Made by a program: the position numbers and the translations under genes. Below, one piece after another: positions 1 through 64,000 of a DNA stretch of 64,000 nt; position 1 is the first letter of the stretch; every line of letters starts with the position of its first letter. Source of the DNA: Tsukamurella sp. PLM1 (lineage in GTDB: Bacteria > Actinomycetota > Actinomycetes > Mycobacteriales > Mycobacteriaceae); NCBI RefSeq assembly GCF_023168325.1, contig NZ_AP025688.1, positions 3,286,001-3,350,000 of the forward strand, given 5' to 3'. Under the pieces are notes generated by a model. That model saw only the letters and a program-made list of their open reading frames with translations, had not been told where the DNA came from and ran no database searches.

Positions 1-994
1 TCGACGGCAGGTCCGGGTACAGATGGTGCTCGATCTGGCGGCCCAGATGACCGGTGATGAAGTGCAGCGCGTCGCTGCCCTCGAAGTTCGCGGTGCCCAG
101 CATCTGGCGCAGGTACCACTCGGGGAGCGTCTCGTTCTCGATGTCCTCGATGGTGAACTTCTCGGCGTCGTCCGGGAAGTGGCCGCAGAAGATGGTCATG
201 TGGTCCCAGACGTCGCGCACCGTGTTGGCCACGAGGTTCGCCGAGGCGGCCTTCTTGTAGCCGCGGGCGCCGGTGAAGGGAACGGCCATCGCCGGGAAGA
301 GGACGTAGTCCTTCGCCGTCTGCTTGGTGATCTTGGTGAGGACCACCTTGAGCCGGCTGCGGAACTCCTCCCAGTCGTAGTTCGCGTACTGCTCGCCGCC
401 GTTGAGCGCCGCCTTCATGGCGTTCATCAGTTCGAGGTGCTGCACGGCCTTGCCGTACTGGAAGCCCGTCATCAGGATGAGGTTGTACACCGGGTTGAAC
501 AGCATGTACGGCTCCCACGGCTGGTCGCGCGTGACGCGCAGGATGCCGTAGCCGATGTCGTCGTCCATGTCGGTGACGTTGGTGTACTTGTGGTGCATGT
601 AGTTGTGGGTGTGCCGCCAGAACTTGCCGTCCGACGCGCTGTCCCACTCCCAGTTCGCCGAGTGGATCTCCGGATCGTTCATCCAGTCCCACTGGCCGTG
701 CATGATGTTGTGGCCGAGCTCGTTGTTCTCGATGACCTTCGCGTAGCTCAGGCACGCGGCGGAGGCGGCCCACGCGGCCTTGCCCTTCCAGCCCTTCATG
801 CCCGCGCCCAGGCCGAACACGCGGCCGGCGGCCTCGGCGATGCGCTGACTCTTGATCACGCGGCGGATGTACTTGGCATCCTCCTCGCCGCGGCTCTCCT
901 CGATCTCGCGACGCAGCGCATCCAGTTCAGCACCGAGCGCCTCGATATCGGCGTCGGTCAGGTGCGCGTACTCCGCGATGTCAGTGATGGCCAC
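1..994 (-). CDS. DesA3-like fatty acid desaturase (3' end cut by window edge)
   Basis: Membrane di-iron acyl-CoA desaturase, a paralogue of the complete copy at 1612-2871. A GTG start at 994 gives VAITDIAEYAHLTDADIE, which aligns with the start of the neighbour. Three histidine boxes are readable: GHNIMHGQ, HTHNYMHHKYTN and, at the window edge, QIEHHLYPDLPS. About 331 codons are present and the C-terminus lies outside. Family knowledge: such enzymes put a cis double bond into stearoyl-CoA, fed electrons by an NADPH/2Fe-2S reductase such as the one at 2962-4107. The pair looks like a tandem duplication separated by 617 bp of repeat-rich DNA. Inference: paralogues may differ in chain length or expression. 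Confidence 0.9.
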   Translation of the reverse strand, partial: MAITDIAEYAHLTDADIEALGAELDALRREIEESRGEEDAKYIRRVIKSQRIAEAAGRVFGLGAGMKGWKGKAAWAASAACLSYAKVIENNELGHNIMHGQWDWMNDPEIHSANWEWDSASDGKFWRHTHNYMHHKYTNVTDMDDDIGYGILRVTRDQPWEPYMLFNPVYNLILMTGFQYGKAVQHLELMNAMKAALNGGEQYANYDWEEFRSRLKVVLTKITKQTAKDYVLFPAMAVPFTGARGYKKAASANLVANTVRDVWDHMTIFCGHFPDDAEKFTIEDIENETLPEWYLRQMLGTANFEGSDALHFITGHLGRQIEHHLYPDLPS

Positions 995-1192
995 GAGGCG
1001 ATCCCCAATCGGTCAGACCGCATGGCGCGGCCTCAAGAACAGAACGATTCCACTGTAGCAGCCGGGTAGGACAAAGTCATCGATCTTGTTTCAGGAGGCG
1101 CGCATCACACGTCCGCCGGTTCGACGGTGCGCGGCGGGCGCGGCGGGCGCACCGTCGGGCCTGGCGGGCGTGGGCGCGCGCGGGCGGGCCAG

Positions 1193-1304
1193 CCGTCGCC
1201 CCCCGATTCGTCGCACTCCCCCCGATTCGGCCGGCGTTTCGGGTGGGATGCATCGAATCGGGGGGCGACGGTGGCGTTTCGGGTGGGGTGCGACGAATCG
1301 GGGG
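1193..1304. repeat. Family A palindromic intergenic repeat, copy 1
   Basis: Two interlocking inverted repeats. Perfect 18-bp arms lie at 1193-1210 and 1254-1271, and perfect 16-bp arms at 1201-1216 and 1289-1304. Half-sites contain GATTCG/CGAATC next to a run of C or G, and the word GGCGTTTCGG occurs twice. A diverged copy is at 63680-63785. Confidence 0.75.
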
Positions 1305-1415
1305 ATGGGAACGGATCGGGAGGCGCGGCGGCGGCGCACCGTCAGACCCGGCGACGACGGGCGTGGACGGCGGCGCGAGCGGCAACGGCGCACTCCGGGT
1401 TCCGCGTTCCGGGTT

Positions 1416-1530
1416 CCGGCTCCCTATAGGGAGCCGGTGTCCCCGACAAGATCCGGCGTCCCCTCAGCTGCAGCGAAGGGGACACCACACGAACTCGGGG
1501 ACGCCAGCTCCCCGTAGGGAGCAGGACACC
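1416..1530. repeat. Strong palindrome and nested inverted repeats
   Basis: A perfect 22-bp palindrome spans 1416-1437 around CTCCCTATAGGGAG. It abuts an inverted repeat of GGTGTCCCC (1436-1444) with GGGGACACC (1478-1486). A weaker CTCCC/GGGAG palindrome follows near 1510-1526, and GGACACCACAC occurs twice. It lies 80-200 bp past the stop of the desaturase at 1612, so it could form a transcript-end structure or be a repetitive extragenic palindrome. Confidence 0.55.
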
Positions 1531-1611
1531 ACACGCAGGCGGCGACCGGCCTCATCCGGACCGGCGCGGCACCCGGAGCCGACTCCCCGCGCGGGACTCG
1601 GAACGCGACCG

Positions 1612-2871
1612 TCAGGCGCGGCGGCGACGGCGGGCGTGCACGGCCGCGCGGGCGGCCTTGAGTCCGAACCGGCGGCCGGTCGCGGCGTCGACGCGGGGCT
1701 CCGCGAACTCGGTGCCCGCGAACATCGCCTCGGAGGCGGTCTCCGGGGCGTCGTCGGCGGTGTCGCGCAGGTACTTGTCCGGCAGCGACAACTTGGCGAT
1801 GGTCCGCCAGGACTTGTAGTACTGCACGTGCAGCGGGCCGATGGTGTACGGCAGGTCGTACTTCTCACACAACGCCCGCACGCGAACACCGATCTCCGCC
1901 AACCGGTTCGACGGCAGGTCGGGGAACAGGTGGTGCTCGATCTGGTAGCTCAGGTTTCCGGAGAGGAAGTCGATCACCGGGCCGCCGGAGAGGTTGGCGC
2001 TGCCCAGCATCTGGCGCAGGTACCACTCGGCCTGGGTCTCGTTGTCCACGTCCTGCTCGGTGAACTTCTCGGCACCGTCGGGGAAGTGCCCGCAGAAGAT
2101 GACGGCGTTGGTCCACACGTTGCGGATCACGTTCGCGGTGATCGTGGCCGTCAGCGCCTTGCGCCAGCCGCGCTTGCCCCCGAACGGCACGCCGACGAGC
2201 GGCGCCGCCACGTAGTCCTTGAGCGCCTGCCGGCCGATCTTGCGGCCCACTTCGCCGGCGTCGGCCTTGAACTTCTCCTGGTCGTACCAGGGCTTGTTCC
2301 ACTTCTGGACCGCCCGGCCGATCTCCAGGTGCTGGATCGCCACGCCGTACTCGAACAGCAACATCAGCAGGGTGTTGTAGACCAGGTTGCCCGCGTTGAA
2401 CGGCGTCCACGGCTGGTCACGGGTCACGCGCAGCGTCTTGTAGCCCACGTCGTCGTCCATGTCGAGGACGTTCGTGTACTTGTGGTGCACGTAGTTGTGG
2501 GTGTGCTTCCACAGCCGCGACGTGCCCGCGTTGTCCCACTCCCATGTCGTCGAGTGCACCTCGGGATCGTTCATCCAATCCCACTGCCCGTGCATGATGT
2601 TGTGCCCGAGCTCCATGTTCTCGATGATCTTCGCCAGGCCCAGCGACACCGCCGAACCCCACCAGAAGCCCCGCTTGTGCGCCCCGAGCAGCATCGCCCG
2701 GCCCGCCACCTCCAGCCCACGCTGGGCCGCGATCGTCCGCCGCAGGTACCGCACATCGGTCTCGCCGCGGACGGCCTCGATGTCGCGCCGGATGGCGTCC
2801 AGCTCGGCGCCGAGCGTCTCGACGTCGGCCTCTGTGAGGTGCGCGTACTCGGGGATGTCGGTGATCGCCAT
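1612..2871 (-). CDS. desA3: Acyl-CoA delta-9 desaturase, DesA3 type
   Basis: Complete 419-residue integral membrane desaturase starting MAITDIPEYAHLTEADVE. The three histidine clusters that bind the di-iron centre are intact: GHNIMHGQ, KHTHNYVHHKYTN and SYQIEHHLFPDLPSNR. The C-terminus ends in a basic tail (HARRRRRA). It lies directly downstream of the reductase gene at 2962-4107 on the same strand, the Rv3230c-Rv3229c arrangement of M. tuberculosis, where the pair makes oleoyl-CoA from stearoyl-CoA. The 90-bp gap between the genes contains a palindromic operator (2905-2932), so the desaturase probably has its own regulated promoter. Confidence 0.93.
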   Translation of the reverse strand: MAITDIPEYAHLTEADVETLGAELDAIRRDIEAVRGETDVRYLRRTIAAQRGLEVAGRAMLLGAHKRGFWWGSAVSLGLAKIIENMELGHNIMHGQWDWMNDPEVHSTTWEWDNAGTSRLWKHTHNYVHHKYTNVLDMDDDVGYKTLRVTRDQPWTPFNAGNLVYNTLLMLLFEYGVAIQHLEIGRAVQKWNKPWYDQEKFKADAGEVGRKIGRQALKDYVAAPLVGVPFGGKRGWRKALTATITANVIRNVWTNAVIFCGHFPDGAEKFTEQDVDNETQAEWYLRQMLGSANLSGGPVIDFLSGNLSYQIEHHLFPDLPSNRLAEIGVRVRALCEKYDLPYTIGPLHVQYYKSWRTIAKLSLPDKYLRDTADDAPETASEAMFAGTEFAEPRVDAATGRRFGLKAARAAVHARRRRRA

Positions 2872-2904
2872 GCGGGGCCGCCTTCCAGTGGTCCGTCTCT
2901 AACC

Positions 2905-2932
2905 TACGCAACCGTAAGTTACGGCGCCGTAA
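2905..2932. promoter_or_regulatory. Tandem palindromic operator upstream of desA3
   Basis: A perfect 14-bp palindrome TTACGGCGCCGTAA lies at 2919-2932, beside a related imperfect one, TACGCAACCGTA, at 2905-2916. A third copy of the motif precedes the reductase gene at 4119-4130. The shared TACGG...CCGTA form fits a TetR-type regulator. Mycobacteria use such a repressor (MadR) on desaturase genes, but whether this site is of that kind is inference. Confidence 0.65.
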
Positions 2933-2961
2933 GCTGTCAACGGACGTGGCGGAACCGCAGC

Positions 2962-4107
2962 TCAGACGTCCAGAGTACAGTCGCCGACGGCGACCGAGAT
3001 GCAGGTCTGGATGCGCTCGCCCTCGGTGTGCAGGTCACCGCTGCGCAGGTCACGGACCTGGCCGTCGGCCAGCTGCACGACGCAGGTCTGGCAGATGCCC
3101 ATGCGGCAGCCGAACGGCATCTGCACGCCCGCGGCCTCGCCGGCCTCCAGGAGGGTGGTGGCACCGTCGACCTCGGTGGTCTTGCCGGCCTTGAGGAAGG
3201 TGACGTCGCCGCCGCTCGCGGACACGTCCGCGCGCTCCACGGTGAACCGCTCCTGGTGCAGGCGCGACTCGATTCCGCGGTCCTTCCACGCCTTCTCCAT
3301 ATCGCCCAGGAACACGCCCGGCCCGCAGATCCAGGTCTGCCGCTCCTGCCAGTCCGGGACGACCTCGCCGATGTTCTGCGGGGTCAGGCGCCCGGCGTCG
3401 CGGGTGTAGCGGAGCTGCACGGCGACGTTCGCGTGGTTCGCGTCGAACGCCTCGAGCTCCTCGCGGAACAGCGCGGAATCGGCGTTCGGGGCCGAGTGCA
3501 CGGCCACGATGTCGGTCGACGTGGGGATGCCGCGGCGCTCGAGCGTGCGCAGCATCGCCATGACGGGCGTGATGCCGCTGCCCGCGGTGAGGAACAGGAC
3601 CTTGGGAGGCAAGGGGTTCGGGAGCGTGAAGTCGCCCGACGGTGCCTGCAGCCGCACGATGGTGCCCTCGGACACGCCGCTGACGAGGTGGTTCGACAGG
3701 AAGCCCTCGCTCATCGCCTTGACGGTGATCGAGACCTCGCGCGGGGCGCGGCCCTCTCCCATGTCCGGCACGGAGGTCAGCGAGTACGACCGCCACGTCC
3801 ACTTGCCGCCGACGAGGACACCGATACCCACGTACTGGCCGGCCTCGTACTTGGTGTTGAAGCCCCAGCCGGTCTCGATGGTGAGCGTGACCGACTCGTC
3901 GGTCTCCTGCTGGACGCCGACGATCTTGCCGCGCAGCTCGCGCGCCGACCACAGCGGATTGATCAGGTGCAGGTAGTCGTCCGGCAGCAGCGGAGTGGTG
4001 AGCCGCGCGACCGCACCGCGCACCAGATTGGTGCGGGGATGCTCGGCGGAGACGTTCTTGGCCGGGGCCTCGAGCCAATCACGGAAGGCGCGGAAACTGT
4101 TGCTCAT
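2962..4107 (-). CDS. Desaturase electron-transfer oxidoreductase (FAD/NAD + 2Fe-2S)
   Basis: About 381 residues from MSNSFRAFRDWLEAPAKN. Domain order is FAD-binding (WRSYSLTSVPD, residues about 100-115), NAD(P)-binding (LFLTAGSGITPVMAMLRTL), then a C-terminal plant-type ferredoxin domain with cysteines in MPFGCRMGICQTC and a final cysteine near the C-terminus (IQTCISV). It corresponds to Rv3230c, the NADPH oxidoreductase that feeds DesA3. I prefer the ATG at 4107 to the longer frame from 4164, because the upstream residues would overlap an operator palindrome and a hairpin. Confidence 0.92.
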   Translation of the reverse strand: MSNSFRAFRDWLEAPAKNVSAEHPRTNLVRGAVARLTTPLLPDDYLHLINPLWSARELRGKIVGVQQETDESVTLTIETGWGFNTKYEAGQYVGIGVLVGGKWTWRSYSLTSVPDMGEGRAPREVSITVKAMSEGFLSNHLVSGVSEGTIVRLQAPSGDFTLPNPLPPKVLFLTAGSGITPVMAMLRTLERRGIPTSTDIVAVHSAPNADSALFREELEAFDANHANVAVQLRYTRDAGRLTPQNIGEVVPDWQERQTWICGPGVFLGDMEKAWKDRGIESRLHQERFTVERADVSASGGDVTFLKAGKTTEVDGATTLLEAGEAAGVQMPFGCRMGICQTCVVQLADGQVRDLRSGDLHTEGERIQTCISVAVGDCTLDV

Positions 4108-4118
4108 GACTGTGAGCC

Positions 4119-4130
4119 TACGGTGCCGTA
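4119..4130. promoter_or_regulatory. Operator-like palindrome upstream of the reductase gene
   Basis: TACGGTGCCGTA sits 11 bp before the reductase ATG. It shares the TACGG/CCGTA arms of the desA3 operator at 2919-2932, suggesting one regulator controls both genes. Confidence 0.55.
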
Positions 4131-4136
4131 ACCTGT

Positions 4137-4163
4137 TGGGACAATTTCTCGTGGGTTGTCCCA
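4137..4163. terminator. Inverted repeat between META-domain gene and reductase
   Basis: Eight-base arms TGGGACAA (4137-4144) and TTGTCCCA (4156-4163) with an 11-nt loop. The hairpin lies just past the restored stop of the upstream META-domain gene (4179). No U-tract follows, so it may act as a terminator or as another operator. Confidence 0.4.
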
Positions 4164-4178
4164 TGCGCCGCGGCGCGG

Positions 4179-4612
4179 CTACCGCTTCGCGGGATCGTTC
4201 GCGACGAAGTCCCAGTAGCCCCGCGGACCGTCGGAGATGCGGAGCCGGTCCCCGTGATCCGGACCGTGCGCACGTCCTTGAACGCCGCCGCGAACTGCGT
4301 GCCCGCGCCGGGCCTGATGCACATCCGCAGGGTCGAGATCATGTCGCTGAACGTGACCCGCTCACCCGCGACGACCGCGTTCACGCCGAACACGTTGCAC
4401 CCGTCGTTCCCGCCCGCGCGGGAGCCGCCGATGCGGAAGAACGCCGGCGCACCGGTGTACTTCATCGGCGCCGTGCGCGCGTACCCGCTCGCCTCGAACC
4501 TCCACTGGGTGCCGGTCAGCGGGACCGGCGCCGCAGCCGCGACGGGCGCGGACGCGACCACGCCCGCCCCCACCAGGAGGGCTGCTCCGAACCGGATACC
4601 GCGCACCGTCAT
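4179..4612 (-). CDS. Secreted META-domain protein (frame break near C-terminus)
   Basis: Starts MTVRGIRFGAALLVGAGVVASAPVAAAAP, a signal peptide with AxA cleavage. The body (LTGTQWRFEASGYARTAPMKYTGAPAFFRIGGS...GCNVFGVNAVV...ISTLRMC) resembles a META/HslJ-like domain. The frame breaks in a C-run at 4250-4253. One extra base restores ITGDRLRISDGPRGYWDFVANDPAKR and a stop at 4179, whereas the unrepaired frame runs on to 4118 with an unrelated tail. The two cysteines could form a disulphide. Function unknown, cell-envelope location likely. Confidence 0.65.
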
Positions 4613-4686
4613 TCCCCCACCGTAGCCCGGGGCGTCGACGCGTGGCCACCCCGGCTCGAGCAGGTCGACCGCCTCCCGCGTCCGGG

Positions 4687-5208
4687 CTAGAGCAGTTCCA
4701 GGAGGAAGGGCAGCTCCTGCGTGGCGTACCAGGCGAGGTCGTGATCCTCGGCGTCGCCGACGGCGAGTTCGGCGTCCTCATCGCCCAGATCGGCGGCGTC
4801 CACGACCTGCGCCGCGCGGACCACCGCCTCTTCGGCCTCCGAGACGTCGACGTGCACGGCCAGGACGTCCCGCAGGCGGATCGGCTCGGTCACCTTGAGG
4901 ACGGCGTCGTCGAGGTCGGCGCGCTCCTTCGCGGCCGGGACGTCCGCGGTGATCACCACGCGGCGCACGGGATCGGGCTGCTCGCCGGGCGCGGGCTCGG
5001 CACCGTCGACGGCGAGCAGCCGCAGCGAGGCGCGCGCGGCATGCCGCATGGCCGCTTCGGCGAGCTCCTCGTCGTCGCCCGACGTGTACGCCTCACGCAA
5101 CGCGGGTGTCACCCCGAAGACGGTGCCGCCCAACGGGAACAGCTCACCGTCGCGCTGCAGCGCCTGGAGCCCGGCGAGGGTACTGGGAACGTACACGCGG
5201 ACCGTCAT
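4687..5208 (-). CDS. DUF6912 family protein (Rv3231c-like)
   Basis: 173 residues, MTVRVYVPSTLAGLQALQRDGELFPLGGTVFGVTPALREAY, acidic, with no membrane segment. It matches the conserved actinobacterial hypothetical represented by Rv3231c, which also sits beside the desaturase reductase in M. tuberculosis. The ribosome site AAAGGAG lies a few bases before the ATG, inside the 3' end of the upstream WS/DGAT gene, so the two are probably translated from one transcript. No enzymatic motif is visible. Confidence 0.75.
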   Translation of the reverse strand: MTVRVYVPSTLAGLQALQRDGELFPLGGTVFGVTPALREAYTSGDDEELAEAAMRHAARASLRLLAVDGAEPAPGEQPDPVRRVVITADVPAAKERADLDDAVLKVTEPIRLRDVLAVHVDVSEAEEAVVRAAQVVDAADLGDEDAELAVGDAEDHDLAWYATQELPFLLELL

Positions 5209-6619
5209 CTACTCCTTTCGCGGACGCCGCCAGCTCGTCCAGCGCCTCGTACAGGAACTCGGTCATCGAGATCACGTCCCACATGCCGTCGCGATCCGCG
5301 TTGAGACCGAGGTACACCCTTCCGTTGTACGACGTGATCCCGATGGACACCACCTGGTTCGCGATGAGCGGAGGAACGGGGTACACCTGCAGCACCTCGA
5401 TCCCCGCGAGGTACACCGGTGCCTGCGGGCCGGGCGCGTTGGTCACCAGGATGTTGAACGAACGCGGCGACACGCTCATCGCGGTGCGAGCGCCGAGCGC
5501 GTGCAGGGTGGCCGGGGTGAATCCGCCGCTGGTGGCGAGCGCCCGCGCCGCGACCTGGCGGTTGCGGTCCACCTGCGCCGCCGCGCCGTGCGCGATCTGC
5601 CGCATCCGCACCACCGCGTTGCTCTCCGCGACGGGCAGCCGGACGATGTAGGCCCGCACCTGCTCACCGACGCCCAGCCCGACGTCGTCGACGGCGATCG
5701 GCTCCAGCACGCGGACCTCGGTGCCCGCGCTGATCGGTTCGCCGCGCGAGATCAGCCACGTCCGCAGGCCGCCCGCCACCACCGACAGCAGGAGGTCGTT
5801 GACGGTGCAGCCGAACGCCGCGCGCAGGCGCCGGAACTCGGCGAGGTCCATGGTCGCGACGGCGAACCGCCGGCTCCGCGAGATCGGGACGTTGAGCGAG
5901 CGCACCGGGGTCACCGCGGTCCGCGCACGCACCAGGCTCGACGCCCGCTCGATCACGTTCGCGGCGTCCTCCTGCAGCCCGGTGATCGACTCGGCGACCT
6001 CGCCGACCAGCCCCTGGATCATCGACGCGGTGCGCGCTGGGCGCGAGAGCATGTCGATGACCGCCCCCATCACCAGCTCGCCGTCGCTCGGCTCGTGCTG
6101 GCCCATCCACAGGTCCTCGGGCGACTCCGGGGTGCGGGGGGTGTCGGTGAGCAGCTGCTGCATCAGGTCGACGTTGGCGCGCCCGTCCACAAGGGCGAGA
6201 TGGGTCTTGGTGAAGACCGCGAGGCGATCGTCGGCGAGGCCCTCGATGAGGTAGACCTCCCACAGCGGCCGCTCCCGGTCGAGCGGGCGGGAGTTCAGGC
6301 GCGCGACCAGGTCGTGCAGCTGGTCGTCACTGCCCGGCTGCGGCACCGCGGATACCCGCACGTGGTAGGTGATGTCGAAATCGCGGTCCTCGATCCACAC
6401 GGGCCGCGCGATGCCGAACGGCACCGTCCGGACCTTCTGGCGGTACCGGGGCACCTCCGCGAGGCGTTCCTCGATCGTGGCGAGCAACCGCTCGTAGTCC
6501 AGCCCCGCGCCGTCCTCGTCGGGGCGCCGCAGCACCGCGAGTGACCCCACGTGCGTCGGCGTGGTGGAGTCCTCCAACGCGTAGAACTCCGCATCGGACT
6601 GGCCGAGCCTGCCCTTCAC
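5144..6619 (-). CDS. WS/DGAT-type acyltransferase (Rv3233c/Rv3234c-like)
   Basis: About 491 residues from a GTG at 6619 preceded by GGGGAGG. It has the wax-ester synthase/diacylglycerol acyltransferase layout: N-terminal [38 protein letters not shown], and a C-terminal NAPGPQAPVYLAGIEVLQVYPVPPLIANQVV block. The usual HHxxxDG catalytic motif reads HLALVDG: the second, catalytic histidine is leucine (codon CTC). Either the enzyme is inactive or altered, or a base is wrong. The 3' end overlaps the next gene by 65 bp, so the last residues are uncertain. Family role: triacylglycerol or wax-ester formation from acyl-CoA. Confidence 0.82.
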   Translation of the reverse strand: MKGRLGQSDAEFYALEDSTTPTHVGSLAVLRRPDEDGAGLDYERLLATIEERLAEVPRYRQKVRTVPFGIARPVWIEDRDFDITYHVRVSAVPQPGSDDQLHDLVARLNSRPLDRERPLWEVYLIEGLADDRLAVFTKTHLALVDGRANVDLMQQLLTDTPRTPESPEDLWMGQHEPSDGELVMGAVIDMLSRPARTASMIQGLVGEVAESITGLQEDAANVIERASSLVRARTAVTPVRSLNVPISRSRRFAVATMDLAEFRRLRAAFGCTVNDLLLSVVAGGLRTWLISRGEPISAGTEVRVLEPIAVDDVGLGVGEQVRAYIVRLPVAESNAVVRMRQIAHGAAAQVDRNRQVAARALATSGGFTPATLHALGARTAMSVSPRSFNILVTNAPGPQAPVYLAGIEVLQVYPVPPLIANQVVSIGITSYNGRVYLGLNADRDGMWDVISMTEFLYEALDELAASAKGVDDGPRVRSQYPRRAPGAAARR

Positions 6620-6737
6620 CTGCACCTCCCCGGAGTACTGATGTCGGCGCCAGCATACGGGATGCCCGCGACACGCCCGGCCCGTGTCCGGCCGGAAGCA
6701 ACGGGATCCTGACGGGCCCCTGATGCGTCTAATAAGT

Positions 6738-7325
6738 ATGGGGGCGATCATCATCGCGGTCGACCGGGCCGAGCGCCCGGTGCCGCTCACGGGGCCGGGT
6801 TTCACCGTTCTGCGCGCACCGGACGCGGAGCCGCCCGCGCGGCCGCTCGTCGGGGCCCGTCCGGCTCCACCGCCCGCACCGTCGCTACCGCCGCCGCCTC
6901 CACCGACCCCGCCGGAACCGGCGGAAGCGGCGCGACGGGCGCCTGGCGACGTCCCAGGACCCGTCGCAGCGGTGCACCCCGACGCGCACCGGTTCGTCCT
7001 GTCGACGCTGCGTCCCGTCTTCGAGGTGCTCGACCGGCGGCGCCCGGCCAAGCACTTGACCGCCATCGCGTCGAACACCGTCGTGGACGTGCTCCGCACG
7101 CTGGCCGAGACGGGGCCCGAGGGCACCGTGTCCGGCTGGGGGAACGTGCACGTGGGCACGCCCCGCAGGTGCCCACGAACGCCTCGAACCCGCGCGGGCG
7201 ATCCGGAGGTGGGCGCCGAGATCTTCCTGACCTACCGCCGCGGCGAGCGGGTACTCGCGGCCGCCGGCCGGGTCGAGGCGGCGGCGGGACGGTGGCGGTG
7301 GGTCGCGTTCACGACCGCGGCGTAG
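6738..7325 (+). CDS. Rv3235-family protein, Pro/Ala/Arg-rich
   Basis: About 195 residues starting MGAIIIAVDRAERPVPLTG (an ATG at 6723 is also possible). A proline-rich linker (PAPSLPPPPPPTPPEPAEA) precedes a conserved C-terminal domain, HRFVLSTLRPVFEVLDRRRPAKHL ... GAEIFLTYRRGERVLAAAGRVEAAAGRWRWVAF. This fits the family named after Rv3235, whose gene lies next to the tgs3-like genes in M. tuberculosis. It is divergent from the WS/DGAT gene, with a 118-bp intergenic region holding promoters for both. Function unknown. Confidence 0.72.
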   Translation: MGAIIIAVDRAERPVPLTGPGFTVLRAPDAEPPARPLVGARPAPPPAPSLPPPPPPTPPEPAEAARRAPGDVPGPVAAVHPDAHRFVLSTLRPVFEVLDRRRPAKHLTAIASNTVVDVLRTLAETGPEGTVSGWGNVHVGTPRRCPRTPRTRAGDPEVGAEIFLTYRRGERVLAAAGRVEAAAGRWRWVAFTTAA

Positions 7326-7377
7326 CGCCGTACCGACAGTATCCGCGACATCGCAAACAACGCGGCCCGCGGAGCGG

Positions 7378-7383
7378 TATACA
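7378..7383 (+). promoter_or_regulatory. Probable -10 box of a leaderless plsC transcript
   Basis: TATACA ends six bases before the ATG at 7390 and no Shine-Dalgarno is visible, which is the layout of leaderless actinobacterial mRNAs. No clear -35 was identified. Confidence 0.4.
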
Positions 7384-7389
7384 CGTCTC

Positions 7390-8070
7390 ATGTCGCTGAG
7401 TTCCCTGCGTGCCGCGTTCCGCTACCGGGTCGCGCGCCACCTGCTGATCGGCCCCGCGTTGTGGGTCTGGGGTCGCCCCGAGTACACGGGGCTGGAGAAC
7501 GTCCCCCGCACAGGACCAGTGATCCTGGCCGCCAACCACCTCGCGATCTCGGACTCCTTCTACGTGGTCCAGAGCGCGCGCCGGCCCGTCATGTTCCTCG
7601 CGAAGGCCGACTACTTCACCCAGCCGGGGATCAAGGGGAAGTTCAAGAAGGTCTTCTTCTCGGGTATGGGCCAGATCCCGGTGGACCGGCGCGGCGGGTC
7701 CGTCTCGGCGCCGGCGCTGGAGGCCGCGACCAGGATCGTCGAGGACGGCGGCGCGTGGGGCATCCACCCCGAGGGCACCCGCTCCCCCGACGGTCGGCTG
7801 TACAAGGGCAAGACCGGCGCGGTGCGGGTCGCGCTCGCCACCGGCACACCGGTCGTCCCGATCGCGCTGACCGGGACCGATCACCGCACGCTGAAGAACT
7901 TCTGGAAGAGCCGGATCACCGTCGAGGTGCTGCCGGCGCTCGACCTCAGCGACGCCACCGCCGACGATCAGGAGTCGATCCGCCGCGCCACCGACCGGCT
8001 GATGGACGTCATCGGCGCCCGCACCGGGCAGACCCGGGTGGCCGAGTACGCGAAGAAGGGCGGCAAGTAG
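7390..8070 (+). CDS. 1-acyl-sn-glycerol-3-phosphate acyltransferase (PlsC family)
   Basis: 226 residues. The family motifs are clear: NHLAISDSF (HX4D catalytic pair), GQIPVDRRGG, HPEGTRSPDGRLYKGKTGAVR (EGTRS) and VVPIALTGTD. It transfers acyl groups to the sn-2 position of lysophosphatidic acid at the membrane, so it sits logically beside acyl-lipid genes. C-terminal tail EYAKKGGK is basic. The next gene starts four bases after its stop, so the two are probably co-transcribed. Confidence 0.9.
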   Translation: MSLSSLRAAFRYRVARHLLIGPALWVWGRPEYTGLENVPRTGPVILAANHLAISDSFYVVQSARRPVMFLAKADYFTQPGIKGKFKKVFFSGMGQIPVDRRGGSVSAPALEAATRIVEDGGAWGIHPEGTRSPDGRLYKGKTGAVRVALATGTPVVPIALTGTDHRTLKNFWKSRITVEVLPALDLSDATADDQESIRRATDRLMDVIGARTGQTRVAEYAKKGGK

Positions 8071-8074
8071 CGCA

Positions 8075-8749
8075 ATGGCGGCACTGCGCCAGGCGATCGG
8101 CTTCGCGCTCTTCGGCGCGGTCCTCGCGCTGATCGGCGCCACGTCGGCGAGCACCGTGGTGGTGTCCGGTGAGATTCTGGCGGCCGACGGCCTCGTCGCC
8201 GGGCTCGGCGCGAACCCGGTTTCCGAGGTCATCGCGCGTCCCGCTCTGGTCGGTGCGGCGGCTGGCGCGTGCGCCGGCATGATCCTGTGGCTGATCGGGG
8301 TCCGCCCGCAGGTCCGCGCGGGCGACCGGATCGCGTCGGTGGTGCTCGCCGGGCTGCTCGGCGCGGTGATCGGGTCGGTGCCGGCGCTCGGGTTCGTCGG
8401 ATCCGCGTTCGCCGACTTGGTGTCGGCACCGTCGACGGTGTGGATCATGGCGATTTACGCCGGCGGCGGGGTACTGGCGTACGCCGGTGCGCTGGCCGCG
8501 GTCGCCGCAGCGCTCCGCGTGCTCAGTGCCGAGCGGATCCGCGCCACCGTCGTCGCGCTCGCGTGGATGCTGCCGATCGGCGCGGTCGTCGCCACGGCGG
8601 CGGGCGTGGGCATCGCGTCCCTCACCGACTACTCGACCGATACGGGGACGTGGGTGCGCACCGTGACCACGGTCGTCGTGATCGTGGCGGCGACGCTCGC
8701 CGCGGGGCGGGCGTTCGCGATGCGACGCCGGACCGACGGGACCGCCTAG
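8075..8749 (+). CDS. Multi-pass membrane protein of unknown function
   Basis: 224 residues with about five hydrophobic segments (near residues 5-30, 55-75, 85-115, 120-150, 160-185 and 195-215), Ala/Val/Gly-rich, ending RRRTDGTA. No family is recognised. It follows plsC by 4 bp and is convergent with secA. The coding case rests on uninterrupted length, codon-position GC and tight spacing. Confidence 0.65.
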   Translation: MAALRQAIGFALFGAVLALIGATSASTVVVSGEILAADGLVAGLGANPVSEVIARPALVGAAAGACAGMILWLIGVRPQVRAGDRIASVVLAGLLGAVIGSVPALGFVGSAFADLVSAPSTVWIMAIYAGGGVLAYAGALAAVAAALRVLSAERIRATVVALAWMLPIGAVVATAAGVGIASLTDYSTDTGTWVRTVTTVVVIVAATLAAGRAFAMRRRTDGTA

Positions 8750-8780
8750 CCCCCGCCGGCCCACGGCGCCGGACCTCGGC

Positions 8781-11522
<2,742 letters not shown>

Positions 11523-11555
11523 TGAGCAACCCCAATCCCATGAACACAGTCAAGA

Positions 11556-11582
11556 ATCCCGGCCCGAAGTGCGGGCCGGGAT
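11556..11582 (-). terminator. Rho-independent-type hairpin between hpf and secA
   Basis: Perfect 11-bp arms ATCCCGGCCCG (11556-11566) and CGGGCCGGGAT (11572-11582) with a 5-nt loop. It lies just after the hpf stop on the minus strand. The following bases are only moderately T-rich, so termination may be partial. Confidence 0.7.
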
Positions 11583-11599
11583 CCATGGTAGGCGAAACG

Positions 11600-12328
11600 T
11601 CAGGTCAGCCGGAGGAGGCCGTAGTCGAACGCCTTGCGTCGGTACACCACGGACGGCTTCTCCGTCTCCTTGTCGAAGAACAGGAAGAAGTCGTGACCGA
11701 CCAGTTCCATCTGCGACAGCGCGTCGTCGACCGTCATCGGGGTACCCGGGTGGTCCTTGATGCGGACGATCTGCCCGGGCAGGTGGTCCTCGACGAGGGC
11801 GGCGTACGGATCGTCGTCCTCCTGGGCCGCCGTCGGCGGGCCGTCCGGCAGGGCCGACGGTGCCGTCGCCTCCGATACCGAGACGGGCCTGCGGTTGCCG
11901 TAGTGCACCTTCTTACGGTCCGACGCCTTGCGCAGCCTGCTCTGCAGGCGCGTCAGGGCCGTCTCGAACGCGGCGTAGAAGTTCTCGGCAGCGGCCTCCG
12001 CGCGGGCGACGCCGCCCTTGCCGCGCACCGTGAGCTCCAGCCGCTGGCACGACTTGGACTGGCGCGGGTTCGGCTCGTGGAAGAGGCTGACCTCGAACAT
12101 GGTGATGGTGGAACGGAACTTCTCGAGGCGCGCCAACTTGTCGCCGATGTAGACGCGGAAGTGGTCGGGCACATCCACGTTGCGGCCGTCGATGGCCACG
12201 GGGGCGTTGGGAGTGAGGTATTCCTTGTCGCGCTCGTCGGCCACGTGGCCGGGTTCGCGGAAGGGATCGACTTCGACGTTGGGCGTCGCGTGAGCGCGAT
12301 TCGTGTCGCGCGGGGACAGAAGGGTCAT
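11600..12328 (-). CDS. hpf: Long-form ribosome hibernation promoting factor
   Basis: 242 residues. The N-terminal S30AE/RaiA domain (DVPDHFRVYIGDKLARLEKF...LTVRGKGGVARAEAAAENFYAAFETALTRLQSRLRKASDRKKVHYG) is joined by an acidic linker to a C-terminal dimerisation domain (IVRIKDHPGTPMTVDDALSQMELVGHDFFLFFDKETEKPSVVYRRKAFDYGLLRL). Long HPF promotes 100S ribosome dimers and protects ribosomes in stasis. It corresponds to Rv3241c upstream of secA1. The first 30 residues before the domain are variable. Confidence 0.93.
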   Translation of the reverse strand: MTLLSPRDTNRAHATPNVEVDPFREPGHVADERDKEYLTPNAPVAIDGRNVDVPDHFRVYIGDKLARLEKFRSTITMFEVSLFHEPNPRQSKSCQRLELTVRGKGGVARAEAAAENFYAAFETALTRLQSRLRKASDRKKVHYGNRRPVSVSEATAPSALPDGPPTAAQEDDDPYAALVEDHLPGQIVRIKDHPGTPMTVDDALSQMELVGHDFFLFFDKETEKPSVVYRRKAFDYGLLRLT

Positions 12329-12611
12329 GTGAAACCTTTCGTGCGGGCCTTAACCTTGCGCGCGCGGCCGGATCACTACTCCACCGCTGGTCAGATGCGC
12401 GTGACGGGCAGGCTCAGGTTCGAACGCCGGGCGGACCGCCGGGCGTCAGGAGGGTGGGCATCACCTCCGTTTCCTCGAGCCGGAAAGGTACCCCCGAAGA
12501 TAGCCCGCGTTCTCACTTCCCGCCAGGATTTGGTCGCTGTGAGTTCACCCGCGCGTCATCTTCCAACCGCAGAGCCAGTACTGCAGCGCGACCATCGGCG
12601 AGGAGATCCGC
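12329..12611. other. Intergenic region upstream of hpf
   Basis: 283 bp with no supported gene. It should hold the hpf promoter on the minus strand. A GC-rich imperfect inverted repeat occurs near 12432-12452. Nothing else stands out. Confidence 0.4.
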
Positions 12612-12764
12612 ATGCGGTTCGACGCCACCCCCATCGACGCGCGCGCGTTCAAACGGCCGGAATCCGGTTTCGGCTATCGCGCAGCCGTCGAAGGCGGCGC
12701 GGTGGAATTCTTCGTCCCGAGTTCCACCGGGTGCATCGCGTCGATCGCAGTCACCGAACGCTGA
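12612..12764 (+). CDS. Small hypothetical ORF (50 residues)
   Basis: ATG at 12612 preceded by GAGGAG, reading MRFDATPIDARAFKRPESGFG to SIAVTER and stop. The open frame continues upstream (SQYCSATIGEEIR) without a start codon, so this may be the tail of a degraded gene rather than a true small protein. It lies 44 bp before the toxin-antitoxin pair on the same strand. No family recognised. Confidence 0.3.
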   Translation: MRFDATPIDARAFKRPESGFGYRAAVEGGAVEFFVPSSTGCIASIAVTER

Positions 12765-12792
12765 CCTTCACCCGAACACGTCGAGCCCGAGC

Positions 12793-12808
12793 GATGTAAG
12801 ATTACATC
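12793..12808. promoter_or_regulatory. Operator/promoter palindrome of the vapBC-like operon
   Basis: GATGTAAGATTACATC is a perfect 7-bp inverted repeat around GA that directly abuts the antitoxin ATG (12809). It contains a -10-like TAAGAT (12797-12802) six bases before the ATG, so promoter, leaderless start and autorepressor operator appear to coincide. Confidence 0.6.
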
Positions 12809-13063
12809 ATGAGCCACCGCACGCAGATCACCCTCGAGGATGCGCAGTACGAGCGCCTCCTCACGGAGTCACGCATGTCGGGGCTCGGGCTCGCGGAGTT
12901 GATCCGGCGCGCGGTCGACAAGACCTACGGCGCCGCGGATGTCGAGGAATTCGAGGCCGCGCTCGACCGGAGTTTCGGCACGTGGGGGCCCGACACTCCG
13001 GACGGCGCCGAGTACGTGGACGCGATCCGGCCCGCACGGACCGACCGGTTCGACCGGTGGTAG
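12809..13063 (+). CDS. Ribbon-helix-helix antitoxin (VapB-type)
   Basis: 84 residues, MSHRTQITLEDAQYERLLTESRMSGLGLAELIRRAVDKTYG: an N-terminal beta strand (RTQITL) followed by two helices, the RHH DNA-binding fold, then an acidic C-terminal toxin-binding tail rich in Asp/Glu. Its stop overlaps the GTG of the PIN-domain toxin. The palindrome abutting its start fits autorepression by the antitoxin-toxin complex. The pair is inserted between hpf and comF, which are near neighbours in M. tuberculosis. Confidence 0.82.
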   Translation: MSHRTQITLEDAQYERLLTESRMSGLGLAELIRRAVDKTYGAADVEEFEAALDRSFGTWGPDTPDGAEYVDAIRPARTDRFDRW

Positions 13064-13448
13064 CGGGCCCTCCTGTCCTGCTGGACACCTCGATCTTCAT
13101 CGACGTCCTCCGCGGTCGGGAGGAGGCCCGCGATGCCGTTGCCACGGCGCGGCGCGAGAACCGCCGACTGCTCGGATCGGTCCTCACTCGCACCGAGATC
13201 CTCGGCGGCATGCGTGCGTCGGAGAAGCCCCCACTCGCGCGCTCCTCGCGGTTTTCGGGTGGATCGAGGTCACCGAGGAGATCGCGGACGCCGCAGGCGC
13301 GCTGGCTCGCCAGTATCGAGCGTCGCACACCGGGATCGACATCGCCGACTACGTGATCGCCGCGACGACGACCGTCTCCCACGCCGAACTGTGGACCCGG
13401 AACCTGAAGCACTTTCCCATGTTCGAAGGCCTGGCCTCCCCGTACTGA
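13057..13448 (+). CDS. PIN-domain toxin ribonuclease (VapC-type), frame break
   Basis: GTG at 13057 overlaps the antitoxin stop. Residues VLLDTSIFIDVLRGREEARDAV...RRLLGSVLTRTEILGGMRASEKP carry the first PIN acidic residue (D of LDTS) and a conserved Glu (TRTEILGG). After the C-run at 13228-13232 the reading continues one frame back as TRALLAVFGWIEVTEEIADAAGALARQY...GIDIADYVIAATTTVSHAELWTRNLKHFPMFEGL, which holds the remaining acidic residues (DIADYVIAA). Restored length is about 130 residues, normal for VapC. Likely an RNA endonuclease held inactive by the upstream antitoxin. The break is probably a missing C. Confidence 0.78.
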
Positions 13449-13450
13449 CA

Positions 13451-14098
13451 TCACGCCGCAGCCAGGGTGATCGCGGCGGCGACGGGGACTCCCCGTCGGG
13501 CCAGGGCGGCGACGGATTCCGCCAGGGTTGCCCCGGTGGTCACCACGTCGTCCACCAGGACGACGGTGCCGGGCGCGGGTGGGGCGGTCACGCGCACCGT
13601 CCCGCGGGCGTTCTCGGCACGCGCGGCGGCGGACAGGCCCACCGAGTCCCGCGCGCCCACGGACCGCAGGACGGGCGACACCGTCATCGGGCGGACCGGC
13701 GCCGCCGTGCGGGCGGCGGCGCGACACACCGCCGTCACCACGTCGCCGCCGCGGCGGCGGGCAGCCCACGCGGTGGTGGGCGCCGGGACAAGCACGAGCG
13801 GACCGCACGATCCGCCCGTCTCGCCCCAGGCCTCGAGCCGCAGCAGCGCGTGCGCCAGTCCGCGCCCGAGTGGCGCTGCCAGATCACCCCGCCCGCGCTC
13901 CTTGAGCTGCAGGACCGCGCGCCGCCGCGCACCGTCGTACCGGCCCAGCGTCCAGACGGGCGCCCCGACGGGAAGCGTGGTGCGGATGAGCGCGGGCACG
14001 TCGTGCAGCGCCGCCTCGCAGCGCGCGCACCAGCGCACCCGCGGCGCGCCGCAGCCGCCGCACGTGCGCGGCACCGCGAGCTCGACGAGGTCGTCCAC
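13451..14098 (-). CDS. ComF-family phosphoribosyltransferase-like protein
   Basis: About 215 residues from GTG 14098. An N-terminal zinc-finger-like pair of CxxC motifs (RTCGGCGAPRVRWCARCEAALHD) is followed by LQLKERGRGDLAAPLGRGLAHAL and the PRPP-binding loop VVLVDDVVTTGATLAESVAAL. This is the ComF/GntX layout, equivalent to Rv3242c. In transformable bacteria ComF acts in DNA uptake, but its role in actinobacteria is unproven. It follows lpqB with the same polarity. Confidence 0.85.
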   Translation of the reverse strand: MDDLVELAVPRTCGGCGAPRVRWCARCEAALHDVPALIRTTLPVGAPVWTLGRYDGARRRAVLQLKERGRGDLAAPLGRGLAHALLRLEAWGETGGSCGPLVLVPAPTTAWAARRRGGDVVTAVCRAAARTAAPVRPMTVSPVLRSVGARDSVGLSAAARAENARGTVRVTAPPAPGTVVLVDDVVTTGATLAESVAALARRGVPVAAAITLAAA

Positions 14099-14160
14099 TC
14101 CCCGAGGATCCCGCGGATCGTCCCCCGAGCGATCCCCACGTCGTCCAGTATCGCGCGTTG

Positions 14161-15930
14161 TCAGCCGGGCAGGACCGGGTTCGCGCGACCACCGGCCAGG
14201 CGGTCCACCTGGCTCCAGAACTGGGCGCCGCTGTCCGGCCCGACGCCGATCTCCCACACCCCGACGAGTCCGTCGCGTAGACCGTGGTCGACGTGGCCGC
14301 GACGTTCGACACCGGCGGCGAGAGGTTGCGACTGGGCAGCGCGTTCACGTCGCCCGAATCGGGGTGCACCAGGAGCACCGGCGAGTCGGAGGTGTTGCGG
14401 CCGATCACGAACGAGTCGCCCGTCTGCCAGTCGACGGACGACGCCACCAACTCCCGGTCGGTGACCACGGCCTGGACGTGCGAGATCGTGGTACGCCCGT
14501 CCGGCGCGGTCTGCACGACGCCGACGAGCACCCGCCCACCGACCACCATCGCCACCCGCACGCCCGAGCGGGACAGGCGCAGCTCGGTGATCGGGCCCGG
14601 CGCGGCCGCGGCGACCGCGGCCGAATCCACGTCGGAGGTGGTCACCTCGCCGGTGGTCTGGTCCTGCCGGAGCCGGACCACCCGCGTACCGTCGAGCACC
14701 GTCCAGACCCCGGCGTCGTCGGGTGTCCACGACGGCCTGGTCATCGAACCGGCCGTGAGCACCCGCGTCGGCACGCCACCGTACGGCCCCAGCATGAGCG
14801 CCGTACCGGGGCCGCCGCGCGCGCCCGAGTCGAGGACCGCCGCAACCTGCCGGCCCGAACCGGACAGGCCGATCGAACGGATCGTGTTCATCACCCCGAG
14901 GGGCCCGCGACCGGCGTCACCTGGGCGCCCGCCACCTTGACGAACCTGCCGTCGAGCACGCCGTGCAGACCGACGGCCAGGTCGGACGATGCGTTCGGGC
15001 TGATCGCGGCCACGTCGTTGGGGTTCCAGCCGGCCGTGTGGCGGTTGTCGAGCGGCGTCCCGTCGACCGTGATCACGTACGGTCCCTGCACGTCCGCACC
15101 GGCCAGCGTCCAGACGACCTGGCCCGCGATCAGTTTCGCGGCGTCGGGCTCGATCCGCGGCAGCCCCGTGAGGTCCACCCGCACCCCGGCGAAGCCGACG
15201 CCCGGGTCGCGCTGCTCGCCCTGCGCATCGGTGACCGCCCCGCGCACAGCGGCGCCGGTGCCGAACGGGTTGAACACCGCGTCCTTGAGGTCGGCCCGAG
15301 GCCCCGGACCAGCAACATCAGCAGGTCGGCCGCGAGCTTGCTGCGCGGGCTGGCCAGCCAGCGGGCGTCCGGGACCAGGGTGCGGCCCGTCGGATCCGGG
15401 AAGTACAGCAGGTAGCGGCGGTAGACGGACCGGAACTGCTCGGTGTCGATCACCAGCATCGGGGTGTCGCCGACGGAGCTCAGGCCCTGGATCCGCCACT
15501 GCCCGTCGACCTGCACGAGCTGCACGTTCTGGGTGATCGACTGGGAGGCCGGCGAGAAGGTGCCGTCGGCGCCGAAGAAGCCGGTGGCCTGCGCGCGGAT
15601 GGTCGCCTTGATGAAGTTGGCGCTGCGCTCGGTCGGCAGCACGTCGATGTCCTTGACCACCACCGCCTGCTTGGGCACCTGCCAGTTCGCGTTCTGGAGC
15701 AGGAACTTGCGCGACGCCGCGTGGTTGCCGTCGGCGAGGGCGTTCGCCTTGAGGAAGTCGCGGACGATGAGCTCGGGCCCCGCGTCGCGCCGCGGCACGA
15801 TGTCCTGATCCCGCGCCGGCTCGCCGCCGAGGTTCCCTATCACCCGCGGGCTGGTCGACTCGGGGATCGTCGCACAGCCGGAGACGACGAGCAGCACCGC
15901 CAGCAGGACCGCCATCACCCGCCTAGTCAT
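14161..15930 (-). CDS. lpqB: Lipoprotein LpqB, three frame breaks
   Basis: The N-terminus [26 protein letters not shown] carries a lipobox (VSGC). A GerMN-like domain ([43 protein letters not shown]) and a C-terminal beta-propeller follow. Three one-base losses, at 15302-15305, 14900-14903 and 14259-14262 (each a 4-base G/C run), split the gene. Adding one base at each gives a continuous protein of about 590 residues ending [14 protein letters not shown], the normal LpqB length. LpqB modulates the MtrB sensor from outside the membrane. Its start overlaps the mtrB 3' end, so mtrA-mtrB-lpqB form one operon. Confidence 0.88.
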
Positions 15931-17608
15931 CGTCGGCCCCCTCCGTGGACCGCCGCATCGTCGGCTTCAGCGGCAGCGGGCTCACCTGCACCTTCTTGCC
16001 GCGGACCCGCGGGAGCGTGAGGCGGAAGCAGGCGCCGTTGCCGGGGTCGCCCCACGCCTCGAGCCGGCCGTTGTGCAGACGGGCGTCCTCGATGCTGATT
16101 GCGAGCCCCAGCCCGGTCCCACCCGACCGGCGCACGCGCGACGGGTCGGACCGCCAGAACCGGTTGAACACCAGCTTCTCCTCGCCGGGCCGCAGGCCCA
16201 CGCCGTAATCGCGGACGGTCACGGCCACGGCGTCGTCGTCGGCGCGCATGGTGAGGATGACGGGCTTGCCCTCGCTGTGGTCGATGGCGTTCGCCAGCAG
16301 GTTGCGCAGCACGCGCTCGACGCGGCGCGTGTCGGCCTCGAGCACCACGGGATCGTCGGGCAGGTCGACGATGAGCTCGGTGCCGGACTGCTCCGCGATG
16401 TGCCGGACGGTGGCCACCGCGGAGGCGATCGGCACGTCGATGTCGATCCGCTCCGCGTGCAGCTCGGCGACGCCGGCGTCGTGCCGGGAGATCTCCAGCA
16501 GCTCGGCGAGCAGGGTCTCGAACCGGTCGAGCTCCTTCTGCATCAGCTCGGTGGTGCGGCGCAGGCCCGGGTCCAGCTCGTCGGCCGAGTCGGCGATCAT
16601 GTCGGCCGCCATCCGGACCGTGGTGAGCGGCGTCCGCAGCTCGTGCGAGACGTCCGAGGTGAACTGGCGCTGGAGGTTGCCGAACTCCTCCAGCTGGTTG
16701 ATCTGCTTGGACAGCGACTCCGCCATGTCGTTGAAGCTCATGGCGAGGCGCGCGATGTCGTCCTCGCCGCGCACCGGCATCCGCTCCTTGAGCCGGCCCT
16801 CGGCGAAGCGCACCGCGATCCGCGCGGCCGACCGCACCGGCAGCACCACCTGCCGCGCGACCAGCAGGCTGACCGCCGCCAGCAGCACCAGCAGCACCGC
16901 GGCGCCCGTGTACAGCGTGCCCTGCATCAGCGACAGGGTGGTCTCCTCCTGCGTCAGGGGGAACACCAGGTACAGCTCCAGGCCCTGGATCGCGGACTGC
17001 ACCGGGGTGCCGATCACCAGCACCTTGCCGTACCGGCCGGTGCTGTCGGTGACCGTCGCGTGCTGGTAGGCCGTCTGACCGCTGCGCACGAAGGTCTGCA
17101 GCGACTGCGGCACCTCGCTCTCGCTGCCCATCACCGTGGGCGCGCGGCCCGTGCCGTGCGGCACGATGAGCACCGGGTCGTAGTTGCCCGATCGCGCCGC
17201 TGTGGGCCCGGTGTCCAGGCCCTGGCTGACCAGGCTCGACCGCACCGTGCGCAGCACCGACTCGATGCCCTCGGTGCGCGGCTCCGTCCGGGCGAGCGCG
17301 ATCTCGACGTTCTGCTTGACGCGAGCGGTCTCCTCCTTGCCCGCCGTGAGCTTGGCCTCGATCAGTTGGTTCGCGATCTGCGAGGTGAGCACGAAGCCGA
17401 GCAGCAGCAGCACCGTCAGGCTGAGCACCAGCGTCTGGGTGACGACGCGCAACTGCAGCGAGCGGCGCCACACGCGCCCCGCGTACGACAGGCCCATCCC
17501 CGCGAACCGCGCACCGTCGCGCACCAGATCCGCGGGGTCCCGCCGACGCAACCACTCCCAAGCCGATCGCGCCTGCCCGAGCGCCTCGGACCGACGCGAT
17601 CCGGTCAT
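15923..17608 (-). CDS. mtrB: Sensor histidine kinase MtrB
   Basis: 561 residues with two membrane segments ([24 protein letters not shown] near 54-77 and [25 protein letters not shown] near 230-254). Between them lies an extracytoplasmic domain; then come HAMP, HisKA with the phosphorylated His in [22 protein letters not shown], and HATPase_c ([45 protein letters not shown]). Partner of MtrA in control of cell-wall hydrolases and division in mycolata. It starts 29 bp after mtrA and overlaps lpqB by 8 bp. Confidence 0.96.
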
Positions 17609-17636
17609 GTCGGTCCGGCGCCGGCGGTCCCGCGGG

Positions 17637-18323
17637 TCATGCCGGGCCGGCCTTGTACCCGACGCCGCGCAGCGTGAGGACGATCTCCGGGTTCTCGGGG
17701 TCCTTCTCGATCTTCGCGCGCAGCCGCTGGATGTGCACGTTCACCAGGCGGGTGTCGGCCGGATGCCGATAGCCCCACACCTGCTCCAGCAGCACGTCGC
17801 GGGTGAACACCTGCCGCGGCTTGCGGGCCATCGTGACCAGCAGGTCGAACTCCGTCGGCGTGAGCGAGATGACCTCGCCGTCGCGAGTCACCTTGTGCGC
17901 CGGAACGTCGATGATCACGTTGCCGATCGACAGCAGCTCGCTCGGCTCGTCGTCGGTGCGGCGCAGCCGCGCCCGCACGCGCGCCACCAACTCCTTCGGC
18001 TTGAACGGCTTGATCACGTAGTCGTCCGCGCCCGACTCCAGGCCCAGTACCACGTCGACCGTGTCGGCCTTCGCCGTGAGCATCACGATCGGCACCGACG
18101 AATCGGCCCTCAGCACGCGGCACACGTCGATGCCGTTCATCCCCGGCAGCATCAGGTCGAGCAGGACCAGGTCGGGACGGAACTCGCGGGCGGCGCTCAG
18201 CGCCTGCGTGCCGTCGCCCACCACGAACGAGTCGAAGCCCTCGTTCCGCAGGACGATGGTGAGCATCTCCGCCAGCGCGGGATCGTCGTCGATCACCAGG
18301 ATGCGGGGTTTCATGCCCTCCAT
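17637..18323 (-). CDS. mtrA: Response regulator MtrA
   Basis: 228 residues. The start [25 protein letters not shown] at 18323 matches the length of mycobacterial MtrA. The receiver domain has the acidic pocket (DDD), phosphoacceptor D in [19 protein letters not shown] in VMLTAKADT and K in [12 protein letters not shown]. The OmpR-type winged helix carries [35 protein letters not shown]. Essential regulator of cell-wall turnover and replication-linked genes in mycobacteria. Only 52 bp separate it from the divergent tmk gene. Confidence 0.97.
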
Positions 18324-18375
18324 ACTGTCACCTGTCGGGCGCCGGCCGGTTCTCCGACACATAGCATCGGTCACC

Positions 18376-19013
18376 ATGGGACGACTCGTTGCGATCGAAG
18401 GCCTCGACGGGGCCGGCAAGAACACGCTCACCCGGGCCGTCACGTCGCAGCTCCGGTCCGCCGGCCGGACCGTGACCGCGCTCGCCTTCCCCCGGTACGG
18501 CACGCAGTTCGCCGACCTCGCGGCCGAGGCGCTGCGCGGCGACAACGGCGACGTCGCCGAATCCGTGTACGGGATGGCCCTGCTGTTCGCCTTCGACCGG
18601 CAGGCGGCCGCCCCCGACGTCCGGGCGGCGCTGCGGACGCACGACGTGGTGTTGCTGGACCGGTACGCGGCGTCGTCGGCCGCGTACAGCGCCGCCCGCC
18701 TGCACGAGGGGCCCGACGGTGCCGTGGCGGCGTGGGTGCGCGCGCTCGAGTTCGAGCGGTTCGGACTGCCCGCGCCGGACCTGCAGGTGTACCTCGACGT
18801 CCCGGTCTCGCTGGCCGCCGAGCGGGCCGCTCCCGCGAGGCCACCGACGCGAGCCGCGAGCGCGACGCCTACGAGACCGACGCCGACCTGCAGACCCGCA
18901 CCGGCGCGGTCTACGCCGGTCTGGCCGCGAACGCATGGGTCTCGCCCTGGCACGTACACGGGGCGGACGACGATCCGGGCCTGCTCGCCGACGCGATCGC
19001 AGCGCTTTCCTGA
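18376..19013 (+). CDS. tmk: Thymidylate kinase, one frame break
   Basis: MGRLVAIEGLDGAGKNTLTRAVTSQLRSAGRTVTALAFPRYG has the P-loop (GLDGAGKNTL) and DLAAEALRG; LLDRYAASSAAYSAAR carries the DR(Y/H) motif. The frame breaks near 18826-18833. After one added base the reading continues RSREATDASRERDAYETDADLQTRTGAVYAGLAANAW to the stop at 19013, giving about 211 residues. Makes dTDP from dTMP and is essential, so the break is very likely a sequence error. In M. tuberculosis tmk is on the same strand as mtrA; here it is divergent. Confidence 0.9.
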
Positions 19014-19055
19014 AATTCATGCCTGTTATTCACTGAAGTCCCACCCGCACCGGTG

Positions 19056-19099
19056 CTGACGCGCAGTAACGTGCGCCACGAAACTGACGCGTCAGTAAC
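19056..19099 (+). promoter_or_regulatory. Repeated CTGACGCG-CAGTAAC element before the transglycosylase
   Basis: Two near-identical words, CTGACGCGCAGTAAC (19056-19070) and CTGACGCGTCAGTAAC (19084-19099), start 28 bp apart. The second contains a perfect 12-bp palindrome (19084-19095). They end 14 bp before the GTG of the transglycosylase. Candidate operator pair; the regulator is unknown, and MtrA is a guess from its known cell-wall-hydrolase targets. Confidence 0.4.
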
Positions 19100-19112
19100 C
19101 GGAAGGGGTCAC

Positions 19113-20441
19113 GTGCGAATCCTCGGTGCCACCGCGGCCGCCGGCGCCGCCGCGTTGCTGCTGGGCGCGACGGGCGCCGATACCGGCCCGTCGTCCGCCC
19201 CGGCGCCGCCCCGCCCCACCGGGCCCGAACTGGTCGCCCAGGCCGCGGTCGGCCTCGCGGACATCCGGCCGCCGGCACCGTCGGACGCCCCGCCGGCGCC
19301 CGCCCCGCGGCACGTGCCCATCCCGCCCCGACCCGAGGCGGTGAAGGTGGCGCCCGGGCCGCTCGGCATCCCGGGCGCCGCGTACGCCGCCTACCAGGCC
19401 GCCGCCGACCGGATGGCCCTCGAAGCGCCCGGCTGCGGCATCGAGTGGAACCTGGTCGCGGCGATCGGCCGGATCGAATCGGGCCACGCCGACGGCGGCA
19501 ACGTCGACGCGCGCGGCGACACCCTCACACCGATCGAAGGCCCCCTGCTGGACGGTTCGCTCGCGGGCAACGCCGTGATCCGCGACGGCGCGGGGTTCGC
19601 GCGCGCCCTGGGGCCGATGCAGTTCCTCTCCACCACCTGGTCGTTGTTCGGGGGCGACAACAACGGCGACGGCAAGGCCGACGTCAACAACGTGCGCGAC
19701 GCCGCCTACGGCGCCGCCCGCTACCTGTGCTCCAGCTCGTCGGGCCTACAGGCGGAGGCGAACCAACGCGTCGCGGTGTTCGCCTACAACCAATCGAACT
19801 CCTACGTCGACAACGTGGTCGCCTGGGCGAAGGCGTACCGCGACCGCGCGATCCCCGTCGGCGGCATCCCCGACATGACCGCGCCCGTCGCGCCGCCGTC
19901 CACGCTGCCGAAGCCGCTGCCACCCGGCCGGGTGGTCGTCGTCGGGTGCGGCGTGCCCGATGGTGCCCCCACCCCCGGCGCGGTGCCGCCGAACGCGTCG
20001 GGGCGGCCGAACGCGTCGGGGCGGCCGACGGCGCCCGTGCGTCCCACCCCGTCGGTGAAGCCGACCGCGAAACCGAGCCCTTCCGCGAAGCCCTCCGGCC
20101 CGGTCGCGCCGTCCAGCGCCGCCCGCGGTCCGGATGGTAAGCCGTCGCCCACGACCGTCACCGAGTGCGACACCCCGGCGAGCGGCCCGAGCACGCCCGG
20201 CGCACCGTCGGCCACGCCCCCGCGTTCGGCCGGTCCCCCGCCCGCGGGCCCCGGCGGCGCGCTCGCGATCGCGCCTCCGAGCGACCCGTCGAGCGTGCGC
20301 CCCGCGCCGCCGCCCGCACGACCCGGCGCGCCGACGACCGCCCGGCCGGCGCCCCGCCCCGGGACCCCGGCCGCGCGCCCGGCACCGTCGGGCACGTCCG
20401 TCCCGTCCTCGTCGCCGACGGTGCCCCGTCCCCCGCGCTGA
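19113..20441 (+). CDS. Secreted lytic transglycosylase with Pro-rich C-terminal tail
   Basis: About 442 residues from GTG 19113, preceded by GGAAGGGG. Signal peptide VRILGATAAAGAAALLLGATGA; Pro/Ala linker; SLT/MltB-like domain (CGIEWNLVAAIGRIESGHADGG with the catalytic Glu of RIESGH, then RALGPMQFLSTTWSLFGGDNNGDGKADVNNVRDAAYGAARYLC...VAVFAYNQSNSYVDNVVAWAKAY). The last 180 residues are a disordered Pro/Ser/Thr/Ala tail, probably wall-spanning. It sits upstream of mrp, as does Rv1230c in M. tuberculosis. Cleaves peptidoglycan glycan strands. Confidence 0.85.
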   Translation: MRILGATAAAGAAALLLGATGADTGPSSAPAPPRPTGPELVAQAAVGLADIRPPAPSDAPPAPAPRHVPIPPRPEAVKVAPGPLGIPGAAYAAYQAAADRMALEAPGCGIEWNLVAAIGRIESGHADGGNVDARGDTLTPIEGPLLDGSLAGNAVIRDGAGFARALGPMQFLSTTWSLFGGDNNGDGKADVNNVRDAAYGAARYLCSSSSGLQAEANQRVAVFAYNQSNSYVDNVVAWAKAYRDRAIPVGGIPDMTAPVAPPSTLPKPLPPGRVVVVGCGVPDGAPTPGAVPPNASGRPNASGRPTAPVRPTPSVKPTAKPSPSAKPSGPVAPSSAARGPDGKPSPTTVTECDTPASGPSTPGAPSATPPRSAGPPPAGPGGALAIAPPSDPSSVRPAPPPARPGAPTTARPAPRPGTPAARPAPSGTSVPSSSPTVPRPPR

Positions 20442-20486
20442 GGCGGATTCCCCCGCCCCAGCGGCGTGGATACGATGGTGGGCGTT

Positions 20487-21623
20487 ATGAGTGCGGTAAC
20501 CGAAGACGCGATCCGGTCGGCCCTGGCCACCGTGAACGACCCCGAGATCGGCAAGCCGATCACCGACCTGGGCATGGTGAAGTCGGTCGATGTGCAGGCC
20601 GACTCGTCGGTCGACGTCGTGGTGTACCTGACCACCTCGGGCTGTCCGATGCGCGAGCAGATCTCCGATCGCGTGCGCACGGCCGTTGCGGACGTGCAGG
20701 GCACGGGCGAGGTGCGCGTCGAGCTGGACGTGATGAACGACGAACAGCGGGCTGAGCTGCGCAAGTCGCTGCGCGGCGATAAGGGCGAGCCCGTGATTCC
20801 GTTCGCTCAACCCGGATCGCTGACCCGCGTGTACGCAGTCGCCTCCGGCAAGGGCGGCGTGGGCAAGAGCTCCGTGACCGTGAACCTCGCGGCGTCCCTG
20901 GCGGACCGCGGGCTGTCCGTGGGTGTGCTCGACGCCGACATCTACGGCCACTCGGTGCCGCGGATGATGGGCACCGACGCGCGGCCCACGCAGGTCGACT
21001 CGATGATCATGCCGCCGCAGGCGCACGGCGTGAAGGTGATCTCGGTGGCCATGTTCACCACCGGCAACACACCCGTCGTGTGGCGCGGCCCGATGCTGCA
21101 CCGCGCGCTGCAGCAGTTCCTCGCCGACGTCTTCTGGGGCGACCTCGACGTGCTGCTGCTCGACCTGCCGCCCGGCACCGGCGACGTCGCGATCTCCATC
21201 GCGCAGCTCATCCCCGGCGCGGAGATCCTGGTGGTCACCACCCCGCAGACCGCTGCCGCCGAGGTCGCCGAGCGGGCCGGCGCCATCGCGCTGCAGACCC
21301 GCCAGCGCGTGGCCGGCGTCATCGAGAACATGTCCGGTCTCACGCTGCCCGACGGTTCCGTGCTGGACGTCTTCGGCTCGGGCGGCGGCGAGCAGGTCGC
21401 GGCGCGGCTCACCCGCGCCGTCGGCGCCGAGGTGCCGCTGCTCGGGTCCATCCCGCTGGATCCGCAGCTCCGCGAAGCCGGCGACGGCGGCGTGCCCGTG
21501 GTGCTGTCCGCGCCGGACTCCCCCACCGGCTCGGCCCTGCGCGCCATCGCCGACAAGCTGGCCGTCCGCAAGCGCGGCCTGGCCGGCATGTCGCTCGGGA
21601 TCGACACCACCCGCCACCTGTAG
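20487..21623 (+). CDS. mrp: Mrp/ApbC P-loop iron-sulfur cluster carrier
   Basis: 378 residues from MSAVTEDAIRSALATVNDPEIGKPITDLGMV. An N-terminal MIP18/DUF59-like domain is followed by the Mrp ATPase: deviant Walker A VASGKGGVGKSSVTVNLA, switch I DADIYGHSVPRMMG, Walker B LLLDLPPGTGD. It lacks a C-terminal CxxC in VIENMSGLTLPDGS, where many Mrp proteins have MxxxxC..C; this is also seen in actinobacterial homologues. Scaffold or carrier for Fe-S cluster assembly. Equivalent to Rv1229c. Two upstream in-frame ATGs (20466, 20475) are less likely starts. Confidence 0.92.
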   Translation: MSAVTEDAIRSALATVNDPEIGKPITDLGMVKSVDVQADSSVDVVVYLTTSGCPMREQISDRVRTAVADVQGTGEVRVELDVMNDEQRAELRKSLRGDKGEPVIPFAQPGSLTRVYAVASGKGGVGKSSVTVNLAASLADRGLSVGVLDADIYGHSVPRMMGTDARPTQVDSMIMPPQAHGVKVISVAMFTTGNTPVVWRGPMLHRALQQFLADVFWGDLDVLLLDLPPGTGDVAISIAQLIPGAEILVVTTPQTAAAEVAERAGAIALQTRQRVAGVIENMSGLTLPDGSVLDVFGSGGGEQVAARLTRAVGAEVPLLGSIPLDPQLREAGDGGVPVVLSAPDSPTGSALRAIADKLAVRKRGLAGMSLGIDTTRHL

Positions 21624-21641
21624 CCGTCGGTCGTCCGACAG

Positions 21642-21713
21642 GTCGGCGCGGGCGGCGGAGTCGGCGCGGGCGGCCGAGTAGGCGCCCGCGGCCGAGTCGG
21701 CGCCCGCGGCCGA
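21642..21713. repeat. 18-bp tandem repeat, four units
   Basis: Four adjoining 18-bp units beginning GTCGGCGC or GTAGGCGC (21642, 21660, 21678, 21696), differing at one to four positions. A 35-bp duplication follows (21714 and 21749, both starting GTAGGCGGCTGCCG). The low-complexity GC-rich tract continues to about 21980 with two copies of GGGCTGTGCACTCTCC. It lies just after the mrp stop. Confidence 0.65.
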
Positions 21714-21799
21714 GTAGGCGGCTGCCGTGGCGGTCGGGCGGCCGAGGAGTAGGCGGCTGCCGCGGCGGTCGGGCGGCGGGGATGTGGCGGGCGGCGGGC

Positions 21800-22048
21800 C
21801 CGGGCCGCGGTCGGCCGCAGGCGGGCCGCGGGGATGCGGCGGGCTGCGGGCTGTGCACTCTCCAGCGCGCGGCGGGCTGCGGCGCGGGGTGATCTGCGGC
21901 GCGCGGCGAGCTGCGGCGCAGGTGATCTGCGGCGGGCTGCGGGCTGTGCACTCTCCGGCTGCAGGCGGCCTCGCGGGCGGTGGCGCAGGCTGCGGGGCCT
22001 GGGCGGCGGGCGTACGAGCACAGTCCGAGCTCCAGTTTCCGGCGCTCC
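21800..22048. other. GC-rich low-complexity intergenic tract
   Basis: Imperfect repeats of GCGGGCTGCGG and two copies of GGTGATCTGCGGCG. Frames are open on both strands only through lack of A/T. No gene is supported. Confidence 0.5.
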
Positions 22049-22317
22049 GACACCCGATCTACCCGCGAAACACCCGAACTGCCCGCGATTCCATACTCGG
22101 ACACCCCACTCCAGCGGGCATTTCGGGTGTCGAGGGCCGATCCAGCGGGCATTTCGGGTGTCGCGGTCCGGTCCAGCGGGTAATTCGGGTGTCGAGGGCC
22201 CATCCAGCAGGCAATTCAGATGCCGCAGCCCAATCCAGCAGGCAATTCAGGTGCCGCACCCGATCCAGCGGGCAATCCGGGTGTCCCGCCCACACCTGCG
22301 AGCAGACCTGGTGTCGC
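22049..22317. repeat. Family B repeats: 31-bp tandem array with inverted copies
   Basis: Seven direct units with starts at 22111, 22142, 22173, 22204, 22235, 22265 and about 22295. The consensus begins CCAGCGGGCATTTCGGGTGT; the period is 31 bp (30 for the last two). Immediately upstream (22049-22092) are two copies in inverted orientation (CACCCGAACTGCCCGCG). Related words recur on the far side of the adjacent gene at 23391-23481. Confidence 0.75.
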
Positions 22318-22359
22318 GGGCGGCACGACAGGGCGTTCCGGTAGCCACGCCGCCGATTC

Positions 22360-23283
22360 TCACGCGGACGCCGAGGCGGGGCCCACATGTCGATCCAGCG
22401 CGGGCCTCAACATCGAAGCGAGGGCCCCGTCGTGGTTGAGCACACGCCAGCTCCACCGGAGCACCTCGAAGCCCGCGGTCTCGAACGTCTCCTGCCGCGA
22501 TTTCTCCCGCTCGAGGACCTCCGCCTCCTCGCCGACGTCGTCGCCGTACTTACCGCGACCGTCGAACTCTCCGACGAGCCCGGGCCAGGTGAAGTCCGCG
22601 AAGTACACGGATTCACCGAAGTGGTACTCCACCTGTAGCTCGGGCATCGGCAGACCCGACGCGTGCATCTGCATCCGCGACCACGATTCCCCCGCCGATT
22701 CACTGCGGTCCACCGACAGCGCCAGCGCCCGGCGCACGACGCCGGCCCCGCGACGCGACCCCATCCGATCGATGCACGCCTGCAGTTCCTCGACCGAAAC
22801 CGGATCCGGATCCTCGGGGCGGGGGTACCGGCGAACCAGCCGCACCGCGTCGATCGCACAGACCCCGCGGACCAGGTCCCCGGTCATCGCCGCATCGATC
22901 GCGGTGCGCGCCCGGGATGTGGCCAGGGCACCGTCGACCTCCGTGACGTCCTCCGGCGGAAGCGGCCGGGCGTGCAGATGAACCTTGCCGCGCCGACCGC
23001 CGCCACTGGCCCTGTCGAGCGTGATGTGCACATGGGTGCGATCCGGATTGTGGTATGGAATCCCGTGCAGTGCAGCGGCACTCACGTGACTGGCCACCCC
23101 GCCCCGCCGCTGCATCGTCGCACGGACCCGGATCCGATAGAACGCATACTCGTCGATGCCGTCGGGCAGGACGTACAGGCCCGGCGCAGCGCGATGCAGC
23201 TTCTGTCCGCGCACCGCAGCGGTGATCTTGTTGGTGCTCCACCCGTCGATCCGCAGCTGTGCCCTCGGCGTGATCTCCCTCAT
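22360..23283 (-). CDS. Winged-helix plus Vsr/DUF559-like nuclease-fold protein, paralogue 1
   Basis: About 307 residues from ATG 23283 (MREITPRAQLRIDGWSTNKITAAVRGQKLHRAAPGLYVLP). The N-terminus resembles the AbiEi-type antitoxin winged helix. A middle domain (AALHGIPYHNPDRTHVHITLDRASGGGRRGKVHLHARPLPPEDV, ARTAIDAAM) follows. The C-terminus has the Vsr/PD-(D/E)xK pattern: GESWSRMQMHASGLPMPELQVEYHFGESVYFADFTWPGLVGEFDGRGKY...FETAGFEVLRWSWRVL, with D of FADF and E/D of GEFDG as candidate metal ligands. A clear paralogue is at 38696-39670. Both genes are bracketed by gene-specific palindromic repeats. Function unknown; defence or selfish-element roles are possible. Confidence 0.75.
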   Translation of the reverse strand: MREITPRAQLRIDGWSTNKITAAVRGQKLHRAAPGLYVLPDGIDEYAFYRIRVRATMQRRGGVASHVSAAALHGIPYHNPDRTHVHITLDRASGGGRRGKVHLHARPLPPEDVTEVDGALATSRARTAIDAAMTGDLVRGVCAIDAVRLVRRYPRPEDPDPVSVEELQACIDRMGSRRGAGVVRRALALSVDRSESAGESWSRMQMHASGLPMPELQVEYHFGESVYFADFTWPGLVGEFDGRGKYGDDVGEEAEVLEREKSRQETFETAGFEVLRWSWRVLNHDGALASMLRPALDRHVGPASASA

Positions 23284-23390
23284 GGCCGAATTGAACCCCA
23301 CCACTGGTATCGCACAGCCGCGCGAAGCGGCGTTCATCCACAGGACGGGAGGCTCCATCCACAGGTTTTCCTTCGTGCGCGTGCAGTCCG

Positions 23391-23481
23391 GACACCCGAT
23401 CCGCCCCTCAGACACCCGATCCGCCCGCGATTCCGGATAGGGCACCCGAAACGCACGTAGACACCCGCCACGCAGGGTGTC
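23391..23481. repeat. Family B repeats, right flank
   Basis: GACACCCGATCCGCCC occurs twice (23391 and 23411), then CCCGCGATTCCGGATAGGGCACCCGAAACGC and a hairpin ACACCC...GGGTGT (23461-23480). The word CCCGCGATTCC is shared with the left flank at 22082-22092. It lies about 108 bp upstream of the paralogue 1 start. Confidence 0.65.
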
Positions 23482-23618
23482 TTTGAGCAGAACGGGTGCA
23501 ATCCCCGGCGACAGCGGGCACAACGACTGCCCCACCACCGCGATGCCCGCACCGCACCCGACACCCGCGCACCCGACGCCCCACCCGCGCACCGTCGAAC
23601 CCGCGAACCGGCGCGGCG

Positions 23619-24127
23619 CTACGTGGCGTCCGGGTCGAACGGGGGCGCTCCTCGGGGGCCAGCGGCTTGTGCATCCGCGGCATCGTGGGCACGGGACCGT
23701 CGGGCACCTCGAGCGGCGCGGCGGGCCCGCTCGCCGTGGACGTCGCGGTCGCCACTGCGCCGGGCGCCGCCGGACCCGCCGCGGCGTCCACGGCCTTCTT
23801 CAGATTCAGCGCGTCCGCGGTGGACCGCACCTGCTCGCCCATCTCGCGGATCACCGAGTCGTCGCCGTTGAGCAGGTGCTTGGTCACGATGGCCGTCGGC
23901 GTCATGCCGCGCAGGTTCTGGATCTGCTGCAGCGGCTCGCGGATCGAATCGAAGTCGGCGCCCATCTCGTTCTTGAGCTGCTGCTGGGCGCCGGTCGCGT
24001 AGTCGCGCACCTGGCGCAGCGCGGTGAAGAACCAGTTGACCGCCCCCGGCAGCCGCTCCGGCCCGAGGATCACCAGACCCACGACGACCAGCATGAGGAT
24101 TTCGCCCATGCCGAGATTCGAGAACAC
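23619..24127 (-). CDS. tatB: Twin-arginine translocase protein TatB, frame break at C-terminus
   Basis: [56 protein letters not shown]: single N-terminal membrane helix, conserved GPERLP hinge and amphipathic helix. A G-run at 23641-23645 (five bases) breaks the frame. One extra base gives [11 protein letters not shown] and a stop at 23619, about 168 residues. The unrepaired frame runs to 23408 through the family B repeat with an implausible Arg-rich tail. Forms the substrate-recognition complex with TatC. Lies 29 bp after htrA, the sigE-rseA-htrA-tatB order of M. tuberculosis. Confidence 0.9.
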
Positions 24128-24156
24128 TCCGCCATGCTACGGCAGAGCAACGAACA

Positions 24157-25643
24157 CTACGTCGACAGCGGTTCCGGGCGCACGGTGATCGGCACCTGAC
24201 GGCCGTCCCGGGCGACGGTCACCGTCGTCTCCTTGCCGACGCCCGTGGCGCGGATCGCGACGATGACGTCCGCGGCCTCCGCGACCTCGGTGTCGCCGAC
24301 CTTGGTGATCACGTCGCCCTCGCGGATACCGGCCTTGTCGGCGGCGCCGCCCTTCTTGACGTTCTCGACGCGCACGCCCGACGCGGTCTCGTTGTTCACC
24401 TCGCGGCCGTTGATGCCCAGGTCGGCGTGGACGACCTTCTCGCCGCGGATGATCGACTCGGCGATCGGCCACGCGACGTTCGACGCGATGGCGAAGTTGA
24501 GGCCGATGGACCCGCCCGAGGGGGCGAGGCCCAGCGTGTTGATGCCGATCTGCCGGCCGTTGAGGTCCAGCAGCGGCCCGCCGGAGTTGCCCGGATTGAT
24601 CGACGCGTCGGTCTGCACGGAGTCGAAGGTCGCGGGCGGGTTCGGGCCGCTCGCGGGCCCTGGACCGGCCGATGCACGGCCGAGACGACGCCCGAGGTGA
24701 CGGTGCGCCGCAGCCCCAGCGGGGAGCCGATCGCCACCACCTGCTGGCCGGGCGACAGCTCGCCGGAATCACCCCGGGCGATCTGCTGGAGGCCGTCGAC
24801 CGAGACCTTGACGACCGCGACGTCGGTGTACGGGTCGGTGCCCACCAACTGGGCCGGGGTGCGGGTGCCGTTCCAGAACACGACCTCGATCTTCGCGTCC
24901 TTGTTGTTGGACGCGGTCTCGACGACGTGGTTGTTGGTCATGATGTAGCCGCGGCCGGCGTCGATGACGGACCCGGACCCCGTCTCGCCCGACGTGCGCG
25001 TGCGGACCTCGATGGTGACCACGCTGGCGCCCACCTTGGAGACCATGCCGGACACTGCGCCGGGATCGGACGGCTCGCCCTCGGCCTCGGGCAGGGTGAC
25101 CCGCGAGTCCGTGAGCTTCTCGATGGTGGTGCCCGTGATGCGCCCGATGGCCCCGCCGAGGAGGCCGATGACCAGCGCCAGCACGCCCAGCACGGCGAGC
25201 GCGCGCACCGACACCCGCCGGCCGAACAGGACGTCGCGGACGCCCAGCTGCTCGGGGTCACGCTCGGCGACGACCCGCGGCGGGGCCTTCACCCCGGGCT
25301 CGCCGAGGGCGGCCAGGGACTCGGTGTCGCGCCACGGGTCCTCGGGCTCCGGTTCGGGCTCGGGGTGCAGCGGGCCCGCGTACGGGTCGCGCTGCAGCGC
25401 CTCCGTCGCGCCCGCGGGCCGCGAGAACGCCTCGGTCAGGACCGGGTCGGGTGCCGCGGCCTGCGGCTGCGGCCGTCCGACGGTGCGCCGCGCCGCCTCG
25501 GGCTCGAACGCGCCCTCGACACCGTCGGGCCTGCCGAAGACCGCCTGCTCGCCCTCCGACACCGAAGGACGATGCGTGGGGCGCGGCGCGAGGCGCGGCG
25601 CGCCGGGTTCGTGGGGGCGCTGGCCGTCTGGATCGGGCGTCAC
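24157..25643 (-). CDS. htrA: Membrane-anchored HtrA/DegP-type serine protease, one frame break
   Basis: GTG at 25643. A long acidic/proline cytoplasmic region precedes one membrane helix ([20 protein letters not shown]). The trypsin-like domain follows with His of MTNNHVV, Asp of YTDVAVVKV and Ser of [12 protein letters not shown], then a PDZ domain ([28 protein letters not shown]). The frame breaks at 24655-24660. One added base joins [12 protein letters not shown] to [26 protein letters not shown]. Restored length is about 495 residues. Envelope-stress protease of the sigE regulon; it starts 10 bp after rseA. Confidence 0.92.
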
Positions 25644-25653
25644 GGATTCGAAT

Positions 25654-26031
25654 CTACCGAGCGTTCCGCCGGCGGCCGCGCTTACCGCGCTCGTCGCGCG
25701 CCGACGCTCCGGGCTTGAAGGTGGGGAATCCCTCGAACGGCGCGGCGCCGCGGCACTCGGTGGGGATCTGCGCGAGCTGGCCGAGCAGGCGGTGCGGCAC
25801 AGTGATCTCGCCGGACTCGCGCAGGGCGGTGCGCACCTGGCGCTGTGCGTCGACCTCGGCGGCGCACACCGGGCACTCCGCGATGTGGGTCCCGGCGCGC
25901 AGGTGCGCGTTCATCCGCAGCTCGCCGTCGACGAACGCCACGACGGCCTCGTACGCGAGGTGCTCCGTGGAGGAGAACTCGCCGGGGCGACGGGCGAACG
26001 CCCGCTTGAAGCTGCCACTGAGGTGCTCCAC
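25654..26031 (-). CDS. rseA: Anti-sigma-E factor RseA (zinc-binding)
   Basis: 125 residues from GTG 26031. The ZAS motif is visible as H...HIAECPVCAAEVDAQRQVRTAL: HxxxCxxC with an upstream His (STEHLAYEAVVAFVDGELRMNAH). No membrane helix, like mycobacterial RseA. Sequesters SigE until the thiols oxidise or the protein is phosphorylated and degraded. Placed between sigE and htrA, 119 bp after sigE. Confidence 0.9.
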   Translation of the reverse strand: MEHLSGSFKRAFARRPGEFSSTEHLAYEAVVAFVDGELRMNAHLRAGTHIAECPVCAAEVDAQRQVRTALRESGEITVPHRLLGQLAQIPTECRGAAPFEGFPTFKPGASARDERGKRGRRRNAR

Positions 26032-26150
26032 TCCGCTCCCCTCCTTACTCGAGCCGAATCCCCTGTGCGGGGCCTACCGCCACAGTACCCGGGGTTCGTA
26101 GGTTCAACGCCCGCGTCGCCGTGGAAGTTCCCGACGGTGCGCCGCCCGGC

Positions 26151-26801
26151 CTAGTACGCGAGCGACGCGCTGCTGGTCAGACCCTGATTCGCGAGTGCCT
26201 CGCGGATGGACTTGCGGCCGCGGTGGATGCGTGAGCGCACGGTGCCGAGCTTGACGCCCAGCGTCGCCGCGACCTCCTCGTAGCTCAGGCCCTCGATGTC
26301 GGCGAGGACGACCGCGGCGCGGTACTCGGGCGCCAACGCGTCGAGCGCCGTCTGCAACTGGGGGCCGAGGTTGGCGTCGGCGTAGATCTGGCCGGGGTCC
26401 GGGTCGGACGACGGCACCCGCTCGTAGTCCTCGGGCAGCGCCTCCATGCGGATGCGGTTGCGCCGGCGCACCATGTCGAGGAACAGGTTCGTGGTGATGC
26501 GGTGCAGCCAGCCCTCGAAGGTGCCGGGCTCGTAGTTCTGCAGGCTGCGGAACACACGGATGAAGGTGTCCTGCGTCAGGTCCTCGGCGTCCTGCGCGTT
26601 GCCGGAGAGGCGGTACGCGAGCCGATAGACGCGGTCGGCGTGTTCGCGCACGAGTTCGTCCCAGGAGGGCATGTCGGCCTGGTCGCCCGAGGCGTCGAAG
26701 GCGGCGGTCCCCGTGGTTTCGGCGACGTCGTCGTCGAACGTGGCGTACCGAGCCTCCGGCTGCGGGTCGTGCCGGGTTCCGGCCTTGCGGGCCAGGGCCA
26801 T
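26151..26801 (-). CDS. sigE: ECF RNA polymerase sigma factor SigE
   Basis: About 216 residues. I chose ATG 26801 ([19 protein letters not shown]) because GAGGAGGAG precedes it; a longer frame from 26825 exists. Sigma region 2 is [66 protein letters not shown], and region 4 is [52 protein letters not shown]. Controls envelope-stress genes. Heads the sigE-rseA-htrA-tatB group. Confidence 0.95.
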
Positions 26802-26849
26802 GCGCTCCTCCTCGTGCCCGCGCATCTGCAGCGGGCTGTCGCTAGTGAG

Positions 26850-26875
26850 AACTCCCGAGCCGCCCGAATTGTTCC
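26850..26875 (-). promoter_or_regulatory. Possible ECF (SigE-type) promoter for sigE
   Basis: On the minus strand GGAAC (26871-26875) is followed after 18 bp by GTT (26850-26852), the spacing of SigE-type -35/-10 elements. This would put the start about 40 bp before the sigE ATG and fits autoregulation. A second GGAAC lies further upstream near 26910. Confidence 0.4.
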
Positions 26876-27020
26876 CACCGTGGGCGACACGTGTTCAGCG
26901 TCGACGTTCACTGTTCCGTATCGCAATGTGGGATCACTGATTCCTCCCTGAGCGTTGCCTGTGCATGCATCACCTAAGCTAACGATCGCGTCACGGCCGG
27001 GTTACCGGCGCGGGACCGGT

Positions 27021-27026
27021 TAGGAT
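27021..27026 (+). promoter_or_regulatory. Leaderless -10 box of the O-methyltransferase gene
   Basis: TAGGAT ends seven bases before the GTG at 27034 and no Shine-Dalgarno is present. The same layout (TAGGCT, seven bases, GTG) occurs before sseA at 57465. Confidence 0.5.
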
Positions 27027-27033
27027 TCGGTGC

Positions 27034-27687
27034 GTGTCGAATTCCGCCGCTTCCGCCGCCCTCGTGTCCTTCGCCGAGCACGCCATCGTCGAGGACGATG
27101 CGATGGTCTCCGCGCGGGAGCGGGCCGCTGACCTGGGCGTCGACGCCATCTCCCCCGCGGTCGGGGCGCTGTTGTCGGTGTTCGCCGCGGCGGGCGGCGC
27201 GAAGTCCGTGGTCGAGGTGGGCACCGGCGCCGGGATCAGCGGGCTGTGGCTGCTGTCGGGCATGCGCCCGGATGCGGTCCTCACCACCATCGACTCCGAG
27301 TCCGAGTACCAGGCCGCCGCGAAGATCGGGTTCCAGCAGGCCGGCGTCTCGTCGAACCGCACGCGGCTGATCAACGGGCACGCCCTCGAGGTGCTGCCCC
27401 GGCTCGCCGATGCCGCGTACGACCTCATCTTCATCGACGGCGACCCCGTCGACCACCCGCGGTACGTGATCGACGCGGTGCGCCTGCTCCGCCCCGGCGG
27501 CGTGGTCGTGGTCAACCTCGGGGACGCCGGCTACCGCATCCCCGACTCCGAGGCCTTCGACGACGAGGCCTTCGCCGCCCGCGAGGCCACCCGCATCATC
27601 GCGGCCGACGAGAACCTCCTCCCCGTCGTGATCCCCCTGTCCGGCGGCATCGTGGCCGCCGCGAAGGCCTTCGTCCCGGAGCAGTAG
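27034..27687 (+). CDS. SAM-dependent O-methyltransferase (Rv1220c-like)
   Basis: 217 residues from GTG. Class I methyltransferase motifs: [19 protein letters not shown] (motif I), [21 protein letters not shown] (acidic end of strand 2), [32 protein letters not shown] (motif IV-VI). It matches the catechol-O-methyltransferase-like family 3 proteins. As in M. tuberculosis it is divergent from sigE. The substrate is unknown. Confidence 0.88.
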
Positions 27688-27735
27688 CGCGGGTCCTGTT
27701 CCCGAGCCCGACGGTGCCCTCACCTCCCGCTGCGT

Positions 27736-27793
27736 ATTGCTAGCGGTTTCGGCTACGTTCACCTGCGGTTTTCCTGCTGAATCCACTAGCAAT
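27736..27793. repeat. Inverted repeat at the 3' end of the AAA/DUF4143 gene
   Basis: ATTGCTAG (27736-27743) overlaps the stop codon and CTAGCAAT (27786-27793) lies 42 bp away. The GCTAG core also starts the iterons at the other end of the gene. Confidence 0.4.
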
Positions 27794-29067
27794 CGGAGTG
27801 GGCGTAGCCTCCCCGCCGAGCTCCCACAGGGCGCTCACCGGGACGGCGAGCTTGCGCTCGCCGAACGACAAGGTCTCCGTACCCGTGTACAGCACGATCC
27901 CCACCAGCAGGTCGTCACCGAGACGACGGGCCAGGTGGTCGATGCCGCGGAAGTCGTCGGAGCGGGCGGTGGCAGCCGCTTTGACGTCGATAGCCACGAC
28001 ACGGCCCTGCCTGTCCTCGAGCACGATGTCCACCTCGACCTGGTCCTTAGTCCTGTAGTGGAACAGCTCGGCGCGCGTCTCCGACCAGGTGAGTTGCCGT
28101 GCGATCTCCATCGCTACGAAGCCTTCGAGGAGTCCCCCGAGCGGACTGTCGGGTCGTGCCAGCGCCGCCTCGTCCTGGCCGAGGACGTTCGCCGCGATCC
28201 CCGCGTCGACCATCGCGCCCTTCGCGGTGGACACCGCCCGCGCGGACAGGTTCCTCGACCAGGCCGGAATCCGCTTGATCAGGAACACCTCCTCGAGCAG
28301 GCCCACGTACCGGTCGACGGTGCTCTGCGGCAGGCCGAGCGACCGCGCCAGGTTCCCGGGGACGAGGAGCTGACCGGAGCGCGCGGCGAGCAGCCTGATG
28401 AGGGCGCGCATCTGCGGCCCGTGCTCGATCTCCGACAGTTGCATGACGTCGCGATTGACCAGGTCGGCGAGGTAGTTGTCGAGGAACGCCTGCCGTCTGC
28501 GGCCGGTCCGCGCGACCGACTCGGGAAAGCCGCCGCGGACGACCCTGTCGATGTACCCGCGCCGGTTCTCACCGCTTTCGTGGCGCAACTCGGCGCCCGC
28601 TGCGAACACCGCGTCGACGAAGCCGTCCGACCTCTCGTCGATCTCCCCCTGCGAGAGCGGCCACAACTCGATCGTCTCCATTCGCCCGGGTAGCGCGTCC
28701 GGCAGCCCCCGGAGGCCGAGCACCTAGCCGACCCCGACAGCAGGAATCGCCCGGGCCGGGGATCCCCGTCCACCGATTCCTTGATCGCGAGAAACAGTTC
28801 GGGAACCCGCTGCACCTCGTCGATGATCAGCAAGTCCGGCTCGTCGACGAAAGACGTCGGGTCGAACTCTGCGGCCCGCCTAGTCGATGACCGATCGAGG
28901 TTGCGCCAGACCGACGGCCGATCCGCCCCGACGCGAGTGACGAGTGTGCTCTTCCCACACTGCCGCGCACCGTTGACCAGAACCACGCGCGTGTCGGCAA
29001 GTGCCTCCTCCACGATGCGAGTGCCGTGACGAGGCAAGATTCGTCCAATGGGAGAGTGATTGTTCAT
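27740..29067 (-). CDS. AAA ATPase of the AAA_14/DUF4143 family, one frame break
   Basis: MNNHSPIGRILPRHGTRIVEEALADTRVVLVNGARQCGKSTLVTRV carries Walker A (GARQCGKSTL), and PDLLIIDEVQRVPELFLAIKESVD Walker B, then LLSGSAR. The frame breaks at 28723-28724. One added G continues VLGLRGLPDALPGRMETIELWPLSQGEIDER and the DUF4143 C-terminal domain (LFHYRTKDQVEVDIVLEDRQGRVVAIDVKAAATA), a restriction-endonuclease-like fold with D...E/D-x-K (VDIVLED...AIDVKA). Restored length about 443 residues. Base composition is lower in GC than its neighbours and it is flanked by unusual repeats, suggesting acquisition. Function not established for the family. Confidence 0.82.
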
Positions 29068-29086
29068 GGTCTCGCCACCCCTCTGC

Positions 29087-29169
29087 GCTAGCTTGGCCGC
29101 ACTACTGACGCTAGTTTGGCCGCATGTTGCATGCTAGTTTGGCCGCTCATCTCGCGCTAGGTCAGCCGC
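29087..29169. repeat. Four 23-bp iterons upstream of the AAA/DUF4143 gene
   Basis: GCTAG(C/T)TTGGCCGC begins at 29087, 29110 and 29133, with a diverged copy GCTAGGTCAGCCGC at 29156. Spacing is exactly 23 bp while the nine-base spacers are not conserved, so each copy faces nearly the same side of the helix. The array starts 20 bp before the ATPase ATG and its last copy overlaps the stop codon of the next gene. Confidence 0.75.
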
Positions 29170-30089
29170 TACCGCTGGACCGCTTTGGCCACGCTGATGC
29201 AGCGGGTGATCCAGTCCCGCTCGCCGACATCCAGCGCGCGGTCGACACGCTTCGCGTCCTCCACCGCCCAGTGCGCGTTGAGCACCATCCGCACGGTCAC
29301 CCAGTCGCGGGCGCGGTCCTCGTCGAACCCGGCGGCCTCGACCACGGTGAAGAACCGCCGCTGGATGGATTCGCGCAGGTAGCCGTCCATCTCCTCCCAG
29401 CGGTTCCAGAGCAGCGGCGCCACCTCGTAGTGCGGGTCGCCGGACATCGGCTGCGGGTCGATCACGAGCCACGGCTCGCGATCGGCCGCGAGCACGTTCT
29501 CATAATGCAGGTCGCCGTGGATGATCCGCCCGACGGACTCCGGGTCGCCGACGAACGCCCGGCCGCGGGCGAGGGCCAGGTCGATCAGCCGGGGCGGCAC
29601 GGGCACATCCCGACGGTCCGCCTCCAGCGCGTCGAGCCATCGGGTCAGGATGCCGGTGAGCGGCCGCAGCCGCCCCGGGGCCGGTTTGTGCAGCCGGGCG
29701 TAGAACCCCGCGACGATCTCGCACGCGGCCAGGTCCCACTCCCCGGTGAGGTCGCGGTCCCCCAGCTTCTCCAGCAGCATCGCGCGCCGCGCGGGGTCGG
29801 CGCGGTACAGACGCACGGCACCGTCGCCGCCCCAGTACTGCAGGGCGAGGTGCTCGTGCTCGAGCTCCTCGGCACCGTCGAACGCGATCTTGAGCATCGC
29901 CTCGCCGTCCGGACCCCGCACCGGCACGACCAGCGACGTGAACCCGAACATCGCCTCGCCCGACGGCGTCAGGCCCCAGTCGGACAGCAGCTGATCGCGC
30001 AGCTTCGGTAACCGGTCGAACCACGCCGCCCAGTCCGGGCCCAGTCGCCGCTGCGCCTCGAGCTCTGCCGGGATCTCCACTCCCGCCAC
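29169..30089 (-). CDS. Aminoglycoside/hydroxyurea phosphotransferase-like kinase
   Basis: 306 residues. Kinase-like fold with AMLKIAFDGAEELEHEHLAL (ATP-site Lys and Glu), catalytic loop IIHGDLHYENVLAADREPWLVIDPQPMSGDPHYEVAPLLWNRW (H-G-D-x-x-x-x-N and D-P-x-x). It matches the APH(6)/hydroxyurea phosphotransferase group. The substrate cannot be inferred from sequence; such proteins are common housekeeping or resistance-like kinases in soil actinobacteria. The start may be at 30089 or slightly downstream. Confidence 0.85.
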   Translation of the reverse strand: MAGVEIPAELEAQRRLGPDWAAWFDRLPKLRDQLLSDWGLTPSGEAMFGFTSLVVPVRGPDGEAMLKIAFDGAEELEHEHLALQYWGGDGAVRLYRADPARRAMLLEKLGDRDLTGEWDLAACEIVAGFYARLHKPAPGRLRPLTGILTRWLDALEADRRDVPVPPRLIDLALARGRAFVGDPESVGRIIHGDLHYENVLAADREPWLVIDPQPMSGDPHYEVAPLLWNRWEEMDGYLRESIQRRFFTVVEAAGFDEDRARDWVTVRMVLNAHWAVEDAKRVDRALDVGERDWITRCISVAKAVQR

Positions 30090-30179
30090 GCTATCCGACG
30101 GTCCGCCGCGGACAGAATCGGAGAGTGCTGCTGCCGAACGCCTGTCACTCGCGCCGCGCCACGGCCCTCCGCCCCGGCC

Positions 30180-30974
30180 TCAGACCTCCGACGCCCCGCC
30201 CGCGGGTGCACCCACCGGCCGCATCAACGTCGGGTACTTCGGCGGCAGGCCGTCGCCGGTCGAGATGCCGCGCACGCGGCGGGAGATCCAGGGATACGCG
30301 AACTCGCGGCGCCAGCGGCGCTTGATCTCCCGGTCCTCGGCCGGCGTGATCAACGGCGCGGGACCGAGATCCGGCACGGACAGCGAATGCGGCACACCCA
30401 GCACGTCCAGCACCTCGATCGCCATCCGCAGGTGCCCCGGCACGGACATGTGGATGCGGTCGAACTCCCACATCCGCAGGTCCCGGTACTCCTTCATCCG
30501 CCAGTAGTCGAGCAGCAGCAGCCCACGGTCGGCGGCGATCTCGCGCACCAGCTCGTTGTAGATGGCGAACCGCCCGCGGAGCGCGCCGAAGATGCCGCTG
30601 CCGTGCGTGTCGGCCGCGGTCCAGACCACCACCGTGGCACCGGATTCCGCCAGCCGCCCCAGCATCGCGTCGTAGGCGGAGACCACCGCGTCCACGTCCA
30701 CCGACGGCCGGATCAGGTCGTTCGCCCCGGCGTACACGGTCACCAGATCCGGCCGCAGCTCCAGGCACGGATCGAGCTGTTCGGCGACGATCTGATCCAT
30801 CTTCTTCCCGCGGATCGCCAGGTTCGCGTAGCCGAAATCCGCTGACCGCGCGGCCATCACCTCGGCCACCCGGTCGGACCATCCGCGGTACTCGTGCGTC
30901 CCCGTCGGATCGGGATCGCCCACGCCCTCGGTGAACGAATCCCCGATCGCCACGTATCGCAGGAACTCAGCCAC
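30180..30974 (-). CDS. SGNH-fold hydrolase
   Basis: 264 residues without a signal peptide. Block I FLRYVAIGDSFTEGVGDPDP (Ser of GDSFTEG), block II YANLAIRGKKM (Gly), block III TVYAGANDLIRP (Asn), block V WEFDRIHMSVPGHLRMA (Asp-x-x-His). All catalytic blocks are intact. Cytosolic esterase or lipase of unknown substrate. Adjacent to the ManB gene with the same polarity and a 9-bp gap. Confidence 0.88.
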   Translation of the reverse strand: MAEFLRYVAIGDSFTEGVGDPDPTGTHEYRGWSDRVAEVMAARSADFGYANLAIRGKKMDQIVAEQLDPCLELRPDLVTVYAGANDLIRPSVDVDAVVSAYDAMLGRLAESGATVVVWTAADTHGSGIFGALRGRFAIYNELVREIAADRGLLLLDYWRMKEYRDLRMWEFDRIHMSVPGHLRMAIEVLDVLGVPHSLSVPDLGPAPLITPAEDREIKRRWRREFAYPWISRRVRGISTGDGLPPKYPTLMRPVGAPAGGASEV

Positions 30975-30983
30975 CGAAAACTC

Positions 30984-32089
30984 CTATACGTCCGTCGAGA
31001 ACCGCACGCCGCCGTCCGGCAGCTGAACACCGGGCCACACCCGCGCGCCGTGCAGCAGCTCGCACCGCGCGCCCACCGAGGCACCGTCGCCGATCACCGC
31101 CTCGCGGATCCGGGCCCGCGGCCCGATGTGCGCGCCGAAGCCGATGATGGACCGTTCCACGATCGCCCCGGCCTCGACCCGCACCCCGTCGAAGACCACG
31201 GCACCGTCGAGCCGTGCGCCCGCGCCGATCTCGGCACCGCGGCCCACCACGGACCCGCCGATCACCAGCGCCCCGGGCGCCACCGACGCGCCCGGGTGGA
31301 TCAGGCACTCGCCGCGGGTGCCGTCGAGCGCCGCCGACGGCGCGATCCCCGCACGAGATCCGAGCTGCCGGCGACGAAGTCCTCCGGCGTGCCCATGTCG
31401 CGCCAGTACCCGTAGTCCACGTGCCCGTACAGCTTGCGGCCGTCGTTGAGCAGCTTCGGGAACACCTCGCGCTCCACGGAGACCGGGCGCCCGGAGGGGA
31501 TCTCCTCGATCACGGACCGCTTGAACACGTAACAGCCGGCGTTGATCTGGTCGGTCGGGGGATCCTGGGTCTTCTCCAGGAACGCCGTCACGCGCCCGTC
31601 GCCGTCGGTCGGCACGCACCCGAAGGCGCGCGGGTCTGCCACGCGCACGAGGTGCATCGTGACGTCGGCGTCCTTCTCGCGGTGCGTCCGGACGACGGCG
31701 CGGATGTCCGAGCCGCCCAACACGTCCCCGTTGAACACGAGCACGTTCTCGGCGCGCAGCGCTGACAGCACGTTGCGGATGCCACCGCCCGTTCCCAGCG
31801 GCTCGGTCTCCACCACGTACGAAAGCTCCAGTCCCAGTTCGGAACCGTCGCCGAAGTACTCCTCGAACACCTCCGCCTTGAACGAGGTGCCCAGCACCAC
31901 CCGGCGGATGCCGGCGTCACGGATGCGGGAGAGCAGGTGCGTGAGGAAGGGCTTGCCCGCCGTCGGCAGCATCGGCTTGGGCGCCGAGAGAGTGAGCGGT
32001 CGCAGGCGAGTGCCCTTGCCGCCCACCAGGATCACGGCCTCGACGTCGCCGAGCTCCACGGCGGCATCAGGTTCGATCGAGTTCATCAT
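30984..32089 (-). CDS. manB: Mannose-1-phosphate guanylyltransferase-like NDP-sugar pyrophosphorylase, one frame break
   Basis: AVILVGGKGTRLRPLTLSAPKPMLPTAGKPFLTHLL is the nucleotidyltransferase signature. NGDVLGGSDI binds metal, and a left-handed beta-helix of hexapeptide repeats forms the C-terminus (LIHPGASVAPGALVIGGSVVGRGAEIGAGARLDGAVVFDGV...WPGVQLPDGGVRFSTDV). The frame breaks at 31347-31350 (C-run); one added base joins VRG to IAPSAALDG. Restored length about 368 residues. Corresponds to Rv3264c, supplying GDP-mannose for mannolipids and lipoarabinomannan. The start overlaps the end of the rhamnosyltransferase gene by 4 bp. Confidence 0.9.
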
Positions 32090-33017
32090 TCCCCCTCATC
32101 GGACGTGCGCCGGGCGCGCACCGCCGCGAACACGCTGACCCGCGATCGCGCGGCCAGCCCCACCTTCATCGCCGCGCGGAGCGGCGCCGCCGCCGGACCG
32201 GGGTGCCGGTCGGCGAAGAACCGGTACGCGGAATCGTGGTGCGCCGGGAGCATCAGCTCCGGCACCTTCCCCGCCGCGTGCCCCTTGGCGTGCACGATGC
32301 CCGCCGACGGAACGTACACGTTGCGCCAGCCCGCCCGGGCGAGCCGGTCACCGAAGTCGACGTCCTCCATGTACATGAAGTACCGGTCGTCGAAGCCGCC
32401 GATCGACTCGAACGCCTTCGGCCGCACCAGCAGGCACGACCCGCTGAGCCAGCCCGCCTCACGCTCCGACAGGTCCGCCTCGGCCTGCTGGTAGGCGCGC
32501 GTCCACGGATTCGACTTCCACACGGAGCCGAGCAGCGCGTGCCCGATCCCGAACCGCATGCTCGGCACCCGCCGCGCGGACGGGTAGACGGTGCCGTCCG
32601 GGTCGCGGATCAGCGGCCCCAGCGAGCCCGCGTCGGGGTGCCGCTCTGCCGCGGCGATCAGCTCGTCGATCGCGCCGGCCCCGAACACCACGTCGGGATT
32701 GCTGATCAGCAGGTAGTCGGGCGCGTCGGCGCCGTCCAGCCCCAGCCGCGCGGCGGCGAAGTTGATCGCCCCGCCGTATCCCAGATTCGCTCCGGTGCGC
32801 AGCAGCTCGGCCTGCGGGTGGGCCCGCTCGGCCGCCTCCGGCGCACCGTCGACCGACCCGTTGTCGGCCATCAGCACGCGCGGCGCCGCCCCGAGAACGC
32901 ACCGTCGATGCTGGTCAGGAAGTTCTCCAGGTGCTCACCCGGCGAGTAGGTGACGGTGATCACGGCCAGCGTGGCAGGGGGCACTGCGGTCGTCTCGTCG
33001 GTTCCGGGCACGCGCAC
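32086..33017 (-). CDS. wbbL: Rhamnosyltransferase WbbL (GT2), one frame break
   Basis: Start at GTG 33017 or 33011 (VPGTDETTAVPPATLAVITVTYSPGEHLENFLTSIDG). A C-run at 32889-32892 breaks the frame; one added base continues PRVLMADNGSVDGAPEAA...LRTGANLGYGGAINFAAARLG and the GT2 DxD-like site ISNPDVVFG, then GWLSGSCLLVRPKAFESIGGFDDRYFMYMEDVDFGDRLARAGW. About 310 residues. Transfers rhamnose from dTDP-rhamnose to GlcNAc-PP-decaprenol, the linker that joins arabinogalactan to peptidoglycan. Between rmlD and manB as in Rv3264c-Rv3266c. Confidence 0.92.
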
Positions 33018-33020
33018 AGG

Positions 33021-33962
33021 TTACCGGTCGGTTCCCCGGGGTGCGCCGAGCGCCCGGTCCAGCGCGTCCCGCCAATCCGGCAGCGGCCGCAGGCCCGCGT
33101 CCACCCACGCCCGCGACGAGAGCACCGAGTACGCCGGCCGCGGCGCGGGCCGCGGGAACTCCGCGGTCGTACACGGCGAGACCCGCCCGGGATCCGCGCC
33201 CACCCGCTCGAAGACGCCACGGGCCACGTCGAACCACGAGGCCGCGCCGCCGCCCGCCGCGTGCAGCACCCCTCCGGGTCGCGTGGGATCGACGCCCAGC
33301 AGCTCGGCCAGGTCCAGCAGGCCCGCGGCCAGGTCCGGCGCATAGGTGGGCGAGCCGGTCTGGTCGTCGACCACCTTCGGATCCACGCCCTGCCCGGCGA
33401 GCCGCCCCATCGTCCCCACGAAGTCCGGCGCCCACCCGACGCCGCCCGCGCCGTTAGCGCCGTTAGCGCCGCCCGCGCCGCCCGGCGCGGGACGCCGACC
33501 GGTGTACACCCAGGCGGTCCGCACGACGACGGTGCGCGGATCCTCCGCGAGCGCCGCCCGCTCGCCGTCGAGCTTGGTGCGCCCGTAGACGCTCGCCGGG
33601 CCGGTCGGGTCGCCCGGCTCCCACGGCCGCGGCGGCACCGGGGCGGTGCCGAACACGTAGTCCGTCGAGACCTGCACCAGCCGGGCGCCGGTGGCGGCGC
33701 ACCGTCGGGCCAGCAAGCCGGGGGCGAGCGCGTTGAGGGCCCCGGCGGCCTGCGGCGCGGACTCGGCCGCGTCGACGGCGGTGTGCGCGGCGCAGTTGAT
33801 CAGCACCGTTCGCGGCCCCAGATCGAGGCCCGCGACGGCGTGTGGCGAAGTCACGTCGAGGTCGGCGCGACGCAGCCCGCGGGCCTCGATACCCCGCTCG
33901 CGAGCCGCCGCGACCAGGGCCGATCCGAGCTGCCCGGCCGCGCCGGTGACCACCACGTCCAC
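33021..33962 (-). CDS. rmlD: dTDP-4-dehydrorhamnose reductase
   Basis: 313 residues from GTG 33962. Rossmann motif VVVTGAAGQLGSALV, NCAAHTAVDAAE, QVSTDYVFGTAPVPPRPWEPGDPTGPASVYGRTKLDGERA (YxxxK catalytic pair), GSPTYAPDLAAGLLDLAE. Makes dTDP-L-rhamnose for the cell-wall linker unit used by the next gene. A short GCCGTTAGC microrepeat encodes the loop GGAGGANGANGAGGVG at about 33435-33485, a probable disordered insertion. Ends 3 bp before wbbL. Confidence 0.93.
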   Translation of the reverse strand: MDVVVTGAAGQLGSALVAAARERGIEARGLRRADLDVTSPHAVAGLDLGPRTVLINCAAHTAVDAAESAPQAAGALNALAPGLLARRCAATGARLVQVSTDYVFGTAPVPPRPWEPGDPTGPASVYGRTKLDGERAALAEDPRTVVVRTAWVYTGRRPAPGGAGGANGANGAGGVGWAPDFVGTMGRLAGQGVDPKVVDDQTGSPTYAPDLAAGLLDLAELLGVDPTRPGGVLHAAGGGAASWFDVARGVFERVGADPGRVSPCTTAEFPRPAPRPAYSVLSSRAWVDAGLRPLPDWRDALDRALGAPRGTDR

Positions 33963-34097
33963 ACCGCGAACCGTACGCGACGGCCACGTCTGCGTACCTC
34001 GCCAGGTTCGGTCGGTACCGTTATGGGGATGTGATCGAGCGCGGCCGGAGCAGTCGGCCCGTGAGAACGCGATGTTTTCCGTCGAGAAGGAGTGGTG

Positions 34098-35788
34098 GTG
34101 GCCGACAGCCCGAATCGCCGTGGGGCGCGGCATTCCCGCAACTCCGGCGCGCCGCGCCGGAGCGTCCGGGCGGAGAACGAGGGCGTCGCCGACGGTGAGC
34201 CGAAGGTCCGGTCCCGGCAGGTCCCCGCGCGGCGGACCTCTCGGCCGACACCCGCGAGCGCGTGGAGCGCAGCGGCAAGGCCGCCATCGCACTGCTCACG
34301 GCGATCGTGCTGGTGGTGACAGGTGTCGCCTGGTTCTGGTGGTCGCGGTTCGCGGGCGACATCGAGCGCGGCCCGACGCTGGCCGCCAAGCCCGACGGCG
34401 CGACCGACATCCTGCTCGTCGGCACCGACTCGCGCACCGACGCCAAGGGCAATCCGCTCACCAAGCAGGAGCTCGCGCGGCTCAACGCGGGCTTCGACGA
34501 CGGCACGCTGAACACCGACACCATCATCCTGATCCGCATCCCCAACGACGGGAAGTCGGCCACCGCGATCTCCATCCCGCGCGACGCGTACGTCGCCATC
34601 CCCGACCAGGGCAAGGGCAAGATCAACTCGGCGTTCGCCGGCGCGGCCAACGTGACCCGGGACAAACTCATGGAGGAGGGCGTCGACGAGAAGGAGGCGG
34701 TGCACCGGGGGAACGAGGAGGGCCGCAAGGCGCTCATCGACACCGTCGCCGACCTCACCGGCGTCTCGGTCGACAGATACGCCGAGATCGGCCTCGTCGG
34801 GTTCTCGCGCCTCACCGACGCCGTGGGCGGCGTCGAGGTGTGCCTCAAGCGGCCCGTCAACGATTCGTTCTCGGGCGCCCGCTTCAAGGCGGGCAAGCAG
34901 ACCCTCAAGGGCCCGCAGGCGCTGAGCTTCGTCCGGCAGCGGCACGGACTTCCCCGCGGCGACCTGGACCGCGTGACGCGCCAGCAGGTGTTCATGGCCT
35001 CACTCGCGAGCAAAGTGCTCTCGACCGGCACGCTCACGAGCCCGAACAAGCTCAGCCAGCTGCAGAACGCGCTCACCACGTCGGTCACGCTCGACAGCGA
35101 CTGGGACGTGATGAACTTCGCGAAGGAGCTCGCGAACCTGTCGGCGGGCAACATCAAGTTCTCGACCGTGCCCGTGGTCCGCGACGACGGCTGGAGCGAC
35201 GACGGCATGCAGTCCGTGGTGGTCGTCGACCCGAAGCAGGTGCAGGCGTACGTGTCCGGCCTGCTGGGCGAGGACCCGAACACCAAGACCAAGAAGGCCA
35301 CGCCGTCCTCCGCGTCCGTGCCGTCGGTCGACCGCGGGTCGTACACCGTCGACGTGGTGAACGCGGGCTCCACCACGGGCCTCGCGGGCGGCGTCTCCTC
35401 CTTCCTCGCCGGGAAGGGCTTCGCCAAGGGCGGCACGAGCAACGCGACCACCGGCGAGGCCGGGCTCAGCAGTCAGAGCGCCGTGCTGGCCAGCTCGTCG
35501 AACGACCAGGGCGCCAAGGCCGTCGCCGCGCTGCTCGGCGGAATCCCGGTGGTCGCGAGCACGTCGGTCGAGGCGGGCCACGTCAAGGTCCTGCTGCAGG
35601 ACGGTTACTCCGGTCCCGGCTCCGCGAACTACTCCGGCTCCGACGCGGCGACGACCACCACGACGAAGTCGATCCCGCCCGGCATGACCGAGGCCCTCGA
35701 CCCCGAGGAGGCGGCCCGGATCAGCTCGCTCCTCAACCGCCCCGGCTTCACCGCCGAGCAGAACGGAGGCGTCCCGTGCGTGGACTGA
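34098..35788 (+). CDS. LytR-CpsA-Psr (LCP) family ligase, one frame break
   Basis: Start at GTG 34098, with AAGGAG five bases upstream (two more in-frame GTGs precede it). A basic cytoplasmic N-terminus breaks frame in the C-run at 34223-34226. One added base joins it to DLSADTRERVERSGKAAIALLTAIVLVVTGVAWFWW (membrane helix). The LCP domain has DILLVGTDSRTD, DTIILIRI and SIPRDAYV with its Arg/Asp lipid-phosphate ligands, then VRQRHGLPRGDLDRVTRQQ. A C-terminal LytR_C domain (YTVDVVNAGSTTGLAGGVSSFLAGKGF) follows. About 563 residues. Corresponds to Rv3267, which attaches arabinogalactan to peptidoglycan. Confidence 0.92.
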
Positions 35789-36525
35789 CGGTGACCGATC
35801 GGCTACTGGTGCCGATCGTCGAGGCCGAGCCCGCCGCGCCTCGCTTCACCTGGTACGACGACGCCTACGGCGCCGGGAGCGAAGCGAGCGGGCCGAATCG
35901 AGCCGGTGCCCGCATGGGCCTGTCGGCGATCACGCTGGGAAACTGGGCCGCGAAGTGCGGGAACCTGCTGCGCGACCAGTACGGCCTGGGCCCGGGCGAC
36001 CCCGTCGGGGTGCTCCTGCCCGCGCACTGGCAGACCGCGGGGATCCTGTTCGGCGCCTGGTGGGCGGGCTGCGAAGTGCGGTTCGGCGAGCCCGGCGACG
36101 TGAACTTCTGCGCCCCGGACCGGATCGACGAGGCCGGCGACGCCGACGAGATCCTCGCCGTGGGCCTCGACGCCTTTGGCCTGGCCGTCCGCGATCTCCC
36201 GCCGGGCATCGACGACTACACCACCGAGGTCCGCGTGCACCCCGACGCGTTCACTCCCGGCGGAGCCGGCGCGGATCTGCCGGTGCTCGCCGGGGACTCC
36301 GCCGAGATCGTGGTCGCCCGGAGCACCGCCCTGTCCGCCTCCGCCGGCTACGCCGCGGGCGACCGGGTGCTCTCGACGCGCGAGTGGCGCACCGTCGACG
36401 ACCTGTACGACGGCCTGCTCGCCCCGTTCGCCGCGTCGGCCTCGGTCATCCACGTGTCGAATCCGGACCCGGCGACGCTGACGGACAAGTTCACCGTCGA
36501 GAAGGCGACCGCCCGCGTGGCCTGA
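35776..36525 (+). CDS. TIGR03089 family protein (AMP-ligase-like N-terminal fold, Rv3268-like)
   Basis: About 249 residues. GTG 35776 has GGAGG six bases upstream and overlaps the LCP stop; GTG 35791 is an alternative. Sequence APRFTWYDDAYG...MGLSAITLGNWAAKCGNLLRDQYGLGPGDPVGVLLPAHWQTAGILFGAWWAGCEVRFG resembles the N-terminal part of acyl-adenylate enzymes but lacks the AMP-binding core. It matches the family next to cpsA in mycolata. Function unknown. Confidence 0.8.
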   Translation: MRGLTVTDRLLVPIVEAEPAAPRFTWYDDAYGAGSEASGPNRAGARMGLSAITLGNWAAKCGNLLRDQYGLGPGDPVGVLLPAHWQTAGILFGAWWAGCEVRFGEPGDVNFCAPDRIDEAGDADEILAVGLDAFGLAVRDLPPGIDDYTTEVRVHPDAFTPGGAGADLPVLAGDSAEIVVARSTALSASAGYAAGDRVLSTREWRTVDDLYDGLLAPFAASASVIHVSNPDPATLTDKFTVEKATARVA

Positions 36526-36528
36526 GAC

Positions 36529-37175
36529 CTACTGCCGCACGTCGAGCACGATCCGGGACGGCCCGGCGAGCGTGGAATCGGCGTAGCGCTGGTCGTTGCC
36601 GGTGAGCTTGACCGCCACCTGCAGCTGTCCCTCGAACGCGCACGAGATGATCGCCCGCGAGATCGCCCGGCCGGGACCGGCGACGGTGTTCGCGCCGGTG
36701 TAGGCAGGCTTGCCGTCGTCGTCGAACAGGGCGATCGGCTCGATCCTGAGCACCAGGTACTCCCCGGTCCGCCCGCGTCGAGCCCCGAGCCGCACTCGGT
36801 GATCGGACCGGCCGCGCGAGTCACGGTGTACGGCGGCACGTCGCCGGTGAACTGCAGCACCAGCCGGTCGTAGCCGTCGTGCCGGCCCATCCGCAGGTCC
36901 GAGAGCATCGTCGACGACGGTGCCGTGCGCGCGCTCGTGCTCGGCGCGCGCGACGTCGTGACGCGCACGCTCGTGCTGGAGGTGCCGCGCGCGCTCGTCG
37001 TGGTCGCGGTGACTGTTCCCGATGGCGCCGTGGTCGTCGCCGAGACCGGCGGCAGCTTCACGCCCGACGGTGCCGTCACCGGCCCGTCCTCGAAGCACGC
37101 CGTGAGGACCGCGCCCAGCGCGAGCACCGTCACCGTCGCACCGGCTGACCTGCGAACACCTGCCCCACGAAGCAC
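36529..37175 (-). CDS. Lipoprotein with AMIN-like C-terminal domain, one frame break
   Basis: The N-terminus (VLRGAGVRRSAGATVTVLALGAVLTACFEDG) ends in a lipobox LTAC. A Thr/Ser-rich linker (ATTTAPSGTVTATTTSARGTSSTSV) precedes a conserved domain LRMGRHDGYDRLVLQFTGDVPPYTVTRAAGPITECGSG. The frame breaks at 36772-36774 (C-run); one added base gives RTGEYLVLRIEPIALFDDDGKPAYTGANTVAGPGRAI...LAGPSRIVLDVRQ. The start could be GTG 37175 or ATG 37208. Surface lipoprotein, convergent with the TIGR03089 gene. Role unknown. Confidence 0.75.
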
Positions 37176-37270
37176 GAGAGCCCCTTCCGTCCGGTCCAGG
37201 CTAGGCACGGGCCGGGCGGGGGCGAATCGTTATCGAATCGACGGCGAGCTGGAACCGGCCCGCCGACGGT

Positions 37271-38431
37271 TCAGCGCAGCAGCTGGCGCGACATGACCAG
37301 GCGCTGGACCTGGTTGGTGCCCTCGTAGATCTGGGTGATCTTGGCGTCACGCATCATCCGCTCGACCGGGAAATCGCGGGTGTAGCCGGCGCCGCCGAGC
37401 AGCTGGACGGCGTCGGTGGTGACGTCCATCGCGACGTCGGAGGCGAAGCACTTCGACGCGGAGCTGATGAAGCCGAGGTTCTTCTCGCCGCGCTCGGCGC
37501 GGGCGGCCGCGGTGTAGACCATGAGGCGGGCGGCCTCGAGGCGCATCGCCATGTCGGCGACCATGAACTGGACGCCCTGGAACTCGGAGATGGACTTGCC
37601 GAACTGCTTGCGGTCCTTGATGTACTCGATCGCCACGTCGAGCGCGCCCTGCGCGATGCCGACAGCCTGCGCGCCGATGGTCGGGCGGGTGTGGTCGAGG
37701 GTCTGCAGCGCGGTCTTGAAGCCGGTGCCCTCGTCGCCGATCATGCGCATCGCGGGGATGCGGCACTCCTCGAACGCCAGCTCGGCGGTGGGGCTGCCCT
37801 TGATGCCCAGCTTGTGCTCGTAGCCGGTCACGGAGAAGCCCGGATCGTCCTTGTGGACGATGAAGGAGCTGATGCCGTTGGCGCCCTTCTCGGGGTCGGT
37901 GACGGCCATGACCGTGTACCAGGTGGACTTGCCGCCGTTGGTGATCCAGCACTTGGAACCGTTGAGCACCCACTCGTCACCCTCGCGACGGGCGCGGGTG
38001 CGCATCGACGCGGCGTCGGAACCGGCCTCGCGCTCGGAGAGGGCGTAGGAGGCCATGGCCTCGCCCTCGGCGAGCGACGGCAGCACGTGCTGCTTGAGCT
38101 CCTCGGAGCCGTTGAGGATCAGGCCCATGGTGCCGAGCTTGTTCACGGCGGGGATCAGCGAGGAGCTGCCGCAGACGCGCGCCACCTCCTCGATCACGAT
38201 GCAGGTCGCGACCGAGTCCGCACCCTGGCCGCCGTACTCCTCGGGCACGTGGATGGCGTTGAAGCCGCTGGCGACCAGCGCGTCCAGCGCCTCCTGCGGG
38301 AACCGCTCCTTCTCGTCGACGTCCTTGGCGTGCGGCGCGATGTCGCGCTCCGCGAGCGCCCGGATGGCCGCGCGCAGTTCCTCGTGCTCCTCGGGGAGCT
38401 GGAACAGGTCGAAGTCGGGGTTACCTGCCAT
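37271..38431 (-). CDS. fadE25: Acyl-CoA dehydrogenase FadE25-like
   Basis: About 386 residues. ATG 38431 (MAGNPDFDLFQLPEEHEELRAAIRALAERDIAPHAKDVDEKERFP) has GGAGG upstream. Signature YALSEREAGSDAASMRTRARREGDEWVLNGSKCWITNGG binds FAD and substrate. DRKQFGKSISEFQGVQFMVADMAMRLEAARLM and QLLGGAGYTRDFPVERMMRDAKITQIYEGTNQVQRLVMSRQLL carry the catalytic Glu (YEGT). First oxidation step of beta-oxidation. Corresponds to Rv3274c, upstream of purE/purK genes. Confidence 0.94.
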   Translation of the reverse strand: MAGNPDFDLFQLPEEHEELRAAIRALAERDIAPHAKDVDEKERFPQEALDALVASGFNAIHVPEEYGGQGADSVATCIVIEEVARVCGSSSLIPAVNKLGTMGLILNGSEELKQHVLPSLAEGEAMASYALSEREAGSDAASMRTRARREGDEWVLNGSKCWITNGGKSTWYTVMAVTDPEKGANGISSFIVHKDDPGFSVTGYEHKLGIKGSPTAELAFEECRIPAMRMIGDEGTGFKTALQTLDHTRPTIGAQAVGIAQGALDVAIEYIKDRKQFGKSISEFQGVQFMVADMAMRLEAARLMVYTAAARAERGEKNLGFISSASKCFASDVAMDVTTDAVQLLGGAGYTRDFPVERMMRDAKITQIYEGTNQVQRLVMSRQLLR

Positions 38432-38589
38432 GACGGCCTCCATCAGGGGTCTACGTGTTTCGTCCGCCGCTGATTGTATCCATGCCGGCTCCGCCGCCAG
38501 TTAGTCGCTCGTAACCGTTTCCCGACGGTGCCGTTGTCCTCCGGCACAACGGCACGTCTCCCACCCGATCCGCGACCCCTCGCGGTTCT

Positions 38590-38648
38590 CCCACCTTTTT
38601 CGCGGCTACCCACCTCGCACGCGGGGTGGGTAGCCGCGAAAGGGTGGG
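38590..38648. repeat. Family C palindromic repeat, left copy
   Basis: Perfect 17-bp arms TTTCGCGGCTACCCACC (38598-38614) and GGTGGGTAGCCGCGAAA (38625-38641) with a 10-nt loop, extended on both sides by CCCACC/GGGTGGG. It lies 48 bp past the stop of the nuclease-like gene at 38696. A sister copy lies beyond the other end of that gene. Confidence 0.8.
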
Positions 38649-38695
38649 AGGCTTCGTTCCTCCGCTCCGTGTCGCCCGCGCCGCGCGCCCCGCGG

Positions 38696-39670
38696 TCATG
38701 CGGACGCCCGGACCACGCCGTGGCGACGCATCGCCGGCAGCAGCAGCTGCTCGAGCCGACCGGGCGTGTTCAACACCCGCCATCGCCAACGGATCACCTC
38801 GAATCCAGCTGCCTCGAGGTGTTCCTGGCGGGCCTTCTCCGCGGCGAGCGCCTCCTCGACCTCGTCATCGGTCTCGCCGTACTTGTCGCGGCCGTCGAAC
38901 TCACCGACCAGGGAGCCGCCCCATTCGAAATCCGTGTAGAACGTGCAGCCCGCCAGCACGTGCTCGGTCTGCAGCTGCGGCGTCGGCAGTCCCCGGCCGC
39001 GCATCTGGATCCGCGACCACGATTCTCCCGGCGACCCACTACAGGTCACCGACAGTTCCAGCCCGAGGCGGGCGGACGCGACCCCACGTCGACGCCCCAG
39101 TCGATCGATGCAGAGCCGCAGTTCCTCAAGCGGGACGGGTTCCGGATCCTCCGGGTTCGGGTACCGCAGCACGTGCCGGACGGCGTCGAAGGCGCAGACC
39201 GCGCGCTCGAGGTCGCCGGTCATCCCGCAGTCCACGGCGGTGCGCGCGCGGTCGGTGGCGCGAACCCCATCGACGACCATGATCTCGTCGTCGCGCAACG
39301 GTCGCGAATGCAGGTGCACCTTGCCCCGCAACCCTCCGCCGTGGCTACGGTTCACAGTGAAGTGGATCTTGTCGCGCGTCGGTCTCAGGTAGGGGATCCC
39401 GTGCAGCGCCGCCGCGCTCTCGTGGCTGACTACCGCGGAGCGCCCGGTCGCCGTCGCGAGTACCCGCGTGCGATAGCGCTCCGCAGCGGTCTCCGCCACG
39501 TTCGGCGCGTACTTCCCGGGCGCCGGACGGTACAACCGGCCGGCGCGCACGGCCGCGGTCAGCCTGTCGGTGGTCCACCCGGTGGCCATCAGCTCTGCTC
39601 GCGGTCGAATCTCCCATGCCGCCAGTGAACACGGACCCCTCGGCACCGTACGGCTATGAACACTGTTCAT
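38696..39670 (-). CDS. Winged-helix plus Vsr/DUF559-like nuclease-fold protein, paralogue 2
   Basis: About 324 residues if started at ATG 39670 (MNSVHSRTVPRGPCSLAAWEIRPRAELMATGWTTDRLTAAVRAGRLYRPAPGKYAPN). It aligns along its whole length with the gene at 22360: VVSHESAAALHGIPYLRPTRDKIHFTVNRSHGGGLRGKVHLHSRPL, TAVDCGMTGDLERAVCAFDAVRHVLRYPNPEDPEP, GESWSRIQMRGRGLPTPQLQTEHVL, FYTDFEWGGSLVGEFDGRDKYGE, LEAAGFEVIRWRWRVLN. Candidate metal ligands are D of YTDF and E/D of GEFDG. Inserted between fadE25 and purE, which lie next to each other in M. tuberculosis, and bracketed by family C hairpins. Confidence 0.75.
   Translation of the reverse strand: MNSVHSRTVPRGPCSLAAWEIRPRAELMATGWTTDRLTAAVRAGRLYRPAPGKYAPNVAETAAERYRTRVLATATGRSAVVSHESAAALHGIPYLRPTRDKIHFTVNRSHGGGLRGKVHLHSRPLRDDEIMVVDGVRATDRARTAVDCGMTGDLERAVCAFDAVRHVLRYPNPEDPEPVPLEELRLCIDRLGRRRGVASARLGLELSVTCSGSPGESWSRIQMRGRGLPTPQLQTEHVLAGCTFYTDFEWGGSLVGEFDGRDKYGETDDEVEEALAAEKARQEHLEAAGFEVIRWRWRVLNTPGRLEQLLLPAMRRHGVVRASA
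39656..39670. promoter_or_regulatory. Palindrome overlapping the start of paralogue 2
   Basis: ATGAACACTGTTCAT is a perfect 7+1+7 palindrome whose right end is the start codon (minus strand). A protein bound here would block initiation, so autorepression by the gene's own winged-helix domain is a possibility. Confidence 0.45.
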
Positions 39671-39735
39671 CCACAGCAGGGTGAAGCCACGATCGAGGGT
39701 CGTCGATCTCATCCACAGGGCCCCAGGTCGCCCGT

Positions 39736-39830
39736 CCCACCCGTTTCGCGGCAGCACACCTCGCGTGCGGGGTGGGCTGCCGCGAAAAGGGTGGGAATCC
39801 CGCAGGCTCCCGCGAAAAGGGTGGGAGAAC
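39736..39830. repeat. Family C palindromic repeat, right copy
   Basis: Arms TTTCGCGGCAGC (39744-39755) and GCTGCCGCGAAA (39776-39787), flanked by CCCACCCG and AGGGTGGG. The core CACCTCGCGTGCGGGGTGGG is nearly the same as in the left copy. A further half copy, CCCGCGAAAAGGGTGGGA, follows at 39809-39826. Confidence 0.75.
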
Positions 39831-39839
39831 CGGGCAGAT

Positions 39840-40364
39840 TCAGCCCTCGAGCAGCTTCGCGCGCAGCGCGTCGTCCTTGCGGAGCACCATCTGCTCCAGA
39901 TCCGCCTGGAACGCGGCCATCTGCGCGCGCAACGCGGGATCCGCGGCGCCGAGGATCCGCACCGCCAGCAGGCCGGCGTTGCGGGCGCCGCCCACGGACA
40001 CCGTCGCGACCGGGATACCGGCGGGCATCTGCACGATCGACAGCAGCGAGTCCATGCCGTCCAGGTGCTTCAGCGGCACCGGCACGCCGATCACGGGCAA
40101 CGGCGTCGCCGACGCGACCATGCCCGGCAGGTGCGCCGCCCCGCCGGCGCCGGCGATGATCACCTCGACACCCCGCTCCGCGGCGCCCGACGCGTAGTTC
40201 AGCATCCGCTGTGGCGTCCGGTGCGCGGAGACCACGCCCACCTCGAAGCGGATCCCGAACTCGGCGAGCGCCTCGGCGGCGGCCTCCATCGTCGGCCAGT
40301 CCGAGTCGCTGCCCATGATCAGTCCGACCCGGGGTCCCCCGGTCGATCCACCGTTGTCAGCCAT
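39840..40364 (-). CDS. purE: N5-carboxyaminoimidazole ribonucleotide mutase
   Basis: 174 residues. [46 protein letters not shown] contains the conserved GSxSD and SAHRTP motifs, then [27 protein letters not shown]. Converts N5-CAIR to CAIR in purine synthesis. Its ATG (40364) overlaps the purK stop by 8 bp, so the pair is translationally coupled. Confidence 0.95.
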
Positions 40365-41654
40365 GCACACTCCATCCATCGGTCCATTCGGCGGTCGCCA
40401 GCCAGGTGGCCGCCCGTTCCGCCCGTTCCCGCAGCTCCGCGACGTACGCCGGGTCGTCCCGGTCGCCGTCGAGCGCACCGACCAGGTTCACGTGCCCGAT
40501 CTTCCGGTCCGGCCGCCCCTGCTTCCCGTACAGGTGCACCCGCGCGTCCGGCATCCGCGCCATCAGGTGGTGCAGCCGCTCGTCCATGCTCATCGCGGGC
40601 TCCGACGGTGCCCCCAGCACGTTCGCCATGACGGTCAGCGGCGCCCGCGCCGCGGTGTCGCCCAGCGGGTAGTCCAACACCGCGCGCAGGTGCTGCTCGA
40701 ACTGACTGGTGACGCAGCCGTCCATCGACCAGTGCCCCGAATTGTGGGGGCGCATGGCGAGCTCGTTGACCAGCATCTCGCCCGACGGGGTCTGGAACAG
40801 CTCGACCGCCATCACGCCCACCACGCCCAGCTCCTTCGCCAGGCGCAGTGCGAGCGCCTCCGCGAACGACGCGTCCTCGTCGGACAGCCCCGGTGCGGGC
40901 GCCAGCACCACCGCGCACTGCCCGTGGCGCTGCACGGTCTCGACCACGGGCCACGTCGCGCCCTGCCCGAACGGCGACCGCGCGACCATCGCCGACAACT
41001 CGCGGAAGAGCTCGACCCGCTGCTCGGCGATCAGCTGCACACCGGCGACCAACTGCTCCTCGGCCACCGACAACGCCTCGGCGAGCGTGTCCGGCAGCCA
41101 CACACCGCGGCCGTCGTACCCGCCGCGCACCGCCTTGAGGACCACGGCACCGTCGTATCGCGCCCAGAACGCGCGGACGTCGTCGACCGAGGTCACCTCG
41201 GCGAAGCCCGGCACGGGCGCTCCGAGCTCGGCCAGACGGTGCCGCATCGCCAGCTTGTCCTGCGCGTACAGCAGCGCCTGCGGCGGCGGGTTGACCGTGA
41301 CGCCCTCGGCCTGCAGCGCGAGCAGGTGCTCGAGGGCACGCCCTCGTGGTCGAAGGTCACCGCGTGCGCTCCGGTCGCGACGCGGCGCAGGTCGGCGAGA
41401 CTGTCGTGGTCACCGAGCACCACATCGGGGCTGACCTGGGCCGCCGGCTCGTCCGGTGACGCCGCGAGCACACGCAGGCACTGCCCGAGCGCGATCGCCG
41501 CCTGGTGCGTCATGCGGGCCAGCTGTCCCCCGCCGATCATCGCCACCACCGGCCGCCCCGGGCCGGATTCCACAGGCCGCTCACGGCCGGATTCCACAGG
41601 CCGCTCACGGCCGGATTCCACAGGCCGCTCACGGCCGCGATACGGAACAGTCAC
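40357..41654 (-). CDS. purK: N5-carboxyaminoimidazole ribonucleotide synthase, N-terminal repeat and one frame break
   Basis: The ATP-grasp enzyme begins [30 protein letters not shown]. Upstream residues to GTG 41654 are [23 protein letters not shown]..., three 8-residue repeats encoded by a 24-bp tandem array. The frame breaks at 41334-41336. One added base joins VTFDHEGVP to [42 protein letters not shown]. Later motifs [36 protein letters not shown] and [31 protein letters not shown] are intact. About 432 residues. Makes N5-CAIR from AIR, bicarbonate and ATP. Confidence 0.93.
41561..41632. repeat. 24-bp in-frame tandem repeat at the purK 5' end
   Basis: Three perfect 24-bp copies (41561, 41585, 41609), each starting GGCCGGATTCCACAGG, then a partial fourth. 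Being a multiple of three, copy-number change would keep the purK frame. It encodes RERPVESG units on the minus strand. Confidence 0.85.
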
Positions 41655-41762
41655 CGGTCCATAATCGCAGGTCCGCGTAGCCCGCCGGGCACCCGCCGCG
41701 CCGTGACGGCCCCCACCCGACCGCGTCACACTGGGCGCGGTACTATTTCGGATTCCGTTACA

Positions 41763-42317
41763 GTGGCGCACGTGGCTTTCATCGAGGCGATTCTGGATCG
41801 CACCCCGGCACCCCTCCGCGGGCTCGTCATGCAACACCACGAGCTGATCAAGTTCGCCATCGTCGGCGCCACGACGTGCGTGTTCGACCTGGCCATCTTC
41901 TACGGCCTGGTTCTCACGGTGCTCGACGACAAGCCCACAGTCGCCAAGGTCTTCTCCGGCGTCTGCGCCGTGATCCTGTCGTACATCCTCAACAGCGAGT
42001 GGAGCTTCAAGCATCGCGGCGGCCGCGAGAAGCACCACGAGGCCCTGCTCTTCTTCGCGATCTCCGGCATCGGCGTGCTCATCATGGCCGCGCCGATCTT
42101 CATCGCGAACAACTTCTTCGACCTGCGCAACGTCGATTCGAAGACCACGCTGATCGTGGTCGACTTCGTGCTCAACTACATCGTCGGCAACCTGCTGCAG
42201 ATGGCGTTCCGGTTCTGGGCGCTGCGCCGCTGGGCGTTCCCCGAGGACCAGCGCGACGCCCCGGCGCAGGAGACTATCCTCACCACGGGCGATCCGGCCG
42301 CCTCGTCCGAGCGGTAG
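41763..42317 (+). CDS. GtrA-family membrane protein (Rv3277-like)
   Basis: About 184 residues from GTG 41763 (or 41772). Four membrane helices: FAIVGATTCVFDLAIFYGLVLTVL, VAKVFSGVCAVILSYILNSEWSF, HHEALLFFAISGIGVLIMAAPIFIANNFF and LIVVDFVLNYIVGNLLQMAFRFWALRRW. Matches the GtrA family, thought to flip polyprenyl-linked sugars. A -10-like TACTAT lies at 41741-41746. Divergent from purK, as in M. tuberculosis. Confidence 0.88.
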   Translation: MAHVAFIEAILDRTPAPLRGLVMQHHELIKFAIVGATTCVFDLAIFYGLVLTVLDDKPTVAKVFSGVCAVILSYILNSEWSFKHRGGREKHHEALLFFAISGIGVLIMAAPIFIANNFFDLRNVDSKTTLIVVDFVLNYIVGNLLQMAFRFWALRRWAFPEDQRDAPAQETILTTGDPAASSER

Positions 42318-42327
42318 CGTCTGCGGC

Positions 42328-43659
42328 GTGGGCCGCTCGACCGACCGCAGCGTGCGGCACCGGATTCTCCGCTCGACGATCACGGTCGTCGCCGTCACCG
42401 GCCTGTTCCTGGGCCTACCGCTGATGTTCTACACGTGGCGCTGGCTGGACGACACCGCCCGCACCGACCTGCAGCACCGCCTCCAGCGGGCGTCCTCGGA
42501 GATCCTCGGGCACGAGCAGCGCACCGGCACCGTCGGTGATCCCCCGGTGGACGCGCTACGGCTGCTCGTCCCGTCCGGCGGGCGCCTCGTGCTCAATTAC
42601 ACGGACGCCTCCGGCACACCGCACGAGCTCACCGTCGGCGCCGAGGATCCGATCGAGCGGCCGATGGTCGAGGGCACCTCCCTGGGCGACGCCGGAGTGC
42701 TGCGGCTGGAGCAGGACTACTCGACGGTCCGGAGCGAGCAGTACCGCGCCCTGACCATCGAGCTCATCGTGATGGCCCTGTCGGTCACGGCCGGCTTCGT
42801 GGTCGCCGCGGTGACCGCGAGCCGCGTCGCGGACCCGGTCCAGGACGTTGCCGACCGGGCGCAGCGCCTCGCCGACGGCGACTTCCGGCCGGACCCGCAC
42901 CGACACGGCATCGAGGAGCTCGACCGCGTCCTCGACGTTCTCGACGCCGCCACCGAGGAGATCTCGGACCGGCTCCAGCGCGAGCGACAGATCGTCGGCG
43001 ACGTCTCGCACCAGCTGCGCAGCCGCCTCACCGCGGTGCACATCCGGCTCGACGAGCTCACGCTGCACCCGGACCCGGAGGTGGTCTCGGAGGCGCAGGC
43101 CGCACTCGACCAGGTGGACCGGCTCACGTCCGCCGTCGGCGACATGGTGCGGGCCGCCCGCGCCGAGAAGTACTCGCTCGACGCGATCGACGTCCGCACC
43201 GAGCTGACCGCGCTCATCGCCGACCTCGCGCCCCCGTTCGCCCGGGCGGGCCGGCGGCTCACCGTCGCACCCGGAACGTCGGCAGCGCTCCCGACCCGCG
43301 CCACTCCCGCCCGTCTGCGCGAGGCGGTCGCGGTGCTGATCGACAACGCGCTCGCCCACGGCCGCGGGGACGTCACCGTCACCTTCGGATCTGTCGGCGC
43401 GCGCACCGTGCTGGTCACCGTCGCCGACGAGGGCTCGGGCATCTCGGACGCCGACGCGCAGCGCATCTTCCGGCGCGGCTATTCCGCGGGCAACGGGACC
43501 GGGGTGGGCCTCGCGCTCGCCCGCGCGTTCATCGAGGGCGACGGTGGCCGCCTGACACTACAGAGCCGCAAGCCCACGACGTTCGCGATCTTCCTACCCG
43601 CTGCGGACCCGGACGTGCCGCCCGAGCGCTCCGTCCGCCCCGAGCCCGAGCCCCGCTGA
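42328..43659 (+). CDS. Sensor histidine kinase
   Basis: 443 residues from GTG 42328, 10 bp after the GtrA-like gene. Two membrane helices (ITVVAVTGLFLGLPLMFYTWRW near 18-39 and LTIELIVMALSVTAGFVVAAVTAS near 143-166) enclose a ~100-residue external domain. Next come HAMP (RVADPVQDVADRAQRLADGDFRP), HisKA with His in IVGDVSHQLRSRLTAVHIRLDEL, and HATPase_c (VAVLIDNALAHG, VADEGSGISDADAQRIFRRG, GTGVGLALARAFIEGDGG). Its likely partner is the response regulator encoded tail-to-tail at 43686. Signal unknown. Pro/Glu-rich C-terminal tail. Confidence 0.9.
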   Translation: MGRSTDRSVRHRILRSTITVVAVTGLFLGLPLMFYTWRWLDDTARTDLQHRLQRASSEILGHEQRTGTVGDPPVDALRLLVPSGGRLVLNYTDASGTPHELTVGAEDPIERPMVEGTSLGDAGVLRLEQDYSTVRSEQYRALTIELIVMALSVTAGFVVAAVTASRVADPVQDVADRAQRLADGDFRPDPHRHGIEELDRVLDVLDAATEEISDRLQRERQIVGDVSHQLRSRLTAVHIRLDELTLHPDPEVVSEAQAALDQVDRLTSAVGDMVRAARAEKYSLDAIDVRTELTALIADLAPPFARAGRRLTVAPGTSAALPTRATPARLREAVAVLIDNALAHGRGDVTVTFGSVGARTVLVTVADEGSGISDADAQRIFRRGYSAGNGTGVGLALARAFIEGDGGRLTLQSRKPTTFAIFLPAADPDVPPERSVRPEPEPR

Positions 43660-43685
43660 GCCCTGCCGCGGCACCGACCGCCGGG

Positions 43686-44375
43686 CTACTCCGCGTCGAA
43701 CCGGAAGCCCACGCCGCGCACGGTGACGATGCGCCGCTGCTGGCCGGTGTCGTCGCCGATCTTGCGGCGCAACCAGGAGATGTGCATATCCAGGGTCTTC
43801 GACCCGCGCAGGTCGGAATCCCCCCACACCTCGGTGAGGATCTCCTCGCGGGACAGCAGCCGCCCGGCGTGCTCCATGAGGAACTTGAGGAGCTCGAACT
43901 CCTTGTTGGCCAGGCTCACGTCCTCGCCCTCGACGGTGACGCGCCGCGCGGTGGCGTCCAGCCGGATCCCACCCGCGTCGAGCACCTCGGCCGCGCCGGT
44001 CGCCGGTGCGCTGCGCCGCAGCAGGGCTCGGGTGCGGGCCATCAGCTCGAACATGCGGAAGGGCTTGCCCACGTAGTCGTCGGCGCCGGCGTCGAGCCCG
44101 ACGACGAAGTCCATCTCGTCCGTGCGCGCGGTGAGCATCAACACGGCGACGTCGGGGCGCGCGGCGCGCACCTCGCGGCACACCTCGAGCCCGTCCATCT
44201 CGGGCAGTCCGAGGTCGAGGATGAGCAGGGCGAACTCCTCGTCGAGCGCGCGGGACAGCGCCTCGGTGCCGGTGCCGGCCACGGTCACGTCGTAGCCCTC
44301 GCGCGAGAGCGCCCGCGCCAACGGCGACGCGATCGCCTCGTCGTCCTCGGCCAGGAGCACGCGGGTGGTGGTCAT
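43686..44375 (-). CDS. OmpR-family response regulator
   Basis: 229 residues. Receiver: VLLAEDDEAIASPLARAL (acidic pair), LLILDLGLPEMDGLEVCREV (phosphoacceptor D), MLTARTDEMD (T) and DYVGKPFRMFELMAR (K). C-terminal winged helix: SLANKEFELLKFLMEHAGRLLSREEILTEVWGDSDLRGSKTLDMHISWLRRKIGDD. It is the last gene of a birA-PH-regulator group, its ATG overlapping the PH-domain stop (ATGA), while the kinase is on the opposite strand. Pairing is inferred from adjacency only. Confidence 0.9.
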   Translation of the reverse strand: MTTTRVLLAEDDEAIASPLARALSREGYDVTVAGTGTEALSRALDEEFALLILDLGLPEMDGLEVCREVRAARPDVAVLMLTARTDEMDFVVGLDAGADDYVGKPFRMFELMARTRALLRRSAPATGAAEVLDAGGIRLDATARRVTVEGEDVSLANKEFELLKFLMEHAGRLLSREEILTEVWGDSDLRGSKTLDMHISWLRRKIGDDTGQQRRIVTVRGVGFRFDAE

Positions 44376-44917
44376 GGGCGCCGAGAGTACTCCGCGGAGC
44401 CGCCGTCGCGTCCGGTGAAGTCATCGGCGTCGTCCAGCGCGTCGAGGACGAGCGCGTGCACCGCCGCGATGCGCGGCACGCCCGGGAAGTCGAGCGGGTC
44501 CTCGCCCGCCGATTCGACGGTGAGCACGCCCGAGCGCAGCACCCGGTCGACGAGCCGCTGGTGGTACTGGACCGAGTTGATGCGCCGCAGCGGGATGTCG
44601 ATCCCGCGGCGACGCGCGATACCCGAGCGGAACATGATCCGCAGGTCGGTGACCACGAGGTGGGTCGCGCGCCACGACACCCAGGGGCGCACCGTCCACC
44701 AGAGCACGACGGCGACCCAGGCGGCGACGACGGCGAGCACGAGCCAGAACGACAGCGCACCGTCGGGCTTCACCCTGGTGATGAGGCCCAGGGCGATCCC
44801 CCCGGCGGCGCACGCCGCGAACAGCACGAGCACGGGGGCGACCATTCGGCGCCAGTGCGGCCGGGTGTGCAGCAGCACGCGCTCGTCGTCGATCAGCGCC
44901 TTGCCCGGGAAACCCAT
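44372..44917 (-). CDS. Membrane protein with bacterial PH (bPH2) domain (Rv3278c-like)
   Basis: 181 residues. Two membrane helices (RRMVAPVLVLFAACAAGGIALGLI and FWLVLAVVAAWVAVVLWWTV) are followed by WRATHLVVTDLRIMFRSGIARRRGIDIPLRRINSVQYHQRLVDRVLRSGVLTVES, the YdbS/bPH2 signature. Sits 3 bp after birA and overlaps the regulator start. Function unknown; the same neighbour of birA-accD5 is found in M. tuberculosis. Confidence 0.88.
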   Translation of the reverse strand: MGFPGKALIDDERVLLHTRPHWRRMVAPVLVLFAACAAGGIALGLITRVKPDGALSFWLVLAVVAAWVAVVLWWTVRPWVSWRATHLVVTDLRIMFRSGIARRRGIDIPLRRINSVQYHQRLVDRVLRSGVLTVESAGEDPLDFPGVPRIAAVHALVLDALDDADDFTGRDGGSAEYSRRP

Positions 44918-44920
44918 CGG

Positions 44921-45738
44921 TCAGGCCGGCCGCAGGTGCGTGACGTCGCCGGCGGAGAGCACGTGCCGGGTCCCGGCGTCGTCCGCGACCACGATGCGGC
45001 CCTCGGCGTCCACGTCGACGGCGGTGCCCTCCAGCGTCCCGTCGGCGGGCAGCGACACCGTGACCCGCTGGCCGATCGTGACGCACTCGGCGAGGTAGGC
45101 GGCCCGGGCGGACGCGGGATCGGACGTCCAGGCGCCCAGGCCCGCGTCCAGGTGGCGGAGGTAGGCGATCGCGAGCGCGGTCCGGTCGGGCGCCTCGGCG
45201 CCGGCCAGCTGCAGCGACGTGGCCGTCTCCACCGGCACGTCCGCCGCGGCGAGCGTGGTGTTCAGGCCCGTCCCGATCACGGCTACGAGGGCACCGTCGG
45301 GCGCCGTCGCGAGTTCCGAGAGGATGCCGGCGGTCTTGCCGCCCCGCTTGCCCGGCGCTGCGTCGAGCAGCACGTCGTTGGGCCACTTCAGGCCCGCTGC
45401 CAGGCCGGTGACCTCGCGCACCGCGGCCACGGCCGCGACGCCGGTGACGAGCGAGAGCCAGCCGGCGCGCGGCGCGACCGCGGCGGGCACGGCCACCGTC
45501 ACCGACACCGACAGCTGGGTCCCCGCCGGCGCGGACCAGGGCCTCAGGTGACGGCCCCGGCCGGCGGTCTGGACGTCGGCGATGAGGACGCGCCCGGGGC
45601 GTCGCCCGCCCGCACGCCGTCCGCGAGGTCGGCGTTGGTCGAGCCGGTGCTGGGCACCACCGACACCTCGTGCCAGCGGGTGCCGCGCACGGCATCGGCG
45701 ATCGCGATCTGATCCAGGGGCACCACGGCCTCCTCCAT
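44921..45738 (-). CDS. birA: Biotin-protein ligase BirA, one frame break
   Basis: [49 protein letters not shown] carries the STxSTN substrate motif. The frame breaks at 45593-45595; one added base continues [28 protein letters not shown] (GRGR biotin-AMP loop), [13 protein letters not shown] (KWPND) and [26 protein letters not shown]. About 272 residues, no N-terminal DNA-binding domain (group I). GTG 45759 is an alternative start. Biotinylates AccA3, encoded at 60419-62227. Divergent from accD5 across about 50 bp. Confidence 0.92.
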
Positions 45739-45787
45739 CGATGGGCAGTGCGGCTTCACGCCGACTCTATTGGTTACAGTCAGGGGT

Positions 45788-47442
45788 ATGACGAGTGCCT
45801 CCACCACCGACGGCGCGGCCGGCGCCGGCAACACCGCTGACGCCGAGCCCAGCATCCACACCACCGCCGGCAAGCTGGCCGCCTTTCGCGCGAAGGACGC
45901 CGAGGCCATGGCCCCGATGGGGCAGGCCGCGATCGACAAGGTGCACGAGAAGGGCCGGCTCACGGCTCGCGAGCGCGTGCTCGCACTGCTCGACGAGGGC
46001 TCCTTCGTGGAGCTCGACAAGTTGGCGCAGCACCGCTCGACCAACTTCGGCATGGCGGCGCGGCGCCCCGTCGGCGACGGCGTGGTGGCCGGCTACGGCA
46101 CCATCGACGGCCGCGAGGTGTGCGTCTTCAGCCAGGACTCGACCGTCTTCGGCGGCTCGCTCGGCGAGGTCTACGGCGAGAAGATCGTCAAGGTCATGGA
46201 TCTGGCGATGAAGACCGGCCGCCCGCTGGTCGGCATCATCGACGGTGCCGGCGCGCGCATCCAGGAGGGCGTGGTCTCGCTCGCCCTGTACTCCCAGATC
46301 TTCATGCGCAACACGCAGGCCTCGGGCGTCATCCCGCAGATCTCCGTGGTGATGGGCGCGGCCGCCGGCGGCCACGTCTACTCCCCGCGCTGACGGACTT
46401 CGTGGTGATGGTGGACCACGAGAGCCAGATGTTCATCACCGGCCCGGACGTCATCAAGTCCGTCACCGGCGAGGAGGTCTCGAAGGAGGAGCTGGGCGGC
46501 GCCCAGACCCACATGACCAAGTCCGGCACGGCGCACTACGTCGCCTCGGGCGAGCAGGACGCGCTGGACTACGTCCGCGAGCTGCTCACCTACCTGCCGT
46601 CGAACAACCGCGCCGAGGCCCCGCGCTTCGTCCCGACCGACCCGCTCACCGGCTCGATCGAGGACTCGCTCACCGACGAGGACCGCGAGCTCGACACCCT
46701 GATCCCGGACTCGCCGAACCAGCCGTACGACATGCACGAGGTCATCCGCCGCCTGCTCGACGACGACGAGTTCCTCGAGATCCAGCCGCAGCGCGCGATG
46801 AACATCATCGTCGGCTTCGGCCGCATCGACGGCCGCAGCGTGGGCCTGGTGGCCAACCAGCCCACCCAGCTGGCCGGCTGCCTCGACATCGACGCCTCGG
46901 AGAAGGCCGCCCGCTTCGTGCGCTTCTGCGACGCCTTCAACATCCCCATCGTCACGCTGGTCGACGTGCCCGGTTTCCTGCCCGGCACCGGCCAGGAGTA
47001 CGACGGCATCATCCGGCGCGGCGCGAAGCTGCTCTACGCCTACGGCGAGGCCACGGTCCCGAAGATCACCGTGGTCACCCGCAAGGCCTACGGCGGCGCG
47101 TACTGCGTGATGGGCAGCAAGGACATGGGCGCCGACATCAACCTCGCGTGGCCCACGGCCCAGTTCGCCGTGATGGGCGCGTCGGGCGCGGTCGGCTTCG
47201 TGTACCGCAAGGAGCTGGCCGCGGCCGCCGAGAACGGCGAGGACGTGGACGCGCTGCGCCTGAAGCTCCAGCAGGAGTACGAGGACACGCTGGTGAACCC
47301 GTACGTGGCGGCCGAGCGCGGCTACGTCGACGCCGTGGTCCTGCCGTCGCACACGCGTGGCCAGATCGTCACGGCGCTGAACATGCTCGAGCGCAAGGTG
47401 GTCGCCACCCTGCCCCGCAAGCACGGGAACATCCCGCTGTGA
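45788..47442 (+). CDS. accD5: Acyl-CoA carboxylase carboxyltransferase beta subunit AccD5, one frame break
   Basis: [73 protein letters not shown] is followed by the crotonase-like carboxyltransferase halves ([16 protein letters not shown] and [24 protein letters not shown]). The frame breaks in the C-run 46383-46386; one added base joins GHVYSP to [42 protein letters not shown]. About 551 residues, as in mycobacteria. With AccA3 and AccE5 it makes methylmalonyl-CoA and malonyl-CoA for lipid synthesis. Essential in mycobacteria, so the break is most likely an error. Confidence 0.95.
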
Positions 47443-47707
47443 CCGGCGAGCAGAAGCCGGTCGAGCCCAGCGCGGCCGACGTCGAGAAGCTCCGCGCCGC
47501 CATCCGGTTCGAGAAGGGCAACCCGTCCGACGCGGACGTCGCCGCGGTGGTCGCGGTGCTGGCCGCCGCGAGCGGCTCCGCGCCGCAGCCGGGCACGGCG
47601 CCGAAGTCGCTGTGGGGCGACAACCGCGACCGGATGCGGCCGCAGTACTTCAACGGCCCCAACGCGTTCACCAGCCAGACCCCCTGTTCTGGACCAAGGG
47701 GTCCTGA
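47439..47707 (+). CDS. accE5: Acyl-CoA carboxylase epsilon subunit AccE5, frame break near the end
   Basis: GTG 47439 overlaps the accD5 stop. Reads [82 protein letters not shown], then a C-run at 47680-47684. One added base gives LFWTKGS and a stop at 47707 (about 89 residues). Small actinobacterial subunit that stabilises the AccA3-AccD5 holoenzyme. Confidence 0.88.
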
Positions 47708-47718
47708 TCCCCGCTCCC

Positions 47719-48357
47719 GTGCGCCTCGTGCTCGCGTCGGCCTCCCCGGCGCGGCTGTCGGTGCTGCGCGCGGCCGGCACCTCCCCGCTGGTATCGGTTT
47801 CGCAGGTCGATGAGGACGCGGTCCTCGCCGCCCTGGGTCCGGGAGCCACGCATGAGGATTCGGTCACCGAGCTGGCCCGGGCGAAGGCCCGGGACGTCGT
47901 CTCCCGCATCGTGTCCGACGGTGCCGTCCCCGGCCGCGCCGTCGTGATCGGCTGCGACTCGATGCTGTCCATCGACGGCGAGCTCGTCGGCAAGCCGCAC
48001 ACCCCCGACGTCGCGGCGGCGCGCTGGCGCGCGATGCGCGGGCGCACGGGCCGCCTCCTGACCGGTCACTGCGCGGTCCTCCTCGACGACGGCGCCGTGG
48101 CCGGCGAGGCGGTCGGGACCGGAGCGACGACGCTGCGGTTCGGCGCACCGTCGGACGCGGAGATCGAGGCGTACGTCGCGACCGGGGAACCGCTCCAGGT
48201 GGCCGGCGCGTTCACCCTGGACGGGCTCGGCGGTTGGTTCATCGAGGGGATCGACGGCGATCCCAGCTCGGTCATCGGGATCTCCCTCCCGCTCACGCGC
48301 GACCTTCTGACGAGCCTGGGCGTCGACGTGATCGCGCTCTGGACCGCCGGCGGGTGA
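47719..48357 (+). CDS. maf: Maf-like nucleoside triphosphate pyrophosphatase
   Basis: 212 residues from GTG (VRLVLASASPARLSVLRAAG). Maf signatures: ASASPAR, SVSQVDEDA, ELARAKARDV, VIGCDSMLSIDGELVGKP and GEPLQVAGAFTLDGLGGWFIEGIDGDPSSVIGISLP. Family members hydrolyse modified or canonical NTPs. It ends the accD5-accE5-maf run. In M. tuberculosis sseA follows directly; here the acyltransferase cluster is inserted. Confidence 0.92.
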   Translation: MRLVLASASPARLSVLRAAGTSPLVSVSQVDEDAVLAALGPGATHEDSVTELARAKARDVVSRIVSDGAVPGRAVVIGCDSMLSIDGELVGKPHTPDVAAARWRAMRGRTGRLLTGHCAVLLDDGAVAGEAVGTGATTLRFGAPSDAEIEAYVATGEPLQVAGAFTLDGLGGWFIEGIDGDPSSVIGISLPLTRDLLTSLGVDVIALWTAGG

Positions 48358-48622
48358 TCTTCGCGGTCGCGATGTGTCCGACATCATAAGATTCGATCAC
48401 CGAATCACGTTAGCATCGCGTTAACACGGCGGAATCGGCACGTTTCCCCAGCTGGCATCCACACTCGAAGCTTCAATTTTTTACACTGTTCAAGCTGCGG
48501 GAACGTCCACTTCGTTCCGTTCGCCGGTTTAACGCAACCGGGGTCAAGAGTCTCGGGCAGTGACGATCGACACTACTCGTTTGGCTCGCGAACGGAATCA
48601 ACCTCGTTTTAGCGTCATTGCC
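48358..48622 (+). promoter_or_regulatory. AT-richer regulatory region before the acyltransferase cluster
   Basis: 265 bp, visibly richer in A/T than its surroundings. Holds inverted repeats GATGT/ACATC (48371-48385) and GATTCG/CGAATC (48390-48406), and CAATTTTTTACACTG near 48475-48489. A GTG at 48560 in frame with the first gene is possible but has no Shine-Dalgarno. Probable promoter for the downstream genes. Confidence 0.5.
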
Positions 48623-49555
48623 ATGACCACGCCGATCCGCCCGTTCGCCGCCCCGGGGGCGCCGGTACCGCCCTCCGCGATCCGCGGGGCGGACGGATGC
48701 TCGTTCGCCCTGCACGGCCGGGTCGACGTCACCGCGCTCCGCGCGGCGTACGCGGCCCTGCTGGAGGAGTACCCCGCCTTCGCCGCCCGGATGATCGCGG
48801 AGCGCGATCGATTCCGGTTCGCCCCTGGCGATCCGGCGGTCGCCGCGGCCATCGGCTTCCGCGATGCGGCGGCACCGTGGGGCGGTTTCACCCAGGCGCC
48901 CCCGGAGTTCGTCGGCTCCGAGCAGCTCTCGGCCCTGTCGCTCACCGGGATCGGCGACGAGAGCCGCCTCACTCTGTGGATCGGCCGTGTCGCGGCCGCC
49001 CCCGTCGGCGTAATCGCTCCGGCGGCGCGGCTGTTCGAGTTCTACGCCGCACTGGCGGGCGGCGCCCGGCCGCTCGTGCACCGCCCGACGGGCGCACGGA
49101 CCTTCGGTCTCCCCACCGAGCCGCAGCGCCTGGCCGCAGCCGCCGGGCGGGAGCCGCGGGAGCGCGGACGCACGCGCGCCGACGATGCCCGCCGCGTGCG
49201 CTTCGATGCGGCGGAAACCGCCGGACTGATCGATTGCGCTCGGGCACGGGCGATCCCGCTCATCGACCTGATCGACGAGCTGATCGGCCGTGCCGACGCG
49301 CCGGCCGGCCGGATCGACGACCTGGGCACCGTCCCCGTCCCGGCGGTTCCCGCGGGGATCGCGGTACTCGACTTCCATTCGCAGCGGAGCGATCCCGCGC
49401 AGCACGCGGTCTCGTACGTGCTCTCCGTCTTCGCCGGCCGGCTGTCGGTGGAACTGCGCGGCCGCCCCGAGACGCCCGGCGGCCCGCTGGATCCGATCCT
49501 GCAGCGGGTCGTGCAGGAGGCCCGGCACCTGCTCACCGTGGGCGCGGCCGCCTGA
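48623..49555 (+). CDS. Condensation/PapA-fold protein without catalytic motif
   Basis: About 310 residues (MTTPIRPFAAPGAPVPPSAIRGADGCSFALHGRVDVTALRAAYAALLEEYPAFAARMIAERDRFRF). The N-terminal pattern of a condensation-type acyltransferase is present (ALHGRVDVTALRAAYAALLEEYPAFAARM), but the region where HxxxDG should stand reads RVAAAPVGVIAPAARLFEFYAALAGG, with no His or Asp. It is also about 150 residues shorter than its neighbours, with an abbreviated C-terminal half (VLDFHSQRSDPAQHAVSYVLSVFAGRLSVELRG). First gene of the cluster, 39 bp before an intact PapA-like gene. It may be a non-catalytic partner or a decayed copy. Confidence 0.7.
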   Translation: MTTPIRPFAAPGAPVPPSAIRGADGCSFALHGRVDVTALRAAYAALLEEYPAFAARMIAERDRFRFAPGDPAVAAAIGFRDAAAPWGGFTQAPPEFVGSEQLSALSLTGIGDESRLTLWIGRVAAAPVGVIAPAARLFEFYAALAGGARPLVHRPTGARTFGLPTEPQRLAAAAGREPRERGRTRADDARRVRFDAAETAGLIDCARARAIPLIDLIDELIGRADAPAGRIDDLGTVPVPAVPAGIAVLDFHSQRSDPAQHAVSYVLSVFAGRLSVELRGRPETPGGPLDPILQRVVQEARHLLTVGAAA

Positions 49556-49594
49556 TCCGACGCACCATCACCCACCACATCGAGGAGGAGCACC

Positions 49595-51034
49595 GTGGAG
49601 TACACCGAACTGGCCGACTACCCGCTCACGACCGGCCACGTCACCGAGTGGATCCCCGTGGTCGTCGATCCGGACACCGGATGGCGCGTAGACCACCGGC
49701 CGCCGAGCCACAATCAGGCCGATCACGTGCGGCGCGCAGCGCTCCACAGCAGCGCTGTCGTGCGGCCCGGCGAGTGGATCGGCGGGGTGTGGCAGATCGC
49801 CGAGAACCTGGACCCCGACGTGCTGCGCCGCGCCCTCAACCGCTGGTTCGCCCGCCACGAGGCCTTCCGCAGCCTGATCTCCCGCACGGACGACGGCACC
49901 CTGGTACGTACCACGACGCCGCCCGAGTCGATCGACTTCACCGCGCAGCCGGTGGGCGAGCTGCACACCTCGCTGAGGGTGTACCAGCACCTCAAGAACT
50001 ACTTCGACGCCACCATCACGCCGTCCCGGTGGCCGCACTGCGTCCTCGCCACCGTCGACGACCCGGGGCGGCCCGGATTCACCGTCGTCTTCGGCGCGGA
50101 CCACTCGGTGATGGACGCCTACACCCAGGTCCTCGCGATCAGCGAGCTCACGTCCCTCTACCGCGCCGAGCTCGCGGGCCGTCCGGCGGAGCTGCCGCCG
50201 TCCGGCAGCTTCCTCGACTTCTGCTCGCTGGAGCGGGAGCGGTTCGAGCACATCGACTTCGAGCACCCGGCGGTCCGGACGTGGCTCGATTACCTCGCGG
50301 CCGACGACGGGGACTCGCCCCGCTTCGGGTTGCCGCTCACCGAGCACCCGGACCGTCCGAACCTCCGGGTGTTCCAGTCCAGCCTCTCGCTTCAGCTGCT
50401 CGACGCCGAGCGCACCGCCGCGTTCGACGCGGCGTGCAAGGCCGCCGGCGGCAAGGCCGGCAACGGGGTGGTCGGCGCCTTCGCGCGTGCCGAGGCCGCG
50501 CTGACCGGGCGCGAGCACGTGCGTTTCGTCATGCCGATGCACACCCGCTCGGAGGAGCGATGGGCCACGTCTGCCGGCTGGTTCGTCGGCCTGATGCCCG
50601 TGGACGTCGCGCTGCCCGCCACCTCCGCGCTCAGCGAGCTCCTCGGGTCGGTCGCGGACGCGCTGCGCCGTCATCGCGACGTGGTGCCGATCCCCTACCC
50701 GCACCTGTCGTCGATCATCGAGAACCGCACGGGCCGCGGCCTTCCGGCGCCGCGCTACGTGCTCAGCTACGTCGACGTGCGGTACGTACCGGGCGCCGAC
50801 GCGTGGGCCGAGCAGAACGCCGCGGTACTGCGCTCGGAGTGCACTGCGGGCGACGAACTGTACATCTGGATCAGTCGCTCGCACACGGGCCTGTTCTTCT
50901 CCGCCCGCTTCCCCTCGAACCCCGTCGCCTCGGCGAACGTCTTCCGCCTCATCGCCGCGCTGCGCGAGAAGCTCGCCGAGGTGATCGACGACACGAGCGA
51001 CGTCGCCGCGGCACTGTCCGGCCACGCCGTCTGA
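49595..51034 (+). CDS. PapA-like acyltransferase, cluster member 1
   Basis: 479 residues, preceded by GAGGAG. The condensation fold starts ADYPLTTGHVTEWIPVV, followed by LDPDVLRRALNRWFARHEAFRSLI. The catalytic motif is GADHSVMDAYTQVLAISELTSLY: His 170, Asp 174 and Tyr 189, the HX3DX14Y of mycobacterial PapA proteins (Gly after Asp is Ala). C-terminal half: FVMPMHTRSEERWATSAGWFVGLMPVDVAL and YVLSYVDVRYVPGAD. PapA enzymes move acyl chains from CoA or carrier proteins to trehalose or phthiocerol hydroxyls; the substrate here is unknown. The next gene starts 13 bp on. Confidence 0.85.
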   Translation: MEYTELADYPLTTGHVTEWIPVVVDPDTGWRVDHRPPSHNQADHVRRAALHSSAVVRPGEWIGGVWQIAENLDPDVLRRALNRWFARHEAFRSLISRTDDGTLVRTTTPPESIDFTAQPVGELHTSLRVYQHLKNYFDATITPSRWPHCVLATVDDPGRPGFTVVFGADHSVMDAYTQVLAISELTSLYRAELAGRPAELPPSGSFLDFCSLERERFEHIDFEHPAVRTWLDYLAADDGDSPRFGLPLTEHPDRPNLRVFQSSLSLQLLDAERTAAFDAACKAAGGKAGNGVVGAFARAEAALTGREHVRFVMPMHTRSEERWATSAGWFVGLMPVDVALPATSALSELLGSVADALRRHRDVVPIPYPHLSSIIENRTGRGLPAPRYVLSYVDVRYVPGADAWAEQNAAVLRSECTAGDELYIWISRSHTGLFFSARFPSNPVASANVFRLIAALREKLAEVIDDTSDVAAALSGHAV

Positions 51035-51047
51035 CCCGGGAGGATCC

Positions 51048-52475
51048 ATGCGCGTCACCACCATCGACGGCCTGCGCACTGCTCCAGGTCGGTACCTGGA
51101 GTTCCCGGTGCTGCCCGCGGCCGCCGCGCTCCCCAGCAGCATCCCGCCGTGCTTCAACCAGGAGTCGCATCTGCGCGCCGCGGACGCGGGCGGCGGGGCC
51201 CCCGGCACGTGGCTGTGCGGGGTCTTCGACGTCCCCGGCCCCGTCGACGAGGACGCATTACGGGACGCCTTCCAGCGGCTCGTCGACGGGCACGCCACCC
51301 TGCGCTCCGAGTTCTCCGTGTCCGACGACGACGCGCGCACCGTCCGGCGCGCGGTGTACCTGGAGGGCGGTATCCACGTGGGCCGTCCGGTGACCGCCCC
51401 CGGCTCCGGCAGCGAGGACGACGAGGACGTGGCCGGGCTGCTGCGCGACCGGCTGGACGCGCACTGCAGGCCGCTGCGCTTCCCCAATTACGTCCTCGCC
51501 GCGATCAGCCGTCCCGACACCTCGACGATCGTCTGCGGCTTCGACCACGTGCACGTCGACGCCCTGTCACTGGCGATCGCGATCGACGAGGTCGCGGCGG
51601 CGTACGCCGGCGGCCCGCACGCCCCGCGTACCGTCGGCGCCGGCGGGGCCGGCGGGGCCGGGCACCTGGACTACTGCCGGGAGGAGGCCGACGCCGCGCA
51701 GGTGGACCCCCACGATCCGCGGCTGGCGGAGTGGGTCGAGTTCCTCGCCGACGCCGGCGGCCACGCGCCGGAGTTCCCCCTCGACCTGGGCGTACCCATC
51801 GGCGAGACCGCGCCGCAGTACAGCGACGAGGTTCGGCTGCTCGACGCCGCCGAGGCCGACGACTTCTCCGCCGCTGCGGCCCGGTCCGGAGGCACCACGT
51901 ACGCGGGCCTGTTGACGGCGCTCGCGCTCGCCACGCACGCCGCCGGCGGATCCGATCTGCTGCCGCTCACGTTCCCGGCCCACACCCGCCACGACGAGCG
52001 GTACCGCCGCGCGCTGGGCTGGTTCGTCACCAGCGCCCCGATCACGGTCTCGGTACACGACGCCGGCCGGCCGGCCGACCCCCGCACGATCTTCGACCGG
52101 ACGGTGGCGGACACCGCCCGCGAGCTCCGCCACGCGCTCGAGCTGGCCGAGGTCCCGCTCCGTCAGGTGATCGCCGCGACCGCGGGCGGGTACCGGCCGC
52201 GGCGCCAGGACGTGTTCATGGCGTCGTACCTGGACTACCGGCGGATCGCGCCCGCCGCCAACGCCTTCGGCTCGAACCGGACGCACGTCTCGAACGTCAC
52301 GCGGTGCGACGACGTCCAGCTGTGGTTCTCCCGCACGGACGACGGCATCGCCGTGCGGACCCGGCACCCCGACACCCCGCAGGCGCATCGCACGATGCGC
52401 ACCGTCCTGCGCGGCCTGCGCGCCGTCCTCGCCGGCGTTGCGACCGCCTCCGACCGGAGTGAGTGGGCCGCGTGA
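51048..52475 (+). CDS. PapA-like acyltransferase, cluster member 2
   Basis: 475 residues, with GGGAGGATCC before the ATG. Motif CGFDHVHVDALSLAIAIDEVAAAY: His 167, Asp 171, Tyr 186, again HX3DX14Y. N-terminal LCGVFDVPGPVDEDALRDAFQRLVDGHATLRSEF and C-terminal LTFPAHTRHDERYRRALGWFVTSAPITVSV and VFMASYLDYRRIAP correspond to the same elements in member 1. A Gly-rich loop (GAGGAGGAGH, about residues 197-206) is specific to this copy. Its TGA overlaps the GTG of the SGNH hydrolase (GTGA), implying coupled translation. Confidence 0.85.
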   Translation: MRVTTIDGLRTAPGRYLEFPVLPAAAALPSSIPPCFNQESHLRAADAGGGAPGTWLCGVFDVPGPVDEDALRDAFQRLVDGHATLRSEFSVSDDDARTVRRAVYLEGGIHVGRPVTAPGSGSEDDEDVAGLLRDRLDAHCRPLRFPNYVLAAISRPDTSTIVCGFDHVHVDALSLAIAIDEVAAAYAGGPHAPRTVGAGGAGGAGHLDYCREEADAAQVDPHDPRLAEWVEFLADAGGHAPEFPLDLGVPIGETAPQYSDEVRLLDAAEADDFSAAAARSGGTTYAGLLTALALATHAAGGSDLLPLTFPAHTRHDERYRRALGWFVTSAPITVSVHDAGRPADPRTIFDRTVADTARELRHALELAEVPLRQVIAATAGGYRPRRQDVFMASYLDYRRIAPAANAFGSNRTHVSNVTRCDDVQLWFSRTDDGIAVRTRHPDTPQAHRTMRTVLRGLRAVLAGVATASDRSEWAA

Positions 52476-53290
52476 CCGTCCCCGCCCGGGCGCCGGGCCG
52501 CTGGGCCGAGTACGTCGCGCTCGGCGACTCGCGGGCGGCGGCGCCGACGCGGATCAGCCTGATCCGCCGCGCCGACGGCCGCAGCGGCCACGGCTATCCG
52601 CACGAGCTCGCCGCGCTCCTGCGCCCGCTCCGATTCGAGGACCGCTCCAGCGTCGGCGCGACCACCGAGCACCTGTTCCGGCGCGGCCAGGTGCGGTACC
52701 AGGGCCTGCGCCGGGTGGTCCTCGCACCGCAGGGCGCGGCGCTGAACGCCGGCACCGACCTGGTCACGATCTCGATCGGCGGCAACGACATCCGCTGGCA
52801 CGCACTGATCCGCGGCGCGTTCGCGCGGCGCCCGGGCGCGGCGGGTCTCGGCTCCGGCCCCGGGAGCGCCCGCCGGATCGACGCCGCGCTCGCCGGGCTG
52901 GGGGTGCGCCTGACCGTCGCCCTCGCCGAGGTCCGCGGGCGCGCCCCGGCCGCGACGGTGCTCCTGGTCGGCCACGGCGGCTACTACCGCCGCCCCGGCG
53001 TACCGCACAGCGCCGCACCGCGTTCGGAACTCTCGCTGCGGGCGGCCGCGGAGTTCTTCGACGCCCTCGACGCCGTGTACCTGGCGGCCTGCGACCGGAC
53101 GGGCGTGCGGTTCGTCCCGGTCCTCGACATCGCGCGCGGGCACGACGGTGCCGCTCGGCCGGCGGAGCGGTGGTTCGAGGGGAACACCTCGTTCTCCCGC
53201 ACCCCGGCGCGTCATCCCACCGCCCTCGGCAGCGCCGCTCTCGCGGCGCACCTGGCCACGACGCTCACGCGTGCGATGGTGCGGCCATGA
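52472..53290 (+). CDS. SGNH-fold hydrolase of the acyltransferase cluster
   Basis: About 272 residues from GTG 52472. Block I EYVALGDSRAAAP (Ser of GDS), block III TISIGGNDIRWH (Asn), and near the end ARHPTALGSAALAAHLA, where His of HPxxxG is the likely catalytic base; the usual Asp two residues before it is Ala. Resembles the GDSL/SGNH esterases of actinobacteria but has no signal peptide. It sits between a PapA-like gene and the exporter with ATGA/GTGA overlaps at both ends, so a trimming or transesterification role on the same lipid is inferred. Confidence 0.82.
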   Translation: MTVPARAPGRWAEYVALGDSRAAAPTRISLIRRADGRSGHGYPHELAALLRPLRFEDRSSVGATTEHLFRRGQVRYQGLRRVVLAPQGAALNAGTDLVTISIGGNDIRWHALIRGAFARRPGAAGLGSGPGSARRIDAALAGLGVRLTVALAEVRGRAPAATVLLVGHGGYYRRPGVPHSAAPRSELSLRAAAEFFDALDAVYLAACDRTGVRFVPVLDIARGHDGAARPAERWFEGNTSFSRTPARHPTALGSAALAAHLATTLTRAMVRP

Positions 53291-54765
53291 CCGCGGCCGT
53301 GTCCCGGGACGACGCCCGGATCACCGACGGTGCCGCGGCGGCCCTGTTGGGCGTGGGTCTGCTGGTGCTGTTCATGGCCACCGTGGACGTCACCATCGCG
53401 AACATCGCCCTGCCGTCGATCCAGCGCGACCTCGGGCTCACCCCGGGCGGCGCCGTCTGGATCGCCGAGGCGTACGCCCTGAGCTTCGCGGCGTGCCTCA
53501 TCCCGGGCGGCGCGCTGGGCGATCGCGTGGGCCCGCGCGCCGCGATGCTGACCGGGATCTCCGTGTTCACGCTCGCCTCGGTACTGGTCGCGGCCAGCTC
53601 CACGCTGTCGGTCCTGTTGGCGGGCAGGGTCTTCCAGGGCGCGTGCGCCGCGATGATCGTTCCGCAGGTGACGGCGATGGTCAAACAGATCCTGCCCCTG
53701 TCCTGGCGGACGCGCGCACTCTCCGCGGTGAGCGCCACCTCCGTGGCGGCCGTCCTGCTCGGCCCCCTGGTCGGCGGCGGGCTCCTGTCGATCGACGCGT
53801 GGGGCCTCGGCTGGCGGGCCGTCTTCTTCGTGAACCTGCCCGTGGGTGCGCTGGCGATACTGGTGCTTTCGTCCGCGCCGTTCCCCGCCCGACCCCGGTC
53901 GGGCGAGAAGTCCGATCCCCTGGACTGGATGGGACTCGCGCTGCTGGTGATCGCGATCACCGCCGCACTGTCGGCGTTCTCCGGCCAGGCGCTCCCCACG
54001 ACGGTCGTGCTGCTCGGCGTCCTCGGCGCGGCGTTCGCCGGATTCCTCGCCCGGCAGCGTCACCTTCTCCACCGCGCGTCGGCGCTGCGCCCCATCGTGG
54101 ACCCGGATCTGTTCTCCGGCCCGAACTTCCGCTGGGGCGTGATCATCCAGTTGTTCGGGCAGGCCGCGATCGGCGGCTTCTACCTGTGCCTGACGCTCTA
54201 CCTCCAGGACGGTCTCGACTGCCCCGCTCCGCGCGGGAGCCCTGTTGGTCCCCGCCGGGTGCGGCGCGCTCGGCGGGATCGCCCTCGGGATGGTGCTGGC
54301 CGCCGTTCCGGCACGACTGCTCATCATCAGCGGCGCCTCGGCCACGGCGGCGGGGTTCACCGCGATGTTCGCGGGCCTGGTCGCCGGCGTCCCGGCGCCT
54401 CGCTCCTGGTGATCACCTCGACGCTGGCGGCCGCCGGACTCGGCCTGTGCGCCGCGCCCGCGCTCGGCGTGGTGCTCACCGACATCCCCACCGCCCGAGC
54501 CGCCACGGCGACGGCGGTGTTCGCGGTGTGCCAGCAGACCGGTTCCGCCGTCGGCACGGGCGCGCTGGGGACCCTGTACGCGCAGCTGACCGACGGCGGC
54601 GCCGCGCGGACCGCGTTCTGCGCCACGGTCCTGCTGTGCGCGATTCTCACCGGGGCGTGCGCGGCCTTCGCGTTCCGGCTCCGGCCCGGCGCCGGCACCG
54701 TCGAACCCGGTGACGGCGCGGCCCCGACGACTGAAGGAGACTTGCATGCCCGTCCTGCGCGATGA
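53287..54765 (+). CDS. MFS exporter (DHA2/EmrB type), local frame breaks
   Basis: ATG overlaps the hydrolase stop. VGLLVLFMATVDVTIANIALPSIQRDLGLTPGGAVWIAEAYALSFAACLIPGGALGDRVGPRAAML is the DHA2 signature with the D-x-T motif in helix 1 and GxLGDRxG loop 2-3. Between 54216 and 54395 the frame is wrong. Missing bases at 54216, 54222-54225 and 54394-54395 restore LQDGLGLPPLRAGALLVPAGCGALGGIALGMVLAAVPARLLIISG before the original frame resumes at SLLVITSTLAAAGL. About 490 residues, 14 helices expected. Likely exports the cluster product. The 3' end overlaps the next gene by 20 bp. Confidence 0.88.
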   Translation: MTAAVSRDDARITDGAAAALLGVGLLVLFMATVDVTIANIALPSIQRDLGLTPGGAVWIAEAYALSFAACLIPGGALGDRVGPRAAMLTGISVFTLASVLVAASSTLSVLLAGRVFQGACAAMIVPQVTAMVKQILPLSWRTRALSAVSATSVAAVLLGPLVGGGLLSIDAWGLGWRAVFFVNLPVGALAILVLSSAPFPARPRSGEKSDPLDWMGLALLVIAITAALSAFSGQALPTTVVLLGVLGAAFAGFLARQRHLLHRASALRPIVDPDLFSGPNFRWGVIIQLFGQAAIGGFYLCLTLYLQDGLDCPAPRGSPVGPRRVRRARRDRPRDGAGRRSGTTAHHQRRLGHGGGVHRDVRGPGRRRPGASLLVITSTLAAAGLGLCAAPALGVVLTDIPTARAATATAVFAVCQQTGSAVGTGALGTLYAQLTDGGAARTAFCATVLLCAILTGACAAFAFRLRPGAGTVEPGDGAAPTTEGDLHARPAR

Positions 54766-56080
54766 GAACCGTGCCAACCGCGTCACCGACGACGACCGGA
54801 CGATCGAGCTCGCCGGCGTGGTGCTCCGCGGGCACCTGATCTCCCAGGCCGTCTTCGAGTACGCCACCGGGAACGAGCCCACGATCGCGGACCTGCGCCG
54901 CACCGCCGGCCACCTCGCCCGCGGGCCGCTGAACCGCACGCTGCGCCGCACCCCGGTCCCGGGCGCGCGGAGCTCGGCGGCCCGGCGCCCCGACGGTCCC
55001 CGTCCACCTGCGCGACCAGCCGCTGGCGCCGGAGGCGACCACCGCGTGGCTGCAGGAGCAACGCGAGCGGACCGGCGGGGCCCGGGGCGTGTCTGCATCT
55101 CCCGGGCTCGGCGCACCGACGGGCGGACGCTGGTCTCGGTGCAGTACCCGCACACCGCGGCGGACGGCGGGGCGATGTACGCCGCGCTGCTCGCCGCATC
55201 GCGCGGAACGACGGGCCCGCGCACGCCGGACGACGCCGCGCCGCGGCCGCGGCTCGCCCACGACCTGGTGGACGCCGGCCGCCAGCTCCGCCGCCTCCTC
55301 CGGACCGTGCGCGAGCACGACGGCGGGCACCCGCCGACGCCGCCCGTCGAGCGCCCCGGCCGCGCCGACGTCCTGCCGCACACGGGCGGGCCCGCGCCGC
55401 TGATCGCGGCGTTCTCCACCCCGGCGGCGGCGTGGCGCGCGGCGGCGCAGGAGCGCTCCGCCAGCGGGAACACGCTGCTCGTGGCGTTCATGTCGGACCT
55501 GCTGTTGAACACCGCCCGCTACGCCGGGCTGAGTACCGTCCCCACCACCATCCCGATCGACGTGCGCGTGGACGGCTCCCGCGATGCGAACAACACCGCC
55601 TCGGCCACGGTCGCCGTCCCGCGGGACGCGGTCGGAGCGGACCTCGCCGGTTTGCACGCCACGATCAAGGCGGCCCTCGTCGCGAGCGGCAACCGGCCGG
55701 GCGCCGAGCGGCGGCCCGCGCCGCTCGAGGTGGCGGCGCACTTCATCCCGGACGCGCTCGTGGACCGGCTCGCCGGCCCCCACCCGATGTCGCTGCTCAC
55801 CTGCTCCAACATGGGCACCGTCGCCCCCGACTTCCGCACCCTCTTCGGCCCCGCCGCGGACCGGATCCTCATGCTCGCCGCGCCGACCCCGGTGACCGAG
55901 GAGCGGTTGCTGCGCGGCGGCGGCGGACTCGCGGCGTGGCTCGACGGGGCCGGCGACACGGTGACGCTGAGCGTCGTGTGCCTGGACCCGCTGTGCTTCG
56001 CCGACGGTGCCGACGCGCAGCGGCACATCGCCGCGACCGCCGCGCGCTTCGGGATCGTCCCCGAGTTCTGGAACATCTGA
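54746..56080 (+). CDS. PapA-like acyltransferase, cluster member 3, local frame breaks
   Basis: ATG 54746 follows AAGGAG. MPVLRDENRANRVTDDDRTIELAGVVLRGHLISQAVFEYATGNEPTIADLRRTAGHLARGPLNRTLRR. Between 54958 and 55087 three short runs (54958-54960, 54988-54991, 55084-55087) each lack one base. Restoring them gives TVPVHLRDQPLAPEATTAWLQEQRERTGGARGRVCISRARRTDGRTLVSVQYPHTAADGGAMYAALL, with HTAADG as catalytic HxxxDG. The C-terminal half TIPIDVRVDGSRDANNTASATVAV and TCSNMGTVAPDFRTLFG is closer to WS/DGAT-like or other condensation families than members 1, 2, 4 and 5. About 446 residues. Ends 9 bp before member 4. Confidence 0.8.
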   Translation: MPVLRDENRANRVTDDDRTIELAGVVLRGHLISQAVFEYATGNEPTIADLRRTAGHLARGPLNRTLRRTPVPGARSSAARRPDGPRPPARPAAGAGGDHRVAAGATRADRRGPGRVCISRARRTDGRTLVSVQYPHTAADGGAMYAALLAASRGTTGPRTPDDAAPRPRLAHDLVDAGRQLRRLLRTVREHDGGHPPTPPVERPGRADVLPHTGGPAPLIAAFSTPAAAWRAAAQERSASGNTLLVAFMSDLLLNTARYAGLSTVPTTIPIDVRVDGSRDANNTASATVAVPRDAVGADLAGLHATIKAALVASGNRPGAERRPAPLEVAAHFIPDALVDRLAGPHPMSLLTCSNMGTVAPDFRTLFGPAADRILMLAAPTPVTEERLLRGGGGLAAWLDGAGDTVTLSVVCLDPLCFADGADAQRHIAATAARFGIVPEFWNI

Positions 56081-56089
56081 GGAGGAACG

Positions 56090-57454
56090 ATGATCGGTGC
56101 AGCACTGGACGATTGGGAGTTCCCACAGGGGACGATGATCGACTTCGCCGCGACGGTCGGGCCGGGCGAGCAGGACTGCGGCACCGGCCCCACCTTCCTG
56201 CAGGCGGAGCACCTCGCGGCCGCCGAGAAGACCGAGCGGCACACGGCGTACGTCGGGTTCGCCGCCCGGGTGCGCGGCGCGCTGGACGTCCCGGCCCTCA
56301 CCGCGGCGGTCACGGATTTCGTCCGCGGCCACGAGGCCCTGCGCACCCGGTTCGCGCGCTCCGGCGCCGGGTGGACGCGCATCGTGACGCCCGCCGAGGC
56401 CGTCACCCTGACCGCGGTGGACGCCGGCCCGGCGCCCGGCGGCGCCGAACTCACCGCCCGGCTGCGCCGGCGGTTCTCGACGGAGGCCGCCTCGTCCCGG
56501 GTGCCGAGCGCGGCGATCGGCGCGATCGCCGGCGAGGACTGCTTCGACCTGTATCTCGCGGCCGACCACAGCGCGACCGACGGCGCCTCGCTGCTGCTCG
56601 GGCTGAACGAGATCGTCGTCCGCTACCGCGCGCACCGCGCGGGCACCGTCGGCTCGGCCCCCGTCGCAGCACCGCACTCGGCCTTCGCGCGGGAGGAGGG
56701 CGACCGGACGGCGCGGACCGATCCGAGTGCGCCCGCGCTGGACACGTGGCGCAGCGCCTTCACCGCGTCCGGCGGCGGCATCGAGCGATTGCCGATCGCC
56801 ACGGGACTCGGGCCCGGCGAATCGGCGCCCGTGCGGGCGCTGCACCACCGGCTGCTCGACGCGGACGCGGTGTCCGCCCTCGAGGCCGCGATCGCGCCCG
56901 CACGGCTGTCGGCGGCGCTGTACGCCGCGCTCGCGATCACCGACCACGCCCGCACCGGATCCGACACCTGGATGCGGGTCGTGGTGCAGGACCTGCGGCG
57001 TGAGTTCAGCTCCACCGGTACGGATCTGAGCCTGACGCAGGGCTGGATCGTGGGCTTCGCGCCGCTCCTGTTGGAGGGACTCACGGGCAAACGACCCGAG
57101 CAACTCGTCGCCGAAGCGGGCGAGGCGGTCCGCGCCGCCCGCCGGGCCGGCGCGGTCCCCACCGCCGCGGCACTGGGCGCGCTGTTCGCGGAGCGGCTGA
57201 TCGACCCGGCGGCGGTCGCCCGCCCGCCGCTGATCTCGTACCTCGACGCGCGCCCGCTCTCCGCGGCTCTCCCCGAGGTGGGGGCGGCGATCATGTTCCC
57301 CGGCGACGGGAACACGGCGAACGTCTCGCTGTGGCTCACGCGAGAGGCGGACGGCCTCGAGATCGGCACGCAGTGCCCGGGAACGGACGTCGCAGTCACG
57401 GGGTTCGCCGAGTACGCGCGCGATCTCAGCGCGACGTTGGCATCCTTGGTGTGA
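56090..57454 (+). CDS. PapA-like acyltransferase, cluster member 4
   Basis: 454 residues, GAGGAG before the [28 protein letters not shown]... places His 160, Asp 164 and Tyr 179 in HX3DX14Y spacing, with the full HxxxDG. N-terminal [30 protein letters not shown] and C-terminal [34 protein letters not shown] and [16 protein letters not shown] match the family layout. Last gene of the first block; sseA begins 23 bp later behind its own -10 box. Confidence 0.85.
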
Positions 57455-57464
57455 GCACACACGC

Positions 57465-57470
57465 TAGGCT
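57465..57470 (+). promoter_or_regulatory. Leaderless -10 box of sseA
   Basis: TAGGCT, then seven bases, then the GTG start at 57478 with no Shine-Dalgarno. It suggests sseA keeps its own promoter despite the upstream insertion. Confidence 0.5.
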
Positions 57471-57477
57471 GGCGGAC

Positions 57478-58370
57478 GTGGCTATCGAGACCGATCCGAG
57501 CGCGGAACTGCAGGACTACGCACACCCCGAGCGCCTCGTCACCGCGGACTGGCTGAGCGGGCACCTCGGTGTCCCCGGCCTCAAGGTGATCGAGTCCGAC
57601 GAGGACGTGCTCCTCTACGACATCGGGCACATCCCGACCGCGCAGAAGGTGGATTGGCACCTGCACCTCAACGACCCGGTGACGCGCGACTACATCACCG
57701 GCGAGCAGTTCGCGGAGCTCATGCGCGCCAAGGGGATCAGCCGCGACGACACCGTGGTGATCTACGGCGACAAGTCGAACTGGTGGGCCGCCTACGCATT
57801 GTGGGTGTTCACCCTCTTCGGGCACCCTGACGTTCGCCTCCTCGACGGCGGCCGCGACAAGTGGATCAGCGACGCCCGCGACGTCTCGCTGGAGCAGCCG
57901 GACTACCCCCGCAGCGACTACCCCGTCGTCGAACGCGACGACACGGTGATCCGGGCGTTCGCGGATCAGGTCCGCGCCGACATCGGCGCACGTGCCCTGG
58001 TCGACGTGCGCTCGCCGCAGGAGTACACCGGCGAGCGCACGCACATGCCCGACTACCCGGAGGAGGGCGCCCTGCGCGGCGGCCACATCCCCACCGCGGT
58101 GTCGATCCCGTGGGCGAAGGCGGCCCGCGCCGACGGCCGGTTCCTCCCGCACGCCGAACTCACGCAGGTGTACGCGGACCTCGATCCCGCGGCCCCCGTC
58201 ACCGCGTACTGCCGGATCGGCGAGCGGTCGAGCCACACGTGGTTCGTGCTCACCCACCTGCTCGGTTTCGCGGACGTCAAGAACTACGACGGTTCCTGGA
58301 CGGAGTGGGGAACACAGTGCGCGCGCCGATCGCGCGGGGCGAGGAGCCCGGCGCCGCGCCGGGCGCATGA
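57478..58370 (+). CDS. sseA: Thiosulfate sulfurtransferase SseA (two rhodanese domains), frame break near the end
   Basis: [60 protein letters not shown] starts the inactive first rhodanese domain. The second holds the active-site Cys in [25 protein letters not shown]-run at 58307-58310 breaks the frame; one added base gives [22 protein letters not shown] and a stop at 58370. About 297 residues. Moves sulfane sulfur to thiophilic acceptors. Partnered with the SufE-like gene that overlaps its stop (ATGA). Confidence 0.92.
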
Positions 58371-58802
58371 GCGCCGGGACGCCGGGGCCCGGCTCGACGC
58401 CCGCTCCGCTGCAGGAGATCATCGACGATTTCGCCGCGCTGGGCGAGCAGGACCGGCTCGAACTGCTGCTCGAGTTCTCTCGCGAGTTGCCCGACCTCCC
58501 CGCACCTGACGGATGCGGCGATGGAACCGGTCCCGGAGTGCCAGTCGCCGCTGTTCCTCGACGTGGACGCCGCCGATCGCGCCGCGGTCCGCCTGTACTT
58601 CAGCGCACCGCCCGAGGCGCCGACCACCCGCGGCTTCGCGTCGATCCTCGCGCAGGGCCTCGACGGGCAGTCCGCCGACGCCATCGCGGCGGTCCCGGAC
58701 GACTTCCACCACGCGCTGGGGCTGGACACCGTGGTCAGCCCGCTGCGGCTGCGCGGCATGTCGGCGATGCTGGCGCGCATCAAGCGCCGGCTCGCCGCGT
58801 AG
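58367..58802 (+). CDS. SufE-family protein (Rv3284-like), one frame break
   Basis: [45 protein letters not shown], then a C-run at 58498-58501. The reading resumes as [104 protein letters not shown] holds the conserved sulfur-accepting Cys. Two missing C (giving LPPHL) or one surplus C would explain the break. About 145 residues. Accepts persulfide sulfur for Fe-S assembly, probably from the adjacent rhodanese or a cysteine desulfurase. Confidence 0.88.
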
Positions 58803-58823
58803 GACCGCCCGCCGGGGCCGGCC

Positions 58824-60287
58824 ATGCAATTCACCGAGATCGACGCCTACCCGCTGCGCCCGGGTGAGCTGCGCAACTGGTTCCCCACCACGGGCCCCGC
58901 GGCGCGCTGGCGCGACGACCCCCGCAACACCTCCCACGTGCACGAGGCGCACCTGCGGGGCGCGCAGGCGATCCTCCGGCGCCGGCACATCGACGGTGGC
59001 CGCGAATCCTGGCTGGGCCTCGGGATCGAGTTCGACGAGCCGCTGTCCATCCCCGGGCTGCGCACCGCGCTGCGGGCGTGGATCGACCGGCACGAGGTCC
59101 TGCGCACCCACGTCTTCCTGGACGAGCAGGACGCGCCGCGCCGCCGGAGCGCACAGCCGGCCACCGTCGACCTGAGGGTCAAGACGGTCGGCACCTACCG
59201 CTCCACCGGCCCGCTCGCCGAGCAGCTGCTGGGCGAGTTCGACCGGTCCACGGCCCCGCTGACCTGGCCCGCGTACATGTTCTCGACGGTGGCGCGGGAG
59301 GACTCGTTCACGCTGTTCTTCGCCGCCGACCACTCCCTGCTGGACGGCTACTCGCTGATCCTGAGCCCCTACGAGCTGCGCGAGGCGTACCGCGAGGCGG
59401 TGCACGGCGACCCGGTGCGGCTGATTCCCACCGGCAGCTACGTGGACTACTCGGACACCGACCGCCAGGTCGCCGACCGGGCCGGCGCGGACCACCCGGC
59501 CGTCCGCATGTGGGACGAGTACCTCAGCGAGACCGGGTTCCGGCCCGACCCGTTCCCCATGCCGCTGCTGCCGCTCAGCGCGAAGGTGCTCGCCGACGAG
59601 ACCCGGGCGGCGCTCAGCCGCGACCCCGACGGGGTGCCCCGGCTGCCGCAGGGCGCGCTCAACTTCCACCTCCTCGACGACGAGCGGGCGAACAACTTCG
59701 CGCGGGTGTGCTCCGAGTCCGGTGCGTCGCTGGTCACTGGGGTCCTGGCGTGCATGGCGAAGATCAACACCGACCTGGGCTTCGGGCCGGTGTTCCGGTG
59801 CGCCGTGACGCGGCACACGCGCGACGCGGAGCAGTGGATCGCCGCGCTGGGCTGGTTCGTCGGCATCGCCCCGTTCCGGTTGGACACGACGGGGTCGCCG
59901 AGCTTCGGCGAGCTCGCCCAACGCGCGCAGGCCGAGTGGAAGCGCTCGAAGGTGGGCAGCACGCTGCCGTACCTGCGGATCGCGCAGGTCCTGGCCGCGG
60001 AGCCCGGGCACTCGCAGGCGCCCCCGCCGAGATTCGTGGTCTCGTTCATGGACACCCGGTCCGCGCCCGGCTCCGACGTCAACGACGCGGGCGGCGCCGG
60101 CGCGCTGCGGTCGCGGGACTACTCGATCGAGGACGTGTACCTCTGGATGTTGCGCACCCCGTCCGGGCTGCACGTCGCGGCGCGGTTTCCGGGCTTCGAC
60201 ACCGCACGCCGGAGTGTGACGCTGTACCTCGGCGCGCTACGTTCGATGGTGACCGAAATCGGCGATGCAACAGTTACTCGGGGGTAA
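58824..60287 (+). CDS. PapA-like acyltransferase, cluster member 5
   Basis: 487 residues, [23 protein letters not shown], closely parallel to member 1 (MEYTELADYPLTTGHVTEWIPVV). [29 protein letters not shown]; catalytic [25 protein letters not shown] with His 170, Asp 174, Tyr 189 (HX3DX14Y, full HxxxDG). C-terminal [30 protein letters not shown] and [15 protein letters not shown]. It is separated from members 1-4 by sseA and the SufE-like gene and lies 131 bp before accA3. Probably a duplicate of member 1. Confidence 0.87.
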
Positions 60288-60332
60288 CCGACTCCGAGGG
60301 GGACTGTCGTACGCACCGCACCGGCCGGGGCA

Positions 60333-60338
60333 TAGACT
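60333..60338 (+). promoter_or_regulatory. Possible -10 box for accA3
   Basis: TAGACT lies in the 131-bp gap between the acyltransferase and accA3. No convincing -35 is seen; the 5' untranslated region would be about 75 nt. Confidence 0.3.
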
Positions 60339-60418
60339 CCACGCGAGTGTGTGATCCCCCGGTGGGACGACGAAGGCGGCGCGCACCCCGCAGCGCCGAG
60401 ACGAACGAGGAGATGTCA

Positions 60419-62227
60419 GTGGCAGCCCACGCGGAGAAGAAGATCGAGAAGGTGCTCATCGCCAACCGCGGCGAGATCGCGGTGCGCGTCATTCGCGCCG
60501 CACGCGATGCGGGCCTGACCAGCGTCGCCGTGTACGCCGAGCCCGACGCCGAGGCCAAGTTCGTGCGGCTCGCCGACGAGGCCTTCGCCCTGGGCGGCCA
60601 GACCTCCGCCGAGTCGTACCTCGTCTTCGACAAGATCCTGGACGCGGCGCGCAAGTCGGGTGCCGACGCGATCCACCCCGGCTACGGCTTCCTGTCCGAG
60701 AACGCCGACTTCGCGCAGGCCGTCATCGACGCGGGCCTGACGTGGATCGGCCCGTCCCCCGAGTCGATCCGCGACCTGGGCGACAAGGTGACCGCGCGGC
60801 ACATCGCCGAGCGCGCCGAGGCCCCCATGGCGCCCGGCACGAAGGATCCCGTCAAGGACGCCGACGAGGTGGTCGCGTTCGCGAAGGAGTACGGCGTGCC
60901 CGTCGCCATCAAGGCGGCGTTCGGCGGCGGCGGCCGCGGCATGAAGGTCGCGTACACCGTCGAGGAGATCCCCGAGCTGTTCGAGTCGGCCACCCGTGAG
61001 GCCGTCGCCGCCTTCGGCCGCGGCGAGTGCTTCGTTGAGCGCTACCTGGACAAGGCCCGCCACGTCGAGGCGCAGGTCATCGCCGACCAGCACGGCAACG
61101 TCGTGGTCGCCGGCACGCGCGACTGCTCGCTGCAGCGCCGCTTCCAGAAGCTGGTCGAGGAGGCGCCCGCGCCGTTCCTCACCGACGAGCAGCGCACCTC
61201 CATCCACGAGTCGGCCAAGCGGATCTGCCGCGAGGCGGGCTACTACGGCGCCGGCACCGTCGAGTTCCTGGTCGCGGCCGACGGCCTCGTCAGCTTCCTC
61301 GAGGTCAACACCCGCCTGCAGGTCGAGCACCCGGTCACCGAGGAGACCGCCGGCATCGACCTGGTCCGTCAGCAGTTCCGCATCGCCGAGGGCAAGGAGC
61401 TGACGATCACGGAGGATCCTGCTCCGCGCGGCCACAGCTTCGAGTTCCGGATCAACGGCGAGGACGCCGGCCGCGGCTTCCTGCCCGCGCCCGGCCCGAT
61501 CAGCGTCTACCGCGAGCCCACCGGCCCCGGCGTGCGCGTCGACTCCGGCGTCGACCAGGGCGACGTCATCGGCGGCCAGTTCGACTCGATGCTCGCCAAG
61601 CTCATCGTGACCGGCGCGACCCGCCAGGAGGCGCTGGAGCGCTCCCGGCGCGCGCTGGCCGAGTTCGAGGTCGAGGGCCTCGCGACGGTCATCCCGTTCC
61701 ACCGCCACATCGTCTCCAACCCGGCCTTCGTGGGCGACGAGAACGGCTTCGAGGTCTACACCAAGTGGATCGAGACCGATTGGGAGAACCCGATCGAGCC
61801 CTACACCGGTGGCCAGGCCATCGAGGAGGACGACTCCCTGCCCCGCCAGAACGTGGTCGTGGTCGTCGACGGCCGCCGCGTCGAGGTCTCCCTGCCGGGC
61901 GAGCTCTCGCTCGGCGGTGGCGGCGCGGCCGGCGGCGCAGGCGTCATCCGCCGCAAGCCCAAGCCCCGCACCCGCGACCGCGGCGCCGGCGTCGCGGCCA
62001 CGGGCGATTCCGTGACCGCGCCCATGCAGGGCACCGTCGTCAAGGTGGCCGTCGAGGACGGCCAGCAGGTCAGCGCCGGCGACCTGGTCGTGGTGCTCGA
62101 GGCCATGAAGATGGAGAACCCGGTCGCCGCGCACAAGGACGGCATCGTGACCGGCCTGGCCGTCGAGCCCGGCACCGCCGTCACCCAGGGCACCGTCCTG
62201 CTCGAGATCAAGTCGGCCGACGAGTGA
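60419..62227 (+). CDS. accA3: Acyl-CoA carboxylase biotin-carboxylase/biotin-carrier subunit AccA3
   Basis: About 602 residues from GTG 60419, chosen because GAGGAG lies six bases upstream (ATG 60413 overlaps that site). [36 protein letters not shown]-grasp [34 protein letters not shown] and [16 protein letters not shown] define the biotin carboxylase. The C-terminal carrier domain has the biotin Lys in [11 protein letters not shown]. Shared alpha subunit for several AccD partners, including AccD5. Biotinylated by BirA encoded at 44921. Confidence 0.97.
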
Positions 62228-62237
62228 CCCTCCCCGC

Positions 62238-62465
62238 ATGGACCCGATCGGCCTGAACGTCGGGGCGTGGTACCTCACGGAACTGCGCCCCGACGCCTGG
62301 CTGGCCGACGAGGCCTACGCGTGGGCGGTCCGGGTGAACACGACGGGCGAGTCGATCGGCGAGGTCGTGCTGCTGCCGTCGGGAGAGGTCACCGTCGACG
62401 GACCCGACAGCGAGGGCCTGCGCACGGCGCGCGCGGCCGTGGAGCGGTTCTCCGCCACTCTGTAG
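62238..62465 (+). CDS. Small hypothetical protein (75 residues)
   Basis: MDPIGLNVGAWYLTELRPDAWLADEAYAWAVRVNTTGESIGEVVLLPSGEVTVDGPDSEGLRTARAAVERFSATL. Compact, soluble, acidic; begins 10 bp after accA3. Sequence looks coding (balanced composition, no low complexity) but I do not recognise a family. Alternative: none of the other frames here looks better. Confidence 0.6.
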   Translation: MDPIGLNVGAWYLTELRPDAWLADEAYAWAVRVNTTGESIGEVVLLPSGEVTVDGPDSEGLRTARAAVERFSATL

Positions 62466-62488
62466 CCAGACGATGCGATGATCGTCCC

Positions 62489-62921
62489 ATGGCGAGAAAG
62501 CCGGAGCCCCCGAAGGCCCCACCCAGCATCAGCGAATCGGTCAACGACCTCGTCGACTCCGTGCGGGTCGCCGCCGGCAAGGCGATGGGCAACACCGGTC
62601 GCACCGTGACCAGTGTCGGCAAGCTCAGCACGATCCCGCCGGACACCATCGAGCTCATCGCGGAGCTGCCGAAGGTGATGCTCGCGATGGCCGACATGAT
62701 CGAGCGGGCCAACAACGTGATCGACCGCGTGGAGCGGCTCACCGCCGTCGCCGACCCCGCGCTCAACACCCTCGACGCGGTGCTCCCCGCTCGTGGACGT
62801 CACCAACAAGTTGAGCGACGTGCAGCGTGGTGTGGAACGGGGCGTCGGGAAGCTGCCGGGCGTGAATCAGCTCAAGAAGGTCACGGGGATCGGCGATTCG
62901 TCCGGGCCCGCGCCCCGGTGA
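62489..62921 (+). CDS. Hypothetical helical protein, one frame break
   Basis: MARKPEPPKAPPSISESVNDLVDSVRVAAGKAMGNTGRTVTSVGKLSTIPPDTIELIAELPKVMLAMADMIERANNVIDRVERLTAVADPALNTLDAVL, then a C-run (62785-62788). The reading resumes one frame on as LVDVTNKLSDVQRGVERGVGKLPGVNQLKKVTGIGDSSGPAPR to a stop at 62921. About 143 residues, helical and possibly coiled coil, no membrane segment. Family not recognised. Reminiscent of small polyester-granule or scaffold proteins, but that is a guess. Confidence 0.6.
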
Positions 62922-62941
62922 CCGCTCCGGCCGGGTGACCG

Positions 62942-63562
62942 CTACGGCCAGGTGATCGTGCCGCCCTGGAAGGTCTGCGAGTAGCTGCCGTTCGGTGAGC
63001 GGACTTCCGGGCCGGTCGGATAGCCGTACCTGCCGGCCTCGCGCTTCTCGGAGCTCCACTTGACCAGGATCTCACCCCACACGGGCCAGGCGCCCGTGGC
63101 GGGCGACCAGTAGATGACGCCGCCCTGAAACGCGTTCATCGCGCCGGTGACGGCGTTGAACGGACCGCGGGCACGCGTCTCGTCGGTGATCGGGTAGCCG
63201 AGTGGGCCGTTCTCCCAGCGGTTCTCGCCCCACTTGGCGCGGATCGCGCCGCCGATCTGATGGGCGTTGCCGCCGTCGGCCGTCGGGTGCCAGTAGAACG
63301 AGGCCTGGTTCTTGAAGATCTGGAACTTGCCGCCCCGGCCCGCGTTGGTCTCGGGAATGGTCGGCACGCCCCAGGTGGGGGTGCCGCCGGTGGCGAAGTA
63401 GGAGACCTCGATCTGGCCCTTGACCAGGAACCGGCCGACCTGTTGGTCGGCCTTGGCCACAGCGGTGAGGGTGCCGCTGATGCCGACCGCGATCGCGGCC
63501 GCGGCGACGGCGCCGCGGAACCAGGCGCGGCGGTGACTGTTCGACGAGACGTGCGCGGTCAT
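62942..63562 (-). CDS. Secreted LGFP-repeat protein
   Basis: 206 residues. Signal peptide MTAHVSSNSHRRAWFRGAVAAAAIAVGISGTLTAVAKA. Three to four LGFP-type repeats follow (VPTIPETNAGRGGKFQIFKNQASFYWHPTADGGNAHQIGGAIRAKW, LGYPITDETRARGPFNAVTGAMNAFQGGVIYWSPATGAWPVWGEILVKW, YGYPTGPEVRSPNGSYSQTFQGGTITW). LGFP repeats occur in mycolata envelope proteins and are thought to bind the mycolyl-arabinogalactan layer. Convergent with the preceding gene. Confidence 0.88.
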   Translation of the reverse strand: MTAHVSSNSHRRAWFRGAVAAAAIAVGISGTLTAVAKADQQVGRFLVKGQIEVSYFATGGTPTWGVPTIPETNAGRGGKFQIFKNQASFYWHPTADGGNAHQIGGAIRAKWGENRWENGPLGYPITDETRARGPFNAVTGAMNAFQGGVIYWSPATGAWPVWGEILVKWSSEKREAGRYGYPTGPEVRSPNGSYSQTFQGGTITWP

Positions 63563-63864
63563 ACCTGCTCCTCAAGTTCTGATCTCCCGTTCATCATGAA
63601 TCACATCAATCACACAAACAACAACAGTCACGGGCGTGTCGGAGCCTGGGTCCGCAGCGGCGCCCGCCCCTTGCTTCGCCCCCCGATTCGTCGCCGTCCC
63701 CCCGCTGCGTCCGGCGTTCCGGGGGGACCACGACGAACCGGGGGACGGGTGGCGTTTCGGTGGGACCGCGACGAATCAGGGGCCGCACGACGAATACGAG
63801 GCGGGTGCGATGGAAGAGAGCCGCGGGCCCGGAACATGTCGGTGGGGTGCGCCATGATGGACCC
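63563..63864. other. Intergenic region with a family A repeat
   Basis: About 300 bp between the LGFP gene and the helicase. The first 80 bp (AATCACATCAATCACACAAAC) is AT-richer and probably contains the LGFP gene promoter. The rest is the family A repeat. No gene is supported. Confidence 0.5.
63680..63785. repeat. Family A palindromic intergenic repeat, copy 2
   Basis: CCCCCGATTCGTCGCCGTCCCCC (start about 63680) is inverted against GGGGGGACCACGACGAACC (about 63721) and GACGAATCAGGGGCC (about 63770-63784). The word TGGCGTTTCGG is shared with copy 1 near 1272-1282. The copies lie about 62 kb apart and are diverged from each other. Confidence 0.65.
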
Positions 63865-64000
63865 ATGCCGGACGCCCTCCGGGCGTTCACGCCCGCCACC
63901 GCCGAATGGTTCCGCGAGTCCTTCGCCGCGCCCACCGCGGCGCAGGCCGGTGCCTGGCGGTCCATCGCACAGGGGAACAACACACTGGTCGTGGCGCCCA
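63865..64000 (+). CDS. lhr: Lhr-type ATP-dependent helicase, N-terminus only
   Basis: MPDALRAFTPATAEWFRESFAAPTAAQAGAWRSIAQGNNTLVVAP, 45 codons to the window edge. The pattern FTPATxxWFRxxFxxPTxAQxxAWxxIAxGxNTLVVAP is the Q-motif plus start of Walker A in Lhr superfamily 2 helicases. The remainder is outside the window. DNA-repair helicase in mycobacteria. Confidence 0.8.
   Translation, partial: MPDALRAFTPATAEWFRESFAAPTAAQAGAWRSIAQGNNTLVVAP

Follow-up and report, generated by a model that had tools for sequence, protein, structure and literature searches.

A maf–accA3 locus of Tsukamurella sp. PLM1 with a core PapA2-like acyltransferase and an exchangeable cassette: a candidate glycolipid locus

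Rhodococcus, Gordonia, and Tsukamurella produce trehalose and oligosaccharide lipids that act as biosurfactants and whose genes are poorly known. The mycobacterial acyltransferases PapA2, PapA1, and PapA3, which belong to the sulfolipid and polyacyltrehalose pathways, work together with polyketide synthases, FAAL/FadD enzymes, and MmpL pumps. Tsukamurella are reported as makers of trehalose diesters and of tri- and tetrasaccharide esters, with T. spumae DSM 44113 named among the diester producers (PMC4365757). Rhodococcus sp. I2R makes succinic saccharide esters, and its contig 9 carries three papA genes and, after a gap of approximately 1.5 kb, a fourth one—the clustered papA genes being offered as candidates. 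The same source describes TlsA of Rhodococcus sp. SD-74, to which the I2R papA genes show approximately 30% similarity, as a putative acyl-CoA transferase in the making of succinoyl trehalose lipid, and the succinoyl trehalolipid genes as poorly known (PMC8396431). Further accounts describe the acyltransferases of Gordonia as scattered (PMC9009618), a papA3 gene that neighbors a glycosyltransferase within an NRPS cluster (PMC13206832), and Rv1410 (P55) as a DHA2 MFS protein that exports lipid from the inner membrane (PMC10576003). A search of titles and abstract openings, outside subscription papers, returned no description of the present cluster in Tsukamurella.

The window analyzed here is a stretch of 64,000 nucleotides of Tsukamurella sp. 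PLM1 (NZ_AP025688.1, 3,286,001–3,350,000, forward strand), and all positions refer to it. The acyltransferase-type genes are labeled AT0 to AT5 in window order, AT0 being a motif-less homologue. Cassette A comprises AT1, AT2, SGNH, MFS, AT3, and AT4 and is the type found in the window; cassette B is the alternative type of Tsukamurella. The explanation that we favor, and hold to be rather probable, is that the stretch from maf to accA3 is a glycolipid locus, in which core AT5 and an exchangeable cassette acylate a trehalose-type sugar from acyl-CoA, with export by the MFS protein.

Gene content, families, and motifs

The ORF calls (Table 1) bear out the gene set of the initial annotation: five acyltransferases with HxxxD, one homologue without the motif, an SGNH hydrolase, and a DHA2-like MFS exporter share one strand. 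The tight spacing, given there as overlaps or gaps of 9–39 bp, holds from AT0 through AT4—with gaps of 39 bp (AT0–AT1), 13 bp (AT1–AT2), and 9 bp (AT3–AT4) and overlaps for AT2/SGNH, SGNH/MFS, and MFS/AT3—but AT4 and AT5 are not adjacent, since sseA and sufE, which the annotation omitted, lie between them. The sseA ORF spans 352 residues in the window versus 306 in the compared genome G148, whose protein alignment reaches position 58320. A scan of ten ORFs in the interval 48623–60287 gives no match to a PKS, FadD, adenylation domain, or MmpL, in agreement with the annotation as to the first three, and the scanned cluster ORFs contain no ABC exporter. The GC content in 1-kb steps is 72–78% from 49 to 57 kb versus 69–75% around it; a recent acquisition finds no clear signal in this signature.

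Table 1. Features of the locus in window coordinates
Feature	Position	Strand	Evidence
accD5, acyl-CoA carboxylase beta subunit, flanking gene	45788..47442	+	read in two frames; 96–97% to single-frame accD5 of G148
maf, left border of variable interval	47719..48357	+	
AT0, remnant of cB2 (cassette B), PapA5-type without motif	48623..49555	+	
AT1, PapA2-like acyltransferase, HSVMD..Y	49595..51034	+	PF00668 64 bits; PapA2 6aef 1e-36
AT2, PapA2-like acyltransferase, HVHVD..Y	51048..52475	+	PF00668 47 bits; PapA2 2e-22
SGNH/GDSL hydrolase	52472..53290	+	PF13472 57 bits
DHA2-like MFS exporter, local out-of-frame stretch	53287..54765	+	PF07690 112.7 bits
AT3, divergent HxxxD acyltransferase, local out-of-frame stretch	54746..56080	+	HTAAD without Y; no Pfam match
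AT4, condensation/PapA-like acyltransferase, HSATD..Y	56090..57454	+	PF00668 28.6 bits, under 30.6 cut-off
sseA (rhodanese), right cassette border	57451..58509	+	PF00581 108.5 bits
sufE, in two frames	58394..58802	+	PF02657 80.6 bits on 58521–58802
AT5, core PapA2-like acyltransferase, HSLLD..Y	58824..60287	+	PF00668 62 bits; PapA2 9.2e-30
accA3, acyl-CoA carboxylase alpha subunit, right flank	60413..62227	+	87–99% to other Tsukamurella

AT1, AT2, and AT5 pass the PF00668 cut-off, AT4 falls just under it, and AT3 and AT0 have no match; PF16911 (PapA_C) is absent from AT1–AT5 at E 0.01. The motif comparison confirms exact HX3DX14Y spacing in AT1, AT2, AT4, and AT5, as annotated, while AT3 lacks the Tyr and AT0 the motif. 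The assigned PapA-type identity is borne out as well: the closest solved structure of AT1, AT2, and AT5 is PapA2 (trehalose-2-sulfate acyltransferase), which comes second for AT4 (2.3e-7) after the condensation domain 4znm (3.9e-10). By sequence, AT1, AT2, and AT5 resemble this trehalose acyltransferase and AT4 does so less clearly. The AT3 profile matches 8s6l, a phthiocerol/phthiodiolone dimycocerosyl transferase, at E 5.5e-4.

The acceptor was weighed against 29 regions drawn from other genera (25 genomes), chosen for holding AT1-, AT2-, or AT5-like genes and called by a codon-usage script that missed some genes. A non-trehalose acceptor such as glycerol, a polyol, a peptide alcohol, or an envelope polysaccharide, with the PapA2 likeness reflecting a wide family of condensation enzymes, appears unlikely. 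It would fit the better match of AT4 to a condensation domain and the lack of a trehalose-synthesis or glycosyltransferase gene among the scanned cluster ORFs, both of which speak against the favored explanation, and in NCBIfam, AT1, AT2, and AT5 match NRPS-type models best, with scores far under cut-off. Among solved structures, however, PapA2 clearly matches these three enzymes best, and a cassette-B-like glycosyltransferase occurs in 16 and a family-2 glycosyltransferase in 11 of the 29 regions (Pfam check: one region).

The SGNH protein features the GDSR and GGND blocks and, judged against 11 homologues, no Asp three residues ahead of the C-terminal His. Among 201 genomes, the copy of G148 is 74% identical and the next-best one 42%, with no close copy outside Tsukamurella that would indicate a donor. 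The 29 regions contain no SGNH counterpart, which counts against the favored explanation.

MFS and AT3 each carry one short stretch out of frame relative to their G148 copies, which also weighs against it. In G148, both genes read through in a single frame. Assembly indels are the likely cause of these breaks because accD5 and sufE are likewise split between frames in the window and the completeness of the genome is low (83.88 versus 93–100 for 15 other Tsukamurella). A decaying cassette without product in PLM1, with AT0 dead and MFS and AT3 out of frame, would account for the local frame changes and for an AT0 that lacks both its motif and a segment. It is, however, improbable given the single-frame G148 copies, the split of housekeeping accD5 and the low completeness, which point to assembly errors, and pairwise dN/dS values versus G148 of 0.14–0.33 for the other seven genes and 0.46 for AT0.

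Cassette variation at the maf–sseA interval and the module in other genera

The maf–sseA interval was compared in 16 Tsukamurella genomes and holds cassette B in 11, part of cassette B in one, nothing in two—T. spumae DSM 44113 (L044) having no cassette—and cassette A in two. Cassette B consists of PapA5-type acyltransferases and a glycosyltransferase. AT5, on the other hand, lies between sufE and accA3 in 16/16 (15 genomes and the window). The six-member set, therefore, does not form the single unit that was annotated: AT5 is the core, AT0 is left over from the other cassette, and the remaining genes make up a cassette that is replaceable.

AT0 matches PapA_C with 32.4 bits (cut-off 30) in the last part of the domain alone. 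It is sister to cB2 of cassette B (SH-aLRT 99), and AT3 clusters with genes adjoining AT1-AT4-AT2 in L083, L084, and L096 (SH-aLRT 95), both placements coming from a tree with a warning of long branches meeting. HxxxD is lost in AT0 and its G148 copy, where cB2 has HAATD, and both lack a segment of the C-terminal half. Being sister to a gene of the other cassette, AT0 is less likely a working member of the AT1/AT2 set and is taken as the dead remnant of a displaced cassette. It is common to G148 and still mildly constrained. Two different cassettes are seen at this site, and the one in the window is flanked by a leftover of the other; cassette A apparently replaced cassette B in the window lineage.

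Outside Tsukamurella, AT1-AT4-AT2 is a recurring module, often adjoining sseA-sufE-AT5-accA3 and accompanied either by an ABC exporter and glycosyltransferases or by an MFS gene; the window order differs, being AT1-AT2-SGNH-MFS-AT3-AT4. Among the AT2 matches listed, there are 77 places in 61 of 201 genomes, and at 73 of these, from 59 genomes and 13 genus codes, an AT1-query match lies no more than 5 kb away, so that the linkage is not chance and a cluster unique to PLM1 is ruled out. In the acyltransferase trees (short-search, SH-aLRT support only; proteins of <390 or >620 residues dropped, including fragments from L083, L087, L091, and L097), AT1, AT2, and AT4 fall into separate clades common to other genera, with support of 100, 100, and 87. 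Grouping with unrelated families or a lack of co-conservation in relatives had been named beforehand as evidence against a single pathway, and neither was observed. AT1- and AT2-like genes occur together in 22 of the 29 regions and an ABC pair in 13, and a PapA2-like gene is next upstream of accA3 in all 19 regions with both sseA and accA3. The notion that one or two PapA enzymes are the norm fails for this locus: related-genus loci carry at least three, and Rhodococcus sp. I2R is described with four clustered papA genes (PMC8396431).

Proposed export and product

The MFS protein scores 133.7 bits with TIGR00711 (cut-off 230.2), measured on the locally out-of-frame window copy; in the G148 copy, the PF07690 match spans the full length. 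At E 1e-70, no close relative besides the window's own was found in 101 genomes, a sample without G148. The exporter annotated with the acyltransferases proves to be a recurring neighbor: among the matches listed, 14 of the 15 genomes under the genus codes g24 and g10, the latter being one genome, carry a DHA2-like MFS gene at a distance of approximately 3 kb from an AT2 place. In the four MFS-type regions read, the AT1-like genes, which stand outside the tree, are only 28–29% identical, a point against the favored explanation.

That the MFS protein is a drug or metabolite efflux pump, sharing its strand with a separate set of acyltransferases by coincidence, is quite unlikely. Its DHA2 matches are only general, with TIGR00711 under cut-off, and the top MFS matches among 18 genomes (G079, 8.6e-51; G040, 3.5e-45) sit away from AT2, which likewise goes against the favored explanation. 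The matches listed per g24/g10 genome number 11 to 30, and the locus MFS is the best of them in 10 of 15 genomes, though not in five. The overlap of the SGNH, MFS, and AT3 genes and the recurrent position near AT2 further oppose a separate pump.

The glycolipid reading would work as follows. The conserved core enzyme AT5 and the exchangeable cassette would together form the locus from maf to accA3. The products of AT1, AT2, SGNH, MFS, AT3, and AT4 would use acyl-CoA directly as the source of acyl chains and attach these to several hydroxyls, by esterification, on a trehalose-type sugar or an oligosaccharide. Trimming or moving of acyl groups may fall to the SGNH enzyme, and export of the finished lipid would fall to the DHA2-like pump. 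The CoA donors, the sugar acceptor, the step order, and the SGNH and MFS roles are what we infer here. The likely product is a trehalose or oligosaccharide lipid that bears acyl chains and leaves through the MFS pump, and the cluster probably makes and exports a glycolipid whose type is swappable between species. T. spumae, which is listed as a diester producer (PMC4365757) and has no cassette, runs against this explanation; the cassette is thus not needed for a trehalose diester, and AT5 may make the core lipid that the cassette decorates.

More broadly, we regard it as an evenly balanced question whether accD5/maf–accA3 is a switching locus for surface glycolipids, in which cassette A displaced cassette B and AT0 is a fossil. 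In mycolic-acid bacteria, accD5, maf, sseA, sufE, AT5, and accA3 would provide the fixed frame, and lineages would exchange complete cassettes (acyltransferases, sugar transferases, and exporter). The locus offers a concrete, testable gene set, with core AT5 present in all 16 Tsukamurella genomes compared and matched by relatives in the corresponding position of other genera, and the alternative cassettes predict which species differ in lipid type. Its sequence would also point to an MFS pump, not MmpL, for glycolipid export.

Comparison with known systems

Mycobacterial PapA2, PapA1, and PapA3 belong to the same family and share HX3DX14Y; the comparison was made on PapA2 alone, with E values from 1e-36 to 2.3e-7. 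Compared with the sulfolipid- and polyacyltrehalose-type pathways, the window features five enzymes and an MFS protein, and its ten scanned ORFs hold no PKS, FadD/FAAL, or MmpL. Rv1410 is described as carrying triacylglyceride with the lipoprotein LprG as partner (PMC10576003), whereas no lipoprotein gene was identified in the window cluster. TlsA is likened to the window enzymes by its description only (PMC8396431). The layout of the I2R papA cluster, known here from the published gene table alone (PMC8396431), fits AT1-AT4-AT2-[sseA-sufE]-AT5; the window adds AT3, SGNH, and MFS and differs in gene order. The logic of the proposed switching locus would be comparable to that of O-antigen or capsule loci.

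Gene content and reading frames of the locus

Between maf and accA3, the forward strand carries AT0, AT1, AT2, the SGNH hydrolase, the MFS exporter, AT3, AT4, sseA, sufE, and AT5, in that order. The initial annotation was correct in its genes, motifs, overlaps, and gaps but omitted sseA and sufE between AT4 and AT5. A motif check of the acyltransferase-type genes AT0–AT5 found the exact HX3DX14Y in AT1, AT2, AT4, and AT5, only HTAAD in AT3, and neither HX3DX14Y nor HxxxD in AT0. AT5 matches its counterparts in nine Tsukamurella genomes at 86–92%. The SGNH protein features GDSR and GGND blocks and has no Asp at the position three residues ahead of its C-terminal His; blocks and absence are identical in the 11 homologues compared.

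Relative to G148, the other Tsukamurella genome with these genes, accD5 and sufE are each split between two frames, suggesting indel errors in the assembly, and the MFS gene and AT3 show short out-of-frame stretches. The completeness of the window's genome is 83.88 versus 93–100 for 15 other Tsukamurella. The frame splits are likely assembly indels, although the breaks in accD5, sufE, the MFS gene, and AT3 may be genuine.

Coordinates of the features discussed
Feature	Location	Strand	Remark
accD5	window 45788-47442
maf	window 47719-48357	+	left edge of gene row
SGNH hydrolase gene	window 52472-53290	+
sufE	window 58394-58802	+
accA3	window 60413-62227	+	right edge of gene row
cassette B	L039 1408-8599 and equivalents		maf-sseA interval, complete in 11/16 genomes
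second-site glycosyltransferase	L138 (G000 C1:862001-882000) 9858-11138		window genome
PapA-like gene	L140 7552-8976		off-locus
module of a genus-g6 genome	L092 678-11668		between accD5 and maf
MFS gene region	G040:C3:105801-111706
MFS gene region	G079:C3:197019-199868

Cassette exchange within Tsukamurella

The maf-sseA interval of 16 Tsukamurella genomes holds a complete cassette B in 11, a partial one in G201 (its last two genes only, at a contig edge), no called gene in two (T. spumae and G178), and cassette A—AT1, AT2, SGNH, MFS, AT3, and AT4—in two, the window and G148. Cassette B consists of three PapA5-type acyltransferases, a gene whose weak WS/DGAT match falls below the cut-off, a small protein without a Pfam match, and a glycosyltransferase. 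A second-site glycosyltransferase in the window's genome is 36–37% to that of cassette B, and its neighbors resemble, by eye, acyl ligase and acyl carrier protein genes. AT5 lies between sufE and accA3 in all 16 genomes (15 compared plus the window).

In the rpoB tree, the window and G148 pair with 89/98, under the strict mark, within a larger group that has full support; cassette B is present in each of that group's seven remaining genomes. The sister of AT0 is cB2, a cassette-B gene (SH-aLRT 99). In both genomes AT0 no longer has HxxxD and is missing part of its C-terminal half, and its dN/dS against G148 is the highest of eight genes (0.46; others 0.14–0.33). The simplest reading is that cassette A replaced cassette B once and AT0 was left over.

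Conservation and forms of the locus

Among 201 family genomes searched, AT2-type genes occur at no fewer than 77 places in at least 61 genomes. An AT1-query match, which may mean an AT1-type or an AT5-type gene, lies within 5 kb at 73 of the 77 places listed (59 genomes, 13 genus codes); the contigs of the remaining four have no AT1 match among the matches listed. A tree of 62 proteins resolves AT1 (SH-aLRT 100), AT2 (100), AT4 (87), and two AT5 clades (99 each). The order sseA-sufE-AT5-accA3 is found in 29 of 30 loci retrieved by AT5 search, the exception being L038; of these 29, 22 are from other genera.

The 29 other-genus regions annotated (25 genomes) were chosen for holding AT1-, AT2-, or AT5-like genes, with the annotation checked by Pfam in one region. 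They feature AT1- and AT2-like genes (22), a cassette-B-like glycosyltransferase (16), an ABC ATPase and permease pair (13), a family-2 glycosyltransferase (11), an MFS gene (5), and an SGNH gene in none. A PapA2-like gene lies directly upstream of accA3 in 19/19 of those with both sseA and accA3. In one genome of genus g6, the module lies between accD5 and maf rather than between maf and sseA, so the insertion point varies.

Among the matches listed, a DHA2-like MFS gene lies ~3 kb from an AT2 place in 14 of 15 AT2-bearing genomes of genera g24 and g10 (g10 being one genome), and in 10 of the 15 it is the genome's best MFS match. Four such regions run accD5-MFS-AT1like-AT2-sseA-AT5-accA3; three of them also have a called sufE and two a called maf. 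The locus thus has two forms, one with ABC and glycosyltransferase genes and one with MFS, and the window joins a fuller acyltransferase set with the MFS gene. Against this linkage, the top MFS matches among 18 genomes searched, in G079 and G040, lie away from AT2. These window-like DHA2-like genes are ~3 kb or less from another PapA-like match, a second MFS and PapA-like pairing outside the accA3 locus.

Enzyme families and proposed product

In the Pfam scan, AT1, AT2, and AT5 score above the PF00668 cut-off and AT4 just under it. PapA2 is the nearest solved structure of AT1 (E 1e-36), AT2 (2e-22), and AT5 (9.2e-30); AT4 matches a condensation domain first (3.9e-10) and PapA2 after (2.3e-7). 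AT3 searched as a single sequence yields nothing in Pfam and no meaningful relative among solved structures. A profile from ten AT3-type proteins matches the dimycocerosyl transferase chain 8s6l (5.5e-4) and two NRPS proteins (2.6e-3 and 3.6e-3). Against the PapA5-type set it reaches 82% probability, but over 118 columns not covering the motif; against the PapA2-type set, 31% over 253 columns with HxxxD aligned. Judged by these profile matches, AT3 is probably a divergent member of the acyltransferase fold, with moderate support.

PMC4365757 reports Tsukamurella trehalose diesters that pair a long chain with a short one, tri- and tetrasaccharide esters of T. tyrosinosolvens, and T. spumae DSM 44113 among the listed diester producers. 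This strain has AT5 and lacks the cassette, which argues that the diester can be made without the cassette and that its candidate maker is AT5 or a further PapA-like gene outside the locus. An additional off-locus PapA-like gene carries HLYTDG..Y and is a candidate AT5 partner for trehalose diesters; weak AT2-query matches of similar strength, known as matches and not as orthologues, lie outside the locus in 16/16 Tsukamurella genomes.

Drawing on the T. spumae case and two known systems, we propose that AT5 would form a core acyl-trehalose (the sugar being putative), AT1–AT4 would add further acyl groups from putative acyl-CoA donors, and the MFS pump would export the product. Four papA genes of Rhodococcus sp. 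I2R are put forward in PMC8396431 as candidates for succinic saccharide esters; their spacing fits AT1-AT4-AT2-[sseA-sufE]-AT5, sseA-sufE in the gap being our reading and not that of the source. Rv1410 is described in PMC10576003 as a DHA2 MFS lipid pump.
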